A stretch of 64,000 nt of DNA from Epidermidibacterium keratini (GTDB lineage: Bacteria > Actinomycetota > Actinomycetes > Mycobacteriales > Antricoccaceae): NCBI RefSeq assembly GCF_009834025.1, contig NZ_CP047156.1, positions 2,170,001 to 2,234,000 of the forward strand, read 5' to 3'. Under the pieces are notes generated by a model that was not told the DNA's origin, made no database searches, and was given only the letters and a program-made list of their open reading frames with translations. Both the position numbers and the translations under genes were made by a program. Positions 1 to 64,000 of this stretch are shown piece after piece (within the stretch, counting starts at the first letter, position 1; the number at the start of each line of letters is the position of its first letter).

Positions 1-294
1 ATCGGTGACGCCTGCCATCGCGGATATAGCAAGGATCGGGTCATTCACGGGCACCTGGATGGCAGAGCGCACCGCCGCATCGCGGGTGCCGCCGTACACG
101 TCATAGGTGCCGAGTACGTCGGCGAGAAACAGTGAGTGGAAGCCGCCGCGCTCGAGCAGTCGGGCGAGCTCGAGCCAGTGCTCGAGCTTTGCGTAGTCAG
201 TGCTGTCGTCGTCGTCGCGGGTCCACAGCCCGGCCGACTGGTGGCCGACACAGGCCATGGCAAAGGCGTTGAGCAGCATCGTCCGGTTGGTCAT
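1..294 (-). CDS. LLM-class flavin-dependent monooxygenase, N-terminal part (runs off left edge)
   Basis: Reading from 294 down to 1 gives 98 residues of an FMN-dependent monooxygenase of the NtaA/SnaA/DszA type. Visible are the N-terminal strand with the conserved GHQSAGLW segment and the FDS-type region 'ARLLERGGFHSLFLADVLG', followed by the substrate-loop region. The ATG at 294 overlaps the stop of the upstream transporter gene by 4 nt (ATGA), so the two are translationally coupled. Known members oxidise chelators, sulfones or sulfonates with FMNH2 from a separate reductase. The SAM-IV riboswitch ahead of the operon argues for a sulfur-scavenging substrate, which is inference. The C-terminus lies outside the window. 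Confidence 0.88.
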   Translation of the reverse strand, partial: MTNRTMLLNAFAMACVGHQSAGLWTRDDDDSTDYAKLEHWLELARLLERGGFHSLFLADVLGTYDVYGGTRDAAVRSAIQVPVNDPILAISAMAGVTD

Positions 295-1637
295 CGAGAC
301 ACCTCCTGGAGTTCGGCCGACCGCTCGTCACGCGACGGCCGGGTCTCTGGTGCGAGGAACGCGCCGAGCGCCGACAGCAGCGAGAGTACGGCGAGGTAGC
401 CAGCGACCAGCCATGGATCGCCTCCGCTCGTGGTCAGCAGCGTGGCCGCGACAAGCGGGGTAATGCCGCCGCCGAGTACGGCGCCCACCGCATAGCCGAC
501 CGAGGCGCCGCTGTAGCGCATGTTGGTCGGAAACAGCTCGGCGAAGAAGGCGCCCTGCGGACCGTACTGGCTGTCGTGTCCGACGTTGATCCCGAGCACG
601 AACGCGAGTGTGATGAGTACGCCGGACCCGGTGTCGATCAGCGCGAAGGCCGGTGCGGTGAAGACGGCGGTGAAGAGCGCGCCGAAGATATAGACCCGGC
701 GGCGGCCGAGGCGATCGGACAGCCAGCCCCAGAACGGCGTACTTGCCAAGCCCAACACGGACGCGATCAAGGTCGCGGCGAGTCCGAGGTCGGCGCCGTC
801 CGAGCGCACCTCGCTGACGATGTAGGTCAGCGCGAAGACGGTGTAGAGCGTGTAGATGGCGTTCTGGCCGAGCCGCATGAGCACCGCGTAGAGCACCTCA
901 CGCCAATGCGAGCGCAGCACTTCACGCACGGGGGAGCGCAGCGTCTCACCGCGAGCGCGCAACGCGACGAACTCGGCAGAGTCGTTGACTGCCAGGCGCA
1001 CGATGAGGCCGATCACGACGAGTACGGCGCTCAGCAGGAACGGGATGCGCCAGCCCCACGCCAGGAAATCCGCGGTGCCCAGCAGCCCGTGCACCGTCGC
1101 GTAGGTCGAGGTAGCGAGGATCATGCCGGCGGCCGAGCCGGTCTGGGGGAACGCGCCGTACAGTCCGCGCCGCCGCGCGGGAGCGTGCTCGACGGCCAGC
1201 AGCACCGCGCCGCCCCACTCGCTGCCAGCCGAAAGTCCCTGCAATAGCCGCAATGTGGTGAGCAGAATCGGTGCTGCGACACCGATCGTCGAGTACGTCG
1301 GCAGCAGCCCGATTGCGGTCGTCGACAGCCCCATGACCAGCAGGGATCCGACAAGCACGGCCTTGCGGCCAATGCGATCGCCGAGGTGACCTGCGAGCGC
1401 GCCGCCGAGTGGACGGGCCAAGAAACCCACGGCGTACGTCGCGAATGCCGCGAGTACGCCGCCAGCCGCAGATGCGTCGGGGAAGAACAGCGGCCCGAGG
1501 ATCAGAGCCGACGCGGTGCCGTAGAGATAGAAGTCGTACCACTCGACGGCCGTGCCGACGAACGACGCGAGAGCGACCCGTCGGCGGCTTGTCGGCACGG
1601 GCGGTGGGGTGGACGGGGACAGGGATGGGGCAGACAT
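291..1637 (-). CDS. MFS transporter, metabolite:H+ symporter (MHS) type
   Basis: A 448-residue, 12-helix major facilitator. The first helix region (EWYDFYLYGTASALILG, about residues 32-48) and the loop motif GxLGDRxGRK (about 84-94) are typical of the MHS/ShiA-ProP branch, and a second copy GWLSDRLGRRRV sits mid-protein. These proteins import small organic acids, osmolytes or related metabolites with protons. The gene is first in a two-gene operon with the flavin monooxygenase and lies directly behind a SAM-IV riboswitch. It therefore probably imports an organosulfur compound that the monooxygenase then attacks. The ATG at 1637 follows a GAGGG ribosome-binding site about 12 nt upstream. The substrate is inferred only from context. 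Confidence 0.9.
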   Translation of the reverse strand: MSAPSLSPSTPPPVPTSRRRVALASFVGTAVEWYDFYLYGTASALILGPLFFPDASAAGGVLAAFATYAVGFLARPLGGALAGHLGDRIGRKAVLVGSLLVMGLSTTAIGLLPTYSTIGVAAPILLTTLRLLQGLSAGSEWGGAVLLAVEHAPARRRGLYGAFPQTGSAAGMILATSTYATVHGLLGTADFLAWGWRIPFLLSAVLVVIGLIVRLAVNDSAEFVALRARGETLRSPVREVLRSHWREVLYAVLMRLGQNAIYTLYTVFALTYIVSEVRSDGADLGLAATLIASVLGLASTPFWGWLSDRLGRRRVYIFGALFTAVFTAPAFALIDTGSGVLITLAFVLGINVGHDSQYGPQGAFFAELFPTNMRYSGASVGYAVGAVLGGGITPLVAATLLTTSGGDPWLVAGYLAVLSLLSALGAFLAPETRPSRDERSAELQEVSR

Positions 1638-1665
1638 GGCAGAGAAGTTCCCTCAGCTCTTATAA

Positions 1666-1790
1666 GCCCGGAGGCTTGCACTTGCCGGTGCCCGAAGCTG
1701 GCACCCGCCTGGTCGTTATCCGGAGCACCCCACCGCAAGTACGAGGGTTGCTGCCCAGCGAGCCGGAACTTGGCGCTGGAACTCGTGACC
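1666..1790 (-). promoter_or_regulatory. SAM-IV riboswitch
   Basis: On the minus strand this leader shows the SAM-IV architecture. P1 is GGUC/GACC (1790-1787 with 1715-1711). P2 is CCAGCG/CGCUGG. The conserved core is GGCAGCAACCCUC followed by GCGGUGGGGUGCUCCGG. A P4 hairpin GGUGCC/GGCACC and the 3' GCAAGUGC element follow. Block for block it parallels the mycobacterial SAM-IV RNA I remember (GGUCAUGAG..., CCGGCAACCCUCC, GCGGUGGGGUGCCCCGG). It ends about 30 nt before the transporter start, so it probably controls initiation or early termination of the transporter-monooxygenase operon in response to S-adenosylmethionine. Confidence 0.92.
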
Positions 1791-1820
1791 GCCGTCCACG
1801 TTAGCGAACCCGCCCGGACC

Positions 1821-1849
1821 GCTTGCTGACCCACCCCGGCTCAGCAAGC
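1821..1849. repeat. 9-bp inverted repeat in the divergent intergenic region
   Basis: Arms GCTTGCTGA (1821-1829) and TCAGCAAGC (1841-1849) are perfectly complementary around an 11-nt loop. There is no T-run on either side. The repeat lies upstream of the SAM-IV leader, between two divergently transcribed genes, so an operator or promoter-proximal cruciform is more likely than a terminator. Confidence 0.55.
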
Positions 1850-1919
1850 CCTCGGTGACGTTCGCTCACTAGCGCTCGCTCGCTGCGGGGCTCCGAACTC
1901 GGTGGCTAGCATCGGGGAT

Positions 1920-2732
1920 ATGAGGGAGATCGCGCAGGCGCGCACGTTGCTGTTTGTCCCGGGCACCCGACCGGACCGGTTTGCCAAGGCCGCGGCGTCA
2001 GGCGCCGACGGCATCATCTGCGACCTCGAAGACGCCGTTGCGCCGGACGACAAGGACACCGCACGCAAGTCGGTGATATCGGCGATCGCCCAGACGCCCG
2101 GCATCGTGCGGATCAACTCTGCCGAAACCCCTTGGTACGCCGATGATCTCGCCGCGGTCGCCGCACACGACGATGTCACCGGGGTGCTGCTACCCAAGGC
2201 CGATGACCCGGAGGTCGTGGCGGCCACCGCCGAGGCGCTGGGCGGCAGACCGCTGCTGCTGCTGATCGAGTCCGCCCGGGGGATCCGCGACATTGACACG
2301 ATCGCGCAGGTGCCCGGCGTCAGCCGGCTGATCTTCGGCAACCTCGACTACGCGCTCGATGCCGGTGTCACGGTGCGCAGCGACGACGAGGACGAGCTGC
2401 TTGTCGCCCGCTCACGGGTTGTCATCGCCAGCCGCGCCGCCGACCTTCCTGCCCCGCTGGACGGCGTCATCGCCGACATCGACAACGACGACCTGCTGCG
2501 TCGGCGTACCACTCGTGCGCTGGACCTCGGCTTCGGCGGGCGCGTCTGCATCCATCCTCGGCAGATCGACATCGTGCACGACGCGGTGCGGCCGAGCGAC
2601 GACGAGATCGCCTGGGCGCAAAGGATTGTTGAGACAGCAAGCGCGAGTGCCGGCGCGGCGGTCAAGGTCGATGGGCAGATGGTCGACCGGCCCGTCCTCG
2701 TGCGCGCGGAACGGATCATCGAGCGGGCATGA
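1920..2732 (+). CDS. HpcH/HpaI aldolase / citrate lyase beta (CitE-like) family protein
   Basis: A 270-residue TIM-barrel protein of the CitE-like family. The start (LLFVPGTRPDRFAKA), the acidic metal-binding segment ICDLEDAVAP, the LLIESARGI strand, and the C-terminal GRVCIHPRQIDIV are all family hallmarks. Members cleave or condense acyl-CoA thioesters such as malyl-, citramalyl- or beta-methylmalyl-CoA, using Mg2+ bound by the Glu and Asp residues. I chose the ATG at 1920 because it sits 7 nt after a TAGCAT -10-like box (1907-1912), suggesting a leaderless mRNA. An in-frame GTG at 1902 would add six residues. It lies 19 nt ahead of dinB and may be cotranscribed with it. Its substrate cannot be read from the sequence. 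Confidence 0.88.
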   Translation: MREIAQARTLLFVPGTRPDRFAKAAASGADGIICDLEDAVAPDDKDTARKSVISAIAQTPGIVRINSAETPWYADDLAAVAAHDDVTGVLLPKADDPEVVAATAEALGGRPLLLLIESARGIRDIDTIAQVPGVSRLIFGNLDYALDAGVTVRSDDEDELLVARSRVVIASRAADLPAPLDGVIADIDNDDLLRRRTTRALDLGFGGRVCIHPRQIDIVHDAVRPSDDEIAWAQRIVETASASAGAAVKVDGQMVDRPVLVRAERIIERA

Positions 2733-2751
2733 CCAGCCAGAGCGCAGCGCA

Positions 2752-3861
2752 ATGACGATCGACCGGCCTCGCCCCGGTGTCTCTCAGGCGCCGGTCCCGG
2801 GGCTGTGGATGCTGCACGTCGACCTCGACCAGTTCGTCGCGGCGGTCGAGATCCGCCGCGACCCGAGCCTGCGGGGTACGCCGGTGATCGTCGGCGGCTC
2901 AGGCGATCCGCAGGCCGCGAGGCAGGTCGTCGCGACCGCCTCCTACGAGGCCCGGGCCGTGGGGGTGCGCTCGGGAATGCCGCTTCGGACGGCGTACCGC
3001 AAGTGCCCTGAGGCGGTCTTCCTACCCACCGACCATGCGGCGTACGACGCGGCGTCTGCCGAGGTCATGGAAGTCCTCAGAAGTTTTGGGATGCCGGTCG
3101 AGGTCTGGGGTTGGGACGAGGCCTTCGTCGGAGCGCAGGTCGACGAACCGCAGCCGCTAGCGCGCCGAATGCGCGAAGAAGTGCTGCAGCGCACCGGGTT
3201 TGGCTGCGCTATCGGGATCGGTGACACCAAAGAGCGGGCCAAGATGGCGACCGGGTTTGCCAAGGTACGCAGCAAATCCGGGGAAGCCGGGACCGCAGAT
3301 GGGGTCTACCAGCTCGATGCCAGCAACTGGCTCGACGTGATGGGCGAGCGTCCGGCGGGCGAGCTGTGGGGGATCGGCGCGAAAACCGCCGCCAAGCTCG
3401 CCGCCCATGGCATCCACACCGTCATCGACCTCGCCGCGTCCGATCACCACGAGCTCGCGGGGTGGTTCGGCCCGACGATCGGACCGAGCCTGAAGCTGCT
3501 CGGCCGCGGCGGTCGTGACGTCGAGATCCGGACCGAGCCGTACGTCGCCCGCTCTCGCGGGAAGCAGGTCACCTACCCCCACGACCTCAACGACCCCGAG
3601 GAGATCCGCGACGCCGTCCTCGATCTAGCGCGCCAGGTGCGCGATGAGATCGCCAGCGAAGGGCGCATCGCCACCCACGTCGGCGTGACCGTGCGGACGT
3701 CGACGTTCTACACGCGGACCAAGACCAGCAAGCTCAGCGAGCCGACAACACAGATCGAGCCGATCCGCGAGACCGCCTTGCGGGTGCTCGGCCGGTTTGA
3801 GGTCGACCGACCCGTGCGGCTGCTCGGCGTACGCCTCGACCTGCTGATGCCGCCGGAGTGA
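2752..3861 (+). CDS. dinB: Y-family DNA polymerase IV, DinB2 type
   Basis: A 369-residue translesion polymerase. The catalytic motif I is HVDLDQF (Asp24, Asp26) and the second acidic pair is in WGWDEAFV (Asp122, Glu123). A helix-hairpin-helix (LWGIGAKTAAKLAAHGI) and a full little-finger domain ending in RPVRLLGVRLD follow. The HVDLDQF and EVWGWDEA signatures and the GFAK motif match mycobacterial DinB2 rather than DinB1. Val29 occupies the steric-gate position that is aromatic in most Y-family enzymes and Leu in M. smegmatis DinB2. That predicts weak discrimination against ribonucleotides. No beta-clamp motif is obvious at the very C-terminus. The ATG at 2752 is the start supported by homology; longer in-frame readings run antisense-like through the preceding gene. 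Confidence 0.95.
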   Translation: MTIDRPRPGVSQAPVPGLWMLHVDLDQFVAAVEIRRDPSLRGTPVIVGGSGDPQAARQVVATASYEARAVGVRSGMPLRTAYRKCPEAVFLPTDHAAYDAASAEVMEVLRSFGMPVEVWGWDEAFVGAQVDEPQPLARRMREEVLQRTGFGCAIGIGDTKERAKMATGFAKVRSKSGEAGTADGVYQLDASNWLDVMGERPAGELWGIGAKTAAKLAAHGIHTVIDLAASDHHELAGWFGPTIGPSLKLLGRGGRDVEIRTEPYVARSRGKQVTYPHDLNDPEEIRDAVLDLARQVRDEIASEGRIATHVGVTVRTSTFYTRTKTSKLSEPTTQIEPIRETALRVLGRFEVDRPVRLLGVRLDLLMPPE

Positions 3862-3959
3862 GGGCGCGGTGGCCGACGTATCCACATACAACGGCTACTC
3901 ACAGGTTCAGCACAGAAAACTGCCAGTGACGCAACAGCGCGTCGCATGATTCTGAGATC

Positions 3960-4700
3960 ATGACAACCATGAACAGCCCTGCGTCGAGACCGGAGCTCCG
4001 CCGCCCCGACGGTGAGCCCCCACGTGTCCTGGTGGTCGACGACGAGAACACTCTCTCCGAGCTGCTCGCGATGGCATTGCGCTACGAGGGCTGGGATGTG
4101 CGCACGGCAGGTACCGGCACCGACGCGGTCCGGATCGCGCGCGACTTCCGCCCCGACACCGTCGTACTCGACATCATGCTGCCGGACTTTGACGGCCTTG
4201 AGGTGCTGCGGCGCATGCGTGCCGACAACCACACGATCCCGGTGCTCTTCTTAACCGCCAAGGACGCCGTCGAAGACCGGATCGCGGGCCTGACGGCAGG
4301 CGGCGACGACTACGTGACCAAGCCGTTTAGCCTCGAAGAGGTCGTCGCGCGGCTGCGCTCGCTGCTGCGCCGCTCGACGATGGCTGCTGCGGAGTCCGAC
4401 TCGCTGCTCGTGGTCGGTGACCTGACGCTGGACGAAGATAGCCACGAGGTACGCCGCGGTGGCGACGAGATCTCTTTGACCGCAACGGAGTTCGAGCTGC
4501 TGCGCTATCTGATGCGCAACCGTAAGCGCGTGCTCAGCAAGGCGCAGATCCTCGACCGCGTGTGGAACTACGACTTCGGCGGGCAGGCCAACGTCGTCGA
4601 GCTCTACATCTCCTACCTGCGCAAGAAGATCGACGCCGGTCGTGCGCCGATGATCCATACCATGCGCGGTGCGGGCTACGTCCTGAAACCTGCTGAGTAG
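3960..4700 (+). CDS. OmpR/PhoP-family response regulator
   Basis: A 246-residue two-component regulator. The receiver domain has the acidic pair DD27-28, phosphoacceptor Asp71 (VVLDIMLPDFDG), Thr in FLTAKD and Lys in YVTKPFSLEEVVARL. The winged-helix output domain (about 150-243) has the TATEFELLRYL and VELYISYLRKKID signatures. The receiver-linker resembles mycobacterial PhoP/TcrX. The kinase gene begins 3 nt after the stop, so they are one operon. ATGs at 3960 and 3969 are both possible; no strong ribosome-binding site separates them. The signal and regulon cannot be inferred here. Confidence 0.94.
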   Translation: MTTMNSPASRPELRRPDGEPPRVLVVDDENTLSELLAMALRYEGWDVRTAGTGTDAVRIARDFRPDTVVLDIMLPDFDGLEVLRRMRADNHTIPVLFLTAKDAVEDRIAGLTAGGDDYVTKPFSLEEVVARLRSLLRRSTMAAAESDSLLVVGDLTLDEDSHEVRRGGDEISLTATEFELLRYLMRNRKRVLSKAQILDRVWNYDFGGQANVVELYISYLRKKIDAGRAPMIHTMRGAGYVLKPAE

Positions 4701-4703
4701 CCC

Positions 4704-6161
4704 GTGGCCTGGAAACGTCCGTGGTCGTTGCGACGTCGCCTCGTCCTCTCCGTTACCGGGCTCATCCTCATCGCCAGCATCGCTATCGGGATCGCGCTCC
4801 CGCTGATCCTCCGTGACTTCCTGATCAGCCAGGTCGACACGCAGCTCAACGACACCGTGAAGCGCGCCACGAGCTACGGCACCGACCCCGACGACTCAGG
4901 CGCCTACGGATCACCCAAAGGCCTGGTGCAGCCGGGGCAGTCGGTCGGCACCCTCGCTGCCTTCAGCGACGGCACCTACCTCACCGCGTGCGCCTATCTG
5001 AACAAGGACGGCAAGCCCTCAGGGTGTACGCCGGACATGATCGCGGCGATCGGTCAGCTGTGGGTGAGCGACGAGCCGAAGACCGTGCACCTGTCAAACC
5101 TCGGCGACTACCGCGTCACCACGGTCAAAACCTCCGACGGCATTTTTGTGGCCGGGTTACCGATGAAGGACACCAACGAGACGGTGAGCCGCCTGATCGT
5201 CATCGAGGTGACCGTGTTGGGCGCCGTACTCGTCATTGCGGCCATCGCGACCGCGACGATGATCGACTGGACCCTGCGCCCGCTGCGGCGGGTGGCCTCG
5301 ACCGCGAAGCGGGTCAGCGCGATGCCGCTCGACAAAGGCGAGGTCGACCTTGCGGAGCGGGTCGAGTCGAAGGACGCCAACCCGGGCACGGAGGTCGGTC
5401 AGGTCGGCGCCGCGCTCAACCAGCTGCTCGATCACGTCGACAACGCGCTCGATGCCCGGCACCGCAGCGAATCTCAGGTGCGCGCGTTTGTCGCCGACGC
5501 CAGCCACGAGCTGCGCACTCCGCTTGCCGCGATCCGCGGGTACGCCGAGCTGACCCGGCGGACCCGGAGCGAGATGACACCCGATGTCGCCCATGCGCTG
5601 ACCCGCATCGAGTCCGAGAGCGAGCGGATGACCGCGCTCGTGCAGGATCTGCTGCTGCTGGCGCGGCTCGACTCGGGGCGGCCACTGCGCCGTGAACCGG
5701 TCGACCTGGCGCCGCTGATCATCGACGCGGTCAGCGACGCCCAAGCCGCCGGTCCGGCGTACCAGTGGGATATCGACCTGCCCGACGAGACGGTCGAGGT
5801 CACCGGCGATGCGTCGCGGCTGCACCAGGTGCTCGCCAACCTGCTCTCCAACGCGCGCACGCACACTCCTGAAGGCACCACGGTGACGACGTCGCTGTCG
5901 CGTACGCCGGACGGTACCGGCGCGGTCATCGAGGTCACCGACGACGGGCCGGGCATCCCTCAGGCGCTGCAGACGCAGGTCTTTGACCGGTTCGCCCGCG
6001 GCGACTCCTCGCGCTCGCGCGAGAAGGGCAGCACGGGGCTCGGCCTGGCGATCGTGCAGGCTGTGGTCGCCTCGCATGGTGGACGCGTGGCGGTCAACAG
6101 CGTGCCCGGACGCACGAGCTTCCGGGTCACACTGCCCATCGACCGCCGCGTGGGTCCGTAG
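4704..6161 (+). CDS. Sensor histidine kinase, partner of the OmpR-type regulator
   Basis: A 485-residue membrane kinase. A first transmembrane helix (about 12-36) is followed by an extracytoplasmic sensor of about 125 residues with two cysteines (96 and 108) that could form a disulfide. A second helix (about 162-188), HAMP, and a HisKA box FVADASHELRTPLAAI with His268 come next. The HATPase domain has the N box (NLLSNARTHTPEG), DDGPGIP and STGLGLAIV. It starts with GTG right after the regulator stop. Its stop abuts the stop of the convergent antiporter gene with no spacer, so the two transcripts must overlap. Confidence 0.94.
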   Translation: MAWKRPWSLRRRLVLSVTGLILIASIAIGIALPLILRDFLISQVDTQLNDTVKRATSYGTDPDDSGAYGSPKGLVQPGQSVGTLAAFSDGTYLTACAYLNKDGKPSGCTPDMIAAIGQLWVSDEPKTVHLSNLGDYRVTTVKTSDGIFVAGLPMKDTNETVSRLIVIEVTVLGAVLVIAAIATATMIDWTLRPLRRVASTAKRVSAMPLDKGEVDLAERVESKDANPGTEVGQVGAALNQLLDHVDNALDARHRSESQVRAFVADASHELRTPLAAIRGYAELTRRTRSEMTPDVAHALTRIESESERMTALVQDLLLLARLDSGRPLRREPVDLAPLIIDAVSDAQAAGPAYQWDIDLPDETVEVTGDASRLHQVLANLLSNARTHTPEGTTVTTSLSRTPDGTGAVIEVTDDGPGIPQALQTQVFDRFARGDSSRSREKGSTGLGLAIVQAVVASHGGRVAVNSVPGRTSFRVTLPIDRRVGP

Positions 6162-7862
6162 TCACTCGAGGCGTTCGAGGCGTGCTTCCTCTCGGTCGAG
6201 CAGGGCCAGAGCGGCGGTGAACGTCTCGGTTCGGTAGGCGCCGATCGACTGCTCGTCGAGCACGGCCTCGCGCAGTGCGTCCAGATAGCGCCCCTGCAGC
6301 TGGTGCACCTGCTCGCGTGCGTCGGGCCGGCCGGCGAGCGGGGAGAGAGTGTGTCCGCTCAGCAGGGGTGAGAGGCGGCGCGAGATTGTCTCGGCGAGCT
6401 TGGGATCGACCTGCTCGCCGTCGACCTGCTGCTCCGACAGCGGCCCGAGCCGGGCGACGACCGTGTCCGTGGCTGAGCGCATCAGCTCCACCAGCTCGGC
6501 GCGTTTCGCTTCCTTGGTGGGCGACTCGAAGCGCATCGCCCGGATCACCGCGGGCAGCGTCGCGCCGAAACCGAGCAGCGTGACGACGGCGACGTTAAAC
6601 GCGATGAGCACGACCGTCGAGCGATGCGGCAGTTCATAGGGGATTGTCTGTGCCGCAGCGACTGTGATGGCCCCACGCATCCCGGCCCAGCCGAGTACGA
6701 CGCCACCGCGCCAGTTCAGTCGCTGTTGCTCGTGATAGTCAGAATCGGCGCGGACCTGCGCGACCCGGCGCTCCCAGACCGCGAACTTTCGCTCCTGCGC
6801 TTGGGTTTGCGGCTCGAACTGCGACAGGCGCTCATCGGCGGCTTCGATCCGCCGCTGCGCGCGGTCGCGGCGTCGGGGCTGGCGCCGTTCGCCGAGCAGC
6901 AGCACCGCCACGCCGAGGGCCCGCAGCACGATGAGCAAGCCGCACACGAGGGCCGAGCCGGCGATCACGACCCACACCGAGTCGTCGCTGAGTGATCGCG
7001 CCAGCCCCGGAAGCTGCAGGCCCATCAGCAAAAACAGCGCGCTCTCGCCGATGAAGCTGATTGTCGCCCAGTTGATCGCTACGGTCTGGCGAGTGCGCGC
7101 CGAGGTGTTCTTTGCCGATGTCACGCCGGTGGCGATGCCGCTGACGACGACCGCCAGGACCCCGGAGGCAGCGAGTTCCTCAGCCGGAAAGTAGGCCGCG
7201 AACGGCACGGCGAAGGACACCGTGGTCGCCAGCACCGGATCATCGATCCGCCCTCGGACCCAGCCCGACGCGGCTCCGACGACCAGCCCGACGAGTACGG
7301 CGCCGACCACCGCCCAGGCAAACTGGCCGGTCGCCTCCGCAAACGAGAATGCCGAACCCACGGAGGCGATCGCCGTACGCAGCACGACCAGCGCTGACGC
7401 GTCGTTGACCAACGACTCGCCTTCCAGCAGCGACATCAACCGGGGTGGCAGGCCCAGGCGGCGTCCCACCGAGGTCGCGGCGACCGCGTCCGTCGGGCTC
7501 ACGACGGCGCCGAGCGCCACCGCGAGGCCGAGCGGGATCTGCGCAAACACCAGGTTGACCACGAACCCGATGACGACCGCGGAGCCGGCGACCAGGACGA
7601 CCGACAGCCAGGTGATCATCCGCAGGTTGCGTCGCAGGTCGGTCACCGGGAACCGCACGGCGCTGGCATACAGCAGGGGCGGCAGGATGCCGGCGAGCAC
7701 CAGCTCGGGGTCGATCTCAATATCCGGTACGCCGGGGAGGTAGCTCCCGGCGATACCGAGCACGACGAGCAGCAGGGGCGTGGCGAGTCCGGTCCGCCGC
7801 GAGAACGCCGACGCGACAACGATCACCGTGAGCGCGGCCAGCGCGATGACGAATACCTGCAT
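6162..7862 (-). CDS. CPA1-family Na+/H+ antiporter (NhaP-like)
   Basis: A 566-residue monovalent cation/proton antiporter. The membrane half (residues 1-410) has about 12 helices with the family landmarks PPLLYA, ALGAVVSPTDAVAATSVGRRLGLP and SLLEGESLVNDASALV, where the conserved Asp pair is expected. The region after GLQLPGL is interrupted by a charged loop rich in Arg and Gln (about 325-380), and a membrane segment WAGMRGAITVAAAQTIP follows. The remaining ~130 residues form a charged cytoplasmic tail (helical, RLSPLLSGH...) likely to be regulatory. It exports Na+ or K+ and imports protons for pH and salt homeostasis. The end abuts the kinase gene tail to tail. Confidence 0.93.
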   Translation of the reverse strand: MQVFVIALAALTVIVVASAFSRRTGLATPLLLVVLGIAGSYLPGVPDIEIDPELVLAGILPPLLYASAVRFPVTDLRRNLRMITWLSVVLVAGSAVVIGFVVNLVFAQIPLGLAVALGAVVSPTDAVAATSVGRRLGLPPRLMSLLEGESLVNDASALVVLRTAIASVGSAFSFAEATGQFAWAVVGAVLVGLVVGAASGWVRGRIDDPVLATTVSFAVPFAAYFPAEELAASGVLAVVVSGIATGVTSAKNTSARTRQTVAINWATISFIGESALFLLMGLQLPGLARSLSDDSVWVVIAGSALVCGLLIVLRALGVAVLLLGERRQPRRRDRAQRRIEAADERLSQFEPQTQAQERKFAVWERRVAQVRADSDYHEQQRLNWRGGVVLGWAGMRGAITVAAAQTIPYELPHRSTVVLIAFNVAVVTLLGFGATLPAVIRAMRFESPTKEAKRAELVELMRSATDTVVARLGPLSEQQVDGEQVDPKLAETISRRLSPLLSGHTLSPLAGRPDAREQVHQLQGRYLDALREAVLDEQSIGAYRTETFTAALALLDREEARLERLE

Positions 7863-7965
7863 ACCGCGATCGTAGGAGGCCCACTGTGGTGGCGATCGGG
7901 GCCAGGCGAGGGCGTCCCGAGCGAGCGTTCGGACGGGAAGATCCCTGCCATGACGGCAAAACGTC

Positions 7966-7984
7966 TATTGACGATCCGTCAATA
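7966..7984. promoter_or_regulatory. 8-3-8 palindrome overlapping a TTGACG -35-like element
   Basis: TATTGACG (7966-7973), ATC, CGTCAATA (7977-7984) is a perfect inverted repeat. TTGACG inside it resembles a -35 box. A second hairpin-forming repeat, AGCGCCA/TGGCGTT with a 5-nt loop (7988-8006), follows at once. The arrangement looks like an operator over the promoter of the structured RNA that ends at 8140. No clear -10 box at standard spacing was found. Confidence 0.5.
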
Positions 7985-8003
7985 ACGAGCGCCAATGTTT
8001 GGC

Positions 8004-8140
8004 GTTGCATACCTCCCGGTTGGGGGAATGGGGCTGCGATCATAAGTCCACGAAGTGCCGACGGGACATCGCCTTCGTATCGACAGATCGCGCAACAACA
8101 GGCTGTGGCCGTCACTTCGGTGACGGCCACAGTACTTTTT
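8004..8140 (+). ncRNA. Candidate structured small RNA or leader RNA
   Basis: The 378-base gene-free stretch 7863-8240 has no plausible coding region but is rich in nested pairing. GUUGC (8004-8008) pairs with GCAAC (8092-8096). Inside are CCUCCC/GGGGG (8012-8026) and GCGAU...GUCC (8036-8049) with GGAC-AUCGC (8064-8072). The loop ACGAAG (8050-8055) can pair with CUUCGU (8073-8078), an H-type pseudoknot. A strong intrinsic terminator follows. Nothing on the plus strand upstream could need that terminator, because the antiporter gene is antisense. An RNA starting here is therefore the simplest reading, either a free sRNA or an attenuated leader of the SDR gene 100 nt downstream. I do not recognise an Rfam family. 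Confidence 0.55.
8103..8140 (+). terminator. Intrinsic terminator (13-bp stem, UUCG loop, U-run)
   Basis: CTGTGGCCGTCAC (8103-8115) pairs perfectly with GTGACGGCCACAG (8120-8132) across a TTCG tetraloop, followed by TACTTTTT. The T-run exists only on the plus strand, so it terminates plus-strand transcription. The nearest plus-strand gene upstream ends 1.9 kb away behind an antisense gene, so the terminated transcript must begin in the intergenic region. Confidence 0.92.
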
Positions 8141-8240
8141 GCAGTTCGTCTTCTTCGGCCTCAGCGTTCGCCCGGGGGCCCGGGGGTGCCGTGCGGGCAC
8201 GTCGTACGCTCGGCGTACCCCCAACTGTGAGGAGAGCGAC

Positions 8241-9014
8241 ATGGACCTCGGAATCGCTGGCAAAGCAGCGCTGGTGTGCGCGTCGACCGGTGGGCTCGGC
8301 GCCGCGACGGCTCAGGCCCTCGCCGCGGAAGGCGCCCGCGTCGTCTTCAGCGGGCGACGCGGTGAGCTTGCCGAGAAGGAGGCGTCGGCGTACGACGGCT
8401 CGGTCGGCATCGAGGCCGACTTGAGCTCGGTTGAGGGCGCCCAGCAGCTACTCACGAAGGCTCGTGAGGCCGTCGGTGACATCGACATCCTGGTGCTCAA
8501 CGGCCCTGGCCCCAAGCCCGGCACGGCGTTGGACGTCAACGGTGAGGACATGCTCCAGGCGGTCACCAGCCTGGCGATCGTGCAGCAGTCGCTCGTCGAG
8601 GCATGCCTGCCGCATATGCGCGAGCAGAAGTGGGGCCGCATCCTGTCGATCGCCTCCACCGGCGTCGTCGCGCCGATCACCGGGCTCGCGCTCTCCAGCG
8701 TCGGGCGGATGGCGCTCGCGGGATACCTGAAGTCGCTCGCCAACGTCGTCGCCGCCGACGGCGTCACGGTCAACATGCTGCTGCCCGGACGGATCGCCAC
8801 CGACCGGGTGGGCCAGCTCGATGCGAACGCCGCTGAGCAGTCCGGCAAGAGCGTCGAGGAGGTCGCGAAGAGGGCCGCGGCTTCCATCCCGGCCAAGCGC
8901 TACGGCGCCCCGGCGGAGTTCGGTGCCACCGCCGCGTTCCTGTGCAGTGACCTCGCGTCATACATCACCGGCTCGGCGGTCCGTTGCGACGGCGGTCTGC
9001 ACACGACGCTGTAA
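8241..9014 (+). CDS. SDR-family protein with altered catalytic residues (BKR-like)
   Basis: A 257-residue Rossmann protein like 3-oxoacyl-ACP reductase. The cofactor loop reads CASTGGLGAAT instead of TGxxxGxG, and the NNAG motif is replaced by LNGPGPKPG. The catalytic serine is present (SIASTG). At the YxxxK position the sequence is SSVGR, so both the catalytic Tyr and Lys are replaced. The C-terminal SDLASYITGSAVRCDGG is normal. It resembles a known 'BKR-like, imperfect tetrad' SDR subgroup, so it may have a different chemistry or a binding role. The ATG at 8241 has GGAG 6 nt upstream; longer in-frame readings begin inside the terminator. A structured leader precedes it. Confidence 0.87.
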   Translation: MDLGIAGKAALVCASTGGLGAATAQALAAEGARVVFSGRRGELAEKEASAYDGSVGIEADLSSVEGAQQLLTKAREAVGDIDILVLNGPGPKPGTALDVNGEDMLQAVTSLAIVQQSLVEACLPHMREQKWGRILSIASTGVVAPITGLALSSVGRMALAGYLKSLANVVAADGVTVNMLLPGRIATDRVGQLDANAAEQSGKSVEEVAKRAAASIPAKRYGAPAEFGATAAFLCSDLASYITGSAVRCDGGLHTTL

Positions 9015-9023
9015 TTGACGCGG

Positions 9024-9035
9024 GTCTATATAGAC
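9024..9035. promoter_or_regulatory. Perfect 12-nt palindrome, probable ArsR operator
   Basis: GTCTATATAGAC lies between the SDR stop and the ArsR start, 4 nt after a TTGACG -35-like hexamer (9015-9020). ArsR-family repressors bind AT-rich 12-2-12 or similar palindromes in their own promoters. Assignment to this regulator is inference from position. Confidence 0.6.
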
Positions 9036-9078
9036 GAGATGCACCACAATGCGCCGCCGATGTGCTGGAATACATGGC

Positions 9079-9498
9079 ATGACCACTGCAGTTCGATCGG
9101 CGACCGAAGCAGAGCGGGACGTCGTCGTCTTTAAGGCTCTCGCGCATCCCATTCGGCTGCGGATCGTCTCGCTGGTCGCGGCGGCCCCAGAGGGGCAGGT
9201 CAGCGCGGGTCACATCGTTGAGGCCTTCGACCTCTCGCAGCCGACGATCAGCCACCACCTGCGGCTGCTGCGCGAGGCCGGCGTACTCACCACTCACAAG
9301 ATCTCGACCTTCGTCTACTACCGGTTTGCGCCATCGCTGATCGAGACGGTCTCGGCAGTGCTGCCGGCCGCAGCCGCTGCCGCGCCGCCGGAGACGACGA
9401 CGCCGGTCCGGCGCGCACCGCAGCCGCAGCACGCCGTGGAGGCCAAGCCGAAGAAGAGCAAGAAGAAGTCCAAGAAGAAGAAGGACAAGAAGAAGTAG
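9079..9498 (+). CDS. ArsR-family transcriptional regulator with lysine-rich tail
   Basis: A 139-residue protein. Residues about 12-95 form the ArsR winged helix (FKALAHPIRLRIVSLV, recognition helix LSQPTISHHLRLLREAGVL, wing YYRFAP). There is no cysteine, so the classical metal sites are absent. The C-terminus is unusual: a Pro/Ala linker and then a run of about 17 residues that is almost all Lys (KKSKKKSKKKKDKKK). Such a tail should bind DNA nonspecifically or tether the repressor. ATG 9079 was chosen because it begins right at the domain. The in-frame ATG at 9049 would overlap the promoter region. It may regulate itself, the SDR upstream or the tricorn gene downstream. Confidence 0.88.
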   Translation: MTTAVRSATEAERDVVVFKALAHPIRLRIVSLVAAAPEGQVSAGHIVEAFDLSQPTISHHLRLLREAGVLTTHKISTFVYYRFAPSLIETVSAVLPAAAAAAPPETTTPVRRAPQPQHAVEAKPKKSKKKSKKKKDKKK

Positions 9499-9556
9499 CG
9501 GCCAGGGCGCCAAACCGCGGCGTACGCCGTCTGCGTCCGGGGCTAGAGTGCCTGGC

Positions 9557-12500
9557 GTGGCTACCGACTCCTACTTGCGTTTTCCTGACATCCGCGGCGA
9601 GCAGATCCTCGTCGTTGCCGACGACGACCTGTGGCTGACGACGACCGATGGTGGTCGCGCGCATCGCCTGACCACCGAACGCCGCCCGGTCCGCTCGCCA
9701 CGGCTGAGCCCCGACGGCTCGCAGGTCGCCTGGACGGCGCTGCACGGCTCGGTCAATGAGGTCTATGTCAGCGATCTGGCCGGAGGGGGCTCGCGCCAGC
9801 TGACCTTCTGGGGTCAGGACCGCACGTTCGTGCGCGGGTGGCTGTCGCCGAGCGAGGTCCTGGTCGTCAGCACCTACGGCGAGGCCGAGCGCGCGCGGAT
9901 GTTTGCCCACGCCGTCCCGGTCGACGGCTCACCCTCGCGGCGCCTGCCCTACGGCTGGGTCGCCGACCTCGCGCTCGGCCCCGGCAAGGGCGCGCTGCTG
10001 TCGACCACGACGACCGTGGAACCGGCGTACTGGAAGGGCTATCGGGGCGGCACCGCTGCCCAGCTGTGGCTGGATTCGGCCGACGATCACGGGCAGAGCA
10101 CCGGCACCTTCGCCCGAGTGCTCGGCGAGCTGAACTCCAGCCTCGTGTGCCCGCTCTATGTGTGCTCGGGCCGATCGAGCCGCATCGGGTTCGTCTCCGA
10201 TCACGAAGGGCGCGCGCAGGTCTACTCAGCGCCCGTACGCCGGGGCACCGTGCGTCTTGAGGACCTGCAGCGGCACACCGACCACGAGTTCTACGTGCGG
10301 CACGCATCCAGCGACGGTCAGCGGGTGGTGTACGTCGCCGGCGGATCGCTCTACCTGCTGGACTCTCTCGAGCCGGATGCACGCCCTCGCGAGATTGTCG
10401 TGCGGCTCGGCGGCGACCGGCCCGCGACCCGCACGCAGACCGAGCTGCTCTCCGGCGTACTCGACTGGGTCGCCCCCGACCGCAACGGTCGGGCGTCGGT
10501 GGTCGGCGCTCGCGGCAGCGTGCACTGGCTGCCGACCCGCAACGGCGCCAGCCGCACGCTGGCCGACGGCGCGCAGGTGCGCCGCCGCGAGCCCCAGGTG
10601 CTCGGCGAGTCGCGGCGGGTCGTGTGGATCAGCGACGTCGAGGGCGACGATTCGATCGAGGTGCTCGACCTGTCCGAGATCGACGCCCAGCCACGCACCC
10701 TGATGCGCGCCGGCAAAGCCGGGCGGATCACCGAGCTGCTGCCCTCTCCCGACGGCAAGCGCCTGGCCATCGCCACGCACGACGGACGGCTGCTGAGCAT
10801 CGCCGTACCCGCAAAGGTCACGCGAGCAGTCACTCCGAAAGAGCTGACGAGTACGACGTTTGGCGACCTCGGCGACTTTGCGTGGAGCCCAGACTCCACG
10901 TGGCTGGCGTGGAGCCATCCCGGCGGCGACAACCTCGCGCAGATCAAGCTCGCCGACGTGAGCGCGGCGCGGCCGACGCCGATCGAGGTGACCAGCCTGC
11001 GCTTCAACGACTTCTCGCCGAGCTTCACCGTCGACGGCAAGCATCTGGCGTTCCTGAGCTATCGCAGCTTCGACCCGATCTACGACTCCTACGTCTTTGA
11101 CCTGTCCTTCCCCGGCGGCTGCCGGCCCTACCTCGTGCCGCTGGCCGCCACGACGCCGTCGCCGTTTGATGCGCAGGTCGACGGCCGGCCGCTGGACGGC
11201 GAGGAGGGCCTGCCCGGCCCGGAGAACCCCGAGGACACCCCGAAGGAGAAGAAGCCCGAAGACACGACTCCGCGCACGACGGTCGATGTCGAGGGCCTCG
11301 CCCAGCGGCTGGTCGCCTTCCCGGTCGATGCCGGCCGGCTCGATGCGCTGCAGGCGGTGCAGGGCGGCGCGATCTGGCAGACCATGCCGTGGCGCGGCGA
11401 GCTCGGCGAAGACCTCGCCGGCGAGGGCCCGCGCCCGCGGCTGACGCACATCGACTTCGCCACGGGCAAGACCCAGACCCTCATCGACGCGGTCGAGCAG
11501 GCCGTGGTCACCGGTGACGGCTCGCGCATCGTCGTGTGGGCTGACGGCTCGCTGAGCGTCGTACCCGCTGCCCGCAAGGTCGAGGCCGATGCGCCGGACC
11601 GGCTCGAGGTCGACCTGAGCGCAACGACGGTCACCATCGAGCCGCGCGAGCAGTGGCGGCAGATGTACGACGAAGCCTGGCGGCTGATGCGCGACAACTT
11701 CTGGCGCGCCGACATGGACGGTGTCGACTGGCCGGGCGCGCGCGAGCGCTACCTGCCGCTGCTGGCCCGGATCGGCACCCACGACGACCTGGTCGACGTG
11801 CTGTGGGAGCTGCAAGGTGAGCTCGGCTCCTCGCACGCCTACGTCACCCCGGTGCCCGCGGGCCCCGACGAGGCCGAACAGCAGGGGCTGCTCGGCGCGG
11901 ACGTCGCCTACCGAAGCGGTGCCTGGGTGATCGAGCGGATCGTGCCGGGGGAGTCGTCCTCGCGCGCGGCCCGCTCCCCGCTGCAGGCGCCCGGTGTCGG
12001 GATCGCCGAGGGGGATGCGATCGTGAGCATCGGCGGGCGGCGTACCAGCCAGACCGACTCGCCCGGCAAGCTGTTGCGCGGCCGGGCCGGCAAGCCGACC
12101 GAGATCGTCGTCGCGCCCAAGCGTCGCGGCGCGAAGCCCCGGCGAGTCGTGATCACGCCGCTACCGGATGAGATGCCGGTGCGCTATCAGGACTGGGTCA
12201 ACGACCGGCGCGACTACGTGCACGCGCAGACCGACGGGCGTGTCGGCTACCTGCACGTCCCGGACATGGTGTCGGCGGGCTGGGCGCAGCTGCACCGCGA
12301 CCTGCGCACCGAGATCGGCCGCGACGCGGTGATCGTCGACGTACGCGCCAACCGCGGCGGGCACACCTCGCAGCTGGTCATCGAGAAGCTCGCGCGCACG
12401 ATAATCGGCTGGGACGTCAGCCGCGGCATGCAGCCGCTGTCCTACCCGCTGGACGCGCGACGCGGACCGCTCGTCGCAGTCACCGACATGCACGCCGGCT

Positions 12501-12838
12501 CCGACGGCGACATCGTGACCGCCGCGATCCGCGAGATGGGCCTGGGCACCGTCATCGGCACCCGCACCTGGGGCGGGGTGATCGGGATCGACGGCCGCTA
12601 CACGCTGGTCGACGGTACGTCGGTCACCCAGCCGCGCTACGCGTTCTGGTTTGAGCGCTTCGGCTGGAGCGTGGAGAACTACGGCGTCGATCCGGACATC
12701 GAGGTGCAGGTCGCCCCGCAGGACCGGGTGGCCGGCAACGACGTACAGCTCGATGCCGCGATCTCACTCGTGCTCGAGCAGCTGGCCACGTCACCGGCGA
12801 AGCAGCCGCCGACCCTGCCCGCCCCGCGCCACCGCTGA
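9557..12838 (+). CDS. Tricorn protease homologue
   Basis: A 1,093-residue tricorn-type serine protease, close to the length of the Thermoplasma enzyme. Order: N-terminal beta-propeller built of WD-like TolB repeats (about 1-330), second propeller (about 330-690) with an acidic Lys/Glu/Pro insert near 560, C1 helical domain, PDZ domain (GIAEGDAIVSIGG, about 810-890) and C2 protease domain. The catalytic set is recognisable: His760 (GSSHAYVTP), Ser982 with the oxyanion Asp983 (HAGSDGD) and Glu1040 (SVENYGVDP). Tricorn cuts oligopeptides made by proteasome-type proteases into di- to tetrapeptides in the cytoplasm. GTG 9557 matches family starts; GTG 9548 adds three residues. Confidence 0.94.
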   Translation: MATDSYLRFPDIRGEQILVVADDDLWLTTTDGGRAHRLTTERRPVRSPRLSPDGSQVAWTALHGSVNEVYVSDLAGGGSRQLTFWGQDRTFVRGWLSPSEVLVVSTYGEAERARMFAHAVPVDGSPSRRLPYGWVADLALGPGKGALLSTTTTVEPAYWKGYRGGTAAQLWLDSADDHGQSTGTFARVLGELNSSLVCPLYVCSGRSSRIGFVSDHEGRAQVYSAPVRRGTVRLEDLQRHTDHEFYVRHASSDGQRVVYVAGGSLYLLDSLEPDARPREIVVRLGGDRPATRTQTELLSGVLDWVAPDRNGRASVVGARGSVHWLPTRNGASRTLADGAQVRRREPQVLGESRRVVWISDVEGDDSIEVLDLSEIDAQPRTLMRAGKAGRITELLPSPDGKRLAIATHDGRLLSIAVPAKVTRAVTPKELTSTTFGDLGDFAWSPDSTWLAWSHPGGDNLAQIKLADVSAARPTPIEVTSLRFNDFSPSFTVDGKHLAFLSYRSFDPIYDSYVFDLSFPGGCRPYLVPLAATTPSPFDAQVDGRPLDGEEGLPGPENPEDTPKEKKPEDTTPRTTVDVEGLAQRLVAFPVDAGRLDALQAVQGGAIWQTMPWRGELGEDLAGEGPRPRLTHIDFATGKTQTLIDAVEQAVVTGDGSRIVVWADGSLSVVPAARKVEADAPDRLEVDLSATTVTIEPREQWRQMYDEAWRLMRDNFWRADMDGVDWPGARERYLPLLARIGTHDDLVDVLWELQGELGSSHAYVTPVPAGPDEAEQQGLLGADVAYRSGAWVIERIVPGESSSRAARSPLQAPGVGIAEGDAIVSIGGRRTSQTDSPGKLLRGRAGKPTEIVVAPKRRGAKPRRVVITPLPDEMPVRYQDWVNDRRDYVHAQTDGRVGYLHVPDMVSAGWAQLHRDLRTEIGRDAVIVDVRANRGGHTSQLVIEKLARTIIGWDVSRGMQPLSYPLDARRGPLVAVTDMHAGSDGDIVTAAIREMGLGTVIGTRTWGGVIGIDGRYTLVDGTSVTQPRYAFWFERFGWSVENYGVDPDIEVQVAPQDRVAGNDVQLDAAISLVLEQLATSPAKQPPTLPAPRHR

Positions 12839-12845
12839 CGTGTGG

Positions 12846-12904
12846 TTCTGCGGTGGGTATGTGAGGTTTACCGGCGCTCTAGACCTCAAAACTCCGCCGC
12901 AGAA
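12846..12904. terminator. Hairpin after the tricorn gene
   Basis: TTCTGCGG (12846-12853) pairs with CCGCAGAA (12897-12904), and the inner arms TGAGGT (12862-12867) and ACCTCA (12883-12888) pair inside it. There is no T-run, as is common for actinobacterial terminators. It separates tricorn from the MFS gene, which has its own operator. Confidence 0.5.
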
Positions 12905-12938
12905 TGCCGATGGCGGACTCAGGCGGCTCGGGCGGGTA

Positions 12939-12953
12939 GTTAGCGAGGCTAAC
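12939..12953. promoter_or_regulatory. Inverted repeat ahead of the MFS gene, probable operator
   Basis: GTTAGC (12939-12944) and GCTAAC (12948-12953) around GAG form a perfect 15-nt palindrome 21 nt before the start codon. Its position suits a repressor of the efflux gene. The cognate regulator is not adjacent. Confidence 0.55.
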
Positions 12954-12974
12954 GAGCGGGCGTAGAGTTGGTCT

Positions 12975-14177
12975 ATGCCTTTCGCCGTACTCGCCCTCCT
13001 TGGCGCGCTCACGGCGGTGGCCCCTATCTCGCTGGATCTCTATCTGGCGGCGTTCCCGCAGATCCGCGAGGATCTCGGCGTCGGGGCGTGGCAGGTCCAG
13101 CTGACGATGACCGCGTGCATGATCGGGCTCGCCGTCGGGCAGCTGATCGGCGGCATCGTCAGCGACTCACGGGGTCGGCGTACTCCGCTCATCGCGGGTA
13201 TGGCGCTCTTTACTCTCGCGAGCATCGCGTGCATCTTCGCCCCGGACATCTGGACGTTGGTGATCGCGCGGTTCCTGCAGGGCATCGGCGGCGGCGCGGG
13301 CATCGTCGTCGCGCGCGCCGTGATCCGCGACCGCACGAGCGGCGAGGCGATGGTCCGCGCGCTGACCACCACCATGATCCTGTTGGGGCTCGGTCCGATC
13401 CTCGCGCCGATGCTCGGCGGGTGGATGCTGGAGCTGACCGACTGGCGCGGGGTGTTCGGCGTACTCGCCGTGCTGGCGGCGATCTTGCTCGTCGGCTCGC
13501 TGTTCTTGCGGGAGTCGCTGCCGACCGAGCGCCGCCGGGTCAGCGGGTTCGACGCGACGATGCGCGACTTTCGGGCCGTCATCGCCGACCCGCACTGGCG
13601 CTACGGCGCGGGCTCCGTCGCGCTGACGAGTACGGCGGTCTTCGTCTACATCGGCGCGTCGTCGTTCATCTTCCAGGACATCTTCGGGCTGAGTGCGTCG
13701 GCCTTTGGCGTGCTGTTTGGCGTAATGGCGATGAACTTCATGCTCTTCAGCCAGTCCAACCGAATCCTCGGCCGCTGGCTGAGCCCGACCGCCCGCCTCG
13801 GCATCTCGGTCGTCGGCATCGCCATCGCGGCCGTCGTACTCGCCACCGCTGCGCTCGTGCCCGACCCGCCGGTGTGGCTGGCGATCGTCGGCTGCGGGCT
13901 GCTGCCGGCCTCGCATGGGCTCGGCTCACCCAACGGCATCGCGATCGCGCTGGAGCACCACGACACCCGCGCCGGGTCGGCCTCGGCGCTGCAAGGCGTC
14001 ATGCAGTACCTGCTCGGCGCGGTCTGCGTGCCGCTGGTCGGCGAGGCGTTGGGTTCGCTTGCGATTGCGGTCGGCGTGATCGCCGTACTTCTGGCCGTAC
14101 TGCGGGCGACCAACGGCCCGACACGCGAGCCGAAGCGGGCGCCGGACACCACGAACGCCACCCCGGTCGTCGGATAA
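12975..14177 (+). CDS. Bcr/CflA-family MFS drug efflux transporter
   Basis: A 400-residue, 12-helix MFS protein. DxYLAAFPQI in helix 1, QLTMTACMIGLAVGQLIGGIVSDSRGRR around the first cytoplasmic loop and RFLQGIGGGAGIVVARAVIRD in helix 4 are the DHA1 Bcr/CflA signatures. Homologues export bicyclomycin, chloramphenicol and sulfonamides. The native substrate here is unknown. A palindrome sits just before the gene and a two-way terminator overlaps its last codons. Confidence 0.92.
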   Translation: MPFAVLALLGALTAVAPISLDLYLAAFPQIREDLGVGAWQVQLTMTACMIGLAVGQLIGGIVSDSRGRRTPLIAGMALFTLASIACIFAPDIWTLVIARFLQGIGGGAGIVVARAVIRDRTSGEAMVRALTTTMILLGLGPILAPMLGGWMLELTDWRGVFGVLAVLAAILLVGSLFLRESLPTERRRVSGFDATMRDFRAVIADPHWRYGAGSVALTSTAVFVYIGASSFIFQDIFGLSASAFGVLFGVMAMNFMLFSQSNRILGRWLSPTARLGISVVGIAIAAVVLATAALVPDPPVWLAIVGCGLLPASHGLGSPNGIAIALEHHDTRAGSASALQGVMQYLLGAVCVPLVGEALGSLAIAVGVIAVLLAVLRATNGPTREPKRAPDTTNATPVVG

Positions 14178-14202
14178 CGACCGAAGTGGCGTTCGGGTGG
14201 TG
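14147..14202. terminator. Bidirectional terminator between the MFS and lon genes
   Basis: Nested arms: CACCAC/GTGGTG, GAACGCCAC (14153-14161) with GTGGCGTTC (14186-14194), and CGGTCGT (14164-14170) with ACGACCG (14177-14183), around a 6-nt loop. The stem begins inside the last codons of the MFS gene, and its loop and inner arm flank the stop. It stands between convergent genes, so it can serve both. Confidence 0.75.
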
Positions 14203-14219
14203 CTTCGTGGCGCCTCGGG

Positions 14220-16574
14220 CTAGGCCGCGGTCACCGTGGTCTCGCTCGTGGACTTCGCTGACTCCAGCGCGTCCGCGAGGATCTCGGCGACATCGCTGAC
14301 CGGACGGACGTCGAGCTCTGCCAGGACATCGGAGGGTACGTCGTCCAGGTCGGGCTCGTTGCGCTTCGGGATGAAGACGGTCTTCAGCCCGGCCCGCTGC
14401 GCGGCGAGCAGCTTTTGCTTCACGCCGCCGATCGGCAGGACCCGGCCGTTCAGGGTGACCTCACCGGTCATGCCCACGTCGCTGCGCACCGCGTGCCCGG
14501 AGGCCAGCGAGGCAAGCGCCGTCACCATCGTCACGCCCGCGGACGGTCCGTCCTTCGGGACGGCGCCGGCTGGCACGTGCAGGTGGATCGAGCTGCCTAA
14601 CGCGGCCGCGTCGATGCCGTTCGCCGCGCCGTGCGAGCGCAGGTAGGACAGCGCGATCTGCGCCGACTCCTTCATCACGTCACCGAGCTGACCGGTCAGC
14701 GTCAGCCGCGTGCCGTGTCCGGACTGCTCCTCGATGTTCGGCGTACTCGTCGCCTCGATGAACAGCACGTCGCCGCCCATCCCGGTGACCGCCAGGCCGG
14801 TCGCGACGCCCGGGACCGCCGTACGCTCGGGCGACTCCGGGGTAAACCGGGGCCGGCCCAGGAAGTCGGTCAGGTTGTCGGTCGTGACCTCGATCGGCGT
14901 ACTCGTCTCATCCGATGACGCGAGCTTGGTCGCCACCTTGCGCGCGACCTTGCCCAGCAGCCGCTCGAGCTGGCGTACGCCGGCTTCGCGGGTGTAGTTG
15001 CCGGCCAGCTCGCGGATCGCCTCGGGGGCGATCGTGACGTCGTCGTCAGTCAGCGCGGCCCGCTCCAGCTGCCGCGGCAGCAGGTGATCGGTCGCGATGG
15101 CCACCTTGTCGTCCTCGGTGTAGCCGTCGATGCTGACGAGCTCCATGCGGTCCAGCAGGGCCGGCGGGATCGTCTCGATCGAGTTGGCGGTCGCGATGAA
15201 CACGACGTCACTCAGGTCGAGGTCAAGCTCGAGGTAGTGGTCGCGGAACGTGTGGTTCTGCGCCGGGTCGAGCACCTCCAGCAGCGCGGCGGCCGGGTCA
15301 CCCCGGAAGTCGCTGCCGACCTTGTCGATCTCATCGAGCAGTACGACGGGGTTCATCGAGCCGGCCTCCTTGATCGCCCGCACGATGCGGCCGGGAAGCG
15401 CTCCGACGTACGTGCGCCGGTGGCCGCGGATCTCCGCCTCGTCGCGGACACCGCCGAGGGCGACGCGCACGAACTTGCGGTTCAGCGACCGCGCGACGCT
15501 CTCACCGAGCGACGTCTTGCCGACGCCGGGAGGACCGGCGAGGGCGAGTACGGCGCCCGACCCACGTCCACCGACGATCTCCAGGCCACGCTCGGCGCGC
15601 CGGGCGCGGACAGCGAGGTATTCCACGATCCGGTCCTTCACGTCGTCCAGTCCGTGGTGGTCGGCGTCGAGTACGGCGCGAGCAGCACTGACGTCGCTCG
15701 CGTCCTCGGTGCGCGTGGACCACGGCATCTCCAGCACGGTGTCCAGCCACGTGCGAATCCAGCCGCCCTCCGGGCTCTGGTCGCTGGCGCGTTCGAGCTT
15801 GCCGACCTCGCGAAGTGCGGCTTCGCGCACGGCCTCGGGCAGCTCGGCCTCCTCGACGCGCGAGCGGTAGTCCTGTGAGCCGTCGGGCTCGGACTCGCCG
15901 AGCTCCTTGCGGATCGCCTCCAGTTGCTGGCGCAGCAGGAACTCGCGCTGGGACTTCTCCATCCCCTCGCGCACGTCGCCGGCGATCTTGTCCGAGACCT
16001 CCTGCTCGGCGAGGTAGTCGCCGGTCCACTGGACCAGCCACTCCAGCCGCTTCTCGGGGTCAGGCTGCTCGAGCAGGTCAGCGCGCTTCTCGGCGCTGAG
16101 GTAGCTCGCCCAGCCGGCGAGGTCGGCCAGCTGGCTCGGGTCCTCGATGCTGCCGACGTGGTCGATGATCTGCCACGCGTTGCGCCGTTCAAGGACGGCG
16201 GTCAGCAGCCGCTTGTACTCGGTCGCCAGCTCCTGGGCTTTGGCGGTCGGCTCGATCGCCTCGACCTCTTCGACCTCGACCCAGAGGGCAGCACCCGGTC
16301 CGGTGACACCGTGACCGATCTTGGCGCGCGTCTCGGCGCGCAGGACGGCGGCCGGCTCACCGCTGGGCAGCCGCCCGATCTGCTCGATCGTGGCGATGGC
16401 GCCGTGGGTGGGGTAGCGCTCGCCGAACCGAGGCGCGACGAGCAGTTTCTTATCTGAGCCGGCCGCTTCGACGGCGGCGCGGGCTTGGTCGTCTAGTTCG
16501 ATGGGCATAGTCATGCCCGGAAGAGCCACCTGATCGTGCAAGAACAGCACGGGCAGCTGTGTCAACTCAGCCAT
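14220..16574 (-). CDS. lon: ATP-dependent protease Lon
   Basis: A 784-residue LonA protease. Order: N-terminal substrate-recognition domain (about 1-200), helical linker, AAA+ module with Walker A (LAGPPGVGKTSLGESV), Walker B (PVVLLDEIDKV) and sensor residues, then the protease domain with the Ser of KDGPSAGVTM and the Lys of GGVKQKLLAA as catalytic dyad. It degrades misfolded and selected regulatory proteins in the cytoplasm. The ATG at 16574 is preceded 4 nt upstream by AAGGAG. A longer in-frame start at 16601 would lie inside the HAIR operator and is rejected. The HAIR element implies HspR-controlled heat induction. It is transcribed divergently from serA. Confidence 0.97.
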   Translation of the reverse strand: MAELTQLPVLFLHDQVALPGMTMPIELDDQARAAVEAAGSDKKLLVAPRFGERYPTHGAIATIEQIGRLPSGEPAAVLRAETRAKIGHGVTGPGAALWVEVEEVEAIEPTAKAQELATEYKRLLTAVLERRNAWQIIDHVGSIEDPSQLADLAGWASYLSAEKRADLLEQPDPEKRLEWLVQWTGDYLAEQEVSDKIAGDVREGMEKSQREFLLRQQLEAIRKELGESEPDGSQDYRSRVEEAELPEAVREAALREVGKLERASDQSPEGGWIRTWLDTVLEMPWSTRTEDASDVSAARAVLDADHHGLDDVKDRIVEYLAVRARRAERGLEIVGGRGSGAVLALAGPPGVGKTSLGESVARSLNRKFVRVALGGVRDEAEIRGHRRTYVGALPGRIVRAIKEAGSMNPVVLLDEIDKVGSDFRGDPAAALLEVLDPAQNHTFRDHYLELDLDLSDVVFIATANSIETIPPALLDRMELVSIDGYTEDDKVAIATDHLLPRQLERAALTDDDVTIAPEAIRELAGNYTREAGVRQLERLLGKVARKVATKLASSDETSTPIEVTTDNLTDFLGRPRFTPESPERTAVPGVATGLAVTGMGGDVLFIEATSTPNIEEQSGHGTRLTLTGQLGDVMKESAQIALSYLRSHGAANGIDAAALGSSIHLHVPAGAVPKDGPSAGVTMVTALASLASGHAVRSDVGMTGEVTLNGRVLPIGGVKQKLLAAQRAGLKTVFIPKRNEPDLDDVPSDVLAELDVRPVSDVAEILADALESAKSTSETTVTAA

Positions 16575-16586
16575 CTCGCTCCTTAA

Positions 16587-16607
16587 GTTGAGTCTGATCA
16601 ACTCAAG
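16587..16607. promoter_or_regulatory. HAIR element (HspR operator) upstream of lon
   Basis: The site reads GTTGAGT-N7-ACTCAAG. The HAIR consensus is CTTGAGT-N7-ACTCAAG, so 13 of 14 consensus bases match and only the outermost left base differs. It lies 12 nt before the lon start codon. HspR repression of lon through HAIR is established in Streptomyces. Confidence 0.88.
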
Positions 16608-16683
16608 GTTTCCGAGGGTGGTTTCATTCCCGAACCACCTGTGCGTCCCCTATGGGCGAACACCCCGCCTATCCGAGAGGAGT

Positions 16684-16788
16684 TTCTCTCGGATCGAGCG
16701 CAACTTCTCTCGGATCGAGCGCAACTTCTCTCGGATCGAGCGCAATTTCTCTCGGATCGGCGGAAATAAGTCTCGGATCGGGGGAGAG
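16684..16788. repeat. 21-bp tandem repeat array A
   Basis: Five contiguous 21-nt units start at 16684, 16705, 16726, 16747 and 16768. Units 1 and 2 are identical and unit 3 differs by one base; units 4 and 5 drift on the right side. The core on this strand is CTCTCGGATC (GATCCGAGAG on the other). A further half-unit in opposite orientation (ATCCGAGAG, about 16671-16679) precedes it, making an inverted repeat with unit 1. The array fills the space between divergent lon and serA. Confidence 0.93.
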
Positions 16789-16856
16789 CGGGTGGTCTCG
16801 GTCACGACGCGTGGCGGCGTACCGTGTTCGGGGTTGAGGCAATGAGGAGGTCGGCG

Positions 16857-18083
16857 GTGACCGAGGGTACGACGCCAAAGCAGCCCACTGTGCTGCTACT
16901 GGAAAACATCCACCCGCGCGCCAAGGAGCACTTCGAGTCGCTGGGGTACGCCGTGCAGACGCATCCCGCCTCGATGAGCGAGGACGACCTCGTCGCGGCG
17001 CTACCCGGCGTCAACCTGCTCGGCATCCGCTCCAACACGCGCATCACCCCGAAGGTGCTGGAGGCGGCCGACGACCTCGTCGCGGTCGGTGCGTTCTGCA
17101 TCGGCACCAACCAGATCGACCTTGATTCCGCCGCTGCCCACGGCGTTCCGGTCTTCAACGCGCCGTACTCCAACACTCGCAGCGTCGTTGAGCTGGTCAT
17201 CGGCGAGATCATCGCGCTCGCGCGGCGGTTGCACGAGAAGTCCGACAACATGCACGCCGGCATCTGGGACAAGTCCGCCAAGGGCAGCCACGAGGTGCGC
17301 GGGCGCACGCTGGGCATCGTCGGCTACGGCAACATCGGCGCGCAGCTGTCGGTGCTGGCCGAGGCGATGGGCATGAAGGTCATCTTCTACGACATCGGCG
17401 ATAAGCTCGCGCTGGGCAACGCGCGGCGCATGGAGACGCTCGATGAGCTGCTGGCCGAGGCCGAGGTCGTCTCGCTGCACGTCGATGGACGCCCTGGCAA
17501 CGCTGGCATCTTTGGCGCCGAGCAGTTTGCCAAGATGCGTCCGCGCTCGCTGTTCATCAACGCCAGCCGCGGCATGGTGGTCGACCAGCTCGCGCTGCGC
17601 GAGAACATCCTTTCCGGGCACATCGCCGGAGCCGCGATCGACGTCTTCCCGGTCGAGCCGAAGGCGCAGGGCGATGAGTTCATCTCCGAGCTGCGCGGGC
17701 TGCCCAACGTCATCCTGACCCCGCACGTAGGCGGGTCGACGCAGGAGGCGCAGGAAGACATCGGCCGGTTCGTCTCGGGCAAGCTCAGCTCCTACGTCGA
17801 AGATGGCGCGACCTCGCTGTCGGTCAACTTCCCAGCAATAGCAGTCACTCCGCGCGAAAAGACGGTGCGGATCGTGCACACGCACGAGAACGTCCCCGGC
17901 GTACTCGCCGAGATCAACCGCATCCTCGCCTCCTACGACGAGAACGTCGAGAGCCAGTCGCTGACCACCCGCGGTGAGTACGGCTACGTCGTCACCGATG
18001 TAGCCGGGTCGCTGGACGACGAGGCGATCGCGCAGCTGCGGAAGATGCCGCAGACGATCCGTCTTCGCGTCCTGGACCGCTAG
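16857..18083 (+). CDS. serA: D-3-phosphoglycerate dehydrogenase, short ACT-containing type
   Basis: A 408-residue SerA, almost the length of the E. coli enzyme and unlike the long mycobacterial form. The NAD-binding GYGNIG, the substrate-site NASRGMVVD, the catalytic Arg region, and Glu and His (LTPHVGGST) are present. A C-terminal ACT domain (about 335-405, RIVHTHENVPGVLAEI) would bind serine for feedback control. It oxidises 3-phosphoglycerate to 3-phosphohydroxypyruvate, the first step of serine synthesis. GTG 16857 was chosen because AGGAGG ends 6 nt upstream; the in-frame ATG at 16842 lies before that site. Its 3' end overlaps the antisense DoxX-like gene by 92 nt. Confidence 0.95.
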   Translation: MTEGTTPKQPTVLLLENIHPRAKEHFESLGYAVQTHPASMSEDDLVAALPGVNLLGIRSNTRITPKVLEAADDLVAVGAFCIGTNQIDLDSAAAHGVPVFNAPYSNTRSVVELVIGEIIALARRLHEKSDNMHAGIWDKSAKGSHEVRGRTLGIVGYGNIGAQLSVLAEAMGMKVIFYDIGDKLALGNARRMETLDELLAEAEVVSLHVDGRPGNAGIFGAEQFAKMRPRSLFINASRGMVVDQLALRENILSGHIAGAAIDVFPVEPKAQGDEFISELRGLPNVILTPHVGGSTQEAQEDIGRFVSGKLSSYVEDGATSLSVNFPAIAVTPREKTVRIVHTHENVPGVLAEINRILASYDENVESQSLTTRGEYGYVVTDVAGSLDDEAIAQLRKMPQTIRLRVLDR

Positions 18084-18654
18084 CGACTCGCGTCGGGGTG
18101 GCCGACAGCAGCAGTGCTCCGCCGATGAGCACGGGTACGCCGTACTGCACGATCTCGGTGCGTGCGGGGCTCAGTGCCATCGCGAGCAGATAGGCAAGCA
18201 GCAGGCCGGCCGTGGCCTTGCCGACCCAGCGCCGCTGCCAGCCGCTGAGTAGCAGCACCGCGAGCACCGCCTCGGCGACGGTCGCGAGTACGGCGGCAGC
18301 AGTGGCCAACCCACCGACCGGTACGAGCACGGCCGTGTAGTCGACGAAGCGATCCCAGCTGCCCCAGGAGACTCCCGGCGCGCCCGGCTCGCCGAAAACG
18401 CCGAAGCGGTCGAGTACGGCGCCGCCCAGCACGACGGCAAACAGCACCGCGACCAACCAGCCGGTCACGACTGCGAGGCGTCCGTCGCGACCGGCGACCA
18501 GTACGCCGGCCAGCACGACGACGGCGAGCATCACCAGCCCGGTGATCGCGCCTGGCATCGCGGCTCCGGCAAGCCATCCCGCGAGTGTGGCGCCAAGTCC
18601 GATCCCGACCCAGATCCAGCCTCCGATGAGGCGATAGCGGTCCATCCATTCCAC
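17992..18654 (-). CDS. DoxX-like integral membrane protein
   Basis: A 220-residue protein with five or so hydrophobic helices and short loops. The central GSWDRFVDYTAVLVP segment and helix layout resemble DoxX/DoxD-type membrane proteins, although I cannot prove the family. GTG 18654 was chosen because GGGAG lies 5 nt upstream. The last 35 residues are low-complexity (Ser/Ala/Arg) and are encoded antisense to the end of serA, so the gene probably lost its original stop. It is divergent from a MarR gene with 57 nt between start codons, so MarR control is likely. Confidence 0.68.
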   Translation of the reverse strand: MEWMDRYRLIGGWIWVGIGLGATLAGWLAGAAMPGAITGLVMLAVVVLAGVLVAGRDGRLAVVTGWLVAVLFAVVLGGAVLDRFGVFGEPGAPGVSWGSWDRFVDYTAVLVPVGGLATAAAVLATVAEAVLAVLLLSGWQRRWVGKATAGLLLAYLLAMALSPARTEIVQYGVPVLIGGALLLSATPTRVASGPGREDGSSAASSAAARSPRRPATRLHR

Positions 18655-18711
18655 GACGACTCCCAATTGGTAAGGTTCCTGACTATCACCACGGTAGGGA
18701 GTGCCGACAAA

Positions 18712-19179
18712 ATGGTCAAGGACCGTACTAATTCGTCACACGATCGACTCGTCCCGCTCGGCACGTTGCTGTCGTCAGCGGCCCGCCGGCTCAGCACCGA
18801 TCTGGACCGCGCACTTCGCGACGCCGGTTTCCAGGACGTACGTGCGGCGCACGCACCCCTGTTTCTGGCGATCGATTCCGACGGCTCGACCGCGACCGAG
18901 CTCGCCGAACGAGCCCACATGAGCAAGCAGGCGATGGGCGAGCTCGTGCGCTACCTGACCGACCGCGGGTATCTCACTGCCATCCCGAATCCCGCCGACC
19001 GGCGAGCCCGCATCCTGCAGCTGACCGACCGCGGCAACGACGTACTCGAGGTCGGGCTCTCGCTCGTCGGCACCTTCGATGCCTGGTTTGCCGAGCAGGT
19101 CGGTGCACGGAAGGTCGACGATCTGCGGCGTACTCTGCAGCAGATCATCGCCGCCGACTGGCAGCCGCCGCGGGCGTGA
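18712..19179 (+). CDS. MarR-family transcriptional regulator
   Basis: A 155-residue winged-helix regulator. Dimerisation helices flank a DNA-binding core with TATELAERAHMSKQAMGELVRYL (recognition helix) and the wing DRRARILQLTDRG, the classical MarR signature. ATG 18712 fits the domain better than the upstream TTG. GGGAG lies about 10 nt before it. It probably represses the divergent DoxX-like gene and itself; a CCAATTGG palindrome (18663-18670) lies in the shared promoter. Its stop is directly adjacent to the stop of the convergent permease gene. Confidence 0.9.
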   Translation: MVKDRTNSSHDRLVPLGTLLSSAARRLSTDLDRALRDAGFQDVRAAHAPLFLAIDSDGSTATELAERAHMSKQAMGELVRYLTDRGYLTAIPNPADRRARILQLTDRGNDVLEVGLSLVGTFDAWFAEQVGARKVDDLRRTLQQIIAADWQPPRA

Positions 19180-20634
19180 CTAGCGCGAGTCCTCGGCCGG
19201 CGCCGCGTCCGGCGCCTGCGGGCCGAAAGTCTCGATGCGCGTCTCGTCGACCTGGATCTCGGTGTCGGTCGGGTCGTCGAGCGTCGGGTCGCGTAGGTCC
19301 TCGTCGCCGGACTGCGGACCAAGCGATGCAGGATCGGGACTTTCGGGCAGTCCGCGGCTCGAGCGCAGCAGGTCCAGCCACGCGGTGTTGAGGACAGCAG
19401 CCAGCGGCACCGCGATCAGTGCGCCGAAGATCCCGCCGACGACGGCGCCGAGTACGACGAGCAGCAGCGATGCGAGCGGGTGCACCTTCAGCTGCCGGTT
19501 CATCAGCAACGGGTAGATGAAGTTGCCCTGGATTGTCTGGATCGCCACCATCACGACCGTCATGGCGATCGCGGTGGTGAGGTTGGTGGAGATCAACGTC
19601 AGCGCGACGACGGCGATCGAGGAGATCAGTGCGCCGAGAGTCGGGATGAAGGTGAAGAGGAACGCGATCAGGCCGGCGGTCAGTGCGAGGGGTACGCCGG
19701 CGATGAGGCAGGCGATCCAGGTAGCGATGCCGACGATGAGCGCGACCAGCAGCGTCACACTCATGTAGGTGACCAGCACTTCCCACGAGCGATTGCCTGC
19801 GCGGTGCACCTTCCAGCGCGCCGAGCGCGGAAAGAGCTTGCAGATCCACACCCAGATCATTCGCCCGTCGACAAGGAAGAACAGGATGATCAGCAGCGTC
19901 AGCAAGGTGCCCGACAGCACGCTGCCGGTTGTCGAGAGCACGCTCAGTGACGTACCGACGATCTCGCCGGGATCGCCCTGAAGGTTGGCGAGTGCGGAGT
20001 CGATACCGTCCTGGAGGCTGCTTTGGTCGATGTTGAGGGGACCGTTAGACAGCCACTCGATGCCCTGCTCGAGGCCTTCGGCGACCGTGGCGTAAATCGT
20101 CTGGTAGTTGACGATGAACTCGCGGACGATGAGCGTGATGAGCCCGAAGAACGCACCGACACCGACAAGGAAGCTGACCGCGACGGTGAGCCCCTTGGGC
20201 AGGCCGATCCTGCGCAGCAGCCGGGTCAGCGGGGTGAGCAGGGCCGCGACCAGCAGCGAGACGACGACCGGGATGACGACGACGGCGAGTACGTCGAGCA
20301 GCCACAGCAGCAGGTAGATGCCCAGCCCGATGACGACGAGGCGCCCGGCCCAGCCGGCGGCCAGGCGCACGGGCCGGGGGATCGGATCTCCGGTGGCCTT
20401 GGTGTCGAAGTCCGGATCGTTGGAGACGTGCGCGGCGGCACGCATCGCGGCGATGCGCTCACGCCACGACCCGCTTACTGCCGCGGTGGCGCCGCGCGGT
20501 TGCGGTGGGCCAGACGGCTGCGGTGAGCCATGCGGCTGGGCCGCGGTCGGCTCCTCGGAGCGCTCGTTCGGGCCCGAAGGCGGTTCGGAATGCGTGCGGG
20601 CCACGTTCTGCTCTCCACTGCGTTGCGACTTCAT
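19180..20634 (-). CDS. AI-2E/PerM-family transporter
   Basis: A 484-residue membrane protein. A ~90-residue Pro/Gly/Glu-rich cytoplasmic N-terminus precedes two helices (about 93-135), a long extracytoplasmic segment and then five or six helices with the family motif FLFTFIPTLGALIS and the re-entrant segment GNFIYPLLMNRQLKVHPL. The family contains AI-2 exporters (TqsA), Na+/H+ antiporters and PerM-like permeases, so the substrate is open. The acidic C-terminal tail of about 60 residues is cytoplasmic. It lies 43 nt downstream of the thioesterase gene in the same direction. Confidence 0.9.
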   Translation of the reverse strand: MKSQRSGEQNVARTHSEPPSGPNERSEEPTAAQPHGSPQPSGPPQPRGATAAVSGSWRERIAAMRAAAHVSNDPDFDTKATGDPIPRPVRLAAGWAGRLVVIGLGIYLLLWLLDVLAVVVIPVVVSLLVAALLTPLTRLLRRIGLPKGLTVAVSFLVGVGAFFGLITLIVREFIVNYQTIYATVAEGLEQGIEWLSNGPLNIDQSSLQDGIDSALANLQGDPGEIVGTSLSVLSTTGSVLSGTLLTLLIILFFLVDGRMIWVWICKLFPRSARWKVHRAGNRSWEVLVTYMSVTLLVALIVGIATWIACLIAGVPLALTAGLIAFLFTFIPTLGALISSIAVVALTLISTNLTTAIAMTVVMVAIQTIQGNFIYPLLMNRQLKVHPLASLLLVVLGAVVGGIFGALIAVPLAAVLNTAWLDLLRSSRGLPESPDPASLGPQSGDEDLRDPTLDDPTDTEIQVDETRIETFGPQAPDAAPAEDSR

Positions 20635-20677
20635 GGGCCGGTGGGCGCCACCGCGGCTTCGGCGCTGGCCTGCAACC

Positions 20678-21130
20678 CTACCGGCCCGCGCGCGGCCTGC
20701 GGAACGGCCCGGCGCTGCCTACTGCCTCGCGCAACGTGCCGGGCACCGAGATGCGGGTCTGCTCTGCCAAGTCGATGGTCACGTAGATGTTCCGGGCCGA
20801 GCACACGACCTCACCGTCGCGAACTGCGGCGAAGTCGACGGTCATCGACGTCGTACCGATGTGCACCGGCGATACCGCGATCTGGGCAGCGCCTGGCCAC
20901 CTGAGGCTGGCGTGCCAGTCGATCTCGGAGTGCACAACCATGAAGTCGACGCCGTCGGCGTGCGCCCTGTCGTATCCGTAGCCGATCGAGTCCAGGTAGG
21001 CCATGAACGCCTCGTCGAAGTAGTTCAGATACCAGCCGTGGAAGACCACCTTCTGCTGGTCGGCTTCGTAGTAGCGGACGGTCAACGGCATCCGAAATGC
21101 GTCATCGGGGACGTGGACGTCAACGGGCAT
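20678..21130 (-). CDS. Acyl-CoA thioesterase, 4HBT/YbgC hotdog family
   Basis: A 150-residue single-hotdog protein. The catalytic segment is VRYYEADQQKVVFHGWYLNYFDEA with the Asp that acts as general base or nucleophile in 4-hydroxybenzoyl-CoA thioesterases, followed by the beta-sheet core (MVVHSEIDWHASLRWPG). It hydrolyses a fatty or aromatic acyl-CoA. A few Pro/Arg-rich residues close the protein. It is the first gene of a short minus-strand operon with the AI-2E-type permease and is divergent from the mannosyltransferase. Confidence 0.88.
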   Translation of the reverse strand: MPVDVHVPDDAFRMPLTVRYYEADQQKVVFHGWYLNYFDEAFMAYLDSIGYGYDRAHADGVDFMVVHSEIDWHASLRWPGAAQIAVSPVHIGTTSMTVDFAAVRDGEVVCSARNIYVTIDLAEQTRISVPGTLREAVGSAGPFRRPRAGR

Positions 21131-21336
21131 GAAGGGCTCCTCGGGCGGTCGGCGGCGCGCGCGACGTTCAACTTTGCGACGCGCGCAGCGAGCCTAGTAC
21201 CCCGTCACGCGCCGCACGCGACCTTGCAGGCGAATCGGGGCGCGACCGGCTTGGGGCACGCGGTAGCGTTGTTGCTCGTGGTCTCCATCCAGCCCGCGTT
21301 GGGACCCGAGACGCAGACCAGCCGGGAGGTAACTGG

Positions 21337-22068
21337 GTGCGCACGATTGTGGTGCTGCCGACCTATAACGAGGCGGCGAGCCTCCGCGGCGTACTCGGGC
21401 GGCTGCTGGGGGCAAACCCGGACATCGACGTACTCGTCGTGGACGACGGATCGCCAGATGGCACCGGCCAGATCGCGGACGAGATCGCATCGACCGACCG
21501 GCGCGTGCACGTACTGCACCGGTCGGCAAAGACCGGCTTGGGCGATGCCTATATCGATGGGTTTCGATGGGCACTGGCGCGGGAGTATGACGTGATCGGC
21601 GAGATGGACGCCGATGGTTCGCACCAGCCCGAGCAGCTCGGCCGGCTCCGCGGCGCGATCGAGTACGCCGATGTCGTGATCGGCTCGCGCTGGGTCTCTG
21701 GCGGCACGATCAAGAACTGGCCACGCGGGCGAGAGGTGCTGTCGCGCGTGGGAAATATCTACATCCGGCGTGCGCTCGGGCTGCGGGTGCGTGATGTGAC
21801 CGCGGGCTACCGGCTCTATCGCGCCGGCGTCCTGGATACGATCGAGCTCGACGGCGTGGTCTCCCACGGCTACTGCTTCCAGACCGACCTCACGCGTCGG
21901 GCCGCCGATGCGGGCTTCTCGATCGTCGAGGTGCCGATCGACTTCGTCGAGCGAGAGCTCGGCGAAAGCAAGATGTCCGGATCGATCGTCACCGAGACGC
22001 TCAAGAATGTCACCGTGTGGGGCCTACAGCGCGGCGCTCGCGCGGTTCGCCGGCCGCGGCAGCGCTGA
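21337..22068 (+). CDS. Polyprenol-monophosphate mannose synthase (GT2)
   Basis: A 243-residue GT-A enzyme. VVLPTYNEAASL and VVDDGSPDGTG bind the nucleotide, GEMDADGSHQPEQL carries the metal-binding DxD, and VRDVTAGYRLYR plus FQTDLTRRA are hallmarks of dolichol/polyprenol-phosphate mannosyltransferases. It transfers mannose from GDP-mannose to polyprenyl phosphate at the inner face of the membrane, supplying donors for periplasmic mannosylation of lipoglycans and proteins. It lacks the N-acyltransferase half found in mycobacterial Ppm1. The GTG at 21337 follows GGGAGG by 7-8 nt. The next helix-rich membrane partners are in the envelope locus downstream. Confidence 0.92.
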   Translation: MRTIVVLPTYNEAASLRGVLGRLLGANPDIDVLVVDDGSPDGTGQIADEIASTDRRVHVLHRSAKTGLGDAYIDGFRWALAREYDVIGEMDADGSHQPEQLGRLRGAIEYADVVIGSRWVSGGTIKNWPRGREVLSRVGNIYIRRALGLRVRDVTAGYRLYRAGVLDTIELDGVVSHGYCFQTDLTRRAADAGFSIVEVPIDFVERELGESKMSGSIVTETLKNVTVWGLQRGARAVRRPRQR

Positions 22069-22105
22069 TCGGCGTACCCGGCTCGATGGCCGCGTTCGGC
22101 GGCCG

Positions 22106-22122
22106 TTCGTGATTGTCACGAA
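22106..22122. repeat. 7-3-7 inverted repeat upstream of the amidase gene
   Basis: TTCGTGA (22106-22112) and TCACGAA (22116-22122) around TTG form a perfect palindrome 38 nt after the mannosyltransferase stop and 112 nt before the amidase start. There is no T-run. It could be an operator or a weak hairpin terminator. The half-sites resemble Crp half-sites but the spacing is too short. Confidence 0.5.
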
Positions 22123-22233
22123 TAGATAACGCTCGCGCGTCGCGACACATTAAACACAAATGACACCTTGTTCAATTTGGCCTCACCAGTCACAGTAGTC
22201 ACGATAGGTCACCCACTTTGACTGGACTCCTCC

Positions 22234-25200
22234 GTGACTTCTTCCCCCACGTCCCTTCGTCCGCGCGCTCGAATCCTGACCCTGCTTGTCGCGAGCGCCC
22301 TCGGCGCCATCGGCCTGGTCTTGGCGCCAGTGTTGGAAAGCTCGGCCGAGAAGCCGGAGCCGGTGCCGGCCAGCGTCCAAGAGATCCCGCTCGGTGAGGT
22401 CACCGACCCCGCCGACGGCGTCGAGCTCAAAGACCCCAACAAGCCCGTCGGTGAGGGCCAGACGAGTACGCCGGACGACCCGGCATCGCCGTCCTCGCCG
22501 GTGCCGAGCCCCACGCCGGAGTCCGGGACGAGCCCGTTCCCAAGCCCCAGCGAGAGCCAGCCGGCCCCCTCACCCAGCCCCACCCCAAGCCCCACGCCGA
22601 CCCCGACACCGAGCCCCACGCCGGCCCCGTCCGGCGGGTCGGACGTCCCCGGCCTTGACAAACCAGTGCCGCTGCCCAGCGCCGAGCTCGCCCCGGACCA
22701 GCCGATGCCCGTGCCGGCCGGCTCCCGCACCCTCGTGCTCGATGAAACCCAGACGAAGGACTTCGCATCGGCGGGGATCTCGTGGGTCGGTGATGCGCCG
22801 GTCGACGGCATCGGCATGCAGGTGCGGACTAAGAGCGCTGAGACCGGGGAATGGTCGGACTGGAACGAGCTGACCGTCAGCCGGCTCGTCGCAGCCAACC
22901 CCGACGCCCCGGAGCAGCGCCAGGGATCTGACCCCTTCTGGTTTGGCGATTCCAACGGGGTAGAGGTCGCCGTGACGGTCATGCCCGGCACGCAGATCAG
23001 TGACCTGAAGATCACCCTGATCGACCCGAAGCAGGTCGCCCAGGACGCCGACCCGACCGCCGGGGCGCCGACCTCCAGCGCCGGCGCGGCGATGCAGCAG
23101 CCGCCGGTCTACACCCGTGCGGCGTGGGGTGCTGATGAGTCGAAGATGACCTGGGCGCCGAAGTACGCCTCGACTATCAAGGCCGCGACACTGCACCACA
23201 CCGCCGACACCAACAACTACTCGGCTGCCGACGTACCGGCGATGATGCGCTCGATCTACCAGTACCAGGCAGTCACCCTGGGCTGGGGCGACATCGGCTA
23301 CAACGTGGTCATCGACAAGTTCGGCCGCGCCTGGGAAGGCCGCAGCGGCGGCCTGGAGACAGCCGTGCAGGGCGCCCACGCGGGCGGGTTCAACACCTAC
23401 ACCTTCGGGCTGTCGATGCTCGGCAACTATGACACGGTCGACGTGCCGCAGGCGACGCGCGACACGCTCGCGCAATGGATCGCGTGGAAGTTCAGCCTCT
23501 TCAACGTCGACCCGCTCGCGACGACCCAGCTGACGCAGCAAGGCGGCAACGGGACTACGGCGAAGTTCCAGGACGGCCAAACGGTGACGCTCCCGACTGT
23601 CTTCGGGCATCGAGACACCGGGTATACCGCGTGTCCTGGCAGATACGGCTATGCGATCTTGCCGTGGCTGCGCCAGCGTGCCTCCGAGCTGATCCCACAG
23701 ATCAGCTACTCCACGGACACTAAGCGCACGATGCTGACCAACACCGGAGGCGTACCGGTGCGCGGGGGCCCCGGCCTCCTCTATGGAATGGTCGGAAGCC
23801 TGAGTGCGGGCACCTTCGTCACCGCCGACTCCACTATCTCCAACGGCTACATCAAGGTCAGCGGAAACGGGGTCACCGGATGGGTCGACCAGAAGTGGTT
23901 GGTCCAGGACCCGCATCCCAACAGCGCCCGTTACACCACGACAAGCGGTGTCCCGGTGTACGCCGGACCCGGGTCGGGTTATCTGGCGCTCGGGCAAGCC
24001 TCGGTCAACACAGCGTTCTACACCGATGGCGTCATCAGCGACGGTTATGTGCGAGTGCACTGGGGCAAGTCCGGCGGCTGGGTTCCGCAGCAGTGGCTGA
24101 CCACTACCCGCCCGGGCGGGCTTGCGATTCCCTCGGGGAACCCCACGAGCACCCGACCGATGCAGACCAACACCAACGGGATCCCGGTCTACTCCGGTCC
24201 GAGCACCTCGCAGCAGATCGGCACCCTCAGCGCGGGCATACCCGTCACCGCTGGTTATGAGGTGATCGGCGGGTATGTGCACATCAGCTTCGGCTCGAAC
24301 GGCGGCTGGGTTCCGTTGCAGTGGATGTCGTCCAACCCGCTGCCGACGCAGAACTTGTTTACGACGACCGGCGGAATCCAGGTCTACTTCGGGCCCGGCA
24401 ACGGATACGCCAAGGGCGACACCCTCTCAGCGGGAACCCCGCTGGCCGCCACCGGCGGCTCGGTCAACGGCTACGTCTGGATCGTCTACGGTGATGTCGG
24501 CGGCTGGATCGAGGCAAAGTGGACCTCGACCTACCCGCGCGGCAACCCGGTCGGCGAGCGGTTCGTGGCGACCAACACCGGTGGCGTGCCGGTCTACTCC
24601 GAGCCCAGCACTGCATCGACTGTGCGGACCACCTACAGCGGAAATACCGTGCTGCAGGCCGCCTATGCCGAGTACAACGGGATGACGCATATCCAGTATG
24701 GGACCACCGGTGGATGGGTCCCCTCGCAGTGGCTAACCACTAACCCGGGCGCGAGCTCGGTGGCGCTGACGAATACCGGCGGGGTCCCTGTCTATCTGGG
24801 GCCGGGTTCGGGTTACACGCTTGCCGGCTATCTTCCTGGCAGCCAGCAGGTGGGCCTGAGCGCGGAAGCACCGGTGGGCGGGTACCGCCACATCACCTAC
24901 GGGCAGACCGGCGGGTGGCTGTCTACGCAGTGGCTGGCGACCAACCCGACGAGTGTGACGGGCACCGTGTATACGAACACCGGCGGAGTTCCGGTGCACT
25001 TGGGACCGGGCTCGGGTTACGACCTCGCAGGGTCCGTCTCGGCCAACACCGCGCTGGCGTACTCCGGTGCGCCGCAGAACGGGTACGTGCAGGTGCGGTA
25101 CGGCTCGTACGGTGGTTGGGTCGCCCAGAAGTGGGTCATCCAGAACCCCACGCCGGTGAGCACCATGACCGCAACGACGAGCGGCATCTCGGCCTACCTC

Positions 25201-25341
25201 GGGCCCGGAACCGGCTACTACCGGATCGGTGAGATCTCCCAGGGGACCAAGGTCCAGGTCGGCGCCGAACGCGCCGACGGCTACATGCTCATCGTTTTCG
25301 GCAACACCGGTGCGTGGGTCCCGACCAAGTGGTTTAGCTAA
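22234..25341 (+). CDS. Secreted N-acetylmuramoyl-L-alanine amidase with eight SH3-like repeats
   Basis: A 1,035-residue exported protein. A signal sequence (about 1-39, ending near LESSAEK) is followed by a ~90-residue Pro/Ser/Thr wall-spanning linker and a beta domain (about 155-270). A PGRP/Ami_2 amidase (about 290-485) has Zn ligands in LHHTADTNN (His321/322), His459 and Cys467 (GHRDTGYTACPG). Eight ~65-residue repeats complete the protein, each of the form TNTGGVPVYLGPGSGY...GYxxIxYGxxGGWVxxxWL. They resemble bacterial SH3 domains and probably bind wall glycans. The gene is a companion to the minus-strand protein ending at 45859, which has the same repeats. Start GTG at 22234; preceding 160 nt is AT-richer than the surroundings, consistent with a promoter. 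Confidence 0.93.
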   Translation: MTSSPTSLRPRARILTLLVASALGAIGLVLAPVLESSAEKPEPVPASVQEIPLGEVTDPADGVELKDPNKPVGEGQTSTPDDPASPSSPVPSPTPESGTSPFPSPSESQPAPSPSPTPSPTPTPTPSPTPAPSGGSDVPGLDKPVPLPSAELAPDQPMPVPAGSRTLVLDETQTKDFASAGISWVGDAPVDGIGMQVRTKSAETGEWSDWNELTVSRLVAANPDAPEQRQGSDPFWFGDSNGVEVAVTVMPGTQISDLKITLIDPKQVAQDADPTAGAPTSSAGAAMQQPPVYTRAAWGADESKMTWAPKYASTIKAATLHHTADTNNYSAADVPAMMRSIYQYQAVTLGWGDIGYNVVIDKFGRAWEGRSGGLETAVQGAHAGGFNTYTFGLSMLGNYDTVDVPQATRDTLAQWIAWKFSLFNVDPLATTQLTQQGGNGTTAKFQDGQTVTLPTVFGHRDTGYTACPGRYGYAILPWLRQRASELIPQISYSTDTKRTMLTNTGGVPVRGGPGLLYGMVGSLSAGTFVTADSTISNGYIKVSGNGVTGWVDQKWLVQDPHPNSARYTTTSGVPVYAGPGSGYLALGQASVNTAFYTDGVISDGYVRVHWGKSGGWVPQQWLTTTRPGGLAIPSGNPTSTRPMQTNTNGIPVYSGPSTSQQIGTLSAGIPVTAGYEVIGGYVHISFGSNGGWVPLQWMSSNPLPTQNLFTTTGGIQVYFGPGNGYAKGDTLSAGTPLAATGGSVNGYVWIVYGDVGGWIEAKWTSTYPRGNPVGERFVATNTGGVPVYSEPSTASTVRTTYSGNTVLQAAYAEYNGMTHIQYGTTGGWVPSQWLTTNPGASSVALTNTGGVPVYLGPGSGYTLAGYLPGSQQVGLSAEAPVGGYRHITYGQTGGWLSTQWLATNPTSVTGTVYTNTGGVPVHLGPGSGYDLAGSVSANTALAYSGAPQNGYVQVRYGSYGGWVAQKWVIQNPTPVSTMTATTSGISAYLGPGTGYYRIGEISQGTKVQVGAERADGYMLIVFGNTGAWVPTKWFS

Positions 25342-25348
25342 GCGGACC

Positions 25349-25380
25349 GTCACCGGTGATCCACCCGGGATCAGGGTGAC
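25349..25380. terminator. Hairpin after the amidase gene
   Basis: GTCACC (25349-25354) pairs with GGTGAC (25375-25380), and TGATCC (25357-25362) pairs with GGATCA (25368-25373) with a small internal loop. It starts 8 nt after the stop codon and has no T-run. Confidence 0.6.
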
Positions 25381-25394
25381 GGGTCAGCGATCTC

Positions 25395-25400
25395 TATCAT
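25395..25400 (+). promoter_or_regulatory. Possible -10 box of the acyl-sugar operon
   Basis: TATCAT matches the actinobacterial TANNNT -10 pattern and lies about 115 nt before the first gene of the 25.5-33.4 kb operon, just after the hairpin. A convincing -35 box is not visible. Confidence 0.35.
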
Positions 25401-25516
25401 GTTGTGATGGTGCGAGGTCGACCGACCATCGCGTCGTGCCCAAAACCAGCCCGCGGTCGGCGGTGTACGCCGTACCAGCCGTCGGCTGACGATCCACCGT
25501 CATCAGGAGGCCATTG

Positions 25517-26602
25517 GTGGCAACCAACATCCCCGCAGCATCGCCGATCATTGGAGACGAGGAGCGAGCCGCTGTCGACCGGGTGATGCGCTCGGGGATG
25601 ATCGCCCAAGGCCCTGAGGTCGCCGCGTTCGAGGGTGAATTCGCAGAGCTCGCCGGCGGCGTTACGTGCGTCGCGGTCAACTCCGGCACCTCGGCTCTGC
25701 ACATGGGCCTGATCGCGGCCGGCGTCCGTCCCGGTGACGAGGTCATCGTCCCGTCGTTCACGTTCGCCGCGACCGGCAACGCGGTCGCGCTGGTCGGCGC
25801 GACGCCGGTCTTCGTCGACGTCGAAGAGGACTACTTCTGCCTCGATCCCGCTGCGGTCGAAGCAGCGGTGACCGACAAGACGGTCGGCATCATGCCCGTG
25901 CACCTCTATGGCCACCCGGCCAACATGGCTGCCCTGCAGCAGATCGCCGACAAGCACGGACTGGCGATCTACGAGGACGCCGCTCAGGCGCACGGCGCGG
26001 AGTTCGACGGCACGCGCGTCGGCTCGTTCGGCAAGTTCGCCGCGTTCAGCCTCTACCCCACCAAGAACATGACCTCCGGCGAAGGCGGCATGGTCAGCAC
26101 GGCTGACGAAGACCTCGCGCGCACCGTGCGACTGCTGCGCAACCAGGGCATGGAGAAGCGCTACGAAAACGAGCTGGTCGGCTTCAACACCCGGATGACC
26201 GATATCCACGCCGCGATCGGTCGCGTGCAGCTGGGCAAGCTCGACGGCTGGACCAAGACCCGCCAGCAAAACGCGAAGTTCCTCGACGAGAACCTCTCCG
26301 GCGTCATCGTCCCGCCGGTCGCAGACAACGCCACGCACGTCTACCACCAGTACACAATCCGCGTCGACGCCGCCGACCGAGACGCGTTCGTCGCCGGCCT
26401 GGGCGAGCGCGGCGTCGGATCCGGTGTCTACTACCCGATCCCCACTCACGCCCTGCCCTCGTTCGGTCTCGACCTCGACCTGCCGACCACCGCGCGCGTC
26501 GCGAAGGAAGTGATCTCGCTTCCGGTGCACCCGGCGCTGCAGGACGGCGACCTGGAGAAGGTCGTCGCCGCCGTCAACGAGCTCGCATCGGCAGGTGCCT
26601 AA
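25517..26602 (+). CDS. DegT/DnrJ/EryC1 sugar aminotransferase, GnnB/WbpE-like
   Basis: A 361-residue PLP enzyme. The phosphate-binding NSGTSALHMGL, Asp in YEDAAQAHGAEF, and the PLP lysine in YPTKNMTSGEGGM are clear, and the GFNTRMTDIHAAIGRVQL region is typical of VioA/WbpE/GnnB proteins. It should convert a 3-keto sugar nucleotide to the 3-amino sugar using glutamate. The adjacent Gfo/Idh oxidoreductase would make the ketone and the LpxA homologue would acylate the amine. The GTG at 25517 has AGGAGG 6 nt upstream. It is the first gene of a tightly spaced plus-strand operon. Confidence 0.93.
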   Translation: MATNIPAASPIIGDEERAAVDRVMRSGMIAQGPEVAAFEGEFAELAGGVTCVAVNSGTSALHMGLIAAGVRPGDEVIVPSFTFAATGNAVALVGATPVFVDVEEDYFCLDPAAVEAAVTDKTVGIMPVHLYGHPANMAALQQIADKHGLAIYEDAAQAHGAEFDGTRVGSFGKFAAFSLYPTKNMTSGEGGMVSTADEDLARTVRLLRNQGMEKRYENELVGFNTRMTDIHAAIGRVQLGKLDGWTKTRQQNAKFLDENLSGVIVPPVADNATHVYHQYTIRVDAADRDAFVAGLGERGVGSGVYYPIPTHALPSFGLDLDLPTTARVAKEVISLPVHPALQDGDLEKVVAAVNELASAGA

Positions 26603-26605
26603 CCC

Positions 26606-27598
26606 ATGGCCAACCTTCGCGCTGCGCTCATCGGCCTCGGCTCGATGGGCCGCAACCACGCCCGCAACCTGCGCGCGCTGCCTGACGTCGACTTCGTCGC
26701 CGCCGTCGACCCCCAGGGCGACGCCTACGGAGTTGCCGGCGACGTACCCGTCCTTGCCGACCTTGATGAGCTGATCAAGCTCGGCGTCGACTACTGCGTC
26801 GTCGCCGCGCCCACCGCGCTGCACGGCAACATCGCCGAGCAGCTGGCCGGTGCCGGCATCCACATGCTCGTGGAGAAGCCGGTCGCCAAGGACTCCGCAA
26901 CCGCCCAGGCGATGGTCGACGCCTTCGACAAGGCCGGCCTCGTTGGAGCGGTCGGCCACATCGAGCGCTACAACCCGGCGCTGCAGGAGCTGAAGCGGCG
27001 CCTGGAAGGTGGCGAGCTCGGCGAGATCTTCCAGATCGCGACCCGCCGCCAGGGCCCGTTCCCCGCGCGCATCGCCGATGTCGGCGTCGTCATGGACCTC
27101 GCCTCCCACGACATCGACCTCACCGGCTTCGTCACCGGCCGGGAGTACGACGCCATCTCGGCGCGCACCGCGCACAAGTCCGGCCGTGAGCACGAGGACC
27201 TCGTCGCCGCCACGGGGCTGCTGAGCGGGTCGCTGGTCAGCAACCACCTGGTCAACTGGCTCTCCCCGCAGAAGGAGCGCTCGACGGTCGTCACCGGCGA
27301 GCTCGGCACGTTCATCGCCAGCACCCTCGATGCCGACCTCACCTTCCACGCCAACGGCACGGTGGAGTCGCAGTGGGACGACATCGCGCACTTCCGCGGC
27401 ATGACCGAGGGTGACGTGATCCGCTACGCGTTTTCCAAGCCGGAGCCGCTGCGCACCGAGCACGAGCTGTTCCGCGACGCCGTACTCGGCAAGGAAGCCG
27501 CGATCGTGACGCTGCGTGACGGACTGGCCGCGGTGCGCGTGTGTGAAGCGATGCTCGAGTCGGCGGCCACCGGCCGCACCGTCGAGCTGAAGGGCTAG
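26606..27598 (+). CDS. Gfo/Idh/MocA oxidoreductase, GnnA/WbpB-like
   Basis: A 330-residue NAD(P)-dependent sugar dehydrogenase. It has the N-terminal Rossmann fold (LIGLGSMGRNHARNL), the cofactor-site EKPVAKD (EKP motif) and the catalytic region GHIERYNPALQEL with the conserved His/Tyr area, then DLASHDIDL. Homologues oxidise C3 of UDP-GlcNAc or UDP-GlcNAcA. It starts 3 nt after the aminotransferase stop. Together with that gene it mirrors the GnnA/GnnB pair that makes UDP-GlcNAc3N in bacteria with N-linked lipid A acyl chains. The exact sugar is inferred. Confidence 0.92.
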   Translation: MANLRAALIGLGSMGRNHARNLRALPDVDFVAAVDPQGDAYGVAGDVPVLADLDELIKLGVDYCVVAAPTALHGNIAEQLAGAGIHMLVEKPVAKDSATAQAMVDAFDKAGLVGAVGHIERYNPALQELKRRLEGGELGEIFQIATRRQGPFPARIADVGVVMDLASHDIDLTGFVTGREYDAISARTAHKSGREHEDLVAATGLLSGSLVSNHLVNWLSPQKERSTVVTGELGTFIASTLDADLTFHANGTVESQWDDIAHFRGMTEGDVIRYAFSKPEPLRTEHELFRDAVLGKEAAIVTLRDGLAAVRVCEAMLESAATGRTVELKG

Positions 27599-27600
27599 CC

Positions 27601-28296
27601 GTGGCCAACGACATCCACCCCACGGCGATCGTCGGCGATGACGTCGAGCTCGGCGACGGCAACGTCGTCGGCCCCTACGCCGTGATCTCCGGACGCACCG
27701 TCATCGGCGACGGCAACTGGATCGGCCCGCATGTGGCGATCGGTATGCCGCCGGAGGTCTACAACTACGCGCACACCGCGGTGTGGAACAAGCCCGAGGG
27801 CGAGCGCTTTGTGCGGATCGGCAACGGCAACGTGCTGCACGAGTTCAGTAACGTCCAGTCCGGCTGGGCGACCGACACCGTGATCGGCAACGACTGCTTT
27901 TTGATGACCCAGGCGCATGTGGCGCATGACTGCGTGCTCGACAACCGGGTCACGGTCTCCAGCGGCGTCACGCTGGGCGGGCACACGCACATCTGGAGCA
28001 TGGCCAACGTCGGGATGTCCTCGGTCGTGCACCAGCGAGCCCAGATCGGCCCGGGCGCGATGATCGGGATGGGCTCAGCGGTCCGCAAGGACGCCCCGGC
28101 CTTCTCCATCACCGTCGGCAACCCCGCCCGCACGACCGGCATCAACGTCGTCGGCCTGGAGCGCAACGGCTGTGACGCTGCGACGATCGAGGCGATGACC
28201 GACTTCCTGCTCGGCCGCGGAGAGCTCCCGGCCAGCGCTCCCGAGGCGCTACGTGAGCTGCTCACCGCCTGGACCGACCGATCCACTGACCACTAG
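27601..28296 (+). CDS. LpxA-like acyl-ACP:UDP-amino-sugar acyltransferase
   Basis: A 231-residue left-handed beta-helix built of hexapeptide repeats (about 1-175) with a short helical C-terminus. It carries the LpxA catalytic site AHVAHDC (His109, Asp110), GGHTHI, VVHQR, and the LpxA-specific GINVVGLERNG, so it is closer to LpxA than to generic acetyltransferases. The residue aligned with the acyl ruler Gly173 of E. coli LpxA is Met157, as in the C10-selective Pseudomonas enzyme, which predicts a short to medium acyl group. Start GTG lies 2 nt after the previous stop. The next gene is an acyl carrier protein, the expected donor. It is shorter than LpxA (262) at the C-terminus. Confidence 0.88.
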   Translation: MANDIHPTAIVGDDVELGDGNVVGPYAVISGRTVIGDGNWIGPHVAIGMPPEVYNYAHTAVWNKPEGERFVRIGNGNVLHEFSNVQSGWATDTVIGNDCFLMTQAHVAHDCVLDNRVTVSSGVTLGGHTHIWSMANVGMSSVVHQRAQIGPGAMIGMGSAVRKDAPAFSITVGNPARTTGINVVGLERNGCDAATIEAMTDFLLGRGELPASAPEALRELLTAWTDRSTDH

Positions 28297-28327
28297 CTCT
28301 GAGATACCTGCGAACAAGAGGCGATAG

Positions 28328-28573
28328 ATGACCAACGAAGACAAGCTCAAGGACGCATTCGTCGAGGCCCTCGACGTCGAGGCCGCCGACATCGACTGGG
28401 ACACCTTGAAATACCGTGGCATCGAGCAGTGGGATTCGGTCGCGCACATGCGCCTCGTCGGAGAGATCGAGGACACCTTCGACGTCATGCTCGAGACCGA
28501 GCAGGTCATCGACATGAGCAGCTACCAGGTGGCCAAGGAGATGCTGACCGAGATGGGTGTCGAGTTTGCCTGA
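28328..28573 (+). CDS. Acyl carrier protein
   Basis: An 81-residue acidic four-helix protein. Ser37 in EQWDSVAHM is the phosphopantetheine attachment site; the motif DSV replaces the DSL of fatty-acid ACPs, as in specialised carrier proteins. It is embedded in the operon between the LpxA homologue and the FabG-like reductase, and a dedicated phosphopantetheinyl transferase lies at the operon end. It probably carries the acyl chain that is loaded by the AMP-ligase, reduced, and passed to the LpxA-like enzyme or LuxE/LuxC. Its stop overlaps the next start by 17 nt. Confidence 0.94.
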   Translation: MTNEDKLKDAFVEALDVEAADIDWDTLKYRGIEQWDSVAHMRLVGEIEDTFDVMLETEQVIDMSSYQVAKEMLTEMGVEFA

Positions 28574-29342
28574 CGCCGCGCAGACCACCGACCCGCTGTC
28601 GCTTGCCGGGCGCGCCGCGTTCGTCACCGGCGGTTCGCGCGGGATCGGTCTGGCTTGCGCGCGAGCGCTGGCCCAGCGTGGCGCCGACATCGCGATCTCT
28701 GGCAGCGCAGATCCTGACGGCCTGCAGGCGAAGGCGGCCGAGCTCGCCGACGAGTTCGGCGTCACCGCGATCGGGCTGGTCTGCGACAACGCCGAGCCGA
28801 GCCAGATCCCGGCTGCCTACAAGACGATTCGCTCCGAGCTGGGCCGGCTCGACGTACTCGTCAACAACGCGGGGATCATGGAGGGTGCGCTGATCGGGAT
28901 GATCGGCAACGACGTGCTGCGCCGCACCATGGCGATCAACGTCGAGGGCGCCATCGCGCACCTGCAGGCGGCCGCCAAGCTGCTGCGACGCGCCAAGGGC
29001 GGCTCGATCATCAACCTCACCTCGATCCTCGGAGTCGAAGGCCGCGCCGGCCAGACGGTGTATGCCGCCTCCAAGGCGGCGGTGATCGGCGCGACGAAGT
29101 CGGCAGCCAAGGAGCTGGCCGGCGAGCAGATCCGCGTCAACGCCGTCGCTCCGGGCTTCATCAGCACGGATCTCACCGCAGCGCTGGATGAGGCTGAGCG
29201 GGAGGCGACGGTCGAGGCGATCGCGATGGGTCGCGCTGGCACGCCCGAGGACGTCGCAGACACCGTGCTTTACCTGGCCAGTGATCTGTCGAAGTACGTC
29301 ACGGGCCAGGTGATCGGCGTCGACGGCGGGATGCGGGCGTGA
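28557..29342 (+). CDS. 3-oxoacyl-ACP reductase (FabG-like SDR)
   Basis: A 261-residue classical SDR. TGGSRGIG binds NADPH, NNAG is intact, and the catalytic set is Ser (NLTSILG), Tyr and Lys (VYAASKAAV). The C-terminal LASDLSKYVTGQVIGVDGG is typical of FabG. It should reduce a 3-oxoacyl group on the adjacent ACP, giving a 3-hydroxyacyl chain like those used by LpxA. GTG 28557 overlaps the ACP gene; a TTG at 28563 is an alternative. The stop overlaps the ligase start (GTGA). Confidence 0.92.
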   Translation: MSSLPDAAQTTDPLSLAGRAAFVTGGSRGIGLACARALAQRGADIAISGSADPDGLQAKAAELADEFGVTAIGLVCDNAEPSQIPAAYKTIRSELGRLDVLVNNAGIMEGALIGMIGNDVLRRTMAINVEGAIAHLQAAAKLLRRAKGGSIINLTSILGVEGRAGQTVYAASKAAVIGATKSAAKELAGEQIRVNAVAPGFISTDLTAALDEAEREATVEAIAMGRAGTPEDVADTVLYLASDLSKYVTGQVIGVDGGMRA

Positions 29343-30718
29343 GCTCAGACCGCGCCGCAGCGCCCGCACTGATCGCGGCCGACGGCTCGCAGACGCTGAC
29401 GCACGGCAACATCGCAGCGCTAGCTGAAGAGTTCACGCGGGCGACTGATGGCCGGCGGTTGGTCTTTCACTTCGGGGCGCAGACGATGCGCTCCATCTCG
29501 CTTTTTCGGGCGGCGGTGGACGCCGGAGCCGCTGTCGCGCTACTCGATGCCGGTCTCGGCAGCGAGTTTGCCACCGAGCTGATCGAGCGCTACCAGCCCG
29601 ACGTGCTCGTCGGCGCGCCTGAGGGCCTGCGCGGTGCGGCGTACCAGCGCGTGCTCGAAGACGTGTGGCTGCGCGACGGCGAGCCCGCCGACGTACACCC
29701 CGACCTGTCGATCCTGCTGTCGACCTCCGGCAGCACCGGCAGCCCGAAGTTCGTGCGGCTGTCGCGTGAGAACGTTGCGGCCAACACCGAGCAGATCATC
29801 GCCTCGCTCGGCATCACCGCCGACGACCGCGCGATCACCGCGCTGCCGCTCTTCTACAGCTACGGCATGTCGGTGATCAACACCCATCTCGCGGCCGGCG
29901 GTGCTGTCGTGGTCACCAGCGACAGCGTCTTCGACCCGGGCTTCTGGCAAGCGTTTGCCGACCACCGCGTCAGCTTCCTGAACGGCGTGCCGTCGAGCTT
30001 TGCGATGCTGCGCCGCCTGCGGATCGAAAACATGGACCTGCCTGCGCTGCGCGCCATCACCCAGGCCGGCGGCAAGCTCAACGACAAGCTCATCGAGCAC
30101 TTCGCCGGGGTCATGGGCGAGCGTGGCGGCGACTTCTTCGTGATGTACGGCCAGACCGAGGCGGCGCCGCGAATCACCTGCCGCAGCGTCAACGGCACCG
30201 AAGACCGGGCTGGCTCGGTCGGACCGGCCCTGCGCGGCGGCGTACTCGAGATCATCGACCTCGATGGCGCAGTGCTGCCGGCCGGTGAGTCTGGCGAGGT
30301 GCGCTACCGCGGACCCAACGTGATGATGGGGTACGCCGAGACCGCGGCCGACCTCGCGCTCGGTGACGTGCACGGAGACGCCTTGCAGACTGGCGATCTT
30401 GGCCATCTCGACGACGACGGGTTCCTTTACATCACCGGACGCAGCAAGCGGATCGCGAAGGTGTCCGGCCTGCGGATCTCCCTCGACGAGGTCGAGCAGC
30501 TGGTCGCCGACCGCGGCCCCGTGGCCGCGGTTCCGCGAGGCGACGACGCGGTCGTCGTCTACTGCGAGTGGGATGACGACGACTTCCGCGGCCTGTCACG
30601 CGAGCTGACGACCAGGCTGAAGCTGCCGCCGAAGTCGATCGTGCTGGAACATATCGAGGCCATCCCCGTGTTGAACAATGGGAAGACCGACTATCAATCG
30701 CTACAGCAGCGATCTTAG
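29339..30718 (+). CDS. AMP-dependent acyl/amino-acid ligase (ANL superfamily)
   Basis: A 459-residue adenylate-forming enzyme. The A3 motif STSGSTGSPKFVRLS, YGQTEAAPR (A5), TGDLGHLDDDGFLYITGRSKRIAKVSGLRI (A7-A8) and the catalytic Lys of NNGKTDYQSL (A10) are visible. It is shorter than most acyl-CoA synthetases at the N-terminus, resembling stand-alone domains that activate small acids for carrier proteins. It probably loads a carboxylic acid onto the ACP of this operon. The substrate is not predictable from sequence alone. Confidence 0.9.
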   Translation: MSSDRAAAPALIAADGSQTLTHGNIAALAEEFTRATDGRRLVFHFGAQTMRSISLFRAAVDAGAAVALLDAGLGSEFATELIERYQPDVLVGAPEGLRGAAYQRVLEDVWLRDGEPADVHPDLSILLSTSGSTGSPKFVRLSRENVAANTEQIIASLGITADDRAITALPLFYSYGMSVINTHLAAGGAVVVTSDSVFDPGFWQAFADHRVSFLNGVPSSFAMLRRLRIENMDLPALRAITQAGGKLNDKLIEHFAGVMGERGGDFFVMYGQTEAAPRITCRSVNGTEDRAGSVGPALRGGVLEIIDLDGAVLPAGESGEVRYRGPNVMMGYAETAADLALGDVHGDALQTGDLGHLDDDGFLYITGRSKRIAKVSGLRISLDEVEQLVADRGPVAAVPRGDDAVVVYCEWDDDDFRGLSRELTTRLKLPPKSIVLEHIEAIPVLNNGKTDYQSLQQRS

Positions 30719-30727
30719 GAAGCCACG

Positions 30728-31834
30728 ATGTCGCTAGAGCAATTCTTCGAGCGCCCGCAGTTCAGCATCCCGCAGGATGAGAAGGAACGGCTGCTGACCG
30801 AGACGCTCGGTGAGCTTGCGGCCCACCACCGCGAGCGCAGCGAGCCCTACGCCCGGATCTCCGGCGCGCTCGATGCCCCGACCGGTACGCCGTCGTCACT
30901 GGCCGACTTTCCTTATCTGCCAGTGTCGATCTTCAAGTCCCACGAGCTGCGCAGCGTGCCCGAGGACGAGGTCTTCAAGGTGATGACCTCCAGCGGCACC
31001 ACCGGCCAGCAGGTCAGCCGCATCTTCCTGGACCGGCGTACCGCCGACCTGCAAAGCCGCGCGCTGAGCACCATCATGACCAGCGTGCTCGGCCCGAAGC
31101 GGCTGCCGATGATCGTGATCGACACGCCCAACGTCGTGCGCAACCGCGCGATGTTTTCCGCGCGCGGCGCCGGCGTACTCGGCATGATCCAGTACGGCCG
31201 CAAGCACTTCTATGCCCTCGATGACGACATGAACCTCGACGTCGAGGGGCTGCAGGAGTTCCTCTCCGCGTACGGCGACCGGCCGATCCTGCTCTTTGGA
31301 TTCACCTTCATGGCGTGGAAGTACTTCCTCGCCGCGATCCGCGACCAGGGGCTGGACGTCGACCTCAGCAACGGCGTACTCATCCACAGCGGCGGCTGGA
31401 AGAAGCTGCAGGACGAGGCCGTGGGCAACGAAGAGTTCAAGTCGACGTTCCGCGAGCTGACCGGGCTGGGCCGCATCCACAACTTCTACGGCATGGTCGA
31501 GCAGGTCGGCAGCGTCTTCCTTGAGGGCGAGGACGGCTATCTCTATCCGCCGAACTTCGCCGATGTCATCATCCGCAACCCGATCACCTGGGAAGTCGCC
31601 AAGGACGGCGAGCAGGGGCTGATCGAGGTACTCAGCGTGCTGCCGCACAGCTATCCCGGCCATGTGCTGCTGACCGAGGACCTCGGCATCGTGCACGGCG
31701 TCAGTGATGGCACCGGTCCCGGCGGCTGGCACGGCAAGCGACTGCAGGTCATCGGCCGGGTGCCGAAGGCCGAGCTGCGCGGCTGCAGCGACACTCACGC
31801 CTTCGACAAGCAGCCCGCGGGCGTGGGTTCATGA
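30728..31834 (+). CDS. LuxE-family acyl-protein synthetase
   Basis: A 368-residue protein of the LuxE/acyl-protein synthetase family, related to ANL enzymes. VMTSSGTTGQQVSRIFLDR is the nucleotide-binding loop, and FGFTFMAWKYF and IHSGGWKKL are LuxE landmarks. Cys353 in ELRGCSDTH, near the C-terminus, matches the cysteine that carries the acyl group in bioluminescence LuxE. It adenylates an acid, takes it onto this Cys and hands it to LuxC. No luciferase (LuxAB) genes are present, so the role is not light production. Its stop overlaps the luxC-like start by 4 nt. Confidence 0.92.
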   Translation: MSLEQFFERPQFSIPQDEKERLLTETLGELAAHHRERSEPYARISGALDAPTGTPSSLADFPYLPVSIFKSHELRSVPEDEVFKVMTSSGTTGQQVSRIFLDRRTADLQSRALSTIMTSVLGPKRLPMIVIDTPNVVRNRAMFSARGAGVLGMIQYGRKHFYALDDDMNLDVEGLQEFLSAYGDRPILLFGFTFMAWKYFLAAIRDQGLDVDLSNGVLIHSGGWKKLQDEAVGNEEFKSTFRELTGLGRIHNFYGMVEQVGSVFLEGEDGYLYPPNFADVIIRNPITWEVAKDGEQGLIEVLSVLPHSYPGHVLLTEDLGIVHGVSDGTGPGGWHGKRLQVIGRVPKAELRGCSDTHAFDKQPAGVGS

Positions 31835-33063
31835 TTCGTCAGCTGTTGCCGGAGGCCCGCGAGGTCGACCCGGCCGAGCTCGTTGCTGAACTCAACTCAC
31901 ATCCGACGGCGCGCCCTTTCAGCGACGAGGTCGTCGACTTCACCGTCGCGCTGTCGCGTCGGTTGTCGAAGGTCGGCCGCGGGATGCCAGAGACCGAGGC
32001 GCTGGCCTTCTGGATGCGCAAGGCCGAGGTACGCCGTCTCGCTGACAGTTATGCCTCGCTCGGCTCTGACTCGACCCTGCTGCGCCCGCGCGGCACCGTC
32101 TTGCACGTGCCGCCGGCCAACGTCGACACCCTGTTTGTCTACTCGTGGCTGCTCGCGACGCTCACCGGCAACCGCAACGTCGTGCGTCTCTCCGAGCGCG
32201 CAACCGACCAGGCCAACCTGATCATCGGCGCGATCGGCGAGGTCATCGGCGGCTTCCCGAGCGTCCGCGACACCACTGCGATGGTCACTTACGGGCACGA
32301 GGAGACGGTCACCGCCGCGCTCAGCGCCGGCAGCGACGTGCGAATCATCTGGGGCGGCGACGGCACTGTCAACGCCGTACGCCGAGTGCCCCTGCCGCCG
32401 CACGCGACCGAGCTGACCTTCCCGGATCGCTTCTCGATGGCTGCCGTCGACACCGCGGCGTACGCCGCCCTCGGCGATAGCGAGCGAGACCGGCTTGCGA
32501 CGCATTTCTTCAATGACGCGTACTGGTTTGACCAGATGGGCTGCTCATCGCCGCGCCTGGTCGTGTGGGCCGGCGAACGCGAGGCCGCAGCCGAACTCAC
32601 CGCGGACTTCGCGCGTCGGGTCGAGCAGGTCATCGCGAGCAAGTCCTACTCGGTCGACACCGCGACGGCCGTGGCAAAGATGCTGCAGTCCTACCGCTCG
32701 ATGATCGACGTCGATGTCACGTCGTACTCCCATGACGTCAACGAGCTGACCGTGCTCGGGGTCAAGGAGTTTCCCGACGTGCGCGGGGAGTTCTCCGGCG
32801 GCGGGCTGTTTTACTTCCAGACGGTCGATGACTTGCTGGAGATCGCGCCCAACATTGAGCGCCGCGACCAGACGCTGTCGCAGTTCGGCTTCTCCGCGGC
32901 CAAGCTCGGCGAGCTCGGGGCGACGCTCAACGGTCGCGGCATCGACCGCATCGTGCCATTTGGGGCAGCACTGAACTTCAACCGGTTCTGGGACGGCTAC
33001 GACCTGCTGCAGGAGTTCTCCCGGCGGGTCACGATCGACGCGTCCGCGCCGCAGCTGGCGTAG
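31831..33063 (+). CDS. LuxC-family acyl-CoA/acyl-protein reductase
   Basis: A 410-residue aldehyde-dehydrogenase-fold reductase. The cofactor region (HVPPANVDTLFVYSW and IIWGGDGTVNAVR) and the nucleophile Cys238 in DQMGCSSPRLV match LuxC. It reduces a thioester-bound acyl group with NADPH to an aldehyde. Translational coupling to the LuxE homologue suggests the two work as a complex, as in bacterial fatty-acid reductase. In this sugar-acylation operon the aldehyde or derived alcohol may modify a glycan; this is inference. Confidence 0.92.
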   Translation: MIRQLLPEAREVDPAELVAELNSHPTARPFSDEVVDFTVALSRRLSKVGRGMPETEALAFWMRKAEVRRLADSYASLGSDSTLLRPRGTVLHVPPANVDTLFVYSWLLATLTGNRNVVRLSERATDQANLIIGAIGEVIGGFPSVRDTTAMVTYGHEETVTAALSAGSDVRIIWGGDGTVNAVRRVPLPPHATELTFPDRFSMAAVDTAAYAALGDSERDRLATHFFNDAYWFDQMGCSSPRLVVWAGEREAAAELTADFARRVEQVIASKSYSVDTATAVAKMLQSYRSMIDVDVTSYSHDVNELTVLGVKEFPDVRGEFSGGGLFYFQTVDDLLEIAPNIERRDQTLSQFGFSAAKLGELGATLNGRGIDRIVPFGAALNFNRFWDGYDLLQEFSRRVTIDASAPQLA

Positions 33064-33067
33064 GACC

Positions 33068-33436
33068 GTGGTCGACCTGCCGCTGTCTGGGCTTCGCGGC
33101 ATCGGCATCGACACCGAGGCGGTCGCGCGTTTCGCAGACCCCGACCTGCGACTCTTTACCGACCGTGAGGCGGCGTACTGCCTGGCGCAGGCCAAGCCGG
33201 CCGAAAGCTTCGCCGGCCGCTGGTGCGCCAAAGAAGCCGTCGTGAAGGCGTTCGGTGCGATCACCCGCGCGGGCATCCGCGAGGTCGAGATCGTCGAAGG
33301 GGAGTTCGGCGAGCCCGTGGCCGTGCTCTCCGAGCGGCTTCGCGAGCTGGGGTACGGCGTACTCGTCAGCATCGCTCACGACGAGAGCCGTGCCATTGCT
33401 GCCGCGGCCCTTACGCTCGGTGTGAGTTCCGAGTAG
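33068..33436 (+). CDS. acpS: Holo-ACP synthase (4'-phosphopantetheinyl transferase, AcpS type)
   Basis: A 122-residue AcpS-type transferase. The Mg-binding GIDTEAV (GIDxxxx) and FAGRWCAKEAVVKAFG motifs and the strand VLVSIAHDES are present. It transfers phosphopantetheine from CoA to the carrier-protein serine. Being last in the operon it probably activates the ACP encoded at 28328, independent of the housekeeping enzyme. GTG start 4 nt after the luxC-like stop. Confidence 0.88.
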   Translation: MVDLPLSGLRGIGIDTEAVARFADPDLRLFTDREAAYCLAQAKPAESFAGRWCAKEAVVKAFGAITRAGIREVEIVEGEFGEPVAVLSERLRELGYGVLVSIAHDESRAIAAAALTLGVSSE

Positions 33437-33536
33437 CGTTCAGATGCTGCCTGGACCGAAACGCCAGGTCGCAGGCTATCTCACCGAGTCTGATCCCGTG
33501 CGGCATTGGGTCGGAGTTGCATGACGGGAGCGGGGC

Positions 33537-35036
33537 ATGTCGGTCAGCTCGCGGCACACGCGACCTCGCCGGGCGCGGATTCGCTCGGGTCTGACCGTCG
33601 TGGTGTTCGCGCTGTTCACCGCAGTTTTCAGCCAGGGGTTGATGGCCAATGCCCAAGACGGGCACCCACTGTCGCTCGTAGACGAGCACATCCATTTCGA
33701 CACCGTGGTAAAGGCCACCCGTGGTGACATCCCCTACCGCGGTCAGCTTCTTGGCCAAGAGGTCGTCGAGGAGTGGGCGTGTGGAGTCGGGCATCAGGGC
33801 GGTCCGACCTCAGTTCCATGCGGGGACCCAAATCTGAGCGCGGAGTCGTTGCCGTCCGGGAAGTACACCTCCGGGTACGGCCACTACCCGACGTATTTTT
33901 TCCTCGCCGCGTGGTTCCAGCCGCTGTGGGCCTCGGTCACTGGGGATGACGACCTACTTAATGGTTATCGCGCATTCTCAGCGATCTTGATGATTCTCGG
34001 CGTTCTCGCCGCCGGGCTGTTTGCCTGGCTGCTGGGCCTACGTGGGAGCCGGCTCTTGGCCGCTGTGGCCGTGCCGGTGGCGTCATCGCAGACCGTGCTG
34101 AATGGGATCATCGTGAACCCCGGGGCATCGGCCGTGCTCTGTGGAGTGCTCATTGCCGGCACCGGGCTGCTCTGGGTGCAGCGTGACCGCGGGTTCGTGT
34201 GGTTCGCGCTCGCGGTCACCGTCGCCGCGGTGACCGCGGTGACGAACTCGCTGCCGGCCGGCGGATTCCTCATCGCGATGCTCGTGGTGCTCCTTGGTCG
34301 ACGACGCTGGCCAAGGTTTGCCGAAGGGTGGCGCCCACGCTGGTGGCAGCTGATCATGACCGCCGCGATCATGCTCGTGCCGGTCGTGGTGTGGGGCCGG
34401 TTTATCGCCGCGCGAGCAACCGTCGCCAACGACGTGCTGTATGGCTGGCTCCCTGAGGCGGGAGGCCGTGACATCACCGTAGGCGCCACGCAGGAGCTCT
34501 TCGCCCTCCACACGCCGTGGCGCGAGACCGACGGCATCACCTCACGTACGTCGAACTTTTTTGCGAGCGAGCTGAACGCCATCTCGCTCGCTGCACCCGT
34601 GTGGATCACCGTCCTGGTGTTCGGCGGACTCGTCGCGCTGCTGTGGCGTGCCGCGCACGGCCGTGCGCGTACTGCACTATCGGCGCCCAGCGCAGATCCC
34701 GTGCAGACCGCAGACTCGCACGTCGCCGCGGAGGCAACCGTCATCACCGCCGTCGGCTCGTCGCCGCGGCTGCCAGCGAGTGCGCGTTCGGTGAGCGGGC
34801 TGGATCTGGTCGTGCTCGGATCACTTCTCACCGTCGTTGCCTACCCGCCCGCGATGCGGATCTCGCAGTGGCTGAACTTCGGGATCAACCACGGAATTGT
34901 CGACCGGTACTCCACCGCGCTCGCGCCGATCCTAGTGTTCGTGTTGCTTGTCTTGATAGGCAACCGCACGTTCTCGCGAGCACTGGCCGTGGTCGGCATG
35001 CTCACGGCGCTGGGTACGGTCGCCGGGGCCGTCTAG
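33537..35036 (+). CDS. Multi-pass membrane protein, GT-C-glycosyltransferase-like
   Basis: A 499-residue protein with about 10-11 hydrophobic helices. The first periplasmic loop contains LVDEHIHFDTV, where the Asp-Glu pair sits just after helix 1, as in GT-C enzymes that use lipid-phosphate sugars. The loop also has two Cys (CGVGHQGGPTSVPCGD) that may pair. I do not recognise a precise family. It starts 100 nt after acpS, with GGGAG 6 nt upstream of ATG 33537. Its position after the acyl-sugar operon and near a polyprenol-mannose synthase suggests transfer of a sugar on the outer face. It ends 10 nt from a convergent gene. Confidence 0.75.
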   Translation: MSVSSRHTRPRRARIRSGLTVVVFALFTAVFSQGLMANAQDGHPLSLVDEHIHFDTVVKATRGDIPYRGQLLGQEVVEEWACGVGHQGGPTSVPCGDPNLSAESLPSGKYTSGYGHYPTYFFLAAWFQPLWASVTGDDDLLNGYRAFSAILMILGVLAAGLFAWLLGLRGSRLLAAVAVPVASSQTVLNGIIVNPGASAVLCGVLIAGTGLLWVQRDRGFVWFALAVTVAAVTAVTNSLPAGGFLIAMLVVLLGRRRWPRFAEGWRPRWWQLIMTAAIMLVPVVVWGRFIAARATVANDVLYGWLPEAGGRDITVGATQELFALHTPWRETDGITSRTSNFFASELNAISLAAPVWITVLVFGGLVALLWRAAHGRARTALSAPSADPVQTADSHVAAEATVITAVGSSPRLPASARSVSGLDLVVLGSLLTVVAYPPAMRISQWLNFGINHGIVDRYSTALAPILVFVLLVLIGNRTFSRALAVVGMLTALGTVAGAV

Positions 35037-35046
35037 GCCACTGCGG

Positions 35047-36138
35047 CTATGGTTTGGGCGTACGGTGCTCGCTGAGCGCCACCGTGCGCGCCTCGTGCTC
35101 GCCGTGTCGGCGCAGCGTGACCTTGGAGGCGATGACGCCACCGGCGGCGCAGACGAGGTCGGCGATGGTGAAGAGGATGCGGGAGGCCAGCGCGATCGCG
35201 AGCGCCTCCTTCGTCGTGGCGATAGGCGCGAGCCCGGCGACGAGAATGGCTTCGCGTACGCCGATGCCCGAGGGCAGCACGAAGGCGACGAATCCGGCAG
35301 CCATCGCGAGCGCGAACGCTGCCGTGCACAGCAGATAACCCCGCAGCGTCTGGTCGGCCAGGGCGCCAGTCAGCAGCCAGATGTGAAATCCGAGGAAGAC
35401 CCACGACACGAAGCTCCAGCCGGTGGCGATCAGCACATGCTTGGCGCGTAGGTTCGCATCGAGCTGCAGGCGGCGCATGAGCTTGATCGCCAGGTTCGCG
35501 ATGCGGGTGAGTACCGGGGGAGCGAGGGTGATCAAGGTGAGCGGGCCGAGTAGCAGCAGCCATGCCCAGCCACCCCAGCGCTCGGACAGCGGCTGGGCAG
35601 CAAACGCCCCGACGGTCAACGCGGTCACGATGCTCATCCCGGCCGCGAGCAGCAACGCCACGAGCGCGCGGGCACGCGGGATGCGGAACCGTTTGCCGAG
35701 CTGAGTCTGGATGACGAACGCCCACACGCTGCCTGGCAGGTACTTACCGAGCTGCCCGACGAGGTTGACCTGCGCGGCGTGCCCAAACGCGACTTCGGTG
35801 CCCATCGCCGCAAGCAGGTGCTGCCATACCTTGACCGCGGCAAACATCGAGCAGGCGAGAGCGAGCACGATCGCAAGCAGCGACTTCCAGCTGAGCACGC
35901 GGAATGTGTAGAGAATCTGGTCCCAGTTGGTGACCATCGCGTAGATGACCGCGGCCGCGACGATCAGGACGACGAACACCCGGCCGACCTGCAGCAGCCG
36001 ATGCAGCATCGGGTGGCGCTGCGGCGCGTTGGGGTTGGCCTCGGGTTCGGCCGCCTCCAGGCGCTCGAACTCGTCGTCGGCAGCGTCGGAGGTTGTCCGT
36101 GCTGCCCTCGATGAGCCCATCTCAGCGTGTTCGGACAT
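35047..36138 (-). CDS. AglD/LPG-synthase-like flippase-domain membrane protein
   Basis: A 363-residue protein with an ~45-residue charged N-terminus and about eight helices. NLVGQLGKYLPGSVWAFVIQTQLG and AFVLPSGIGVREAILV are the signatures of the lysylphosphatidylglycerol synthase transmembrane / UPF0104 family, which includes AglD-type proteins found in glycan loci. A role in lipid-linked sugar handling is likely, but the transported molecule is unknown. The start ATG overlaps the upstream glycosyltransferase stop (TAATG), so they are translationally coupled. Confidence 0.85.
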   Translation of the reverse strand: MSEHAEMGSSRAARTTSDAADDEFERLEAAEPEANPNAPQRHPMLHRLLQVGRVFVVLIVAAAVIYAMVTNWDQILYTFRVLSWKSLLAIVLALACSMFAAVKVWQHLLAAMGTEVAFGHAAQVNLVGQLGKYLPGSVWAFVIQTQLGKRFRIPRARALVALLLAAGMSIVTALTVGAFAAQPLSERWGGWAWLLLLGPLTLITLAPPVLTRIANLAIKLMRRLQLDANLRAKHVLIATGWSFVSWVFLGFHIWLLTGALADQTLRGYLLCTAAFALAMAAGFVAFVLPSGIGVREAILVAGLAPIATTKEALAIALASRILFTIADLVCAAGGVIASKVTLRRHGEHEARTVALSEHRTPKP

Positions 36139-37328
36139 TAAGCTCGACCCTCGGTCATCGCTTCGAGTACGTCGAGGTGCTTGGCGATCACCGAGTCCAT
36201 CGTGAAATGCCGCTGCACGAGCTCGGCGCCGCGTCGACCCATCTCCGCGGACCCCTCCGGATCAGAAAGCACGCCGATGAGTTTATTGGCTAGCTCATCG
36301 GTGTCTCCCACCGAAAACAGCGAGATGTTCTCGCCGTCGACCAGCGGGGCCTCAGGGAAGTTGTCCGGACGCACCGCGGCAACGATCGGTACGCCGACAC
36401 CCATCGCCTCCAGGCTCGCCGTTCCGAAGCCGTAACCCATCAGCTCGTGGCTCTCCACCGTCGCCGCAGCCAGGTAATGCCGGATCTCATCGCGTGCGAC
36501 CGCACCGGTGTTGATCACCATGTCATCGACGCCGAGCTCCTGGGCCCGGGTCAGGAAACGGTCGTAGTAGACGCCGCCCACGACGACGAGCTTGGCACCC
36601 GGGATCGCGGCGCGCACCTTCGGCAGCGCCTCGATGAGCGCTACGCGGTCGCGCATCTGGATGACGTGGCCGACCGAGACGATCAACGGGTCCTCGTCGG
36701 CCAGCCCGTGCTTGCGGCGCACCCACGTCGCATCGCCGTCCTGGAAGCCTTCGAGCCGTACTCCGACCGGAATGTTGACCAGCCCGCCGATCGCTCCGCG
36801 ATAGCGGGAGTTGATGTACTCCTGCATCAGCACGTCCATCACGACGTACGTCGGCTTGTACCGCTTCAGGACCGGCTTGACGATAGTGCGGTCGAGATTT
36901 CGAAAGACACCTTCGTATTTCGGAATGGGGCTCTCGAGGCGGGTGTGCACACTCAGCAAGACGGGTACGTCGTTGACCCTGGCCCAGTGCCCGGTGCTCC
37001 ATGTGAGGTCGAAGAACTGGCCGTGCTGGTGGATGACATCGGGCTTAAATGCACCCAGAACCCGGTTGACCCGATTGCGCAGTGTAGGGCGAGTCGCGAA
37101 GGCCATGTCGAACGACACCGACAGCCGCGTCTTGGGCATCGCCAGCGCGGGGAACCGGTAGATCTTCAGCCCGTCGACCTCTTCGTACGGCAGGGCACCG
37201 GGGTAGGCCGCAGTGATCACGATGACGTCGTGGCCTGCGGCAGCGTATCCCTGCGCGAGCGAATGCGACAGGTGGGAGCTACCTCCGACTCGCGGCGGGA
37301 AGAAGTTGTTGACGACGGCGATGCGCAC
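36138..37328 (-). CDS. Glycosyltransferase family 4
   Basis: A 396-residue GT-B enzyme. The acceptor domain starts NNFFPPRVGGSSHLSHSLA and the donor domain contains VSVGHVIQMRD, VVGGVYYDRF and the GT4 EX7E region (ESHELMGYGFGTASLEAMGVG). It transfers a sugar from a nucleotide donor to a glycan on the cytoplasmic side. It lies 10 nt after the acetyltransferase gene in a minus-strand operon with the flippase-like protein. Confidence 0.92.
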   Translation of the reverse strand: MRIAVVNNFFPPRVGGSSHLSHSLAQGYAAAGHDVIVITAAYPGALPYEEVDGLKIYRFPALAMPKTRLSVSFDMAFATRPTLRNRVNRVLGAFKPDVIHQHGQFFDLTWSTGHWARVNDVPVLLSVHTRLESPIPKYEGVFRNLDRTIVKPVLKRYKPTYVVMDVLMQEYINSRYRGAIGGLVNIPVGVRLEGFQDGDATWVRRKHGLADEDPLIVSVGHVIQMRDRVALIEALPKVRAAIPGAKLVVVGGVYYDRFLTRAQELGVDDMVINTGAVARDEIRHYLAAATVESHELMGYGFGTASLEAMGVGVPIVAAVRPDNFPEAPLVDGENISLFSVGDTDELANKLIGVLSDPEGSAEMGRRGAELVQRHFTMDSVIAKHLDVLEAMTEGRA

Positions 37329-37338
37329 TACCGGTACC

Positions 37339-37797
37339 TCAGGTCAGCTCGTCGATATCTTCGAGAGGGGCGAAGGTGACCTGCCCGTTCTCCACGTGGA
37401 CCGACGCCCGCGCCCGAGCAGGTACGCCCGACACGAGCGTGTGAGCCGGGACGTCTTTGGTCACCACCGAACCGGCCGAGATGACCGCTCGATCACCCAC
37501 GGTGACGCCCATCTGGATCACGGCGTTGGCGCCGATGAAGACATAATCGCCGATTGTCACCGGCGCACGGTCGACGATGTCGTACTCGCGGGCGCTCACG
37601 CAGCGTTTGGTCGAGGCGTGCGTGTAGATGTGCACGCCGCTGGAGACGTCGCAGCCGCGGCCGATGCGCAGCCCGCCCGAGCCGTCAACGATGGTGAAGG
37701 CGCCAATCCAGGTGCCCTCGCCGATCTGCGGATCGCCGCTGATCCACGCGAGCGGGTTGTAGTCGTTCGGCGGCAGGCCTTCTTCGCGAACGCCCAT
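37339..37797 (-). CDS. Hexapeptide-repeat sugar acetyltransferase
   Basis: A 152-residue left-handed beta-helix protein. Hexad repeats (GEGTWIGAFTIV, IGRGCDVSSGVHIYTH, IGDYVFIGANAVIQMGVTVGD) and the closing VTKDVPAHTLVSGVPAR belong to the WbbJ/WlbB acetyltransferase class. It probably uses acetyl-CoA to N- or O-acetylate the amino sugar made by the aminotransferase encoded just upstream. It starts 5 nt after the epimerase stop. Confidence 0.9.
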   Translation of the reverse strand: MGVREEGLPPNDYNPLAWISGDPQIGEGTWIGAFTIVDGSGGLRIGRGCDVSSGVHIYTHASTKRCVSAREYDIVDRAPVTIGDYVFIGANAVIQMGVTVGDRAVISAGSVVTKDVPAHTLVSGVPARARASVHVENGQVTFAPLEDIDELT

Positions 37798-37802
37798 TCT
37801 GA

Positions 37803-38744
37803 CTAGTTAGCCGCAGCCGCGTTGCGGACCAGGTCCATCATGCCGTCGTAGACCTTGATCTCCGGCTCCCAGTTCAGCATCTCCTTGGCGCGGGAGATAT
37901 CGGCGGCGCGGCGGGCGACGAGGACGTCGCGCTCGTTGAACTGTGGCTCGACGTCCACCCCGACCGCCTCGATCAGGATGCGGGCGAGCTCAGCGACCGA
38001 CGTGTCGATTCCGGTGCCGATGTTGATCGGCTTGCCCCACTGCTGCGACTCCAGCGCCGCGACGACTGCGCGGGCGATGTCGGCGACGTGGATGAAGTCC
38101 ATCGACTGCTCGCCGCGACCGTCGATGATCGGCGCCTGGCCGTTGCGAAGACGGGTGACGAAGTGGTTGATGACCGAGGTGTAGTAGGCCTCGGACTTCT
38201 GTCCCGGGCCGTACACGTTGAAGAAGCGCAGCGCGTTCCAGCTCAGGCCCTGACGGCGCTGGTAGAAGCCGAGCAGATCCTCACCGGCGCGCTTGGTGAT
38301 GCAGTAGGGCGTGAGCGGGTCGAGCGGGTCGTCCTCGGCCATCGGCAGCTTCTTCGGATCGCCGTACACCGACGCTGACGAGGCGAAGACAAGGCGCTCG
38401 ACACCCTCGTCGGCGGCCGCCGCGAAAACGTTGTGGTTGCCGGTCATGTTGATGTCGACCGACTCGTGCGGGTCGGCCTGCGACTTGTTGATGGAGACGG
38501 TCGCGAAGTGGATGACGTGCGTCGCGCCGACCATCGCCGAGCGTACGGCGCCGCCGTAGCGGACGTCGTTCTCGATGAGCTCGAAGTTCTTCGACTCGTT
38601 TGCGAACTTCTCCAGCAGCGGACGGTTGCCGCGGGTCATGTTGTCGAATGCGCGGACCTTGTATCCCTTCTCCAGCAGGATCGGGATCGTGTGACCGGCG
38701 ATGAAGCCGCCGGCACCGGTGAAGAGGACGGTCTTGTCTGCCAT
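37803..38744 (-). CDS. NAD-dependent epimerase/dehydratase (extended SDR)
   Basis: A 313-residue nucleotide-sugar enzyme. FTGAGGFIAGH binds NAD and the catalytic set has Ser (ASSASVYGD) and Tyr-Lys (YCITKRAGED). FFNVYGPGQ is the substrate loop. It resembles UDP-glucose 4-epimerase/dTDP-sugar enzymes. In the operon it sits between a DegT aminotransferase and an acetyltransferase, together a plausible route to an N-acetylated amino sugar for the surface glycan. Confidence 0.92.
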   Translation of the reverse strand: MADKTVLFTGAGGFIAGHTIPILLEKGYKVRAFDNMTRGNRPLLEKFANESKNFELIENDVRYGGAVRSAMVGATHVIHFATVSINKSQADPHESVDINMTGNHNVFAAAADEGVERLVFASSASVYGDPKKLPMAEDDPLDPLTPYCITKRAGEDLLGFYQRRQGLSWNALRFFNVYGPGQKSEAYYTSVINHFVTRLRNGQAPIIDGRGEQSMDFIHVADIARAVVAALESQQWGKPINIGTGIDTSVAELARILIEAVGVDVEPQFNERDVLVARRAADISRAKEMLNWEPEIKVYDGMMDLVRNAAAAN

Positions 38745-38777
38745 CGTGCGAACTCCAGTGTTGTTGCTGCGGGATCG

Positions 38778-39911
38778 TCAGCGCCGTGCCTGCGGCAAGG
38801 CGGTCGTCAGGGTGTCGATGACGCGGCTGACCTCATCGTCGGTGAGGTTGGCGTGCATCGGGATGGTGAAGTGGCGCTTGAACAGGTCCGCCGACACAGG
38901 GCAGGTCTGCTTGAAGCCGTAGAGCGGCTGCAAGTGTGAGGCGTAGGTGCCGATGTTGCACTGCACCCCTTGCGAGCGCAGCTGCTGTGCCAGCGCGCCG
39001 CGATCGATGGACGGATCAAGGGTGAGGGTGTAGGCCTGCCACGTATGCACGTTGCCGTCGGCGGTCTGCGGGATGGTGACCAACTCGTTGCCTGCGAGTG
39101 CCGCGTTGTAACGGTCGGCGACCTTGGTGCGGTTGGCGATCAGCGTGGGCATGCGCTCAAGCTGGACGGTCATGATTGCGGCGGCGATGTCGGAGAGCTT
39201 GTAGTTAAAGCCCAGCTCGTCGAACTCCGGCACCGGCAGGTCGGTCGACTCGGCGCGGCTGAGTGCGCTCTCGATCCCGAAGGCGTGCAGCTTGCGGGCC
39301 TTAGCGTCCAGATCAGCGTGCTTGGTAGTCAGCGCGCCGCCTTCGCCGGAGGTGATGCCCTTGCGTCCGTGGAAGGAGAAGCAGCCCGCGTCGCCGAAGG
39401 AACCCGCCGGACGGCCGGCGTGCTGGGCTCCCGCGGCCGGTGCGGCGTCCTCGACCAGCCACAGGCCGTGCTTGCTGGCGATCTGCTCCAAGGTGCTCAG
39501 ATCGGCCGACTGGCCGGCGTAGTCGACGGCGGCGATACCGACGGTCTTGTCCGTGATTGCGGCCTCGGCGGCCGCCGGGTCGATGGTGGCGGTGCCGGGC
39601 AGTACGTCGACGAAGACCGGCTCGGCACCGGTGTACATCACGGCGTGACCGGTGGCGGGGAAGGTGTAGTCGGCGACCAGCACCTCGTCACCCTTGCTCG
39701 CGCCGAGGCAGTGGAAGGCGAGATGCAGGGCTGTGGTGCAGTTGCTGGTCGCGAGTGCGTACTCGGCCTGCGTCGCGGCGGCAAAGGCAGCTTCGAATTT
39801 GCGCGACGTGGGGCCGTTGCCTGCGATCCAGCCGGACTTGAAGACTTCGGCAATCGCGGCGAGCTCTTCATCACCGACGGTGGGCTGGCCAAGGGCGATC
39901 GTATTGGACAC
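38778..39911 (-). CDS. DegT/DnrJ/EryC1 sugar aminotransferase
   Basis: A 377-residue PLP aminotransferase, a second family member in the window. TSNCTTALHLAF, VEDAAPAAGAQHAG, and the PLP Lys in FHGRKGITSGEGG are diagnostic; GFNYKLSDIAAAIMTVQLERM follows. It aminates a keto-sugar nucleotide. GTG 39911 starts directly at the domain; an upstream in-frame ATG at 40031 would add a basic, low-quality extension across the direct-repeat region and is not supported. It heads the operon with the epimerase, acetyltransferase, GT4 and flippase genes. Confidence 0.92.
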   Translation of the reverse strand: MSNTIALGQPTVGDEELAAIAEVFKSGWIAGNGPTSRKFEAAFAAATQAEYALATSNCTTALHLAFHCLGASKGDEVLVADYTFPATGHAVMYTGAEPVFVDVLPGTATIDPAAAEAAITDKTVGIAAVDYAGQSADLSTLEQIASKHGLWLVEDAAPAAGAQHAGRPAGSFGDAGCFSFHGRKGITSGEGGALTTKHADLDAKARKLHAFGIESALSRAESTDLPVPEFDELGFNYKLSDIAAAIMTVQLERMPTLIANRTKVADRYNAALAGNELVTIPQTADGNVHTWQAYTLTLDPSIDRGALAQQLRSQGVQCNIGTYASHLQPLYGFKQTCPVSADLFKRHFTIPMHANLTDDEVSRVIDTLTTALPQARR

Positions 39912-39944
39912 CGTGCGGGGTGATCCTCTCAGCGACAGGGATTT

Positions 39945-39976
39945 GGGCCAACGAACAACTCGGGGCCAACGAACAA
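39945..39976. repeat. 14-bp direct repeat upstream of the aminotransferase
   Basis: GGGCCAACGAACAA occurs at 39945-39958 and 39963-39976, 18 nt apart with no mismatch. It lies 34 nt upstream of the aminotransferase start, in the promoter region of that operon. Confidence 0.75.
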
Positions 39977-40101
39977 GGCTACGCGCCGGATTACGCTCTT
40001 GAATACCGCCGCGCGGGGCGATGTTCGTCACCGCATTGTGACCTTACCTGCTGGTTCGTCGTCTCCGTGCGATGCCGGGCCGACCTGCGTCGGCAGATCA
40101 G

Positions 40102-41526
40102 TCAGCTCGGGTCGTCGTTGGCCGCGGTGGAGCTGCGCGGGCGTCGTACCAGTCGCAAGCCTGCGGCGAGGGTACGTTCGGTCCCGCGTCGGATGAGTCG
40201 CCGCCACCCGTTGATCTCGACGTACGCGCGAACATGCCGAACTCTACGGGTGGCATCGCGCTTGGCATAGAACACCGGACCGATTGTGCGGGCGGTCGGA
40301 TGTCCGTCCGGCGACTTGTACGGCGCTGCGCAGTACTGCACCACCGGCTGCACCACCGACGACCACCGATACCGTTCGGCGGTCGCCCGAACGCGCACCC
40401 GAGTCTGGGCGCGCAGGTTGTCATCGGCCAACAGGCGTTCGATCGCCGCCCGCAGTGCCTCCACGTTCCGCGCGGGTACAGCCTCGCCGAGCTCATCGGC
40501 CGCGACGATCGCCGCGAACTCATCGCCCTCGGTGCACACGATGGGCAGCCCGCACCACAGGTAGTCCAGCATCCGGGTGCGGAAGCTGTAGGCGGTCTCG
40601 GCGTTCACAAAGTGCGTCGAGACCCCGAGATCGGCCTCCAGCAAGTATTGGTGCCGTTGCTCGTAGGGGACCCACCCATCCAGAAAATGGACGTGGCTCC
40701 CGAGTACCTCGAGCTCCTCGGCGACGCGGTACGCATCGCGAAGGCTCCCGTCGGCAACCGCGTCGGCGAGCGGGTGACGCACGCCCATGAAGACCAGGTG
40801 GACGCTGGGGCGGGTCCGGCGCAGTTCGGCCACCGCGCGAATCAACGTGACGGGATCGAACCAGTTGTAGATACCGCCCGCCCACAGCAAGATTTCCGCG
40901 TCCGCATCGATGCCGGGAACGACGCCGCGAAGGACGTGGCCGTCGGTGACCGGCGGATCGTCATTCGAGATGCCGAATGGCACGAGGTCGATGAGCTGGT
41001 TCAACTCCGGATCAACGCGATAGTTCACGAAGTTCAGGCGCCGCTTCGCCGACAGGTAGCCGAGCCAGAGGTCGCGCTGACGCTGCGAGGCACAGATAAA
41101 GAAGTCGCCGAACTCGACCTGCAGATCGAGCGCGTCGTAGGCGCGGGCCAGCGCGATCTCCTGTTCGGCGGGGCTGGCCGCAGACTCCGCTTCTAGCAGC
41201 TCGATGTGAATCGGATCGTAAAGGTCAACGACGAGGTACTTGTCCTGCGTGAGGATCCAGGGCTCGAAGAACGTGGTGTAGCCCTGCGTGATCACGCAGT
41301 CCGCCCACGCCACGACCTCGCGCAGCGGTTCGAGAGCACCGGTAGCGACCGCGGAGTACGTGACCGTGAAGTCGGCGGTCTGGCGATCGGCGAATCGAGT
41401 GGAGAACAGCGTGACCTCATGCCCGTGCGAGGCGAGCTCGGTCGCCAGATGCCACGCCCGGATCGCCGGGCCGGCCATCCGCTCGGTGACGACGTCGTCG
41501 GTGATGACCGCGATCTTGATCGGCAC
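40102..41526 (-). CDS. Glycosyltransferase family 4-like
   Basis: A 474-residue GT-B protein. It has an N-terminal acceptor half (RMAGPAIRAWHLATELASHGHEVTLF), the donor-binding LLWAGGIYNWFDPVTLIRAVAEL and YRTRMLDYLWCGLPIVCTEGDE-like region (SFRTRMLDYLWCGLP), and about 70 basic residues at the C-terminus. The extension may dock on the membrane or a partner. It follows the GT2 gene by 3 nt, and both likely act in assembly of the same glycan. Confidence 0.88.
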   Translation of the reverse strand: MPIKIAVITDDVVTERMAGPAIRAWHLATELASHGHEVTLFSTRFADRQTADFTVTYSAVATGALEPLREVVAWADCVITQGYTTFFEPWILTQDKYLVVDLYDPIHIELLEAESAASPAEQEIALARAYDALDLQVEFGDFFICASQRQRDLWLGYLSAKRRLNFVNYRVDPELNQLIDLVPFGISNDDPPVTDGHVLRGVVPGIDADAEILLWAGGIYNWFDPVTLIRAVAELRRTRPSVHLVFMGVRHPLADAVADGSLRDAYRVAEELEVLGSHVHFLDGWVPYEQRHQYLLEADLGVSTHFVNAETAYSFRTRMLDYLWCGLPIVCTEGDEFAAIVAADELGEAVPARNVEALRAAIERLLADDNLRAQTRVRVRATAERYRWSSVVQPVVQYCAAPYKSPDGHPTARTIGPVFYAKRDATRRVRHVRAYVEINGWRRLIRRGTERTLAAGLRLVRRPRSSTAANDDPS

Positions 41527-41529
41527 GAA

Positions 41530-43110
41530 TCAGTACCTGTGCGGAAACGGCTCGAAGCGATCACGCAGCATCAGTCGTCCCCAACGGTCATTGAGCTCGC
41601 GCCACTCATTCGGGTGTACCCCTGAGATGCGGGTCTGTGACTCGTAGTGATACATGCGCGCGTACGGCGTGACGATGATGCGGTATCCCGCCTGGGCGAC
41701 CTTCAGGCAGAAGTCGACGTCGTTGTAGTTGACCGGAAGGGTGGTCGACATGCCGCCGACGCGAAAGAACAGCTCGGCTCGGACGACCGAGCACGCCGCC
41801 GTGACGCCGGAGACCTCACGTTCGACGTGCAGCTCCTTCGCGACGCCGACCCAGTCAGCCTTCTCACCGATGCCGATATGGCCGGCGTTGCCGCCTTCGT
41901 AGAGATGCCCCGCATGCTGAACAGTGCCATCTTCGAAGTACAGGACCGAGCCGACCATGCCGACGTCCTCGGCGGCGAAATGCGCAAGCATGACTTCGAG
42001 CCAGTCAGGGTCGATGAGCTCGACGTCGTCGTTGAGCATGAGAAAGTACTCGCCGTGCGCGACGACTGCGCCACGGTTGATCTTGGCCGAGAAGTTGAAC
42101 GGCAGGTCGTACTCCACGAGCCGCACACGGTCTGGATCCAGCGCGACCAGCGCATCGAGGACCGACTGCGGCGTACCGGTGTCCCACACGACGATGATCT
42201 CGTAGTTGCGGTACGTCGAGCGCTCGATGACGCTGCGGACTGCTTCGATGACGAAGACTCGCTCGTGGTCGTCGACAGTCCCGATAGAGCCACGGGTCGG
42301 GATGATGATGGACACCAGGGGGGAGTCTGTGAGCCGCCGACGGATGCGGTAGACGCCCTCGTCATGGGTCTGCTCGACGACGCCGTCGATCCCGACCCGC
42401 GCCAGGTGCTCGGTCAGGGCCCGACGCGCAGAATCGAAGACCCGGTCGTTGCCTTTGGCGTGTGAGACCGACGAATCGTGGATTCGCCACTTGTAGATCG
42501 AGCGCGGGATGTGCACCACTCGGCGCGCGATCTCACTCGCCCGCAGCGCGAGGTCGTAGTCCTGGCTGCCGTCGTATCCCAGGCGCATTCCGCCGATGCG
42601 CTGCAAGACATGGCGGCTGTAGACCACAAGGTGGCCGAAGTACATCTGCGAGCGCAGGCGCTCGGGCGAGAAGTCCGGCTTGAGGAACCGGTACGGGTGC
42701 GCTCCGGCCTCATCGACGCGAAACTCATTTGAGTAGAGAACGTCGGCATCAGGCTCGGCGCGAACTGCATCCAGTACCCGCCGTACCGCGTCCGCGGTGA
42801 GCATGTCGTCATGGTCGAGCAGGGCGATGTAGTCGCCAGTCGCGCGGTCGATTCCGTGAGCTGTGGCCGCGCCGATGCCGCCGTTCTGCTCCATTACCTC
42901 GATGATGATGCGCCGGTCGCGCCGAGCGTAGGAGTCGAGGATCTCGGTGAGATCCGCTTCGCCGGAGTGGTCATCGACCACCACCAGCTGCCAGTGAGGA
43001 TCATCCTGCGCGAGGACCGAGTCGAGCATCTCCCGGAGGTGACGATGGTTCGTTCGGTATACCGGAACGACGATGGACAGAGTGTGCGGAGTCGGGTCGG
43101 GGGAGGTCAT
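41530..43110 (-). CDS. Glycosyltransferase family 2 with two GT-A domains
   Basis: A 526-residue protein with tandem GT2 domains. Domain 1 (about 8-235) has SIVVPVYRTN, VVDDHSGEAD and LLDHDDM. Domain 2 (about 262-515) has SIIIPTRGS, IVVWDTGTP and LNDDVELIDPDW, followed by the mucin-like GGMSTTLPVNYNDVDFCLK. Such bifunctional enzymes add two sugars or alternate linkages in repeat-unit polysaccharides. Its start overlaps the stop of the small coiled-coil gene (TAATG). Functionally it is coupled to the neighbouring GT4. Confidence 0.93.
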   Translation of the reverse strand: MTSPDPTPHTLSIVVPVYRTNHRHLREMLDSVLAQDDPHWQLVVVDDHSGEADLTEILDSYARRDRRIIIEVMEQNGGIGAATAHGIDRATGDYIALLDHDDMLTADAVRRVLDAVRAEPDADVLYSNEFRVDEAGAHPYRFLKPDFSPERLRSQMYFGHLVVYSRHVLQRIGGMRLGYDGSQDYDLALRASEIARRVVHIPRSIYKWRIHDSSVSHAKGNDRVFDSARRALTEHLARVGIDGVVEQTHDEGVYRIRRRLTDSPLVSIIIPTRGSIGTVDDHERVFVIEAVRSVIERSTYRNYEIIVVWDTGTPQSVLDALVALDPDRVRLVEYDLPFNFSAKINRGAVVAHGEYFLMLNDDVELIDPDWLEVMLAHFAAEDVGMVGSVLYFEDGTVQHAGHLYEGGNAGHIGIGEKADWVGVAKELHVEREVSGVTAACSVVRAELFFRVGGMSTTLPVNYNDVDFCLKVAQAGYRIIVTPYARMYHYESQTRISGVHPNEWRELNDRWGRLMLRDRFEPFPHRY

Positions 43111-43580
43111 TACGGCTGAGACGGCTCGTCCTGCTGCGACTGGGCCCGATCGACCGCACTCATCCCCTGTGGCGGGCGGGTCGGCTCGGATGCGGTTGCG
43201 TGCGCAATCACGTCTTCGTGGGTGGCCTCGGGCGCCGAATCGCGCTCCACGCTGCGGTTCGCCCGCTGCTCGCCCACGGACTTGGCGGCCTTCACGACGC
43301 GGCGGGCCAACCCGCCCGCGACGGGGACGCGCAAGGTAGCCGAGTAGGCGCGGCTCGTGCGGGGAAAGCGGAGCTCAAGCGGGCTGCGCAGCGCCTCACG
43401 CTCCTCGTGTTCTGCGACGGACTCGGCGAGCTGGCGGCTGGCGAAGCGGTGTCGCTCCTCGGCCAGCTTGTTCTCCAGCGCGATGATGCGATCAACCAAC
43501 ATCAGCGTGCGCTCGGCGTCGGCGATGTGCTCGAGTGACGTTGGAACTGCCGGACGCCCCGCTGGCTGACCGTCGACCAT
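43110..43580 (-). CDS. Hypothetical protein with predicted coiled coil
   Basis: A 156-residue, charged protein I do not recognise. Residues about 16-65 (IADAERTLMLVDRIIALENKLAEE...) look like a helical coiled coil. A central LRVPVAGGLARRVVKAAKSVG stretch is amphipathic. The last 45 residues are disordered (Glu/Ser/Pro). It is translationally coupled (TAATG) to the tandem GT2, so it may be its scaffold or membrane adaptor. ATG 43580 is the only good start. Confidence 0.65.
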   Translation of the reverse strand: MVDGQPAGRPAVPTSLEHIADAERTLMLVDRIIALENKLAEERHRFASRQLAESVAEHEEREALRSPLELRFPRTSRAYSATLRVPVAGGLARRVVKAAKSVGEQRANRSVERDSAPEATHEDVIAHATASEPTRPPQGMSAVDRAQSQQDEPSQP

Positions 43581-43772
43581 CTACTTGCTCCCCGGGGTGT
43601 TGAGTAAAGATTCCGGGACAGTTTAGCCGAGTCGGCAGTGCCGAGCGCCGAGCCGGGGCGCCCGTTGGATGCGCTTGTGCGGCGCGGTGCGTATGGACGA
43701 TAGCGTTACCTGGCACGCCATTTCTGGCCCCAGCAATGCCGTGCAGTATCCACGTCACTACCGGAGCGCATC

Positions 43773-45851
43773 TTGGCAGAAATCAGCAGTCCGTCCGCTC
43801 GGCCCAGCAACTCCGAGTCTGAGGGGACCGATGCCAGCGCTGACGTGGCGGCAGCCGACAACGGCGATTCGATCGATGACGACGCGGTAGTCGCTCAGGG
43901 CGCATCGGCGCAGCAGCGTGACACCGATGCAGCCCACGATCGCATCATCAACCGGTATGACCGCGCGTTCCAGGTCTTCTCGGTCCTGATGTATCTCATC
44001 CTTGTCGTCTTCGGGGTAACGACGTCCTCGCTGGCTTCACCGCTCGTCAGCGAGAACGAGGACGTGGCGACCGGAACTGTGTTGGGCAAGCCGCAGGTGA
44101 TTCGCACCGACGAGTACCTCACCGGCACCCCGATACTCCTCGGATATATCGCAGCCGGCGGGGAGGGGTTTGTCCCACCGCTCGCGCAGGAACCCGACCT
44201 CATCTACCAGATTCCATCCGGGTCGCCAGTCGAGTCGGTGATCTTCTTCGACGGAAGCATGTTGCGACTGGGCGGGCTCATCCCCGATGCGTCGCTGTTC
44301 GCCGCTTTCTGGTGGCTGCCATCGTTGCTGCTGGCGCTGTTTCTGCCGCCTTGGCTACGCGCCATTGGCTGTCGTCGGAACCTGAGCTATCTTGCAGCAG
44401 CGCTGTTCCTCGCCGCACCCGCGACCGTCTGGTGGTCGCTGATGCCTATCCGCCTGAGCGCGTTCACGATCGCCGGCTGCTACGGGGTGATGTGCGCGAC
44501 CCGATTGTTCGCGGCGCGACGGTGGTTGTGGGGTGGACTGCTTTGCGTCCTGGTAGGCGTGCTGTGGGCTCGAATGCCGACCAACTACGTGCCCTGGTCC
44601 ATCGTGCTTGGCGGTGGGGCGGTCTTGGCGACCTTCGCCTACTTGTTGCACGACCGGCACAATCGCAAGGCCGCGATTATGGCAATGGCCACCTCGACGG
44701 CGTTGGCGCTTGGGTTCTTTGGCACGATGCTGGCCGAGAACTGGGACTCCTTGCAGTCCGAGCTGTCGACCGTGTATCCGGGAACCCGGCTCACCGGTGG
44801 TAGCAACCTGCCGGCCGGACTCATCTTCGGCGCGCCCAGCTTGTACAACCTCGAGGACTACTACCCCTCGCAGATGAACCAGAGCGAGATCAGCTCGGCG
44901 TTCACCGTGTGCGCGGTCTGGGCAGTCATCGTCTTCCTCACCGCGCGGCTGAAGCGCACCTGGAGCGCGACCTCCAACGCCATCGCCGTCCTGGCGGTCG
45001 TCACCGGGTTCTGGCTGAGCTGGGCACTGGTCAACTGGGGAGATCTTGGCGAGCTCATTCCGATCGCAAATCGTCTCGTGCCGGTGCGCTCGGCCCAGGT
45101 GGTCGGCTACCTTTCGGTCTTGCTGCTGGTATTGGTCCTCAGCCGTGCCTCGCGTCGAGGCAGACCGAAGGCGTACATCTCCAGCGGTATCGCGGTCGCG
45201 GCGGTGACGGCGGTGGGCGCTTCCTCGCTCGCTAACGGGTACGGCGCCACGCTGGGGTACGTCGCGATCATGGGCATCTCGCTTATCGCCGGCGTTCTGG
45301 CCGCGTGGCTGACCGCGCGACCCACGAAGTGGGCACCCGCTGCGGCCATCGCGTTAGCCGCCGGGCTTGTCGTATACAACTCGCAGCCACTGCAGGTCGG
45401 ACTGGGTGACTTCCGGGAGAGCGAGGTGGCGCAGTACCTCTCCGAGAAGCGCGAGTCCGACGGGCCGGATTCGTTGTGGGCTACCGATGCGGTGACCGTG
45501 AGCTCCCTGATCACCGCGAACGGGCTACCGCAGGCATCTGGCAACCAGGTGACCGGCCCGATCATCGAGGCGTGGGAACTGATCGATCCCGACCAGCGAT
45601 ACGAGCACAAGTGGAATCGTGGAGCGAGTTACCTTGAGTTCGAGTTCGTGGACGTTGCCGAACCGCACATCAAGAACCCCAGCCCTGATCGTATCCGCAT
45701 CGAGGTGAGCCCCTGCGACGTCGCCGAGCTCGATTTGGGGATCAAATACCTCGTGACCGGTAGTGAGCTCGACCAGTCCTGCGTCTCGGAGGTGTACAGC
45801 TTCTCGTGGGGCGGCTCGTCGTACTCGGTTTACGAAGTGCAGAACGCGTAG
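43773..45851 (+). CDS. Large membrane protein, GT-C-like
   Basis: A 692-residue protein. An acidic, disordered cytoplasmic N-terminus (about 65 residues) precedes roughly 12 hydrophobic helices and a C-terminal extracytoplasmic domain (about 545-692) with two cysteines. After helix 1 the loop contains VIRTDEYLTGTPI, where Asp-Glu fits a GT-C catalytic site. I do not know the family more precisely. A TTG start (43773) is supported by GGAG 6 nt upstream. It is convergent with the repeat-protein gene and sits inside the glycan locus, which suggests polyprenol-phosphate-dependent glycosylation outside the membrane. Confidence 0.72.
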   Translation: MAEISSPSARPSNSESEGTDASADVAAADNGDSIDDDAVVAQGASAQQRDTDAAHDRIINRYDRAFQVFSVLMYLILVVFGVTTSSLASPLVSENEDVATGTVLGKPQVIRTDEYLTGTPILLGYIAAGGEGFVPPLAQEPDLIYQIPSGSPVESVIFFDGSMLRLGGLIPDASLFAAFWWLPSLLLALFLPPWLRAIGCRRNLSYLAAALFLAAPATVWWSLMPIRLSAFTIAGCYGVMCATRLFAARRWLWGGLLCVLVGVLWARMPTNYVPWSIVLGGGAVLATFAYLLHDRHNRKAAIMAMATSTALALGFFGTMLAENWDSLQSELSTVYPGTRLTGGSNLPAGLIFGAPSLYNLEDYYPSQMNQSEISSAFTVCAVWAVIVFLTARLKRTWSATSNAIAVLAVVTGFWLSWALVNWGDLGELIPIANRLVPVRSAQVVGYLSVLLLVLVLSRASRRGRPKAYISSGIAVAAVTAVGASSLANGYGATLGYVAIMGISLIAGVLAAWLTARPTKWAPAAAIALAAGLVVYNSQPLQVGLGDFRESEVAQYLSEKRESDGPDSLWATDAVTVSSLITANGLPQASGNQVTGPIIEAWELIDPDQRYEHKWNRGASYLEFEFVDVAEPHIKNPSPDRIRIEVSPCDVAELDLGIKYLVTGSELDQSCVSEVYSFSWGGSSYSVYEVQNA

Positions 45852-45858
45852 GCGGTGC

Positions 45859-48474
45859 CTAAGCGAGCCAGCGAGCCTCAACCCATCCGCCGTATGCGCC
45901 GTAGGCGATCTGCACGTAGCCACCGACCGACTGGGTCGAGACTTGCACGGTCGTGCCGACGCTGATTTCGCCGATACGCTGGTAACCGCTGCCAGGGCCG
46001 AGATAGACCGCGATGCCGCTGGTGGTTGCCTTCTTCGCGCTCAGCGGTGGGGGCGGCGGTGTCGCCAGCCACTGGGTCTTTATCCACGCGCCGGTCGTGC
46101 CGAAGACCACCCTGGAGTACCCGTTGACGGTGGACGTCCCGACGGACACGCTGGTCTGCGCCGGGAGCGTCGATACAACGGACCCGCCCGGCGAGCTCAC
46201 GACAGGAACTCCGTTGGTGTTGGTAGTGGCGCTGCGGGTAATGACGGGGTTGGTCGTTGCCGTGGCAGAGAGCCACTTGCTCGGCACCCAGCCGCCGTAC
46301 TGCCCGAAGACGATGTTTGTGTAGCCGTCCTGCGTGGCCCCGATCTGGACCCCCTCACCGGCAAACAGCTCGCCGGCCCGGACGTAGCCGCTTGAGGGAC
46401 CGTAGTACACCGGTATCCCGCTCGTGACGGTGTAGGCCAGACCGGTTGCGGTGGGTTGTTGTGATAGCCACTTGCTTGCTACCCAGCCGCCGGTCTGCCC
46501 GAACTGGATCCGCGTGTATCCGTCGCGGCTCTCGGCGGCCGTGACGACCGTCGCGGCACCCAGTTGGCCAGCCGGGATGTAGCCCGATCCCGGTCCTAGA
46601 TACACGGGGACTCCACCGGTGTTGGTGATGGCCGGTGATCCGCTGGTCGGGTTGGTGCTGAGCCACCGGGAGTCCACCCACGCGCCGTACGTGCCGTAGA
46701 CGATTCGAGTGAAGCCGTCTTGGGTGCCCGCGGTCTGCACCGCGACGCCGCCCGGCACGGGGCCGGCAACGGCGTACGACGTCCCTGGCCCCAGGTAACC
46801 GGTGATCCCGCCGGTGTTCGTATAAGCGGTTCCGGTCGCTGCCGGTTGGGTTGCCACCCACCGTGACTCGACCCAGCCACCGGCGATCCCCCACGTGATG
46901 TGCGTGTAGCCGTTGGTCGATTCGGCGGTCTTGACGATGTCTCCTGCAACGAGCGACCCCGCGCGGTAGTAGCCCGATCCGGGGCCAAGGTAGACCGGGA
47001 CGCCGCCGGTGTTGATCATGCCCGAGCCGGTCGCGACCGGCTGAAACGCCAGCCACGTCGACTGGATGTATCCGCCGGTTTTGCCGTACTCGACGTTGAT
47101 GAACCCGTTGGTCTCCCCGGCGCCTGCCTTCACGGTGGTGTTTGCTGACAGCGTCGTCAGGACCTGGGAGCCGGAGTTGGCTTCGAGGTAGACCGGGACA
47201 CCGCCGGTGTTCGTCAACCCAGTCCTGGTGACCACCGGGTTGTTTCCGATGGTGGGACCGAGCCACTTTGCCTCGACCCAGCCACCGGTCGAGCCGTAGA
47301 CGATATGTGCGTAGCCGTTCTGGCTGGTGGCTCCGACGCCAACCAGAACGTCCGCGTTGAGGTAGCCGGCCTGGTAGTAGCCGGCGCCGGGGCCCAGGTA
47401 GACCGGTATGGCGTTGGTCTTTGTGTAGAGCGAGGTGACCGGGGTCGGATTCGAGACGAGCCAGTAGGTCTTCACCCATCCAGACAGACCCGCCCCGTTG
47501 ATCTGGTAGTAGCCGTTGATGACCTCTTGCTGCTGGGCGTAGACCAGGACGTTGGGTCCGAGGTAGCCGACAATCTGATCTGGACCCGTCGGCTGGGCCA
47601 TCACGGGGATGCCGCCGGTGTTCGTCGTCATCGGAGTGCCCTGCGTCGAGGCTGATCCGAACCAGTCGGTGTAGTACACCCAGAAGTTGCGGTTGCCGTA
47701 CGCCGAGCAGCTGTCTCCGGTGCCGTAGAGATTCGCCAGCGCGGCGGCGTTGGGTTGGTACGGCGTGTAGATATACAGGTTGGCCGTTGCCTGGTTCTGG
47801 ATGTAGACCGGCGCTGAGCCGCAGGCGGTGTTCGGGTTATAGAGGATGTTGTTGGTCCGACCGGCCTGGTAGCCATATCGTCCAGGGTTGGCCGCGTAGA
47901 CCTTGAACTGGCGAGCCATCTGATAGATCTGGTTGAACAACCCGTAGTACTGAGAGTCGCAGGGAGCGGTGTCCGGACAGCCGAATCCGGTCGCGGCCTG
48001 ATACATCCGAAGCGTCGGCCGCGAATAGGTCACAAGCCCGGATTCCTTTTGCAGCATCACCAAGATGACCTTCTGGCTGATCCCGCAGGCTTGACCGACC
48101 ACGGTGATGATCTGCGCGGCGGTTGCCGACGACATCGCGGGCACGGCCGCGCACAACCCGCTCTCGGCGACCCGCGACGGCGTCGAGGTGCTGTAGTCCT
48201 TCAGGCAGGGCATCGTTCCGGCGACGCAGTTCGCGCCCTTGGCATCCAGGAACGCATCGACGCTTTGGGTCGACATGGCATTGCCGTCGAAAAACAGCTC
48301 GTCGGTGATGAGCATCCCAGCCCGGAAGTCGGCGGCGTTCGCCGCACTCGCCGGCGAGGGCACCGAGAGGATCAGGCTGAGGCACGTGACAAGCAGCAGC
48401 AGCGATCTGGCGCGCAGCGGGCGCACCGCACGCCGGTCAGCGATGTCGTGCTCGGCCTCTGGCAACCTGCTCAC
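45859..48474 (-). CDS. Secreted lysozyme-like protein with nine SH3-like repeats
   Basis: An 871-residue exported protein. A long signal peptide (about 1-44, SLLLLVTCLSLILSVPSPASA) is followed by an N-terminal domain (about 45-290) with eight or so cysteines and VILVMLQKESGL, where Glu144 matches the catalytic Glu of lytic-transglycosylase/goose-lysozyme folds. Nine ~65-residue repeats follow, the same family as in the amidase at 22234. The last repeat of both begins TTSGI and is the most similar pair, so it may be a capping unit. GTG 48474 overlaps the upstream gene stop (GTGA); longer readings are antisense artefacts. It probably binds and remodels peptidoglycan. Confidence 0.88.
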   Translation of the reverse strand: MSRLPEAEHDIADRRAVRPLRARSLLLLVTCLSLILSVPSPASAANAADFRAGMLITDELFFDGNAMSTQSVDAFLDAKGANCVAGTMPCLKDYSTSTPSRVAESGLCAAVPAMSSATAAQIITVVGQACGISQKVILVMLQKESGLVTYSRPTLRMYQAATGFGCPDTAPCDSQYYGLFNQIYQMARQFKVYAANPGRYGYQAGRTNNILYNPNTACGSAPVYIQNQATANLYIYTPYQPNAAALANLYGTGDSCSAYGNRNFWVYYTDWFGSASTQGTPMTTNTGGIPVMAQPTGPDQIVGYLGPNVLVYAQQQEVINGYYQINGAGLSGWVKTYWLVSNPTPVTSLYTKTNAIPVYLGPGAGYYQAGYLNADVLVGVGATSQNGYAHIVYGSTGGWVEAKWLGPTIGNNPVVTRTGLTNTGGVPVYLEANSGSQVLTTLSANTTVKAGAGETNGFINVEYGKTGGYIQSTWLAFQPVATGSGMINTGGVPVYLGPGSGYYRAGSLVAGDIVKTAESTNGYTHITWGIAGGWVESRWVATQPAATGTAYTNTGGITGYLGPGTSYAVAGPVPGGVAVQTAGTQDGFTRIVYGTYGAWVDSRWLSTNPTSGSPAITNTGGVPVYLGPGSGYIPAGQLGAATVVTAAESRDGYTRIQFGQTGGWVASKWLSQQPTATGLAYTVTSGIPVYYGPSSGYVRAGELFAGEGVQIGATQDGYTNIVFGQYGGWVPSKWLSATATTNPVITRSATTNTNGVPVVSSPGGSVVSTLPAQTSVSVGTSTVNGYSRVVFGTTGAWIKTQWLATPPPPPLSAKKATTSGIAVYLGPGSGYQRIGEISVGTTVQVSTQSVGGYVQIAYGAYGGWVEARWLA

Positions 48475-49049
48475 GGCACCGTGATCTTCGTCGGTTCGGA
48501 GGTCGCGGTCTCGTCGCCCCCGACGAACGACACCGTGACGGTCCACACGCCTGACGATCCCGACGGCAGCGGTATCGCGATCGTCCCGCAGGACATTCCT
48601 TTGCCATCGAAGACCGCCGAGCCAGCCTGGGTCAACGTCGCAGAGCCGTTCTCGGCACTGACGGTGCACGTCCCCTCCAGGGCGCTCACCCCGGTGATCG
48701 CCGACACCACATCCAGGGCAGCGCTCGCTGGATTCCAGGTCGCGCTGGTGATCTGAATGTGCACATTCGAAGCCGCGGTCGTGGGACTGTCTGGCGGCAG
48801 ACTGCTCAGCTGCGACGGAGTCGCGCTCGCAGCGGGATCGTCTGAGGTCGAGCTTTCAGAACTGCCGGTTGTGGCGGACTCCGACGGAGGAGGCGTCGTC
48901 TGCGATGGCGAGGACGTGCCGGATTCGCCGGCCTGCGTATTGCTTCGGACAACCAGCACTATGGCGACGAGAAGCGCGGCGAGAACGCACGCGAGGACCG
49001 CGACACCGACGGTGCGACGACTGGGGGAAGAGGGGCGCATCTTTGGCAC
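48471..49049 (-). CDS. Membrane-anchored extracytoplasmic protein, unknown function
   Basis: A 192-residue protein with a basic start, one transmembrane helix (about 13-35, VGVAVLACVLAALLVAIVLVV), a Ser/Thr/Pro-rich linker of about 55 residues and a small beta-rich domain (about 95-192) with two cysteines. I do not recognise the fold; an immunoglobulin-like sandwich is possible. It is coupled to the lysozyme-like gene by a 4-nt overlap, so it may anchor or assist that protein at the wall. GTG 49049 and ATG 49040 are both possible starts. Confidence 0.75.
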   Translation of the reverse strand: MPKMRPSSPSRRTVGVAVLACVLAALLVAIVLVVRSNTQAGESGTSSPSQTTPPPSESATTGSSESSTSDDPAASATPSQLSSLPPDSPTTAASNVHIQITSATWNPASAALDVVSAITGVSALEGTCTVSAENGSATLTQAGSAVFDGKGMSCGTIAIPLPSGSSGVWTVTVSFVGGDETATSEPTKITVP

Positions 49050-49163
49050 CGTTTCTCGGCGAGACCGACGTAGCGCAAAAGGACGCGGTAATTCTATGTG
49101 CCGACAGCCGTGTCATCCGGCACGTTGACCTACCGGCGTGGCTCGGAATCGGCGGCCGTCTAC

Positions 49164-50120
49164 TCAGCGAAGGCGTTCGCGCAGTTTCTCGCGCAGGGTG
49201 CGTGGCGGCTCACTTGCTGCCTCCGACATGCGCGCGATCTCGGCTTCGAGCTGTGCGGCCCTGGCGGCTTGGTCGGCGGCGGATGCGCGTGCCTCGGCAA
49301 GCTCGGCGGTCAGCTGCTCGCTGAACTTTCGGAACTCGTGGGCGGCGGTCCCGTGTTCTTCAGCCTGCGCGACGAGGCGGCTGTTCTGCAGTTCCAGATC
49401 CTGCATCCGAAGCGCCTGGCTCGTCGCAAGACTCGTGGCGTCGGCGGGTACCAGAACCGCGACGAACTGGTAGATGCTCGACAGCGGATCCTCACGGACG
49501 AGATCGACGACCGCCGCGTCGTAGTCGCTGGCCTGCAGCCGTTGTTCGGTGCTGAAAAGGTCTGCGTGGGTCCCGCGTAGCTCCGCCACGACAAAGCCGG
49601 CATCCTTTGCGAACTCGCTGAGATTGTCGCGGGTAAAGAAGCGTGTGTGGGTGTTATCGAGGATCCCAGTCTTGGTGTACTTAAAGCGGCCCTTCAGCAA
49701 CGCCAGCCGGATGTCGCCGTGCGCGATATTGGGCAACGATACGTAAACCGCGCCTCCGGGGCGAAGAATGTGGCGTGCTGCCCGCAGGGTCGTCAGCGGA
49801 TCGCGCAAGTGCTCAAGCACGTCGGCGAAGACGACCGCATCGAAAGTCTCGTCTGGGAAGACGGCCGCGAGCTCAACCGCTTCGAGGTCGGCGACTTCGA
49901 CACGGTCAAGGCGCTCGGCTGCCACTCGGGCGCTCGCCACGTCGTACTCGATGCCCCAGCATTCGTTTCCCGCAGCGATGAGCGCCTCGCCGAAGTACCC
50001 AGTGCTGCAGCCGACGTCGAGCACCCGTTTGTTGGAGCCGATGAGGTCTGCCAAATGCCAGTGTGAACTATCAGAAGGTTCACTGAGGTCGAGTTCTATG
50101 TCGTACTTCGAGATCGGCAT
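49164..50120 (-). CDS. SAM-dependent methyltransferase with C-terminal coiled coil
   Basis: A 318-residue class I methyltransferase. Motif I is VLDVGCSTGYFGEAL, and FDAVVFADVLEHL and LRPGGAVYVSLPN complete the core (about 30-155). Residues about 225-318 form a long Ala/Glu/Arg-rich coiled coil ending in a basic helix. The architecture and position beside Wzt recall the chain-terminating methyltransferases of ABC-exported O antigens, where a coiled coil measures chain length. No kinase domain is present. Inference: it caps the glycan exported by Wzm/Wzt. Confidence 0.88.
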   Translation of the reverse strand: MPISKYDIELDLSEPSDSSHWHLADLIGSNKRVLDVGCSTGYFGEALIAAGNECWGIEYDVASARVAAERLDRVEVADLEAVELAAVFPDETFDAVVFADVLEHLRDPLTTLRAARHILRPGGAVYVSLPNIAHGDIRLALLKGRFKYTKTGILDNTHTRFFTRDNLSEFAKDAGFVVAELRGTHADLFSTEQRLQASDYDAAVVDLVREDPLSSIYQFVAVLVPADATSLATSQALRMQDLELQNSRLVAQAEEHGTAAHEFRKFSEQLTAELAEARASAADQAARAAQLEAEIARMSEAASEPPRTLREKLRERLR

Positions 50121-50225
50121 CCTGGGGTGCTCCGGGTGAGTTCGCGCGTCTCCACGAGGTTACACGTGACGATAGGTCCTGGTGAGCGCGACGCGCGCCG
50201 ATCGGAGCGGTTGCCGCGAGGATTG

Positions 50226-51434
50226 TCAGGCGGTTACTGAGGTCTGCTTGAAGTCGGCATCGAGGACCATTAGCCCGATGCCTTCGTGGATCTTTCCCGG
50301 TACGACGTCGAACCGCAGAATCTTGCGCACCATGTGGTACTCGTGGTGGCTCTTGGCATCTGTGACGTTTGCCCACACGTCGAACACGCCAGGGTTGAAC
50401 AGCAGCCGAGGAACATCGAGCTCGATGGTTCCGCGCCCTTGCAGTGTGCCGAACTTGACGCCCTTGTCGCTGGTCTCAACCGACCAGAGGTGAACGCCGG
50501 TTGCCGTGTGCACGCTGATCCCGAACGCGACGTCCTTGACCGGCTCGTGCGCGTTGTAATGGATGCGCATCCGCATGGGCTCACCGGTATGGAACTTCAG
50601 CGTCCGCTCATCGCGTGAGTCGATGAGATCAATGCGCTCGACCACGATCTCGCCGCTGCCATACTCGGCCACGTCGGCATCGGTCGCGGGATCTTCAATC
50701 CGGTCCTGGGTGGTATCGCTCAGGTACTGGTCGACGATGCCGATGGCCGGTCCGTCGTCGATGAGCTTGCCGTGATCGAACCAAGCGACGTGATCGCACA
50801 TCTCTTTCAGACTGCCCATCGCGTGGCTGACCATCACGACCGTGCGGCCCTCTTCACGGAACTGGCTGAACTTCTCCATGCACTTCTTCTGAAATGCGGC
50901 GTCACCGACGGCAAGGATCTCATCAACGAGCAAAATCTCTGGTTCGACGTGGATGGCAATCGCGAAACCGAGCCGCACGTACATACCGGACGAGTAGTTC
51001 TTGACCGGCTGGTCAATGAACTGCTCGATACCGGAGAAGGCGACGATCGAATCGAAGGCCGCATCGATCTCGCTGCGCGAGAGCCCGAGGATCGAGCCGT
51101 TCAGGTAGACGTTCTCGCGCCCGGACAGCTCGGGGTGGAAGCCCGAGCCCAGCTCAAGGAGCGCGGCGATGCGCCCGTGGCGCTGGATCTCGCCGCGGTC
51201 CGGCCGCAGGATATTGGCGATGCACTTGAGCATCGTGGACTTCCCCGAGCCGTTCTCGCCGATGATCCCGTAGGTGCTTCCGACGGGGATCTCGAACGAC
51301 ACGTCGTCGAGGGCCCAGAACTCTTCGTACTTGGCGCGGCGTCCGCGCAGGATCGTCGCCTTCAGACTCTGATTGCGGTCGCGGTAGAGGCGGAACCGCT
51401 TGGAGACGTTGCTGACTTCAATCGCGGCGCTCAT
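50226..51434 (-). CDS. wzt: Polysaccharide ABC exporter ATPase with C-terminal glycan-binding domain
   Basis: A 402-residue Wzt. The NBD (about 1-245) has Walker A (GENGSGKSTML), signature NYSSGMYVRLGFAIA and Walker B (ILLVDEILAVGD). A linker leads to a ~140-residue beta-sandwich (about 255-400; GEIVVERIDLIDSRDE..., FGISVHTATGVHLW) like the Wzt C-terminal domain that recognises the modified end of the glycan. ATG 51434 lies 2 nt inside the permease stop (TGATG); longer upstream readings are antisense to the permease. It powers export of a lipid-linked polysaccharide across the membrane. Confidence 0.94.
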   Translation of the reverse strand: MSAAIEVSNVSKRFRLYRDRNQSLKATILRGRRAKYEEFWALDDVSFEIPVGSTYGIIGENGSGKSTMLKCIANILRPDRGEIQRHGRIAALLELGSGFHPELSGRENVYLNGSILGLSRSEIDAAFDSIVAFSGIEQFIDQPVKNYSSGMYVRLGFAIAIHVEPEILLVDEILAVGDAAFQKKCMEKFSQFREEGRTVVMVSHAMGSLKEMCDHVAWFDHGKLIDDGPAIGIVDQYLSDTTQDRIEDPATDADVAEYGSGEIVVERIDLIDSRDERTLKFHTGEPMRMRIHYNAHEPVKDVAFGISVHTATGVHLWSVETSDKGVKFGTLQGRGTIELDVPRLLFNPGVFDVWANVTDAKSHHEYHMVRKILRFDVVPGKIHEGIGLMVLDADFKQTSVTA

Positions 51435-52249
51435 CACAGCTCCTCTGACACGCGGCCTTCGAGTTTGCGGAATATCCATGCGCCGATCGCGAGCGACACT
51501 ACTGCCGAGATGAGACAGGCCAGGAGGTTGTTGGCCGACGGCCAGGTGTTGTCGTAGAAGATCGCTCGAAACGCGGCGACGAATTGCTCCATCGGGTTGA
51601 ACCGATAGATCAACAGGATCAGAGGGTGGTCGGCGAGGTTGGTCTGCACCAGTTGGATGGGGTAGACGATCGGAGTCGCATAGAACCAGATCTGCATGAC
51701 GATCGCCATGAGGTGGCTGGTGTCGCGGAAGTACACCGTGATGACGCTTAGTGCGAGAGCGATCCCGAAGGAGAACATCGCCAGCAGGAGGATCACGATG
51801 AGCGCCAGCGGCAACTGAAGGAGCGGATTTCCGCCGAACAGCATGATCGCGATCGTCAGGACGACAAGCTCGAACAGGAACGTGGCGACGGCCGCCGCGA
51901 CATTGGCTAGGACCAGGATCCACCGCGGAAAATAGACCTTCTGGACGAGGCCGGCATTTCCGACGAGCGAGCCCATGCCGGTGCTGACGGCGTTGGCGAA
52001 CATTCCCCAGGGCAGCAGCGCGCAGGTCACCCACAGCGCGAAGATGTCCAAGCCACTCGGATCGCCCGGCTCAGGCTGGGCTCGCAAGACGAAGCCGAAT
52101 ACCAGGGTGTAGATCGCCATCTGGGCGATCGGGTTAAGCAGCGACCAGCCTTGGCCGAGAAGCGTACGCTTATACTTCCCGCGGATTTCCCGGAGCGTGA
52201 GGTTGCGGATCAGCTCGCGATTGGACTTCGCTTCGGCGATCAGTCCCAC
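51434..52249 (-). CDS. wzm: Polysaccharide ABC exporter permease
   Basis: A 271-residue ABC-2 permease with six helices. LTLREIRGKYKRTLLGQGWSLLNPIAQM at the N-terminus, WILVLANVAAA and the C-terminal FRAIFYDNTWPS loop are typical of Wzm/TagG. It forms the channel for the Wzt ATPase encoded just downstream. It is divergent from gdh across a 225-nt promoter region. Confidence 0.94.
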   Translation of the reverse strand: MGLIAEAKSNRELIRNLTLREIRGKYKRTLLGQGWSLLNPIAQMAIYTLVFGFVLRAQPEPGDPSGLDIFALWVTCALLPWGMFANAVSTGMGSLVGNAGLVQKVYFPRWILVLANVAAAVATFLFELVVLTIAIMLFGGNPLLQLPLALIVILLLAMFSFGIALALSVITVYFRDTSHLMAIVMQIWFYATPIVYPIQLVQTNLADHPLILLIYRFNPMEQFVAAFRAIFYDNTWPSANNLLACLISAVVSLAIGAWIFRKLEGRVSEEL

Positions 52250-52389
52250 AGGTCCTCCGGGCTTGGTCGATGGCGCTTAAGCACAAACACAGTATGTTAC
52301 CGCCCCGTTCGGTCGGCACAGGTGCGCGGCCGCTGGTTACTTGGTGATCTCTCTCTCGCGTTCACCTCCTGACCGTCGATCGCTGATTC

Positions 52390-52436
52390 GCGGCGTTAGC
52401 TCGCCGCGTCCCTTCATGAGCCGATAGCCTTCGGCT
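52390..52436 (+). promoter_or_regulatory. Two hairpins in the gdh leader
   Basis: GCGGCG/CGCCGC (52390-52395 with 52402-52407) and AGCCGA/TCGGCT (52419-52424 with 52431-52436) are adjacent perfect stems 40-85 nt before the gdh start. No T-run is present. They may fold in the gdh 5' leader. The function is unknown. Confidence 0.4.
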
Positions 52437-52474
52437 GAGGGCACAACGAGGTGCCGCTCACATACCGGAGGTAG

Positions 52475-55400
52475 ATGGTGAACCCAGCTCCCACCGGCGA
52501 CGTCACGGCGCAGTCAGAAGCTCGCCAAGTCGCCCAACTCGTCAAGGACGCCGCGCGCAAGATCAAGTCGGACAAGGGCACCCTGCCCCGCGGCTTATCC
52601 GCAAAGGACGCGGCCGCATTCCTAGAGCGGTACTACGCCGACGCGGTCGAGGAAGACCTGCTTGCCCGCACCGCAGACGACCTCGCAGCGGGCGCGCTCG
52701 CGCACCTGCAGGCCGGCGCCCGCCGCAAGCCGCACGAGCACGCCATCAAGGTGCGCAGCACCTCACAGTCGCGCGCCGTCGTGGACATCGTCGCCGAGGA
52801 CCAGCCGTTCCTCGTCGACTCGGTGACCGGCGAGATCCTCCGCCGCGGCTACGCCGTTCGGTTCGTCGTACACCCGATCATCCGCGTGGCGCGTACGAAC
52901 TCCGGCAGCCTCAAGTCGGTCGCCGACCAGGGTGAGGGCGTCAGTGAGTCGTGGATGCACTTCGAGGTCATCGGCCTCGATTCACCCGATGACATCGAGG
53001 GGCTACGCGAGGGCATCGAGTCGGTACTGCGCGATGTGACCTGCGCGGTGACAGACTGGCCGGCGATGCGCGCCCAGTCCGGGCAGATTGCCGCGGAGCT
53101 TCGAACTGACCCGCCGCGCGGGCTAGGCGTTGCCGAGGTCGACGAGACAGTCGAGTTCCTCGACTGGATGGCCGACAACCACTTCACCTACCTCGGCTAC
53201 CGCGAGTACAAGCTGCGCAAGATCCGCGGGCGTGACCACCTCGAACCCGTCGCGGGCACGGGCATGGGGATCCTGCGCGAGAACCAGTCCCGACCGACCC
53301 CGCGGGCACTGCCGGACGCTGCCGCGCGGAAGGCGCGCGAGAAGCGACTGCTGATTCTCACCAAGGCATCCTCGCGTGCGACGGTCCACCGCACGGCGTA
53401 CCTCGACTATGTCGGCGTCAAGACCTTCAACAAGAAGGGCGACGTCATTGGCGAGCGGCGCTTCGTCGGCCTGCTCACCTCCACGGCGTACCGTGAGCGG
53501 GTTGAGAACATCCCAGTCATAGGCCAGAAGATGACCGAGGTCATCCGCAAGGCCGGCTACGAGCCCGGCTCGCATACTGCCAAGGACCTGCGCGACGTCA
53601 TCGAGTCGTTTCCGCGCGACGAGCTGCTGCAGGCGCGCGTCGACCAGATCCTGCCGGTCGCGCTCGCCGTCGTGCGACTGCCCGAGCGTCGCCAGACTCG
53701 GCTGTTTTTGCGACGTGATGACTACGGGCGCTTCTTCTCGGCCCTGGTCTTCCTGCCGCGCGACCGCTACTCAACCCCGGTCCGGCTGAAGATGATCGAC
53801 CTGCTGATGACCGAGCTCGGTGGCACGTCGTTCGAGTACTCGACCCAGAGCTCGGAGTCGCCGCTGGCCCGCCTGGAGTTCGTTATCCGCGTGCCGGCCG
53901 AAGCCGCGCAGGAAGACCTGCGCCCCAGCGGTTTGCCGCACTGCAGCGCAAGATCGTCGACGCGTCGCGCACCTGGGACGACGACCTGACCGACCAGCTG
54001 CGCAACTTCGATCTCGACGAGTCCGCCGATATCGAACGTATCGCCGACTCGATGCCGGCCGGATACCGTGCCAACTTCTCAGCCACAGCGGCGATCGAGG
54101 ACATCGGATACCTGCGTCGTCTCGAGCGGGCCGACGCGGACGCCGCCGACCCTGTCGAGGATCCGGCGACCGCGAGCGGGATCGCGATGCGACTCTTCTT
54201 GCCGGGCCAGGACGGCGGCAACATCCTCGAGAGCGCTGAAGACCAGCGGCTCATCGACACGCTGCGGCTGCGCGTCTACAGCATCGGCACGCCCATGCTG
54301 CTGTCTCGGGTCCTGCCGATCCTGCAGGATCTCGGCGTCGAGGTCAGCGACGAAAACACCTTCGACTTCGACATTCGCGACGAGCACGGCAATCCGCGAC
54401 CGGCGTGGATCTACGACTTCACGATGACCGCCGGCCAGATGTGCGGCGACACCAGCGATCTCGAGGCCAAGTTCACCGACGCGGTCGCCGCTGCGTGGAG
54501 CGGGGTAGCAGAGTCGGACAAGATCTCCAGTCTCGTGCTGCGCTCGGGCTTCACCTGGCGGCAGGTCGCGCTGCTGCGGGCCTACGTCCGATACATGCAG
54601 ATGGGCTCGATGACCTACAGCCGCGACTACATCGAGAGTGTGCTGGTCGAGAACCCAGCAATAGTCGAGAAAGTGATCGAGCTTTTCAACGTCTACTTCG
54701 ACCCGGAGCGCGACGGGGACCGGGACGCTCGTGACCGCGCGGCCGAGCGGATCCAAGAGCAGATCCGCGAGCTGCTGGTCGACGTCAAGAGCCTGGACGC
54801 CGACCGCATCCTCACTGCGCTCGGTCAGGTCGTGATCGCGACCGTACGCACCAACTTCTTCCAACGTGACGAAGAGGGGCATCCCCGTGAGGTCATCAGC
54901 TTCAAGCTCGACCCGCACCAGCTTCCGCAGATCCCGTCACCGAAGCCGTATCGCGAGTTCTGGGTCTACTCGCCCCGCTTCGAGGCGACGCATCTGCGTT
55001 TCGGGGGCGTCGCGCGCGGCGGTCTGCGATGGTCCGACCGCCGGGAGGATCTGCGCACCGAGATCCTCGGCCTGGTCAAGGCGCAGATCGTTAAGAACAC
55101 CGTCATCGTGCCGACGGGTGCCAAGGGCGGGTTCGTCGCCAAGCAGCTGCCAGACCAGGAAACCGACCGTGACGGGTGGATGGCCGAGGGAGTGGCGTGC
55201 TACCGGTCGTTCATCCGATCCATGCTGCAGCTGACCGATAACCGGGTCGGCGACGAGATCGTTCCGCCGGCGGGCGTCATACGCCGCGACGAGGACGACC
55301 CCTACCTCGTCGTCGCTGCGGACAAGGGCACCGCGACCTTCTCCGACTATGCCAACGAGGAGGCGACTGCCGCCGGCTTCTGGCTCGGTGACGCGTTCGC

Positions 55401-57444
55401 CTCCGGCGGTTCGGCCGGCTACGACCACAAGGCGATGGGCATCACGGCCCGCGGCGCGTGGGAGTCGGTCAAGCGACACTTCCGCGAGCTGGGAGTCGAT
55501 ACTCAGACCGAGGACTTCACCGCGATCGGGATCGGGGATATGTCTGGAGATGTGTTCGGCAACGGGATGTTGCTGTCCGAGCACACTCGACTCATCGCGG
55601 CCTTCGACCATCGCGACATCTTCATCGACCCGAACCCGGACGCGGCCACGTCGTACGCCGAGCGCCGCCGGCTGTTCGAGCTCCCTCGGTCGAGCTGGGC
55701 CGACTACGACTCTGCGCTCATCTCCAAGGGCGGCGGTGTGTGGTCGCGTCAGGCGAAGTCGATCCCGATTACCGCTGCGATGCGTGACGCGCTCGGTATC
55801 GACGGCTCGGTGTCGTCACCGACGCCGAACGAGCTGATCCGCGCCATCCTGCTGGCTCCCGTCGACCTGTTCTGGAACGGCGGCATCGGCACCTACGTAA
55901 AGAGCTCGAGCGAGACGAACGCCGAGACCGGCGATCGTGCCAACGACCCGATCCGCGTCGACGGACGCGAGCTGCGGGTCAAGGTCGTGGGTGAAGGCGG
56001 CAACCTCGGCTTCACCCAACGCGGGCGCATCGAGTACGCGCTTCATGGACACGACGGTGATGGCGGCAAGATCAACTCCGACGCCATCGACAACTCCGCC
56101 GGTGTGGACACCTCTGACCATGAGGTCAACATCAAGATCCTTCTGGGCCAGGCGATCGACGACGGCGCACTCAAGGCCGACGCACGCGACAAGCTGCTGC
56201 TGTCGATGACCGACGAGGTCGGCGACCTGGTGCTGGAGGACAACTACGACCAGAACGTCGCGCTGCAGATGGAGGAGCGCAACAACCTGTCGCTAAATGA
56301 CGCGCACCGCCGTCTGATGAACTACCTCGAGAAGCGCGGGCTTCTCGACCGATCGATCGAGTTTCTGCCGAGCGACGACGAGCTAAGTGAGCGCTTCAAG
56401 GCCGGGAGGGGACTGACCTCCCCCGAGCTATCGGTGCTGCTCGCGTACTCGAAAATTCTCATGCAGGGCTGGATTCTCGGCACTGATCTGCCCGACGACC
56501 CGGCGTACCAGCACCTGCTGAGCGGCTACTTCCCGACACCATTGCGCGACAAGTACGCCAAGCAGATGCCGGCGCATCCGCTGCACCGCGAGATCGTCGC
56601 GACCCAAATCAGCAACCGCATCGTCAACAACGCGGGCACAACTGGCCCGATGCGGATGATGGAGGAGACCGGCGCCAGCTCGGAAGCGGTGCTACGCGCG
56701 CAGACCAGCGCTAACCGCATCTTCGAGCTGCCGCAGCTCTATGACGAGGTCGCCGAGCTCGACAACAAGGTGCCGGCAGACATCCAGACGTCGATGCGGA
56801 TCGAGCAACAGCGCCTCGTCGAGCGCGCGACCCGGTGGTTCCTGCGCAACTGCGAACAGCCGATCGACATCGTCGAGGTCGTCAAGCGTTACGCGGGCGG
56901 TGTCGCTGAGGTGTTCAAGGCGCTGCCGAAGGCGCTCACCGGTATCGACAAGGACTCCTACGAGGGCCGCCTGCGCGACCTTGAGTACGCCGAAGTCCCC
57001 GCGAAGCTCGCACAGCGGGTCGCGGTCATGCCAAAGGCGATCGCCGCTCTCGACATCGTCGACCTCGCCGAGGTCACAGGCGCGACGATCCCGATGATCA
57101 GCTCGGTGTACTTCCAGGTCGCCGAGAAGCTCGAGCTGGCAGGACTTCTTGAGCGAATCATCGCAATGCCGCGCGATGACCGGTGGCGGGCGATGGCGCG
57201 TGGCACACTGCGCGATGACCTCAACGGGGCGCACGCCGAGCTGACTGGCCAGGTGTTGGCGTCCAAGGGGCGCACCGCTCTCGAACGGATCGAGAGCTGG
57301 TACGCAGAACTGCCGGAGACATCGGTGCAGGCGTTGGACATGCTCGCCGAGATCATGGCCGGATCCTCGCAGGATCTTGCATCGATCGTGGTCGCCGTAC
57401 AGCTCGTGCGCGATGTCGTAGGCGGCACCACCACCACGCACTAA
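52475..57444 (+). pseudogene. NAD-glutamate dehydrogenase (large form), interrupted by a one-base frameshift
   Basis: The reading frame from ATG 52475 (GGAGG just upstream; GTG 52478 has better spacing) encodes about 480 residues of the large 180-kDa NAD-GDH, then stops at 53989. The next frame carries the rest to 57444, including the catalytic core FGGVARGGLRWSDRREDLRTE, PTGAKGGFV, and the Rossmann and C-terminal helical domains. Adding one C to the CCCC run at 53923-53926 gives EDLRPQRFAALQRKIVDASRTW and a continuous 1,656 residues, the normal length. It deaminates glutamate to 2-oxoglutarate with NAD. The break is either a sequencing deletion in a homopolymer or a recent mutation, since both halves remain well conserved. 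The stop lies at the edge of repeat array B. Confidence 0.9.
53923..53926 (+). other. Frameshift site in gdh (C4 run, probably C5)
   Basis: The run CCCC within CTGCGCCCCAGCGG is where frame 2 must switch to frame 1. One additional C restores the frame without altering family-conserved residues. No obvious -1 slippery heptamer with a downstream pseudoknot is present, so programmed frameshifting is less likely. Confidence 0.8.
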
Positions 57445-57523
57445 TCCGAACGCTAATTCCGTCGATCCGAGAGATATTTCCGCCGATCCGAGAGATACCT
57501 CCGTCGATCCGAAAGATATTGTC
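57440..57523. repeat. 21-bp tandem repeat array B
   Basis: Four contiguous 21-nt units begin at 57440, 57461, 57482 and 57503. The first is the divergent edge variant (ATCCGAACGCTAAT); the others carry CGATCCGAGAGATA or CGATCCGAAAGATA. A degenerate fifth start (TGATCCGCC) follows. The array begins at the gdh stop codon and ends about 28 nt before the cupin start. Confidence 0.92.
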
Positions 57524-57551
57524 TGATCCGCCGACGCGATCGAGGAGTTCT

Positions 57552-57977
57552 ATGGGATACGAGTTCACCGCGCCTGACCTCAACGATCCCGCAGCGCTCG
57601 GGATGTCCCAGCACCCGGAAGGTGGCTGGTATATCGAGCATTTTCGGGCGAGCGAGACCGTGCACACCCCGCGTGGACCGCGACACCTTGCCTCAGCAAT
57701 CTCGTTTTTGCTGCTGCCCGGTGAAGAGTCGGCGTGGCACACGGTGGCATCGGACGAGATCTGGTTCTGGCAGGGCGGCGGCGTACTCGAGCTACGTCTT
57801 GGCGGTAACGGTGAACGTCCCGAGCATCCGAGTGTCCATCGGCTTGGGCAGGGCGGGCAGCTGCTCGTACCCGCGGGAGTGTGGCAGTCGGCGAGGCCGG
57901 CTGATGCAGAGCCGGTCATTGTCGGCTGCGTCGTCACCCCCGGCTTCGATTTCGCCGACTTTCGTCTGCTTCCCTGA
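57552..57977 (+). CDS. Cupin, DUF985 family
   Basis: A 141-residue single-domain cupin. HPEGGWYIEHFR at the start, FLLLPGEESAWHTVASDEIWFWQGGGVLEL (metal-binding His, sugar-like pocket) and VIVGCVVTPGFDFADF at the end are DUF985 signatures. Structures show a nonheme-type cupin, but the substrate is unknown. ATG 57552 has GAGGAG 4 nt upstream. The longer TTG at 57519 would lie inside the repeat array and is rejected. It is flanked by repeat arrays B and C in opposite orientation. Confidence 0.88.
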   Translation: MGYEFTAPDLNDPAALGMSQHPEGGWYIEHFRASETVHTPRGPRHLASAISFLLLPGEESAWHTVASDEIWFWQGGGVLELRLGGNGERPEHPSVHRLGQGGQLLVPAGVWQSARPADAEPVIVGCVVTPGFDFADFRLLP

Positions 57978-58007
57978 GTTAGCGGAGCCGATGCGGGCTG
58001 GACCAGT

Positions 58008-58070
58008 GAACGTTCGGATCGGCGGAAAATAAGGCTCGGATCGGTGGGATTAACGTTCGGATCGGGCTTG
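58008..58070. repeat. 21-bp repeat array C (reverse orientation)
   Basis: Three units have CGGATC at 58015, 58037 and 58058 (spacing 22 and 21). On the minus strand they read GATCCGAACGTT, GATCCGAGCCTT and GATCCGAACGTT. It lies between the cupin and the TetR operator and is inverted relative to arrays B and D. Confidence 0.88.
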
Positions 58071-58093
58071 CTGACCTGTGGCGGATGCGTTTC

Positions 58094-58111
58094 CGAACCG
58101 GATTCGGTTCG
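58094..58111. promoter_or_regulatory. Probable TetR operator
   Basis: CGAACCG (58094-58100), GATT, CGGTTCG (58105-58111) is a perfect 7-4-7 palindrome. It is immediately upstream of a TATCCT -10-like hexamer (58117-58122) and the tetR start, the usual place for autoregulation. Confidence 0.65.
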
Positions 58112-58128
58112 CGCGCTATCCTTCCTGC

Positions 58129-58737
58129 ATGCCATCGATGTCTGAGACCCCCGGCGCCACTGCGGCACCGAGCCGCGCGAGTGTCACCCGAACGGCGCTG
58201 TTGGACTCCGGGCGAGCGGTCTTCGTCGATCTTGGGTACGTCGATGCGTCGGTCACCTCAATCGTGGAGCGCGCCGGCGCGAGCGTCGGCAGCCTCTATC
58301 ACCACTTCGGCGGCAAGCCCGACATCTTCATCGCGCTGTATGAGCAGTACGAGGCGCGCGTGTCGTGCGCCGCTGCCGAGGCGGTCGCGGCCGCACGGGA
58401 CGCCGGAGAGACCGATCCCGTTGAGTTGTTCGTACACGGTGCCCGTGGCTATCTGCGTCAGAGCCGCATCGATAAGGACCTCGCTGGGCTGTTCCTCCAG
58501 GGCGACGGCCCGCCGGGATTCAACACACTGCGCCGGCGAATGGCCGCGGAGTGGGTACGCCAGAACTCCCGGCTGATCCGCGCCGACGAGCGACACAACG
58601 GCGAGGCGCTGGTCACCGTGCTGACCACGGTCAGTGGCGCCGCCGGACGCGAGGTCGCGGCGGCCGAAGACGACGCGGCGGCCGACGTACTCATCGAAGA
58701 CTTCTGCGAGCTGCTCGCTCGCGTCGCTGCACCCTGA
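58129..58737 (+). CDS. TetR-family transcriptional regulator
   Basis: A 202-residue repressor. The N-terminal HTH (about 20-65) has DSGRAVFVDLGYVDASVTSIVERAGASVGSLYHHFGGKPDIF. The ligand-binding half is all helical, with no motif that reveals the ligand. ATG 58129 follows a -10-like TATCCT by 6 nt, implying a nearly leaderless mRNA; ATG 58138 is an alternative. A palindrome just upstream is the likely operator. PurU follows 41 nt downstream and the cupin lies upstream; either could be a target. Confidence 0.9.
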   Translation: MPSMSETPGATAAPSRASVTRTALLDSGRAVFVDLGYVDASVTSIVERAGASVGSLYHHFGGKPDIFIALYEQYEARVSCAAAEAVAAARDAGETDPVELFVHGARGYLRQSRIDKDLAGLFLQGDGPPGFNTLRRRMAAEWVRQNSRLIRADERHNGEALVTVLTTVSGAAGREVAAAEDDAAADVLIEDFCELLARVAAP

Positions 58738-58766
58738 CCGCCCGGTCGGACGCGCCGTCGCGGCGG

Positions 58767-58772
58767 CATAAT
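58767..58772 (+). promoter_or_regulatory. -10 box of a probable leaderless purU transcript
   Basis: CATAAT lies 6 nt before the purU ATG at 58779. That spacing puts the transcription start on or next to the A of the start codon. No ribosome-binding site precedes this ATG. Confidence 0.55.
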
Positions 58773-58778
58773 GGTCCG

Positions 58779-59732
58779 ATGCCCGCCCCCGCAGATCCGA
58801 GCGTTAACCCCGCCGATCCGAGAGATATTTCGGCCGATCCGAGAGAAATTGCGCTTGATCCGAGAGAAACTACGCCCAAGCCCGAGTACGTCATCGCGCT
58901 GTCCTGCCCGGATCGCCCCGGCATCGTCTATGCGCTGACCGGATTCCTGCGGGAGTACGACGCCAACATCATCGATCTTGAACAGCACTCGGACCGCCAG
59001 ACCGGACGTTTCTTTGCCCGGGTGCGGGTGGAGTTCCTCGGTGAGGCGCCCTCGCTGGAGCGCATGCGAGAAGAGATCGGTCCGGTCGCCGGCGAGCTTG
59101 AGATGGACGTCCGCATCGTGGACGCGACCACTCCGACGCGGACCCTGATCCTGGCCAGTAAGATCCCGCATTGCCTGGGAGACTTGCTGTTTCGCCAGCG
59201 CTACGCCTCGCTGCCGATCGACGTACCCGTCGTCGTGTCGAACCATCCCGACCTCGAGCCGATGGTCCGGGCCTACGGAATCCCGTTTGAGCACGTGCCG
59301 GTCACCAAGGAAACCAAGCCGCAGGCCGAGGCTCGGATGTTCGAGCTGATCGAGCAGTACGACGTTGACCTAGTCGTACTTGCCAGATATATGCAGATTC
59401 TTTCCGAGGATGCGTCCTCGCGGCTGGCCGGGCGGGCTATCAATATTCACCACTCGTTCTTGCCGTCGTTCAAGGGCGCGAAGCCGTATCACCAGGCACA
59501 CGACCGCGGCGTGAAGATCATCGGCGCCACAGCGCATTACGTGAGCGACGTGCTCGATGAGGGACCGATCATCGAGCAGGACATCGCGCGCGTCTCGCAT
59601 GACATGACGCCCGCTGATCTGGTCGGCGTTGGGCGTGACGTCGAGACCCAGGTGCTCGCCCGCGCGGTCGCCTGGCACGCCGAGCATCGGGTCTTCCTCA
59701 ACGGCCACCGCACCGTCGTCTTCCCGCACTAA
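58779..59732 (+). CDS. purU: Formyltetrahydrofolate deformylase with repeat-encoded N-terminus
   Basis: A 317-residue PurU. The N-terminal ACT domain starts at about residue 39 (ALSCPDRPGIVYAL) and the formyl-hydrolase domain has ISNHPDLE-like VSNHPDLEP, INIHHSFLPSFKGAKPYHQA and GATAHYVSDVLDEGPIIEQ with the catalytic Asn-His-Asp. It releases formate from 10-formyl-THF, balancing one-carbon pools. The first 35 residues are an extra extension made by 21-bp repeat array D, four copies of the 7-residue unit (A/L)DPRE(I/T)A or its variant. No in-frame start exists between this stretch and the domain, so the repeats are translated. It is probably leaderless. Its stop overlaps the convergent MFS gene by 4 nt. 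Confidence 0.93.
   Translation: MPAPADPSVNPADPRDISADPREIALDPRETTPKPEYVIALSCPDRPGIVYALTGFLREYDANIIDLEQHSDRQTGRFFARVRVEFLGEAPSLERMREEIGPVAGELEMDVRIVDATTPTRTLILASKIPHCLGDLLFRQRYASLPIDVPVVVSNHPDLEPMVRAYGIPFEHVPVTKETKPQAEARMFELIEQYDVDLVVLARYMQILSEDASSRLAGRAINIHHSFLPSFKGAKPYHQAHDRGVKIIGATAHYVSDVLDEGPIIEQDIARVSHDMTPADLVGVGRDVETQVLARAVAWHAEHRVFLNGHRTVVFPH
58794..58877. repeat. 21-bp tandem repeat array D (inside purU)
   Basis: GATCCG occurs at 58794, 58815, 58836 and 58857, exactly 21 nt apart and in frame with purU. The first unit is the edge variant GATCCGAGCGTTAA. The others carry GATCCGAGAGA(T/A)A or GATCCGAGAGAAAC. Each unit encodes seven residues beginning Asp-Pro-Arg or Asp-Pro-Ser. Confidence 0.93.
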
Positions 59733-61192
59733 GGGATCGCTGACCGGGTTTCGACGGAGGGGCTCGTTTCTCGCCCTGCGGGGCCGCCGAGGGGCTCAGC
59801 GCGCAGGCCGCGGGCGGTGCGGACGGTGACGAGCGCGGCCCCGACGCCGATGAGCGCCAAGATCCCGAGCCCGGCGAACAAGTTGATCGCTGCCTGGTCG
59901 ATGGACGGGAGTCCCGCATTGACGAGCACGCCGGCCGTGGCGGCTCCGAGAGCCTGGGCGATCAGGTTGGTCGTCGGGATCCCGGCGGCGGCCTTGGCTG
60001 CGTCCCCCTCATCGTCGGTGCTGCTCATGACGGCCACACTCAGGTGTGGAAAGGCCATCCCGATTCCGGCGCCAGCGACCACCAGGGCTATTGCCCAACC
60101 CGCGACGGCAAGATCGCCAGAGGCGACGGACTGGATGGCCGTGCTGAGCAGCAACCCGAGCGCCACCAGCGTCAGTCCGCCGAGCACCATGATGCGACGG
60201 GCGCGGGCGCTGCGTGCATTGACCGAAACCAGGCCGGTGAACGACCAGCCCGCTGAGATGGTCGCGCCTAGAAATCCCGCGGCCAGCGGCGGCAGTCCGC
60301 TCATCTGCTGGCCGAAGAGTGGCGTGAATGCTTCGACAACCACTGCGGTTACTGCAATGCAGATGGTGAGGTAGATCCACGGGAGCGGCGACTTCGCGGC
60401 ATAGGTTGCATCAGGCAGCACTTTGCCACGCGCAGCGCGGTCGACCACGATGAAGACTACGAGCAGCACGGCGGCCGCAATCAGCAACACAGCCACCCAC
60501 ACGTCACCGTCAACGATGCTGGCGATGCTCAGTGCCGCCACACCAGCAACCAGCAACGTCAAGGACAGCAACGGAAGTGGGTCCGAGGTCGTTGCGCGTT
60601 CGGTCTGGGGAAGGACCCGAGGCGCGAGTACGGCGAGCCCGGCTGCAAGGGCTGCGGCGATCACGAAGGCCAGACGCCATGCACCGAGTTGCGCAAGCAG
60701 ACCGCCGAGGGCTGGTCCGACTAGCGTGCCGACGCCGAACATTGCCGATACCAAGGCAGTTCCACGTCCCCACAGGTGCTCGGGAAGCGCACGGCAGATC
60801 ATCGTGAACGCCAGTCCGGCGAGCAGCCCGCCGCCGAGACCCTGAATGGCGCGACCGATCAGTAACACCTGCATCACGGGCGCGACGGCGCACAGCAGGG
60901 AGCCGAGGATGAAGAGCCCAAAACCGAGCAGGTAGCTAGCGATCGCCCGCAGCCGGCCGAGCACTCGACTGATCATGGTGGCAGCGACGACGGAAGCGAT
61001 GACGTATGCCGTAGTTGCCCAGGCATACAAGCTCTGCCCGCCGATCTCGGCGACGGCCGAGGGCATGAGGCTTGTGGTGAGGAAGATGGTCAGTGCTTGG
61101 ACAAGTACGCCGCCAGCAAGCACCGTCATGGTCCCGGCCTCTGGCGCCAACGCACGCCAACCGGTCTCAGAAAGCTGCTCTTGTGATGTCAT
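59729..61192 (-). CDS. MFS efflux transporter, SoxR-linked
   Basis: A 487-residue MFS protein with about 14 helices, DHA2-like. LTTSLMPSAVAEIGG and IGRAIQGLGGGLLAGLAFTMICRALPE (motif C-like) and GVGTLVGPALGGLLA are visible. ATG 61192 is preferred; 61213 would start before the SoxR box. The gene is divergent from soxR, with a perfect SoxR-type palindrome in between. In actinobacteria SoxR controls export or modification of redox-active compounds, so this pump may remove redox-cycling metabolites or dyes. The C-terminal 25 residues are low-complexity and overlap purU by 4 nt tail to tail. Confidence 0.9.
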   Translation of the reverse strand: MTSQEQLSETGWRALAPEAGTMTVLAGGVLVQALTIFLTTSLMPSAVAEIGGQSLYAWATTAYVIASVVAATMISRVLGRLRAIASYLLGFGLFILGSLLCAVAPVMQVLLIGRAIQGLGGGLLAGLAFTMICRALPEHLWGRGTALVSAMFGVGTLVGPALGGLLAQLGAWRLAFVIAAALAAGLAVLAPRVLPQTERATTSDPLPLLSLTLLVAGVAALSIASIVDGDVWVAVLLIAAAVLLVVFIVVDRAARGKVLPDATYAAKSPLPWIYLTICIAVTAVVVEAFTPLFGQQMSGLPPLAAGFLGATISAGWSFTGLVSVNARSARARRIMVLGGLTLVALGLLLSTAIQSVASGDLAVAGWAIALVVAGAGIGMAFPHLSVAVMSSTDDEGDAAKAAAGIPTTNLIAQALGAATAGVLVNAGLPSIDQAAINLFAGLGILALIGVGAALVTVRTARGLRAEPLGGPAGRETSPSVETRSAIP

Positions 61193-61206
61193 GAGTCGAC
61201 GGTAAA

Positions 61207-61226
61207 ATCTCAAGCGAACTTGAGAT
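61207..61226. promoter_or_regulatory. SoxR box
   Basis: ATCTCAAG (61207-61214), CGAA, CTTGAGAT (61219-61226) is a perfect 20-nt palindrome. The core CTCAAGN4CTTGAG equals the known SoxR operator pattern CCTCAAGTTAACTTGAGG. It lies between the divergent MFS and soxR starts, 21 nt before soxR. Confidence 0.9.
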
Positions 61227-61247
61227 CAAGGGCTGGAGGTGCATTAG

Positions 61248-61682
61248 ATGAATCCGGAAGATTCCTTATCTATCGGCGAAATCTCACGTCGTACCGGAGT
61301 CGCACCGTCAGCGTTGCACTACTACGAGTCGCTCGGCCTGATTTCATCCAGCCGCACGTCGGGCAACCAACGGCGCTACTCTCGGCACATGGTGCGGCGC
61401 ATCTCACTGATCGTTGTCGCCAAACGCATCGGCGTACCGCTCGCGGATGTTGAGCGGGCGTTTGAACCGCTCCCGCACGATGCGCAGCCAAGCTCGCGCG
61501 ACTGGCACCGGGTAGCGAGTCTCTGGCGCGAGACGCTGCGCGAGCGACGTGCCCAGCTCGAACGACTTGAGCATGAGCTCACCGGATGCATCGGCTGCGG
61601 ATGCCTGTCGATGAAGAGCTGCCGGCTGTTAAATCCCGACGACACGCTCGCTGAGCAGGGCCCCGGCCCGCACCGTCTTTAG
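61248..61682 (+). CDS. soxR: Redox-sensing regulator SoxR
   Basis: A 144-residue MerR-family protein. The HTH (LSIGEISRRTGVAPSALHYYESLGLI) precedes the dimerisation helix and the [2Fe-2S] binding motif C114-X2-C117-X-C119-X5-C125 (GCIGCGCLSMKSC). Oxidation of the cluster by redox-cycling compounds activates transcription by untwisting the operator. GGAGG lies 8 nt before ATG 61248. The divergent MFS gene is the evident target. Confidence 0.95.
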   Translation: MNPEDSLSIGEISRRTGVAPSALHYYESLGLISSSRTSGNQRRYSRHMVRRISLIVVAKRIGVPLADVERAFEPLPHDAQPSSRDWHRVASLWRETLRERRAQLERLEHELTGCIGCGCLSMKSCRLLNPDDTLAEQGPGPHRL

Positions 61683-61710
61683 CCGGAAAGCGCGCCGACA
61701 CCCAATGTTT

Positions 61711-61727
61711 TCTTGACTAAGTCCAGA
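61711..61727. promoter_or_regulatory. FurA-like box ahead of the catalase gene
   Basis: TCTTGACTAAGTCCAGA closely resembles the mycobacterial furA-katG promoter element as I recall it (TCTTGACT, ATTCCAGA). It lies 132 nt before the catalase start and contains a TTGACT -35-like hexamer. No furA gene is in this window. Confidence 0.5.
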
Positions 61728-61858
61728 GTTGGTGATTGGGTGGTGCTGGTGGGTGCGATCGCCATCCGATCGATGCGTGCTGCGTCGTACTCGCCGAGAA
61801 CTGCAGGTATATCTCGGAAGCAGGCCCGAGGTTGTGACCCGACTTAGGAGATGCACAG

Positions 61859-63457
61859 ATGCCCAAGCTCCCTGAATCCGACAGTGAGTCCATCGCCACT
61901 GCGCCGAGCGAGGAGGCCAAGATCGGATCGACGACCGACACTGGCGCTCCCGCCGAGAGCGACCGCAACAGCCTGACCGTCGGCCCCGACGGCCCGATCC
62001 TGTTGCACGATGCCCACTTCGTAAACCAGATGGCTCACTTCAACCGTGAGCGCGTGCCCGAGCGCAACGTCCACGCCAAGGGCTCCGGGGCATTCGGTGA
62101 GTTCGAGACCACCGAGGACGTCAGCAAGTACACCAAGGCTGCGCTCTTTCAGCCCGGGGTGAAGACTGAGATGCTCGCCCGCTTCTCCACGGTCGCCGGC
62201 GAGCAGGGCTCCCCGGACACGTGGCGTGACCCCCGCGGCTTCGCGCTGAAGTTCTACACGACCGAGGGCAACTACGACCTTGTCGGCAACAACACGCCGA
62301 TCTTCTTCGTGCGCGACACGATGAAGTTCCCGCACTTCATCCGCTCGCAGAAGCGCCGCGGCGGCAACGGCCTGCGCGACAACAACATGCAGTGGGACTT
62401 CTGGTCGCTGAACCCCGAGTCGGCGCACCAGGTCACCTACCTCATGGGAGATCGCGGCATCCCGCGCTCCTACCGTCAGATGAACGGCTACGGCTCGCAC
62501 ACCTACATGTGGACCAACGAGGCCGGCGAGAAGCACTGGGTCAAGTACCATTTCCACAGCAACCAGGGTGTCGCCGGGCTCACCGACGAGGAAGCCACCA
62601 AGATCGCCGGCGAGGACGCCGATTTCCACCGGCGCGATCTGTATGACTCGATCGACAAGGGCGACTTCCCGAGCTGGACGCTGTCGGTGCAGCTCATGCC
62701 GTACGACGACGCGAAGACCTACCGGATCAACCCGTTTGACCTCACCAAGATCTGGCCGCACTCGGACTACCCGCTGATCAAGGTCGGCACGATGACCTTG
62801 AACCGCAACCCGGCCAACTTCTTCGCCGAGATCGAGCAGGCCGCGTTCGAGCCGAGCGCAACCGTGCCCGGCATCGGCTTCTCGCCGGACAAGATGCTGC
62901 TGGGTCGCGTCTTCGCATACGGCGATACGCACCGCTACCGCATCGGTCCGAACTACCACCAGCTGCCGGTCAACCAGCCGAAGGCGGTCGAGAAGCACAA
63001 CACCTACACCCAGGACGGGCCGATGGCCTACCACCACCACGGTGACGAGCCGGTCTACGCACCGAACTCGTTTGGCCGCGGGTACGCCGATAACACCGGC
63101 CCCATGCCCGAAGGCTGGGAGACCGACGGTGACATGGTGCGTCAGGCCTACACGCTGCGTGAGGACGATGACGACTTCTCGCAGGCCGGCACGCTCGTGC
63201 GTGAGGTGTGGACCGACGAGATCCGCGAGAACTTCGTCAAGACGGTCGCCGGGCACTTGCTCGGCGGGGTAACCGGCGACGTACTCGAGCGCGCCTTCGC
63301 CTACTGGAAGGCCGTGGACGAGCAGACCGGCAAGAAGATCGAGGAGCTCGTGCGTTCCGGCGGGCCAAACGCCAACCCGGGCGGACAGCCGGAGGCTGCG
63401 GTCGAGAACGCCGAGGCCGGCACGGTCGCGGAGTCCGAAAGCACTGCATCCAAGTAG
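61859..63457 (+). CDS. Monofunctional heme catalase
   Basis: A 532-residue small-subunit (clade 3) catalase. The distal His is in [17 protein letters not shown], Asn in [10 protein letters not shown], and the proximal heme-ligand Tyr in [14 protein letters not shown]. It breaks H2O2 into water and oxygen in the cytoplasm. An acidic N-terminal tail of about 35 residues and an Ala/Glu-rich C-terminal tail are likely disordered. GGAG lies 8 nt before ATG 61859. It follows soxR and a FurA-like box, so the region deals with oxidative stress. Confidence 0.97.
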
Positions 63458-63540
63458 CCGATCCATCGGTGATCGAGCAGTGAGGGAGCGCTAGCGACTG
63501 AGCGGTTGCCGAGATCACTCGTGAGGTGGTCTCGACAACC

Positions 63541-63628
63541 GGCGCTCGCCTAGCGGCTCGCGCCTGCTCGACCACCGGGCCGGGGGCGCTCGCCTAGCGG
63601 CTCGCGCCTGCTCGACCACCGGGGCGGG
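63541..63628. repeat. 44-bp tandem direct repeat
   Basis: The 44-nt unit starting GGCGCTCGCCTAGCGGCTCG occurs at 63541 and 63585 with a single change. The Arg/Ser-rich reading across it is not a gene. The preceding 60 nt (GAGGGAGCGCTAGCGACTGAG and GGTGGTCTCGACAACC) are of the dispersed type often seen after genes in actinobacterial genomes. It fills most of the 195 nt between catalase and pruA. Confidence 0.88.
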
Positions 63629-63652
63629 TGGTGCGGATCGCAGGTATATCGG

Positions 63653-64000
63653 CTAGTTTTCGATTTGGTGGGGGTAGGTCACCGAGCGCGGCGGGACGAA
63701 CGTCTGCTTGATCGCGCGCGGCGAGACCCACCGCGTCAGGTTAAACGGCGAGCCGGCCTTGTCGTTAGTTCCCGATGCCCGCGCGCCACCGAACGGCTGC
63801 TGGCCAACGACCGCGCCGGTCGGCTTGTCGTTGACGTAGAAGTTGCCGGCCGCGTTGCGCAGCGTCGTACTCGCCTGGGAGATCGCCGCGGCATCGCGCG
63901 CGATGATCGCGCCGGTCAGCGCATAGGCGCTCGTCGAGTCAATCAACCGCAGCACCTTCGCATAGTCGCGGTCGTCGTAGACGTAGACGCTCAGGATCGG
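63653..64000 (-). CDS. pruA: 1-pyrroline-5-carboxylate dehydrogenase, C-terminal part (runs off right edge)
   Basis: The last 115 residues of a PruA/RocA-type aldehyde dehydrogenase. ILSVYVYDDRDYAKVLRLID, STSAYALTGAIIARD, NAAGNFYVNDKPTGAVVGQQPFGGARASGTNDKAG and the C-terminal SPRAIKQTFVPP match the family. It oxidises glutamate semialdehyde to glutamate in proline breakdown. The catalytic Cys and the N-terminal part lie beyond 64000. The frame is open to the window edge. Confidence 0.94.
   Translation of the reverse strand, partial: PILSVYVYDDRDYAKVLRLIDSTSAYALTGAIIARDAAAISQASTTLRNAAGNFYVNDKPTGAVVGQQPFGGARASGTNDKAGSPFNLTRWVSPRAIKQTFVPPRSVTYPHQIEN

Follow-up and report, generated by a model that had tools for sequence, protein, structure and literature searches.

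The actinobacterial stand-alone small RNAs B11/6C, MrsI and Ms1, all from mycobacteria, are intergenic, have their own promoters, carry a C-rich arm and end in a hairpin terminator. In terminator-type riboswitches and attenuator leaders, a metabolic gene is preceded by a structured segment and then an intrinsic terminator. The locus described here, from a 64-kb stretch of the Epidermidibacterium keratini genome (the window; its genome is G000), has features of both. With the mycobacterial RNAs it shares the broad group of organisms, an intergenic position, a hairpin terminator and a C-rich arm, along with a promoter of its own that is here predicted, but the segment 7860–8260 matched none of 4227 Rfam models at gathering score, and at E values up to 10 it gave a single hit, to a plant-virus model (E = 6.8). 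It resembles the leaders in that a structured segment and an intrinsic terminator precede a metabolic gene; it differs from them in that we found no antiterminator, that a promoter-like box follows the terminator and that relatives can carry the gene without the RNA. On the basis of its sequence, we propose that 8004–8140 probably encodes a stand-alone small RNA, about 135 nt long, which would have a promoter and a terminator of its own.

As the first-pass annotation had described, the segment lies in a gap of 378 bases (7863–8240) between a CPA1-type Na+/H+ antiporter gene on the minus strand (6162–7862, 5′ end at 7862) and an SDR-family oxidoreductase gene on the plus strand (8241–9014, start codon at 8241), which is followed by genes for an ArsR-type regulator and a tricorn-like protease. 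The gap contains an intrinsic terminator on the plus strand (8102–8140, −27.2 kcal/mol), in which 13 perfect pairs (8103–8132), or 14 when a G–T pair is counted (8102–8133), enclose a TTCG (UUCG) loop and are followed by the tail ACTTTTT with its run of five U. This too agrees with the earlier description. It is the sole perfect hairpin of at least 13 bp in the window, and none occurred in ten dinucleotide shuffles. No upstream gene explains this terminator, as would be expected for a small RNA gene: the closest plus-strand gene upstream stops at 6161, 1.9 kb away, and the intervening antiporter gene is on the minus strand, in line with the earlier statement that no plus-strand gene could account for it.

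Two further observations concern genes of the window. Canonical SDRs carry the catalytic tyrosine and lysine in a YxxxK motif; reading the window SDR protein by eye, we found LSSVG at this position (LSSIG in its orthologue from genome G002), so these catalytic residues seem to be missing. Separately, a SAM-IV riboswitch (1673–1790, minus strand, 88 bits) precedes, at a distance of 35 nt, an MFS gene that resembles those of metabolite/H+ symporters (291–1637, minus strand). This MFS gene overlaps the start of a gene for an NtaA/DmoA-type FMN-dependent monooxygenase; the three form a candidate operon for the uptake of sulfur compounds or methionine.

A blastn search with 7950–8240 against 61 genomes (60 relatives and the window's own genome) returned one clear match, in G002, with 77% identity over 8003–8111 (E = 2.7 × 10−13); the next best had E values of about 10−3. 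G002 belongs to a different genus of the same family, and the match lies directly upstream of the SDR orthologue, which is 76% identical to the window SDR in amino-acid sequence. The limits of the match coincide with the predicted transcription start (the sequence begins with GTTGC) and with the terminator stem. Among the six DNA blocks that align between the two genomes over a 16-kb region, no other lies entirely between genes. The gene preceding the RNA is an aminotransferase gene in G002 and the antiporter gene in the window genome; an HpcH/CitE-like gene (1902–2732 in the window) lies further upstream in both, which indicates that the locus is syntenic, with differing genes in between. The genes immediately 5′ of the SDR gene differ in all five genomes of the family (loci L100–L104: the antiporter gene; glycosyltransferase-like and membrane genes; the aminotransferase gene; a P-type ATPase gene; and short open reading frames), which marks this as a variable spot.

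The conserved core spans 8004–8096 on the plus strand, and its transcription is predicted to begin at about 8004. R1, a covariance model built from both copies, scored them at 115 and 96 bits, values that are high by construction. A hand alignment of 93 columns contained 72 identical ones, including 22 consecutive bases, GCCGACGGGACAUCGCCUUCGU (8057–8078), that are the same in both copies. Insertions and deletions of 2, 1 and 4 nt within the block argue against a coding function, and the short frame that opens with an ATG around position 8000 is not kept in G002. Downstream of the core, G002 has a hairpin of 17 bp (−41.4 kcal/mol) that lacks a U-run. The sequence of this hairpin has diverged and a long unbroken stem is present in both genomes, which is the best sign of selection for a hairpin at this place. 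The RNA is conserved in relatives, on the evidence of one homologue (two of the five family genomes).

The conserved core can be drawn as four helices. P1 pairs GUUGC (8004–8008) with GCAAC (8092–8096) and is invariant, with a pair probability of 0.36 in the window copy and 1.0 in G002. P2 is a hairpin of UCCC and GGGG around GGUU (8014–8025; pair probability 0.18–0.46 in the window copy). P3, also invariant, pairs GCGAUC (8036–8041) with GAUCGC (8086–8091) at a probability of 0.99, and P4 is a hairpin of ACGAAG and CUUCGU with a 17-nt loop (8050–8078; stem pair probability 0.95–1.0). Differences between the copies avoid the helices (2 of 50 paired columns compared with 19 of 43 unpaired columns, P = 3 × 10−6, a post hoc value for a structure drawn from these same sequences), and both changes in paired columns fall in P2, where two pairs are altered on one side each and pairing is retained. 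Covariation in P1, P3 and P4 was absent from the comparison of the two copies, because these helices are invariant and only two copies are known. The segment 7990–8140 folds better than its shuffles (z = −4.68; 0 of 200 as good), and the signal is weak when the terminator is removed (z = −1.22; 25 of 200 as good), so the terminator supplies most of it.

The first-pass annotation had also suggested a pseudoknot between 8050–8055 and 8073–8078. This pairing is real, but it is the stem of P4, which is nested within 8036–8041/8086–8091 and would belong to a pseudoknot only together with another pairing. That pairing would make an H-type pseudoknot: AUCGC in the P4 loop (8068–8072) could pair with GCGAU (8036–8040), to the exclusion of P3, in both copies. 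Matches of this type arose in 600 of 20,000 shuffled loops (about 3%). In the folding model, such a pseudoknot is possible and is not favoured, the nested P3 having a pair probability of 0.99. We also considered that the RNA might represent a novel class of small RNA switch, in which GCGAU (8036–8040) would alternate between GAUCGC (8086–8091) and AUCGC of the P4 loop. The first pairing would close the P1/P3 fold, and the second would form the pseudoknot and free the 3′ strand, so that switching between them would mask or uncover the invariant loop. Each copy retains both possibilities; we regard a switch of this kind as distinctly unlikely.

Upstream of the core, the −35-like box TTGACG (7968–7973, plus strand), which can be read directly, forms the first part of the palindrome TTGACG-ATC-CGTCAA (7968–7982; TTGACGATCCGTCAA), as the earlier description had it. 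The palindrome is not kept in the G002 homologue, which has TTGACC alone. The distance from the TTGAC box to the conserved block is 30 nt in the window and 31 nt in G002. The whole genome contains two exact TTGACGNNNCGTCAA sites, counting the copy at 7968–7982; given the one other site, 7968–7982 may be an operator. From its position relative to the −35-like box and the start, CAATGT (7993–7998, plus strand) is a weak candidate −10 element, with CACTAT at the corresponding place in G002. A scan for consensus promoters detected none. Transcription would initiate at about 8004 from the putative promoter at 7968–7998, and stand-alone transcription with intrinsic termination appears, from the sequence, to be the simplest reading. 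The small RNA that the first-pass annotation had offered as one of two readings has thus gained a homologue in another genus, a conserved block that ends at the predicted limits of the transcript and a −35-like box at a similar spacing.

Its other reading was that the RNA is an attenuating 5′ leader of the SDR gene, starting at 8004, in which a ligand or factor would set the balance between termination at 8140 and readthrough. In both genomes the RNA immediately precedes the SDR gene despite a different gene on its other side, and the two conserved and mutually exclusive pairings (P3 and 8036–8040/8068–8072) look switch-like. However, such a leader would need an antiterminator that excludes the terminator, and in neither genome did the core pair with the 5′ arm of the terminator better than shuffled sequences did (z = +1.05 and +1.29), which leaves attenuation unsupported. 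The hairpin of G002, without a U-run, also argues against it. In addition, the SDR gene seems to have a promoter-like element of its own. A candidate −10 box, TACGCT (8205–8210, plus strand), lies after the terminator and 30 nt before the ATG, and similar boxes occur in G002 (TAGGCT) and G004 (TAGGGT), 29 and 31 nt before the ATG, respectively. These TANGNT-like boxes are thus found irrespective of the RNA, which G004 lacks. Finally, a model search of 18 SDR loci from the order, which took in both strands, found the RNA at 2, both of one family, and not at the other 16, so it is not recurrently tied to this gene; inspection by eye covered the SDR-upstream stretches other than those of L090, L091, L093, L097 and L099, which were not oriented. 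The SDR orthologues of the three remaining family genomes (G001, G003 and G004) lack such an element. We consider a leader unlikely.

The distribution of the RNA appears to be narrow. The covariance model of both copies was positive in two of five family genomes (G000 and G002), did not find the RNA in two genomes of G002's own genus and gave no second copy in the window genome. With its filters switched off, the model was also applied to 43 kb surrounding the SDR genes of G001, G003 and G004; its best match there (E = 0.049, 18.7 bits) sits inside a long open frame of G001. Nothing convincing was found in 298 genomes of the order, 394 of the class and 198 of the phylum, samples that overlap with one another and with a further order sample of 397; searches of more than 40 genomes scored few candidates per genome under stricter filters. 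Twelve of the 298 order genomes reached an E value of 0.5, two of them through the known copies. The other order matches (E = 0.06–0.4) were taken as chance, with alignments inspected for the 10 best of 13. Matches in G199 and G179 (24–25 bits) were rejected; they fall in the 3′-terminal part of the same protein-coding gene in two congeneric species.

Other searches gave the same picture. A DNA search of the 397 order genomes with the G002 copy singled out G000 (E = 4.9 × 10−13); 96 genomes had matches below 10−3, mostly through the G+C-rich hairpin. A pattern for the loop motif found 26 stretches among 84,980 species, none with conserved flanks; this collection may omit the window's own genome, and no actinobacterial record in it was recognisable as G002, even though that genome contains the pattern. 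For these 26 stretches and six viral ones, the model gave E values no better than 0.22, and the flanks were not conserved. A search of phages and plasmids returned no match to the RNA.

This patchy occurrence (two of five genomes), and the differing genes that precede the SDR gene in all five, would fit a remnant, such as a degenerate mobile element or an element bounding a variable region, whose terminator merely insulates the SDR gene. By contrast, the 22 identical bases and a substitution pattern that spares the helices suggest that an RNA is under constraint, and neither a second genomic copy nor a phage or plasmid match was found. We therefore hold a remnant to be very doubtful and continue to favour a stand-alone small RNA.

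Such an RNA might act in trans. Pairing with the start regions of the SDR, ArsR and antiporter genes was no better than in shuffles (z = −1.62 to +1.16). Complements of the loop with up to three mismatches numbered 79 in G000 and 56 in G002, compared with 30 and 30 for a reversed-pattern control; apart from the RNA gene itself, no site in either genome had fewer than two mismatches, and the search singled out no target. The next best places in the search with the G002 copy were a site in G090 that matches the G+C-rich hairpin (E = 2.2 × 10−7) and a DppC-like gene (E = 2.3 × 10−7). Of the G002 core, 29 of 30 bases are the reverse complement of a stretch of a DppC-like gene in G003 (L004, about 1495–1535), as would be seen if the RNA were antisense to the mRNA of this ABC permease. 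A blastn match in G003 (101–124 of the first query) also lies within a DppC-like gene. But a copy of the RNA was not found in G003, and G000 and G002, which carry the RNA, lack the complementarity: each RNA paired with its own site at −33.4 (G000) and −39.4 kcal/mol (G002), compared with −61.4 and −73.7 kcal/mol against the G003 site. The antisense explanation thus fails on both counts and is extremely improbable; with an equally good E value for the hairpin match in G090, the G003 match probably arose by chance in G+C-rich sequence.

Together, these results suggest a new candidate orphan small RNA of narrow distribution, known from two genomes of one family. Its transcript would adopt a closed fold, in which P1 joins the two ends of the core and which also contains the C-rich hairpin P2 and the long stem-loop P3/P4, and may act in trans on an mRNA or a protein by way of either the C-rich arm of P2 or the P4 loop, which is invariant (GCCGACGGGACAUCGC). 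If it is transcribed, an actinobacterial family of which few genomes have been sampled would have a structured RNA that is not yet listed; its start and end are predicted, and one of its loops is invariant. General views would not change through the window RNA alone; it would modestly extend the catalogue of bacterial small RNAs.

What the first reader, a model, noticed from the sequence alone, without database searches (positions are those of the whole stretch)
30728..33063. LuxE and LuxC homologues without luciferase in a sugar-acylation operon
The pair is translationally coupled and keeps the key residues: Cys353 (RGCSDTH) in the LuxE homologue and Cys238 (DQMGCSSP) in the LuxC homologue. 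In luminous bacteria they reduce a fatty acid to an aldehyde. Here no luxA/luxB gene is near and the partner genes handle carrier-bound acyl groups and sugars. A plausible role is reducing a carrier-bound acid to an aldehyde or alcohol for glycan decoration, or recycling free acid.
Basis: partly seen in the sequence, partly recalled or inferred. Interest (0 to 1): 0.85.

Follow-up and report, generated by a model that had tools for sequence, protein, structure and literature searches.

The report
Lux-like enzymes for sugar acylation
Two proteins related to enzymes that feed light production in glowing bacteria sit, in this non-luminous actinobacterium, in a five-gene kit shared by many unrelated bacteria, which most likely makes a small hydroxy acid that is attached to amino sugars of the cell surface.

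Summary
In detail: 30728-31834 encodes a LuxE homologue and 31831-33063 a LuxC homologue (ATGA overlap, both catalytic cysteines kept). They end a fixed cassette: acyl carrier protein (ACP), FabG-like dehydrogenase (SDR), AMP ligase, LuxE, LuxC. The same order on one strand occurs in 68 of 74 complete relatives, from at least seven phyla. Neighbours are amino-sugar genes (aminotransferases, N-acyltransferases, pseudaminic-acid genes); no luciferase was found. The cassette was already listed, without biochemistry, in Aeromonas and enterobacterial flagellin-glycosylation islands, and a LuxE-domain protein is assigned to tetronate (2,4-dihydroxybutyrate) synthesis in Vibrio cholerae O1.

Best explanation: LuxE activates a small dicarboxylic acid, LuxC reduces it to a semialdehyde, the SDR makes a hydroxy acid, the ligase loads it on the ACP, and the LpxA-like enzyme puts it on a 3-amino sugar. 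A clue by arithmetic: Aeromonas AH-3, which carries the cassette, has a 376.14-Da pseudaminic derivative (calculated with dihydroxybutyryl replacing an acetyl: 376.148) and an unexplained 102-Da unit (C4H6O3 = 102.03).

The chemistry is inferred, not shown. It is a new variant of a known but unexplained kind.

The parts
25514..26602 (+). DegT/DnrJ/EryC1 sugar aminotransferase
   Evidence: PF01041 417.7 bits; solved relatives include perosamine synthetase and WbpE
26606..27598 (+). Gfo/Idh/MocA oxidoreductase, UDP-GlcNAc 3-dehydrogenase-like
   Evidence: PF01408; NF040723 189 bits, below its cut-off of 450; nearest solved chain 7bvj
27601..28296 (+). LpxA-like hexapeptide acyltransferase, likely N-acyltransferase; AHVAHDC motif kept
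   Evidence: PF00132; LpxA structures at E 1e-33 and weaker, motif aligned
28328..28573 (+). Acyl carrier protein, DSVAHM motif
   Evidence: PF00550; DSxxH[ML] in all 85 cassette ACPs examined
28557..29342 (+). FabG-like short-chain dehydrogenase (SDR)
   Evidence: PF13561 213 bits; FabG structures
29339..30718 (+). AMP-forming acid:ACP (or CoA) ligase
   Evidence: PF00501 153 bits; solved relatives
30728..31834 (+). LuxE homologue, Cys353
   Evidence: PF04443 178 bits; alignments; model pLDDT 90.6
31831..33063 (+). LuxC homologue, Cys238
   Evidence: PF05893 93.5 bits; alignments; model pLDDT 94.4, best PDB match 7xc6_A
33068..33436 (+). AcpS-like phosphopantetheinyl transferase, likely primes the operon ACP
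   Evidence: PF01648 52 bits; an AcpS-like gene also lies after LuxC in L004, L013, L019, L020, L021, L044

Best explanation
The LuxE/LuxC pair is the acid-reducing half of a conserved five-gene cassette that makes a short hydroxy-acyl group for an amino sugar. Proposed steps: (1) LuxE adenylates one carboxyl of a small free acid, most likely a C4 dicarboxylic acid such as malate, and takes the acyl on Cys353; (2) the acyl passes to Cys238 of LuxC, which reduces it with NADPH to a semialdehyde; (3) the FabG-like SDR reduces the semialdehyde to an alcohol, giving a hydroxy acid (2,4-dihydroxybutyrate if the acid is malate); (4) the AMP ligase loads the remaining carboxyl on the operon's ACP, primed by the AcpS-like enzyme; (5) the LpxA-like acyltransferase moves the acyl to the amino group of a nucleotide-activated 3-amino sugar made by the Gfo/Idh/MocA dehydrogenase and the DegT aminotransferase; (6) the sugar enters a cell-surface glycan. 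Shown here: gene content and order, catalytic residues, folds, and conservation beside amino-sugar acylation genes. Inferred: every substrate and every chemical step.
For: Exact order ACP-SDR-ligase-LuxE-LuxC in 66 of 74 complete loci, plus two with an extra gene, in at least seven phyla. Flanking families: hexapeptide transferases, DegT aminotransferases, NeuB, GNAT, cytidylyltransferases; a pseudaminic-acid cluster around the cassette in L136 and a PseH-like gene before the ACP in L135. The same genes in 98 Aeromonas strains and many Enterobacteriaceae. V. [quoted passage not shown] the (S)-2,4-dihydroxybutyryl group on perosamine; the ligase WbeL of that gene set is needed for normal O1 antigen. 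Mass arithmetic for Aeromonas AH-3: 376.14 reported, 376.148 calculated; unknown 102-Da unit, C4H6O3 = 102.032. Catalytic cysteines kept. LuxE and LuxC score 71 and 40 bits against luminous-model cut-offs of 550 and 750.
Against: No substrate was tested. V. cholerae sequences were not compared here; from memory that cluster has an iron alcohol dehydrogenase where this one has an SDR. In three loci that lack the SDR next to the cassette (L023, L071, L085) no alcohol dehydrogenase was found among the proteins scanned. The AH-3 masses were measured in another phylum, and O-methylglyceroyl has the same formula. A ligase in addition to LuxE is not explained by any direct evidence.
Confidence: 0.62

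Rival explanations
1. The pair reduces medium- or long-chain fatty acids to aldehydes or alcohols, as in luminous bacteria, and the cassette adds a lipid to the glycan (a 'liposugar').
For: Family names and catalytic cysteines; this is what the two papers on flagellin islands suggested.
Against: Scores far below luminous models; the reported AH-3 masses fit no octanoyl substituent on pseudaminic acid; no acyl-ACP thioesterase (LuxD role) among the nine genes.
Confidence: 0.15
2. The cassette makes a different short acyl (4-hydroxybutyryl from succinate, 3-hydroxypropionyl from malonate, or a 3-hydroxy acid made by the SDR on the ACP) by the same logic.
For: The families do not fix the acid; the SDR is FabG-like; lineages with a transketolase pair in the cassette imply different products.
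Against: Hydroxybutyryl does not fit the AH-3 mass, though that concerns Aeromonas only.
Confidence: 0.3
3. The pair runs in reverse: LuxC oxidises an aldehyde and LuxE passes the acyl on, or the pair recycles free acid released from the carrier.
For: LuxC has an aldehyde-dehydrogenase fold, and such enzymes can oxidise aldehydes.
Against: The cassette already has an acid ligase, so recycling would not need LuxC; no aldehyde source is seen in the operon.
Confidence: 0.08
4. The locus belongs to a secreted natural product, not to a surface glycan.
For: Many carriers are actinobacteria such as Amycolatopsis, known for natural products (the reputation is general knowledge).
Against: Amino-sugar and glycan neighbours recur in unrelated phyla; glycosyltransferase genes surround the operon here.
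Confidence: 0.05

Closest known systems
Aeromonas group II flagellin glycosylation island, genes orf1-orf2-orf3-luxE-luxC (PMC7874193)
   Same: Same five gene kinds: ACP, 3-oxoacyl-ACP reductase, AMP-dependent synthetase, LuxE, LuxC; gammaproteobacterial loci L135 and L136 show the order
   Different: There with pseudaminic-acid genes and flagellin as target; here with a DegT, Gfo/Idh/MocA and LpxA-like set, and no flagellin match in the genome
Vibrio cholerae O1 tetronate genes (rfbKLMNO, VC0248-VC0252)
   Same: A LuxE-domain protein in a pathway for a hydroxy acid that acylates an amino sugar; ACP, ligase and acyltransferase roles as recalled from Morona 1995
   Different: Acceptor perosamine; an iron alcohol dehydrogenase instead of the SDR (from memory, not tested here)
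Luminous LuxC-LuxE fatty acid reductase (7XC6)
   Same: Folds and catalytic cysteines
   Different: No luciferase genes; scores far below the luminous models
Amycolatopsis-type loci, e.g. L030-L039 and L131
   Same: LpxA-like gene then the five-gene cassette, with DegT and Gfo/Idh/MocA genes next to it
   Different: DegT and Gfo/Idh/MocA genes on the opposite strand; no AcpS-like match found there

Membership tests
Five-gene ACP-SDR-ligase-LuxE-LuxC cassette (Aeromonas group II type) | All five genes in that order on one strand | tested here: met
   Window 28328-33063
Five-gene ACP-SDR-ligase-LuxE-LuxC cassette (Aeromonas group II type) | Beside amino-sugar N-acylation genes | tested here: met
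   DegT aminotransferase and LpxA-like acyltransferase directly upstream
Luminous LuxC-LuxE fatty acid reductase | LuxE and LuxC domains with catalytic cysteines | tested here: met
Luminous LuxC-LuxE fatty acid reductase | Scores over the luminous-enzyme models NF052244 and NF052251 | tested here: not met
   71 of 550 bits and 40 of 750 bits
Luminous LuxC-LuxE fatty acid reductase | luxA/luxB luciferase in the genome | tested here: inconclusive
   29 PF00296 hits; seven classified, none a luciferase; the others were not classified one by one
V. cholerae O1 tetronate (rfbKLMNO) pathway | LuxE/LuxC-type protein with ACP, acid ligase and hexapeptide acyltransferase | tested here: met
   Gene kinds present; the V. 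cholerae side comes from papers and memory
V. cholerae O1 tetronate (rfbKLMNO) pathway | Iron-type alcohol dehydrogenase | tested here: not met
   An SDR stands in that place
V. cholerae O1 tetronate (rfbKLMNO) pathway | Product is 2,4-dihydroxybutyryl on an amino sugar | not testable with these tools
   Needs chemistry
GnnA-GnnB-LpxA type diamino-sugar acylation | UDP-GlcNAc 3-dehydrogenase, aminotransferase and LpxA-type acyltransferase together | tested here: inconclusive
   Best matches are of these kinds but below cut-off: 189 of 450 bits and 178 of 226 bits

The most novel reading that the evidence does not exclude
LuxC-LuxE chemistry is a widespread way to turn small dicarboxylic acids into hydroxy-acyl groups for amino sugars. 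The cassette would be one biochemical module spread over many phyla that explains unassigned 102-Da and +60-Da units in bacterial glycans, with luminous fatty acid reductase as a specialised relative.
Probability: 0.3. Interest if true: 0.75.

Novelty: new variant of a known kind. Interest (0 to 1): 0.52.

Why it matters
LuxE/LuxC homologues in non-luminous bacteria are usually annotated by analogy with bioluminescence. If this pair makes short hydroxy acids for sugar acylation, it gives a testable function to hundreds of loci (at least 563 relatives in one genome collection), predicts the identity of an unexplained mass in Aeromonas flagellin glycan, and extends a pathway proposed for one cholera antigen to actinobacterial cell surfaces.

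Tried and rejected
Luminescence role: rejected; scores far below luminous models and no luciferase among the proteins classified. Flagellin as acceptor in this organism: no Flagellin_N match. Test whether an alcohol dehydrogenase replaces the SDR where it is missing (L023, L071, L085): none found among the flanking proteins scanned, so step 3 is neither supported nor refuted by it. Shewanella sfm genes as a relative: that paper does not mention LuxE. Gammaproteobacterial LuxE in L137: a different context (neighbours that read like cysteine desulfurase and a NifU-type protein), left out. V. cholerae sequences were not fetched, so that comparison rests on papers and memory. First automatic gene calls in high-GC loci were unreliable and were redone with a codon-usage model. 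Paper searches for dihydroxybutyryl with LuxE/LuxC genes gave no prior statement of this link; the library is open-access only.

Full report
1. Observation. The window encodes a LuxE homologue (30728-31834, 368 aa) and a LuxC homologue (31831-33063, 410 aa) that overlap by ATGA. Pfam scores are 178 bits for LuxE and 93.5 bits for LuxC, well over cut-off. Cys353 and Cys238 are invariant in all alignments made and align with the corresponding cysteines of the Photobacterium complex 7XC6. AlphaFold models are confident (mean pLDDT 90.6 and 94.4). LuxC's best structural match is 7XC6 LuxC. LuxE matches PaaK-type adenylating enzymes, with Cys353 on a low-confidence C-terminal tail. The genome holds one LuxE and no other LuxC over the cut-off.

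2. Surroundings. Nine genes run in one direction from 25514 to 33436: DegT aminotransferase, Gfo/Idh/MocA oxidoreductase, LpxA-like acyltransferase, ACP, FabG-like SDR, AMP ligase, LuxE, LuxC and an AcpS-like phosphopantetheinyl transferase. A Shine-Dalgarno-like sequence precedes the first gene. Around them lie glycosyltransferases, an epimerase, a second DegT aminotransferase and a second hexapeptide transferase. No flagellin match was found in the genome.

3. Is it a unit? A LuxE profile scan of one genome for each of 84,980 species gave at least 563 relatives, of which the best 80 were fetched. In 74 loci with enough flank, 66 have exactly ACP-SDR-ligase-LuxE-LuxC on one strand, and two more have it with an extra SDR or ligase match beside it. 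The set is dominated by Actinomycetota (Amycolatopsis above all), but it also includes Acidobacteriota, Chloroflexota, Geomonas (LuxE and LuxC fused in one 777-aa protein), Bacteroidota, Bacillota, Pseudomonadota and candidate division GN15. Deinococcus, Rhizobium and Nonomuraea copies were found in the plasmid collection. It is patchy: 3 of 61 relatives searched, the window's own genome counted. The window's LuxE groups with a member of its own family, then with Mycobacteriaceae and Pseudonocardia copies, with Actinoplanes, Microbacteriaceae and Deinococcus copies in the next set. This fits horizontal movement but does not prove it. All 85 cassette ACPs keep a DSxxH[ML] motif.

4. Company. 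Among 116 flanking proteins of diverse loci the commonest families are hexapeptide transferases (13), DegT aminotransferases (10), NeuB (5), epimerases (5), glycosyltransferase family 2 (5), GNAT transferases (5) and cytidylyltransferases (4); no luciferase is among the 25 commonest families. In gammaproteobacterial locus L136, genes matching PseB, PseC, PseF and PseI lie before the cassette and a PseD-like flagellin-modification gene after it; in L135 a PseH-like N-acyltransferase gene ends next to the ACP start. Of the 80 fetched loci, 42 hold an LpxA-like match, 40 a Gfo/Idh/MocA match and 64 a DegT match. The shared theme is an amino sugar plus an N-acyltransferase.

5. Literature. The same five genes are listed for 98 Aeromonas strains with group II flagellin glycosylation islands and for many Enterobacteriaceae; both papers suggested a lipid-bearing sugar. 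A LuxE domain is noted in V. [quoted passage not shown] V. cholerae O1 perosamine carries (S)-2,4-dihydroxybutyryl, and the ligase WbeL of that gene set is needed for normal O1 antigen.

6. Mass clue. Aeromonas AH-3, a group II strain, carries a pseudaminic derivative reported as 376.14 Da and an unknown unit of 102 Da. Replacing one acetyl of Pse5Ac7Ac by C4H6O3 gives 376.148 Da, and C4H6O3 is 102.032 Da. Hydroxybutyryl, glyceroyl, malyl, lactyl, hydroxyvaleryl and octanoyl do not fit. A. caviae Sch3 is reported to carry plain Pse5Ac7Ac, though a review gives 373 Da for A. caviae; whether Sch3 lacks the cassette is not stated in the text read. This arithmetic is an inference from published masses, and an O-methylglyceroyl group would fit equally well.

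7. Mechanism. The families fix roles in outline: LuxE activates a free acid and LuxC reduces a thioester to an aldehyde (established knowledge for luminous bacteria); AMP ligase and ACP make an acyl thioester; an LpxA-type enzyme uses acyl-ACP. No ketosynthase is among the nine genes, so chain building there is unlikely. The simplest reading is a small acid with two carboxyls: one reduced to an alcohol by LuxE, LuxC and the SDR, the other loaded on the ACP. The ligase's solved relatives include oxalyl-CoA synthetase and an adenylating enzyme filed as a non-ribosomal peptide synthetase, which from memory is VinN, specific for 3-methylaspartate; this is mild support for a small polar acid. A transketolase pair in the Kurthia, Lysinibacillus and Rhizobium loci suggests that in some lineages the carbonyl intermediate is extended. 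Not shown: any substrate, the order of reduction and loading, and the final sugar.

8. Verdict. Its reading is right in kind (acid reduction for glycan decoration) and is here narrowed to short hydroxy-acyl synthesis for amino-sugar N-acylation. The cassette is known from gene lists but uncharacterised; this copy is a variant with a different acceptor-sugar branch, in an actinobacterium.

Noticed in passing
window 22234-25341 (+) and 45859-48669 (-): Two long proteins with many SH3-type repeats; the first also has an N-acetylmuramoyl-L-alanine amidase domain. They flank the sugar region on both sides.
   Followed up: partly
L015 2188-4012, L079 5586-7389, L096 5811-7620: A split transketolase (N- and C-terminal halves as two genes) near or inside the LuxE/LuxC cassette of Rhizobium, Kurthia and Lysinibacillus; its role there is unknown.
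   Followed up: partly
L026 8989-11322: LuxE and LuxC fused in one 777-aa protein in Geomonas.
   Followed up: yes
L031, L043; L014 13358-14602: Rhodobacteraceae loci with the cassette but no LuxC after LuxE; in Ponticoccus the LuxC gene lies inverted about 2.3 kb away.
   Followed up: partly
L137 5316-10079: A distant LuxE next to genes that read like a cysteine desulfurase, a NifU-type protein, an AMP ligase and an ACP, in a gammaproteobacterium: another unexplained LuxE context.
   Followed up: no
L017 5932-10809: A conjugative Salmonella plasmid carries a LuxE-like gene with two further AMP-binding or PaaK-like genes; function unknown.
   Followed up: no
own genome, 29 places: 29 luciferase-family (PF00296) hits; the seven proteins classified are F420-dependent or NtaA/SfnG-type oxidoreductases.
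   Followed up: partly
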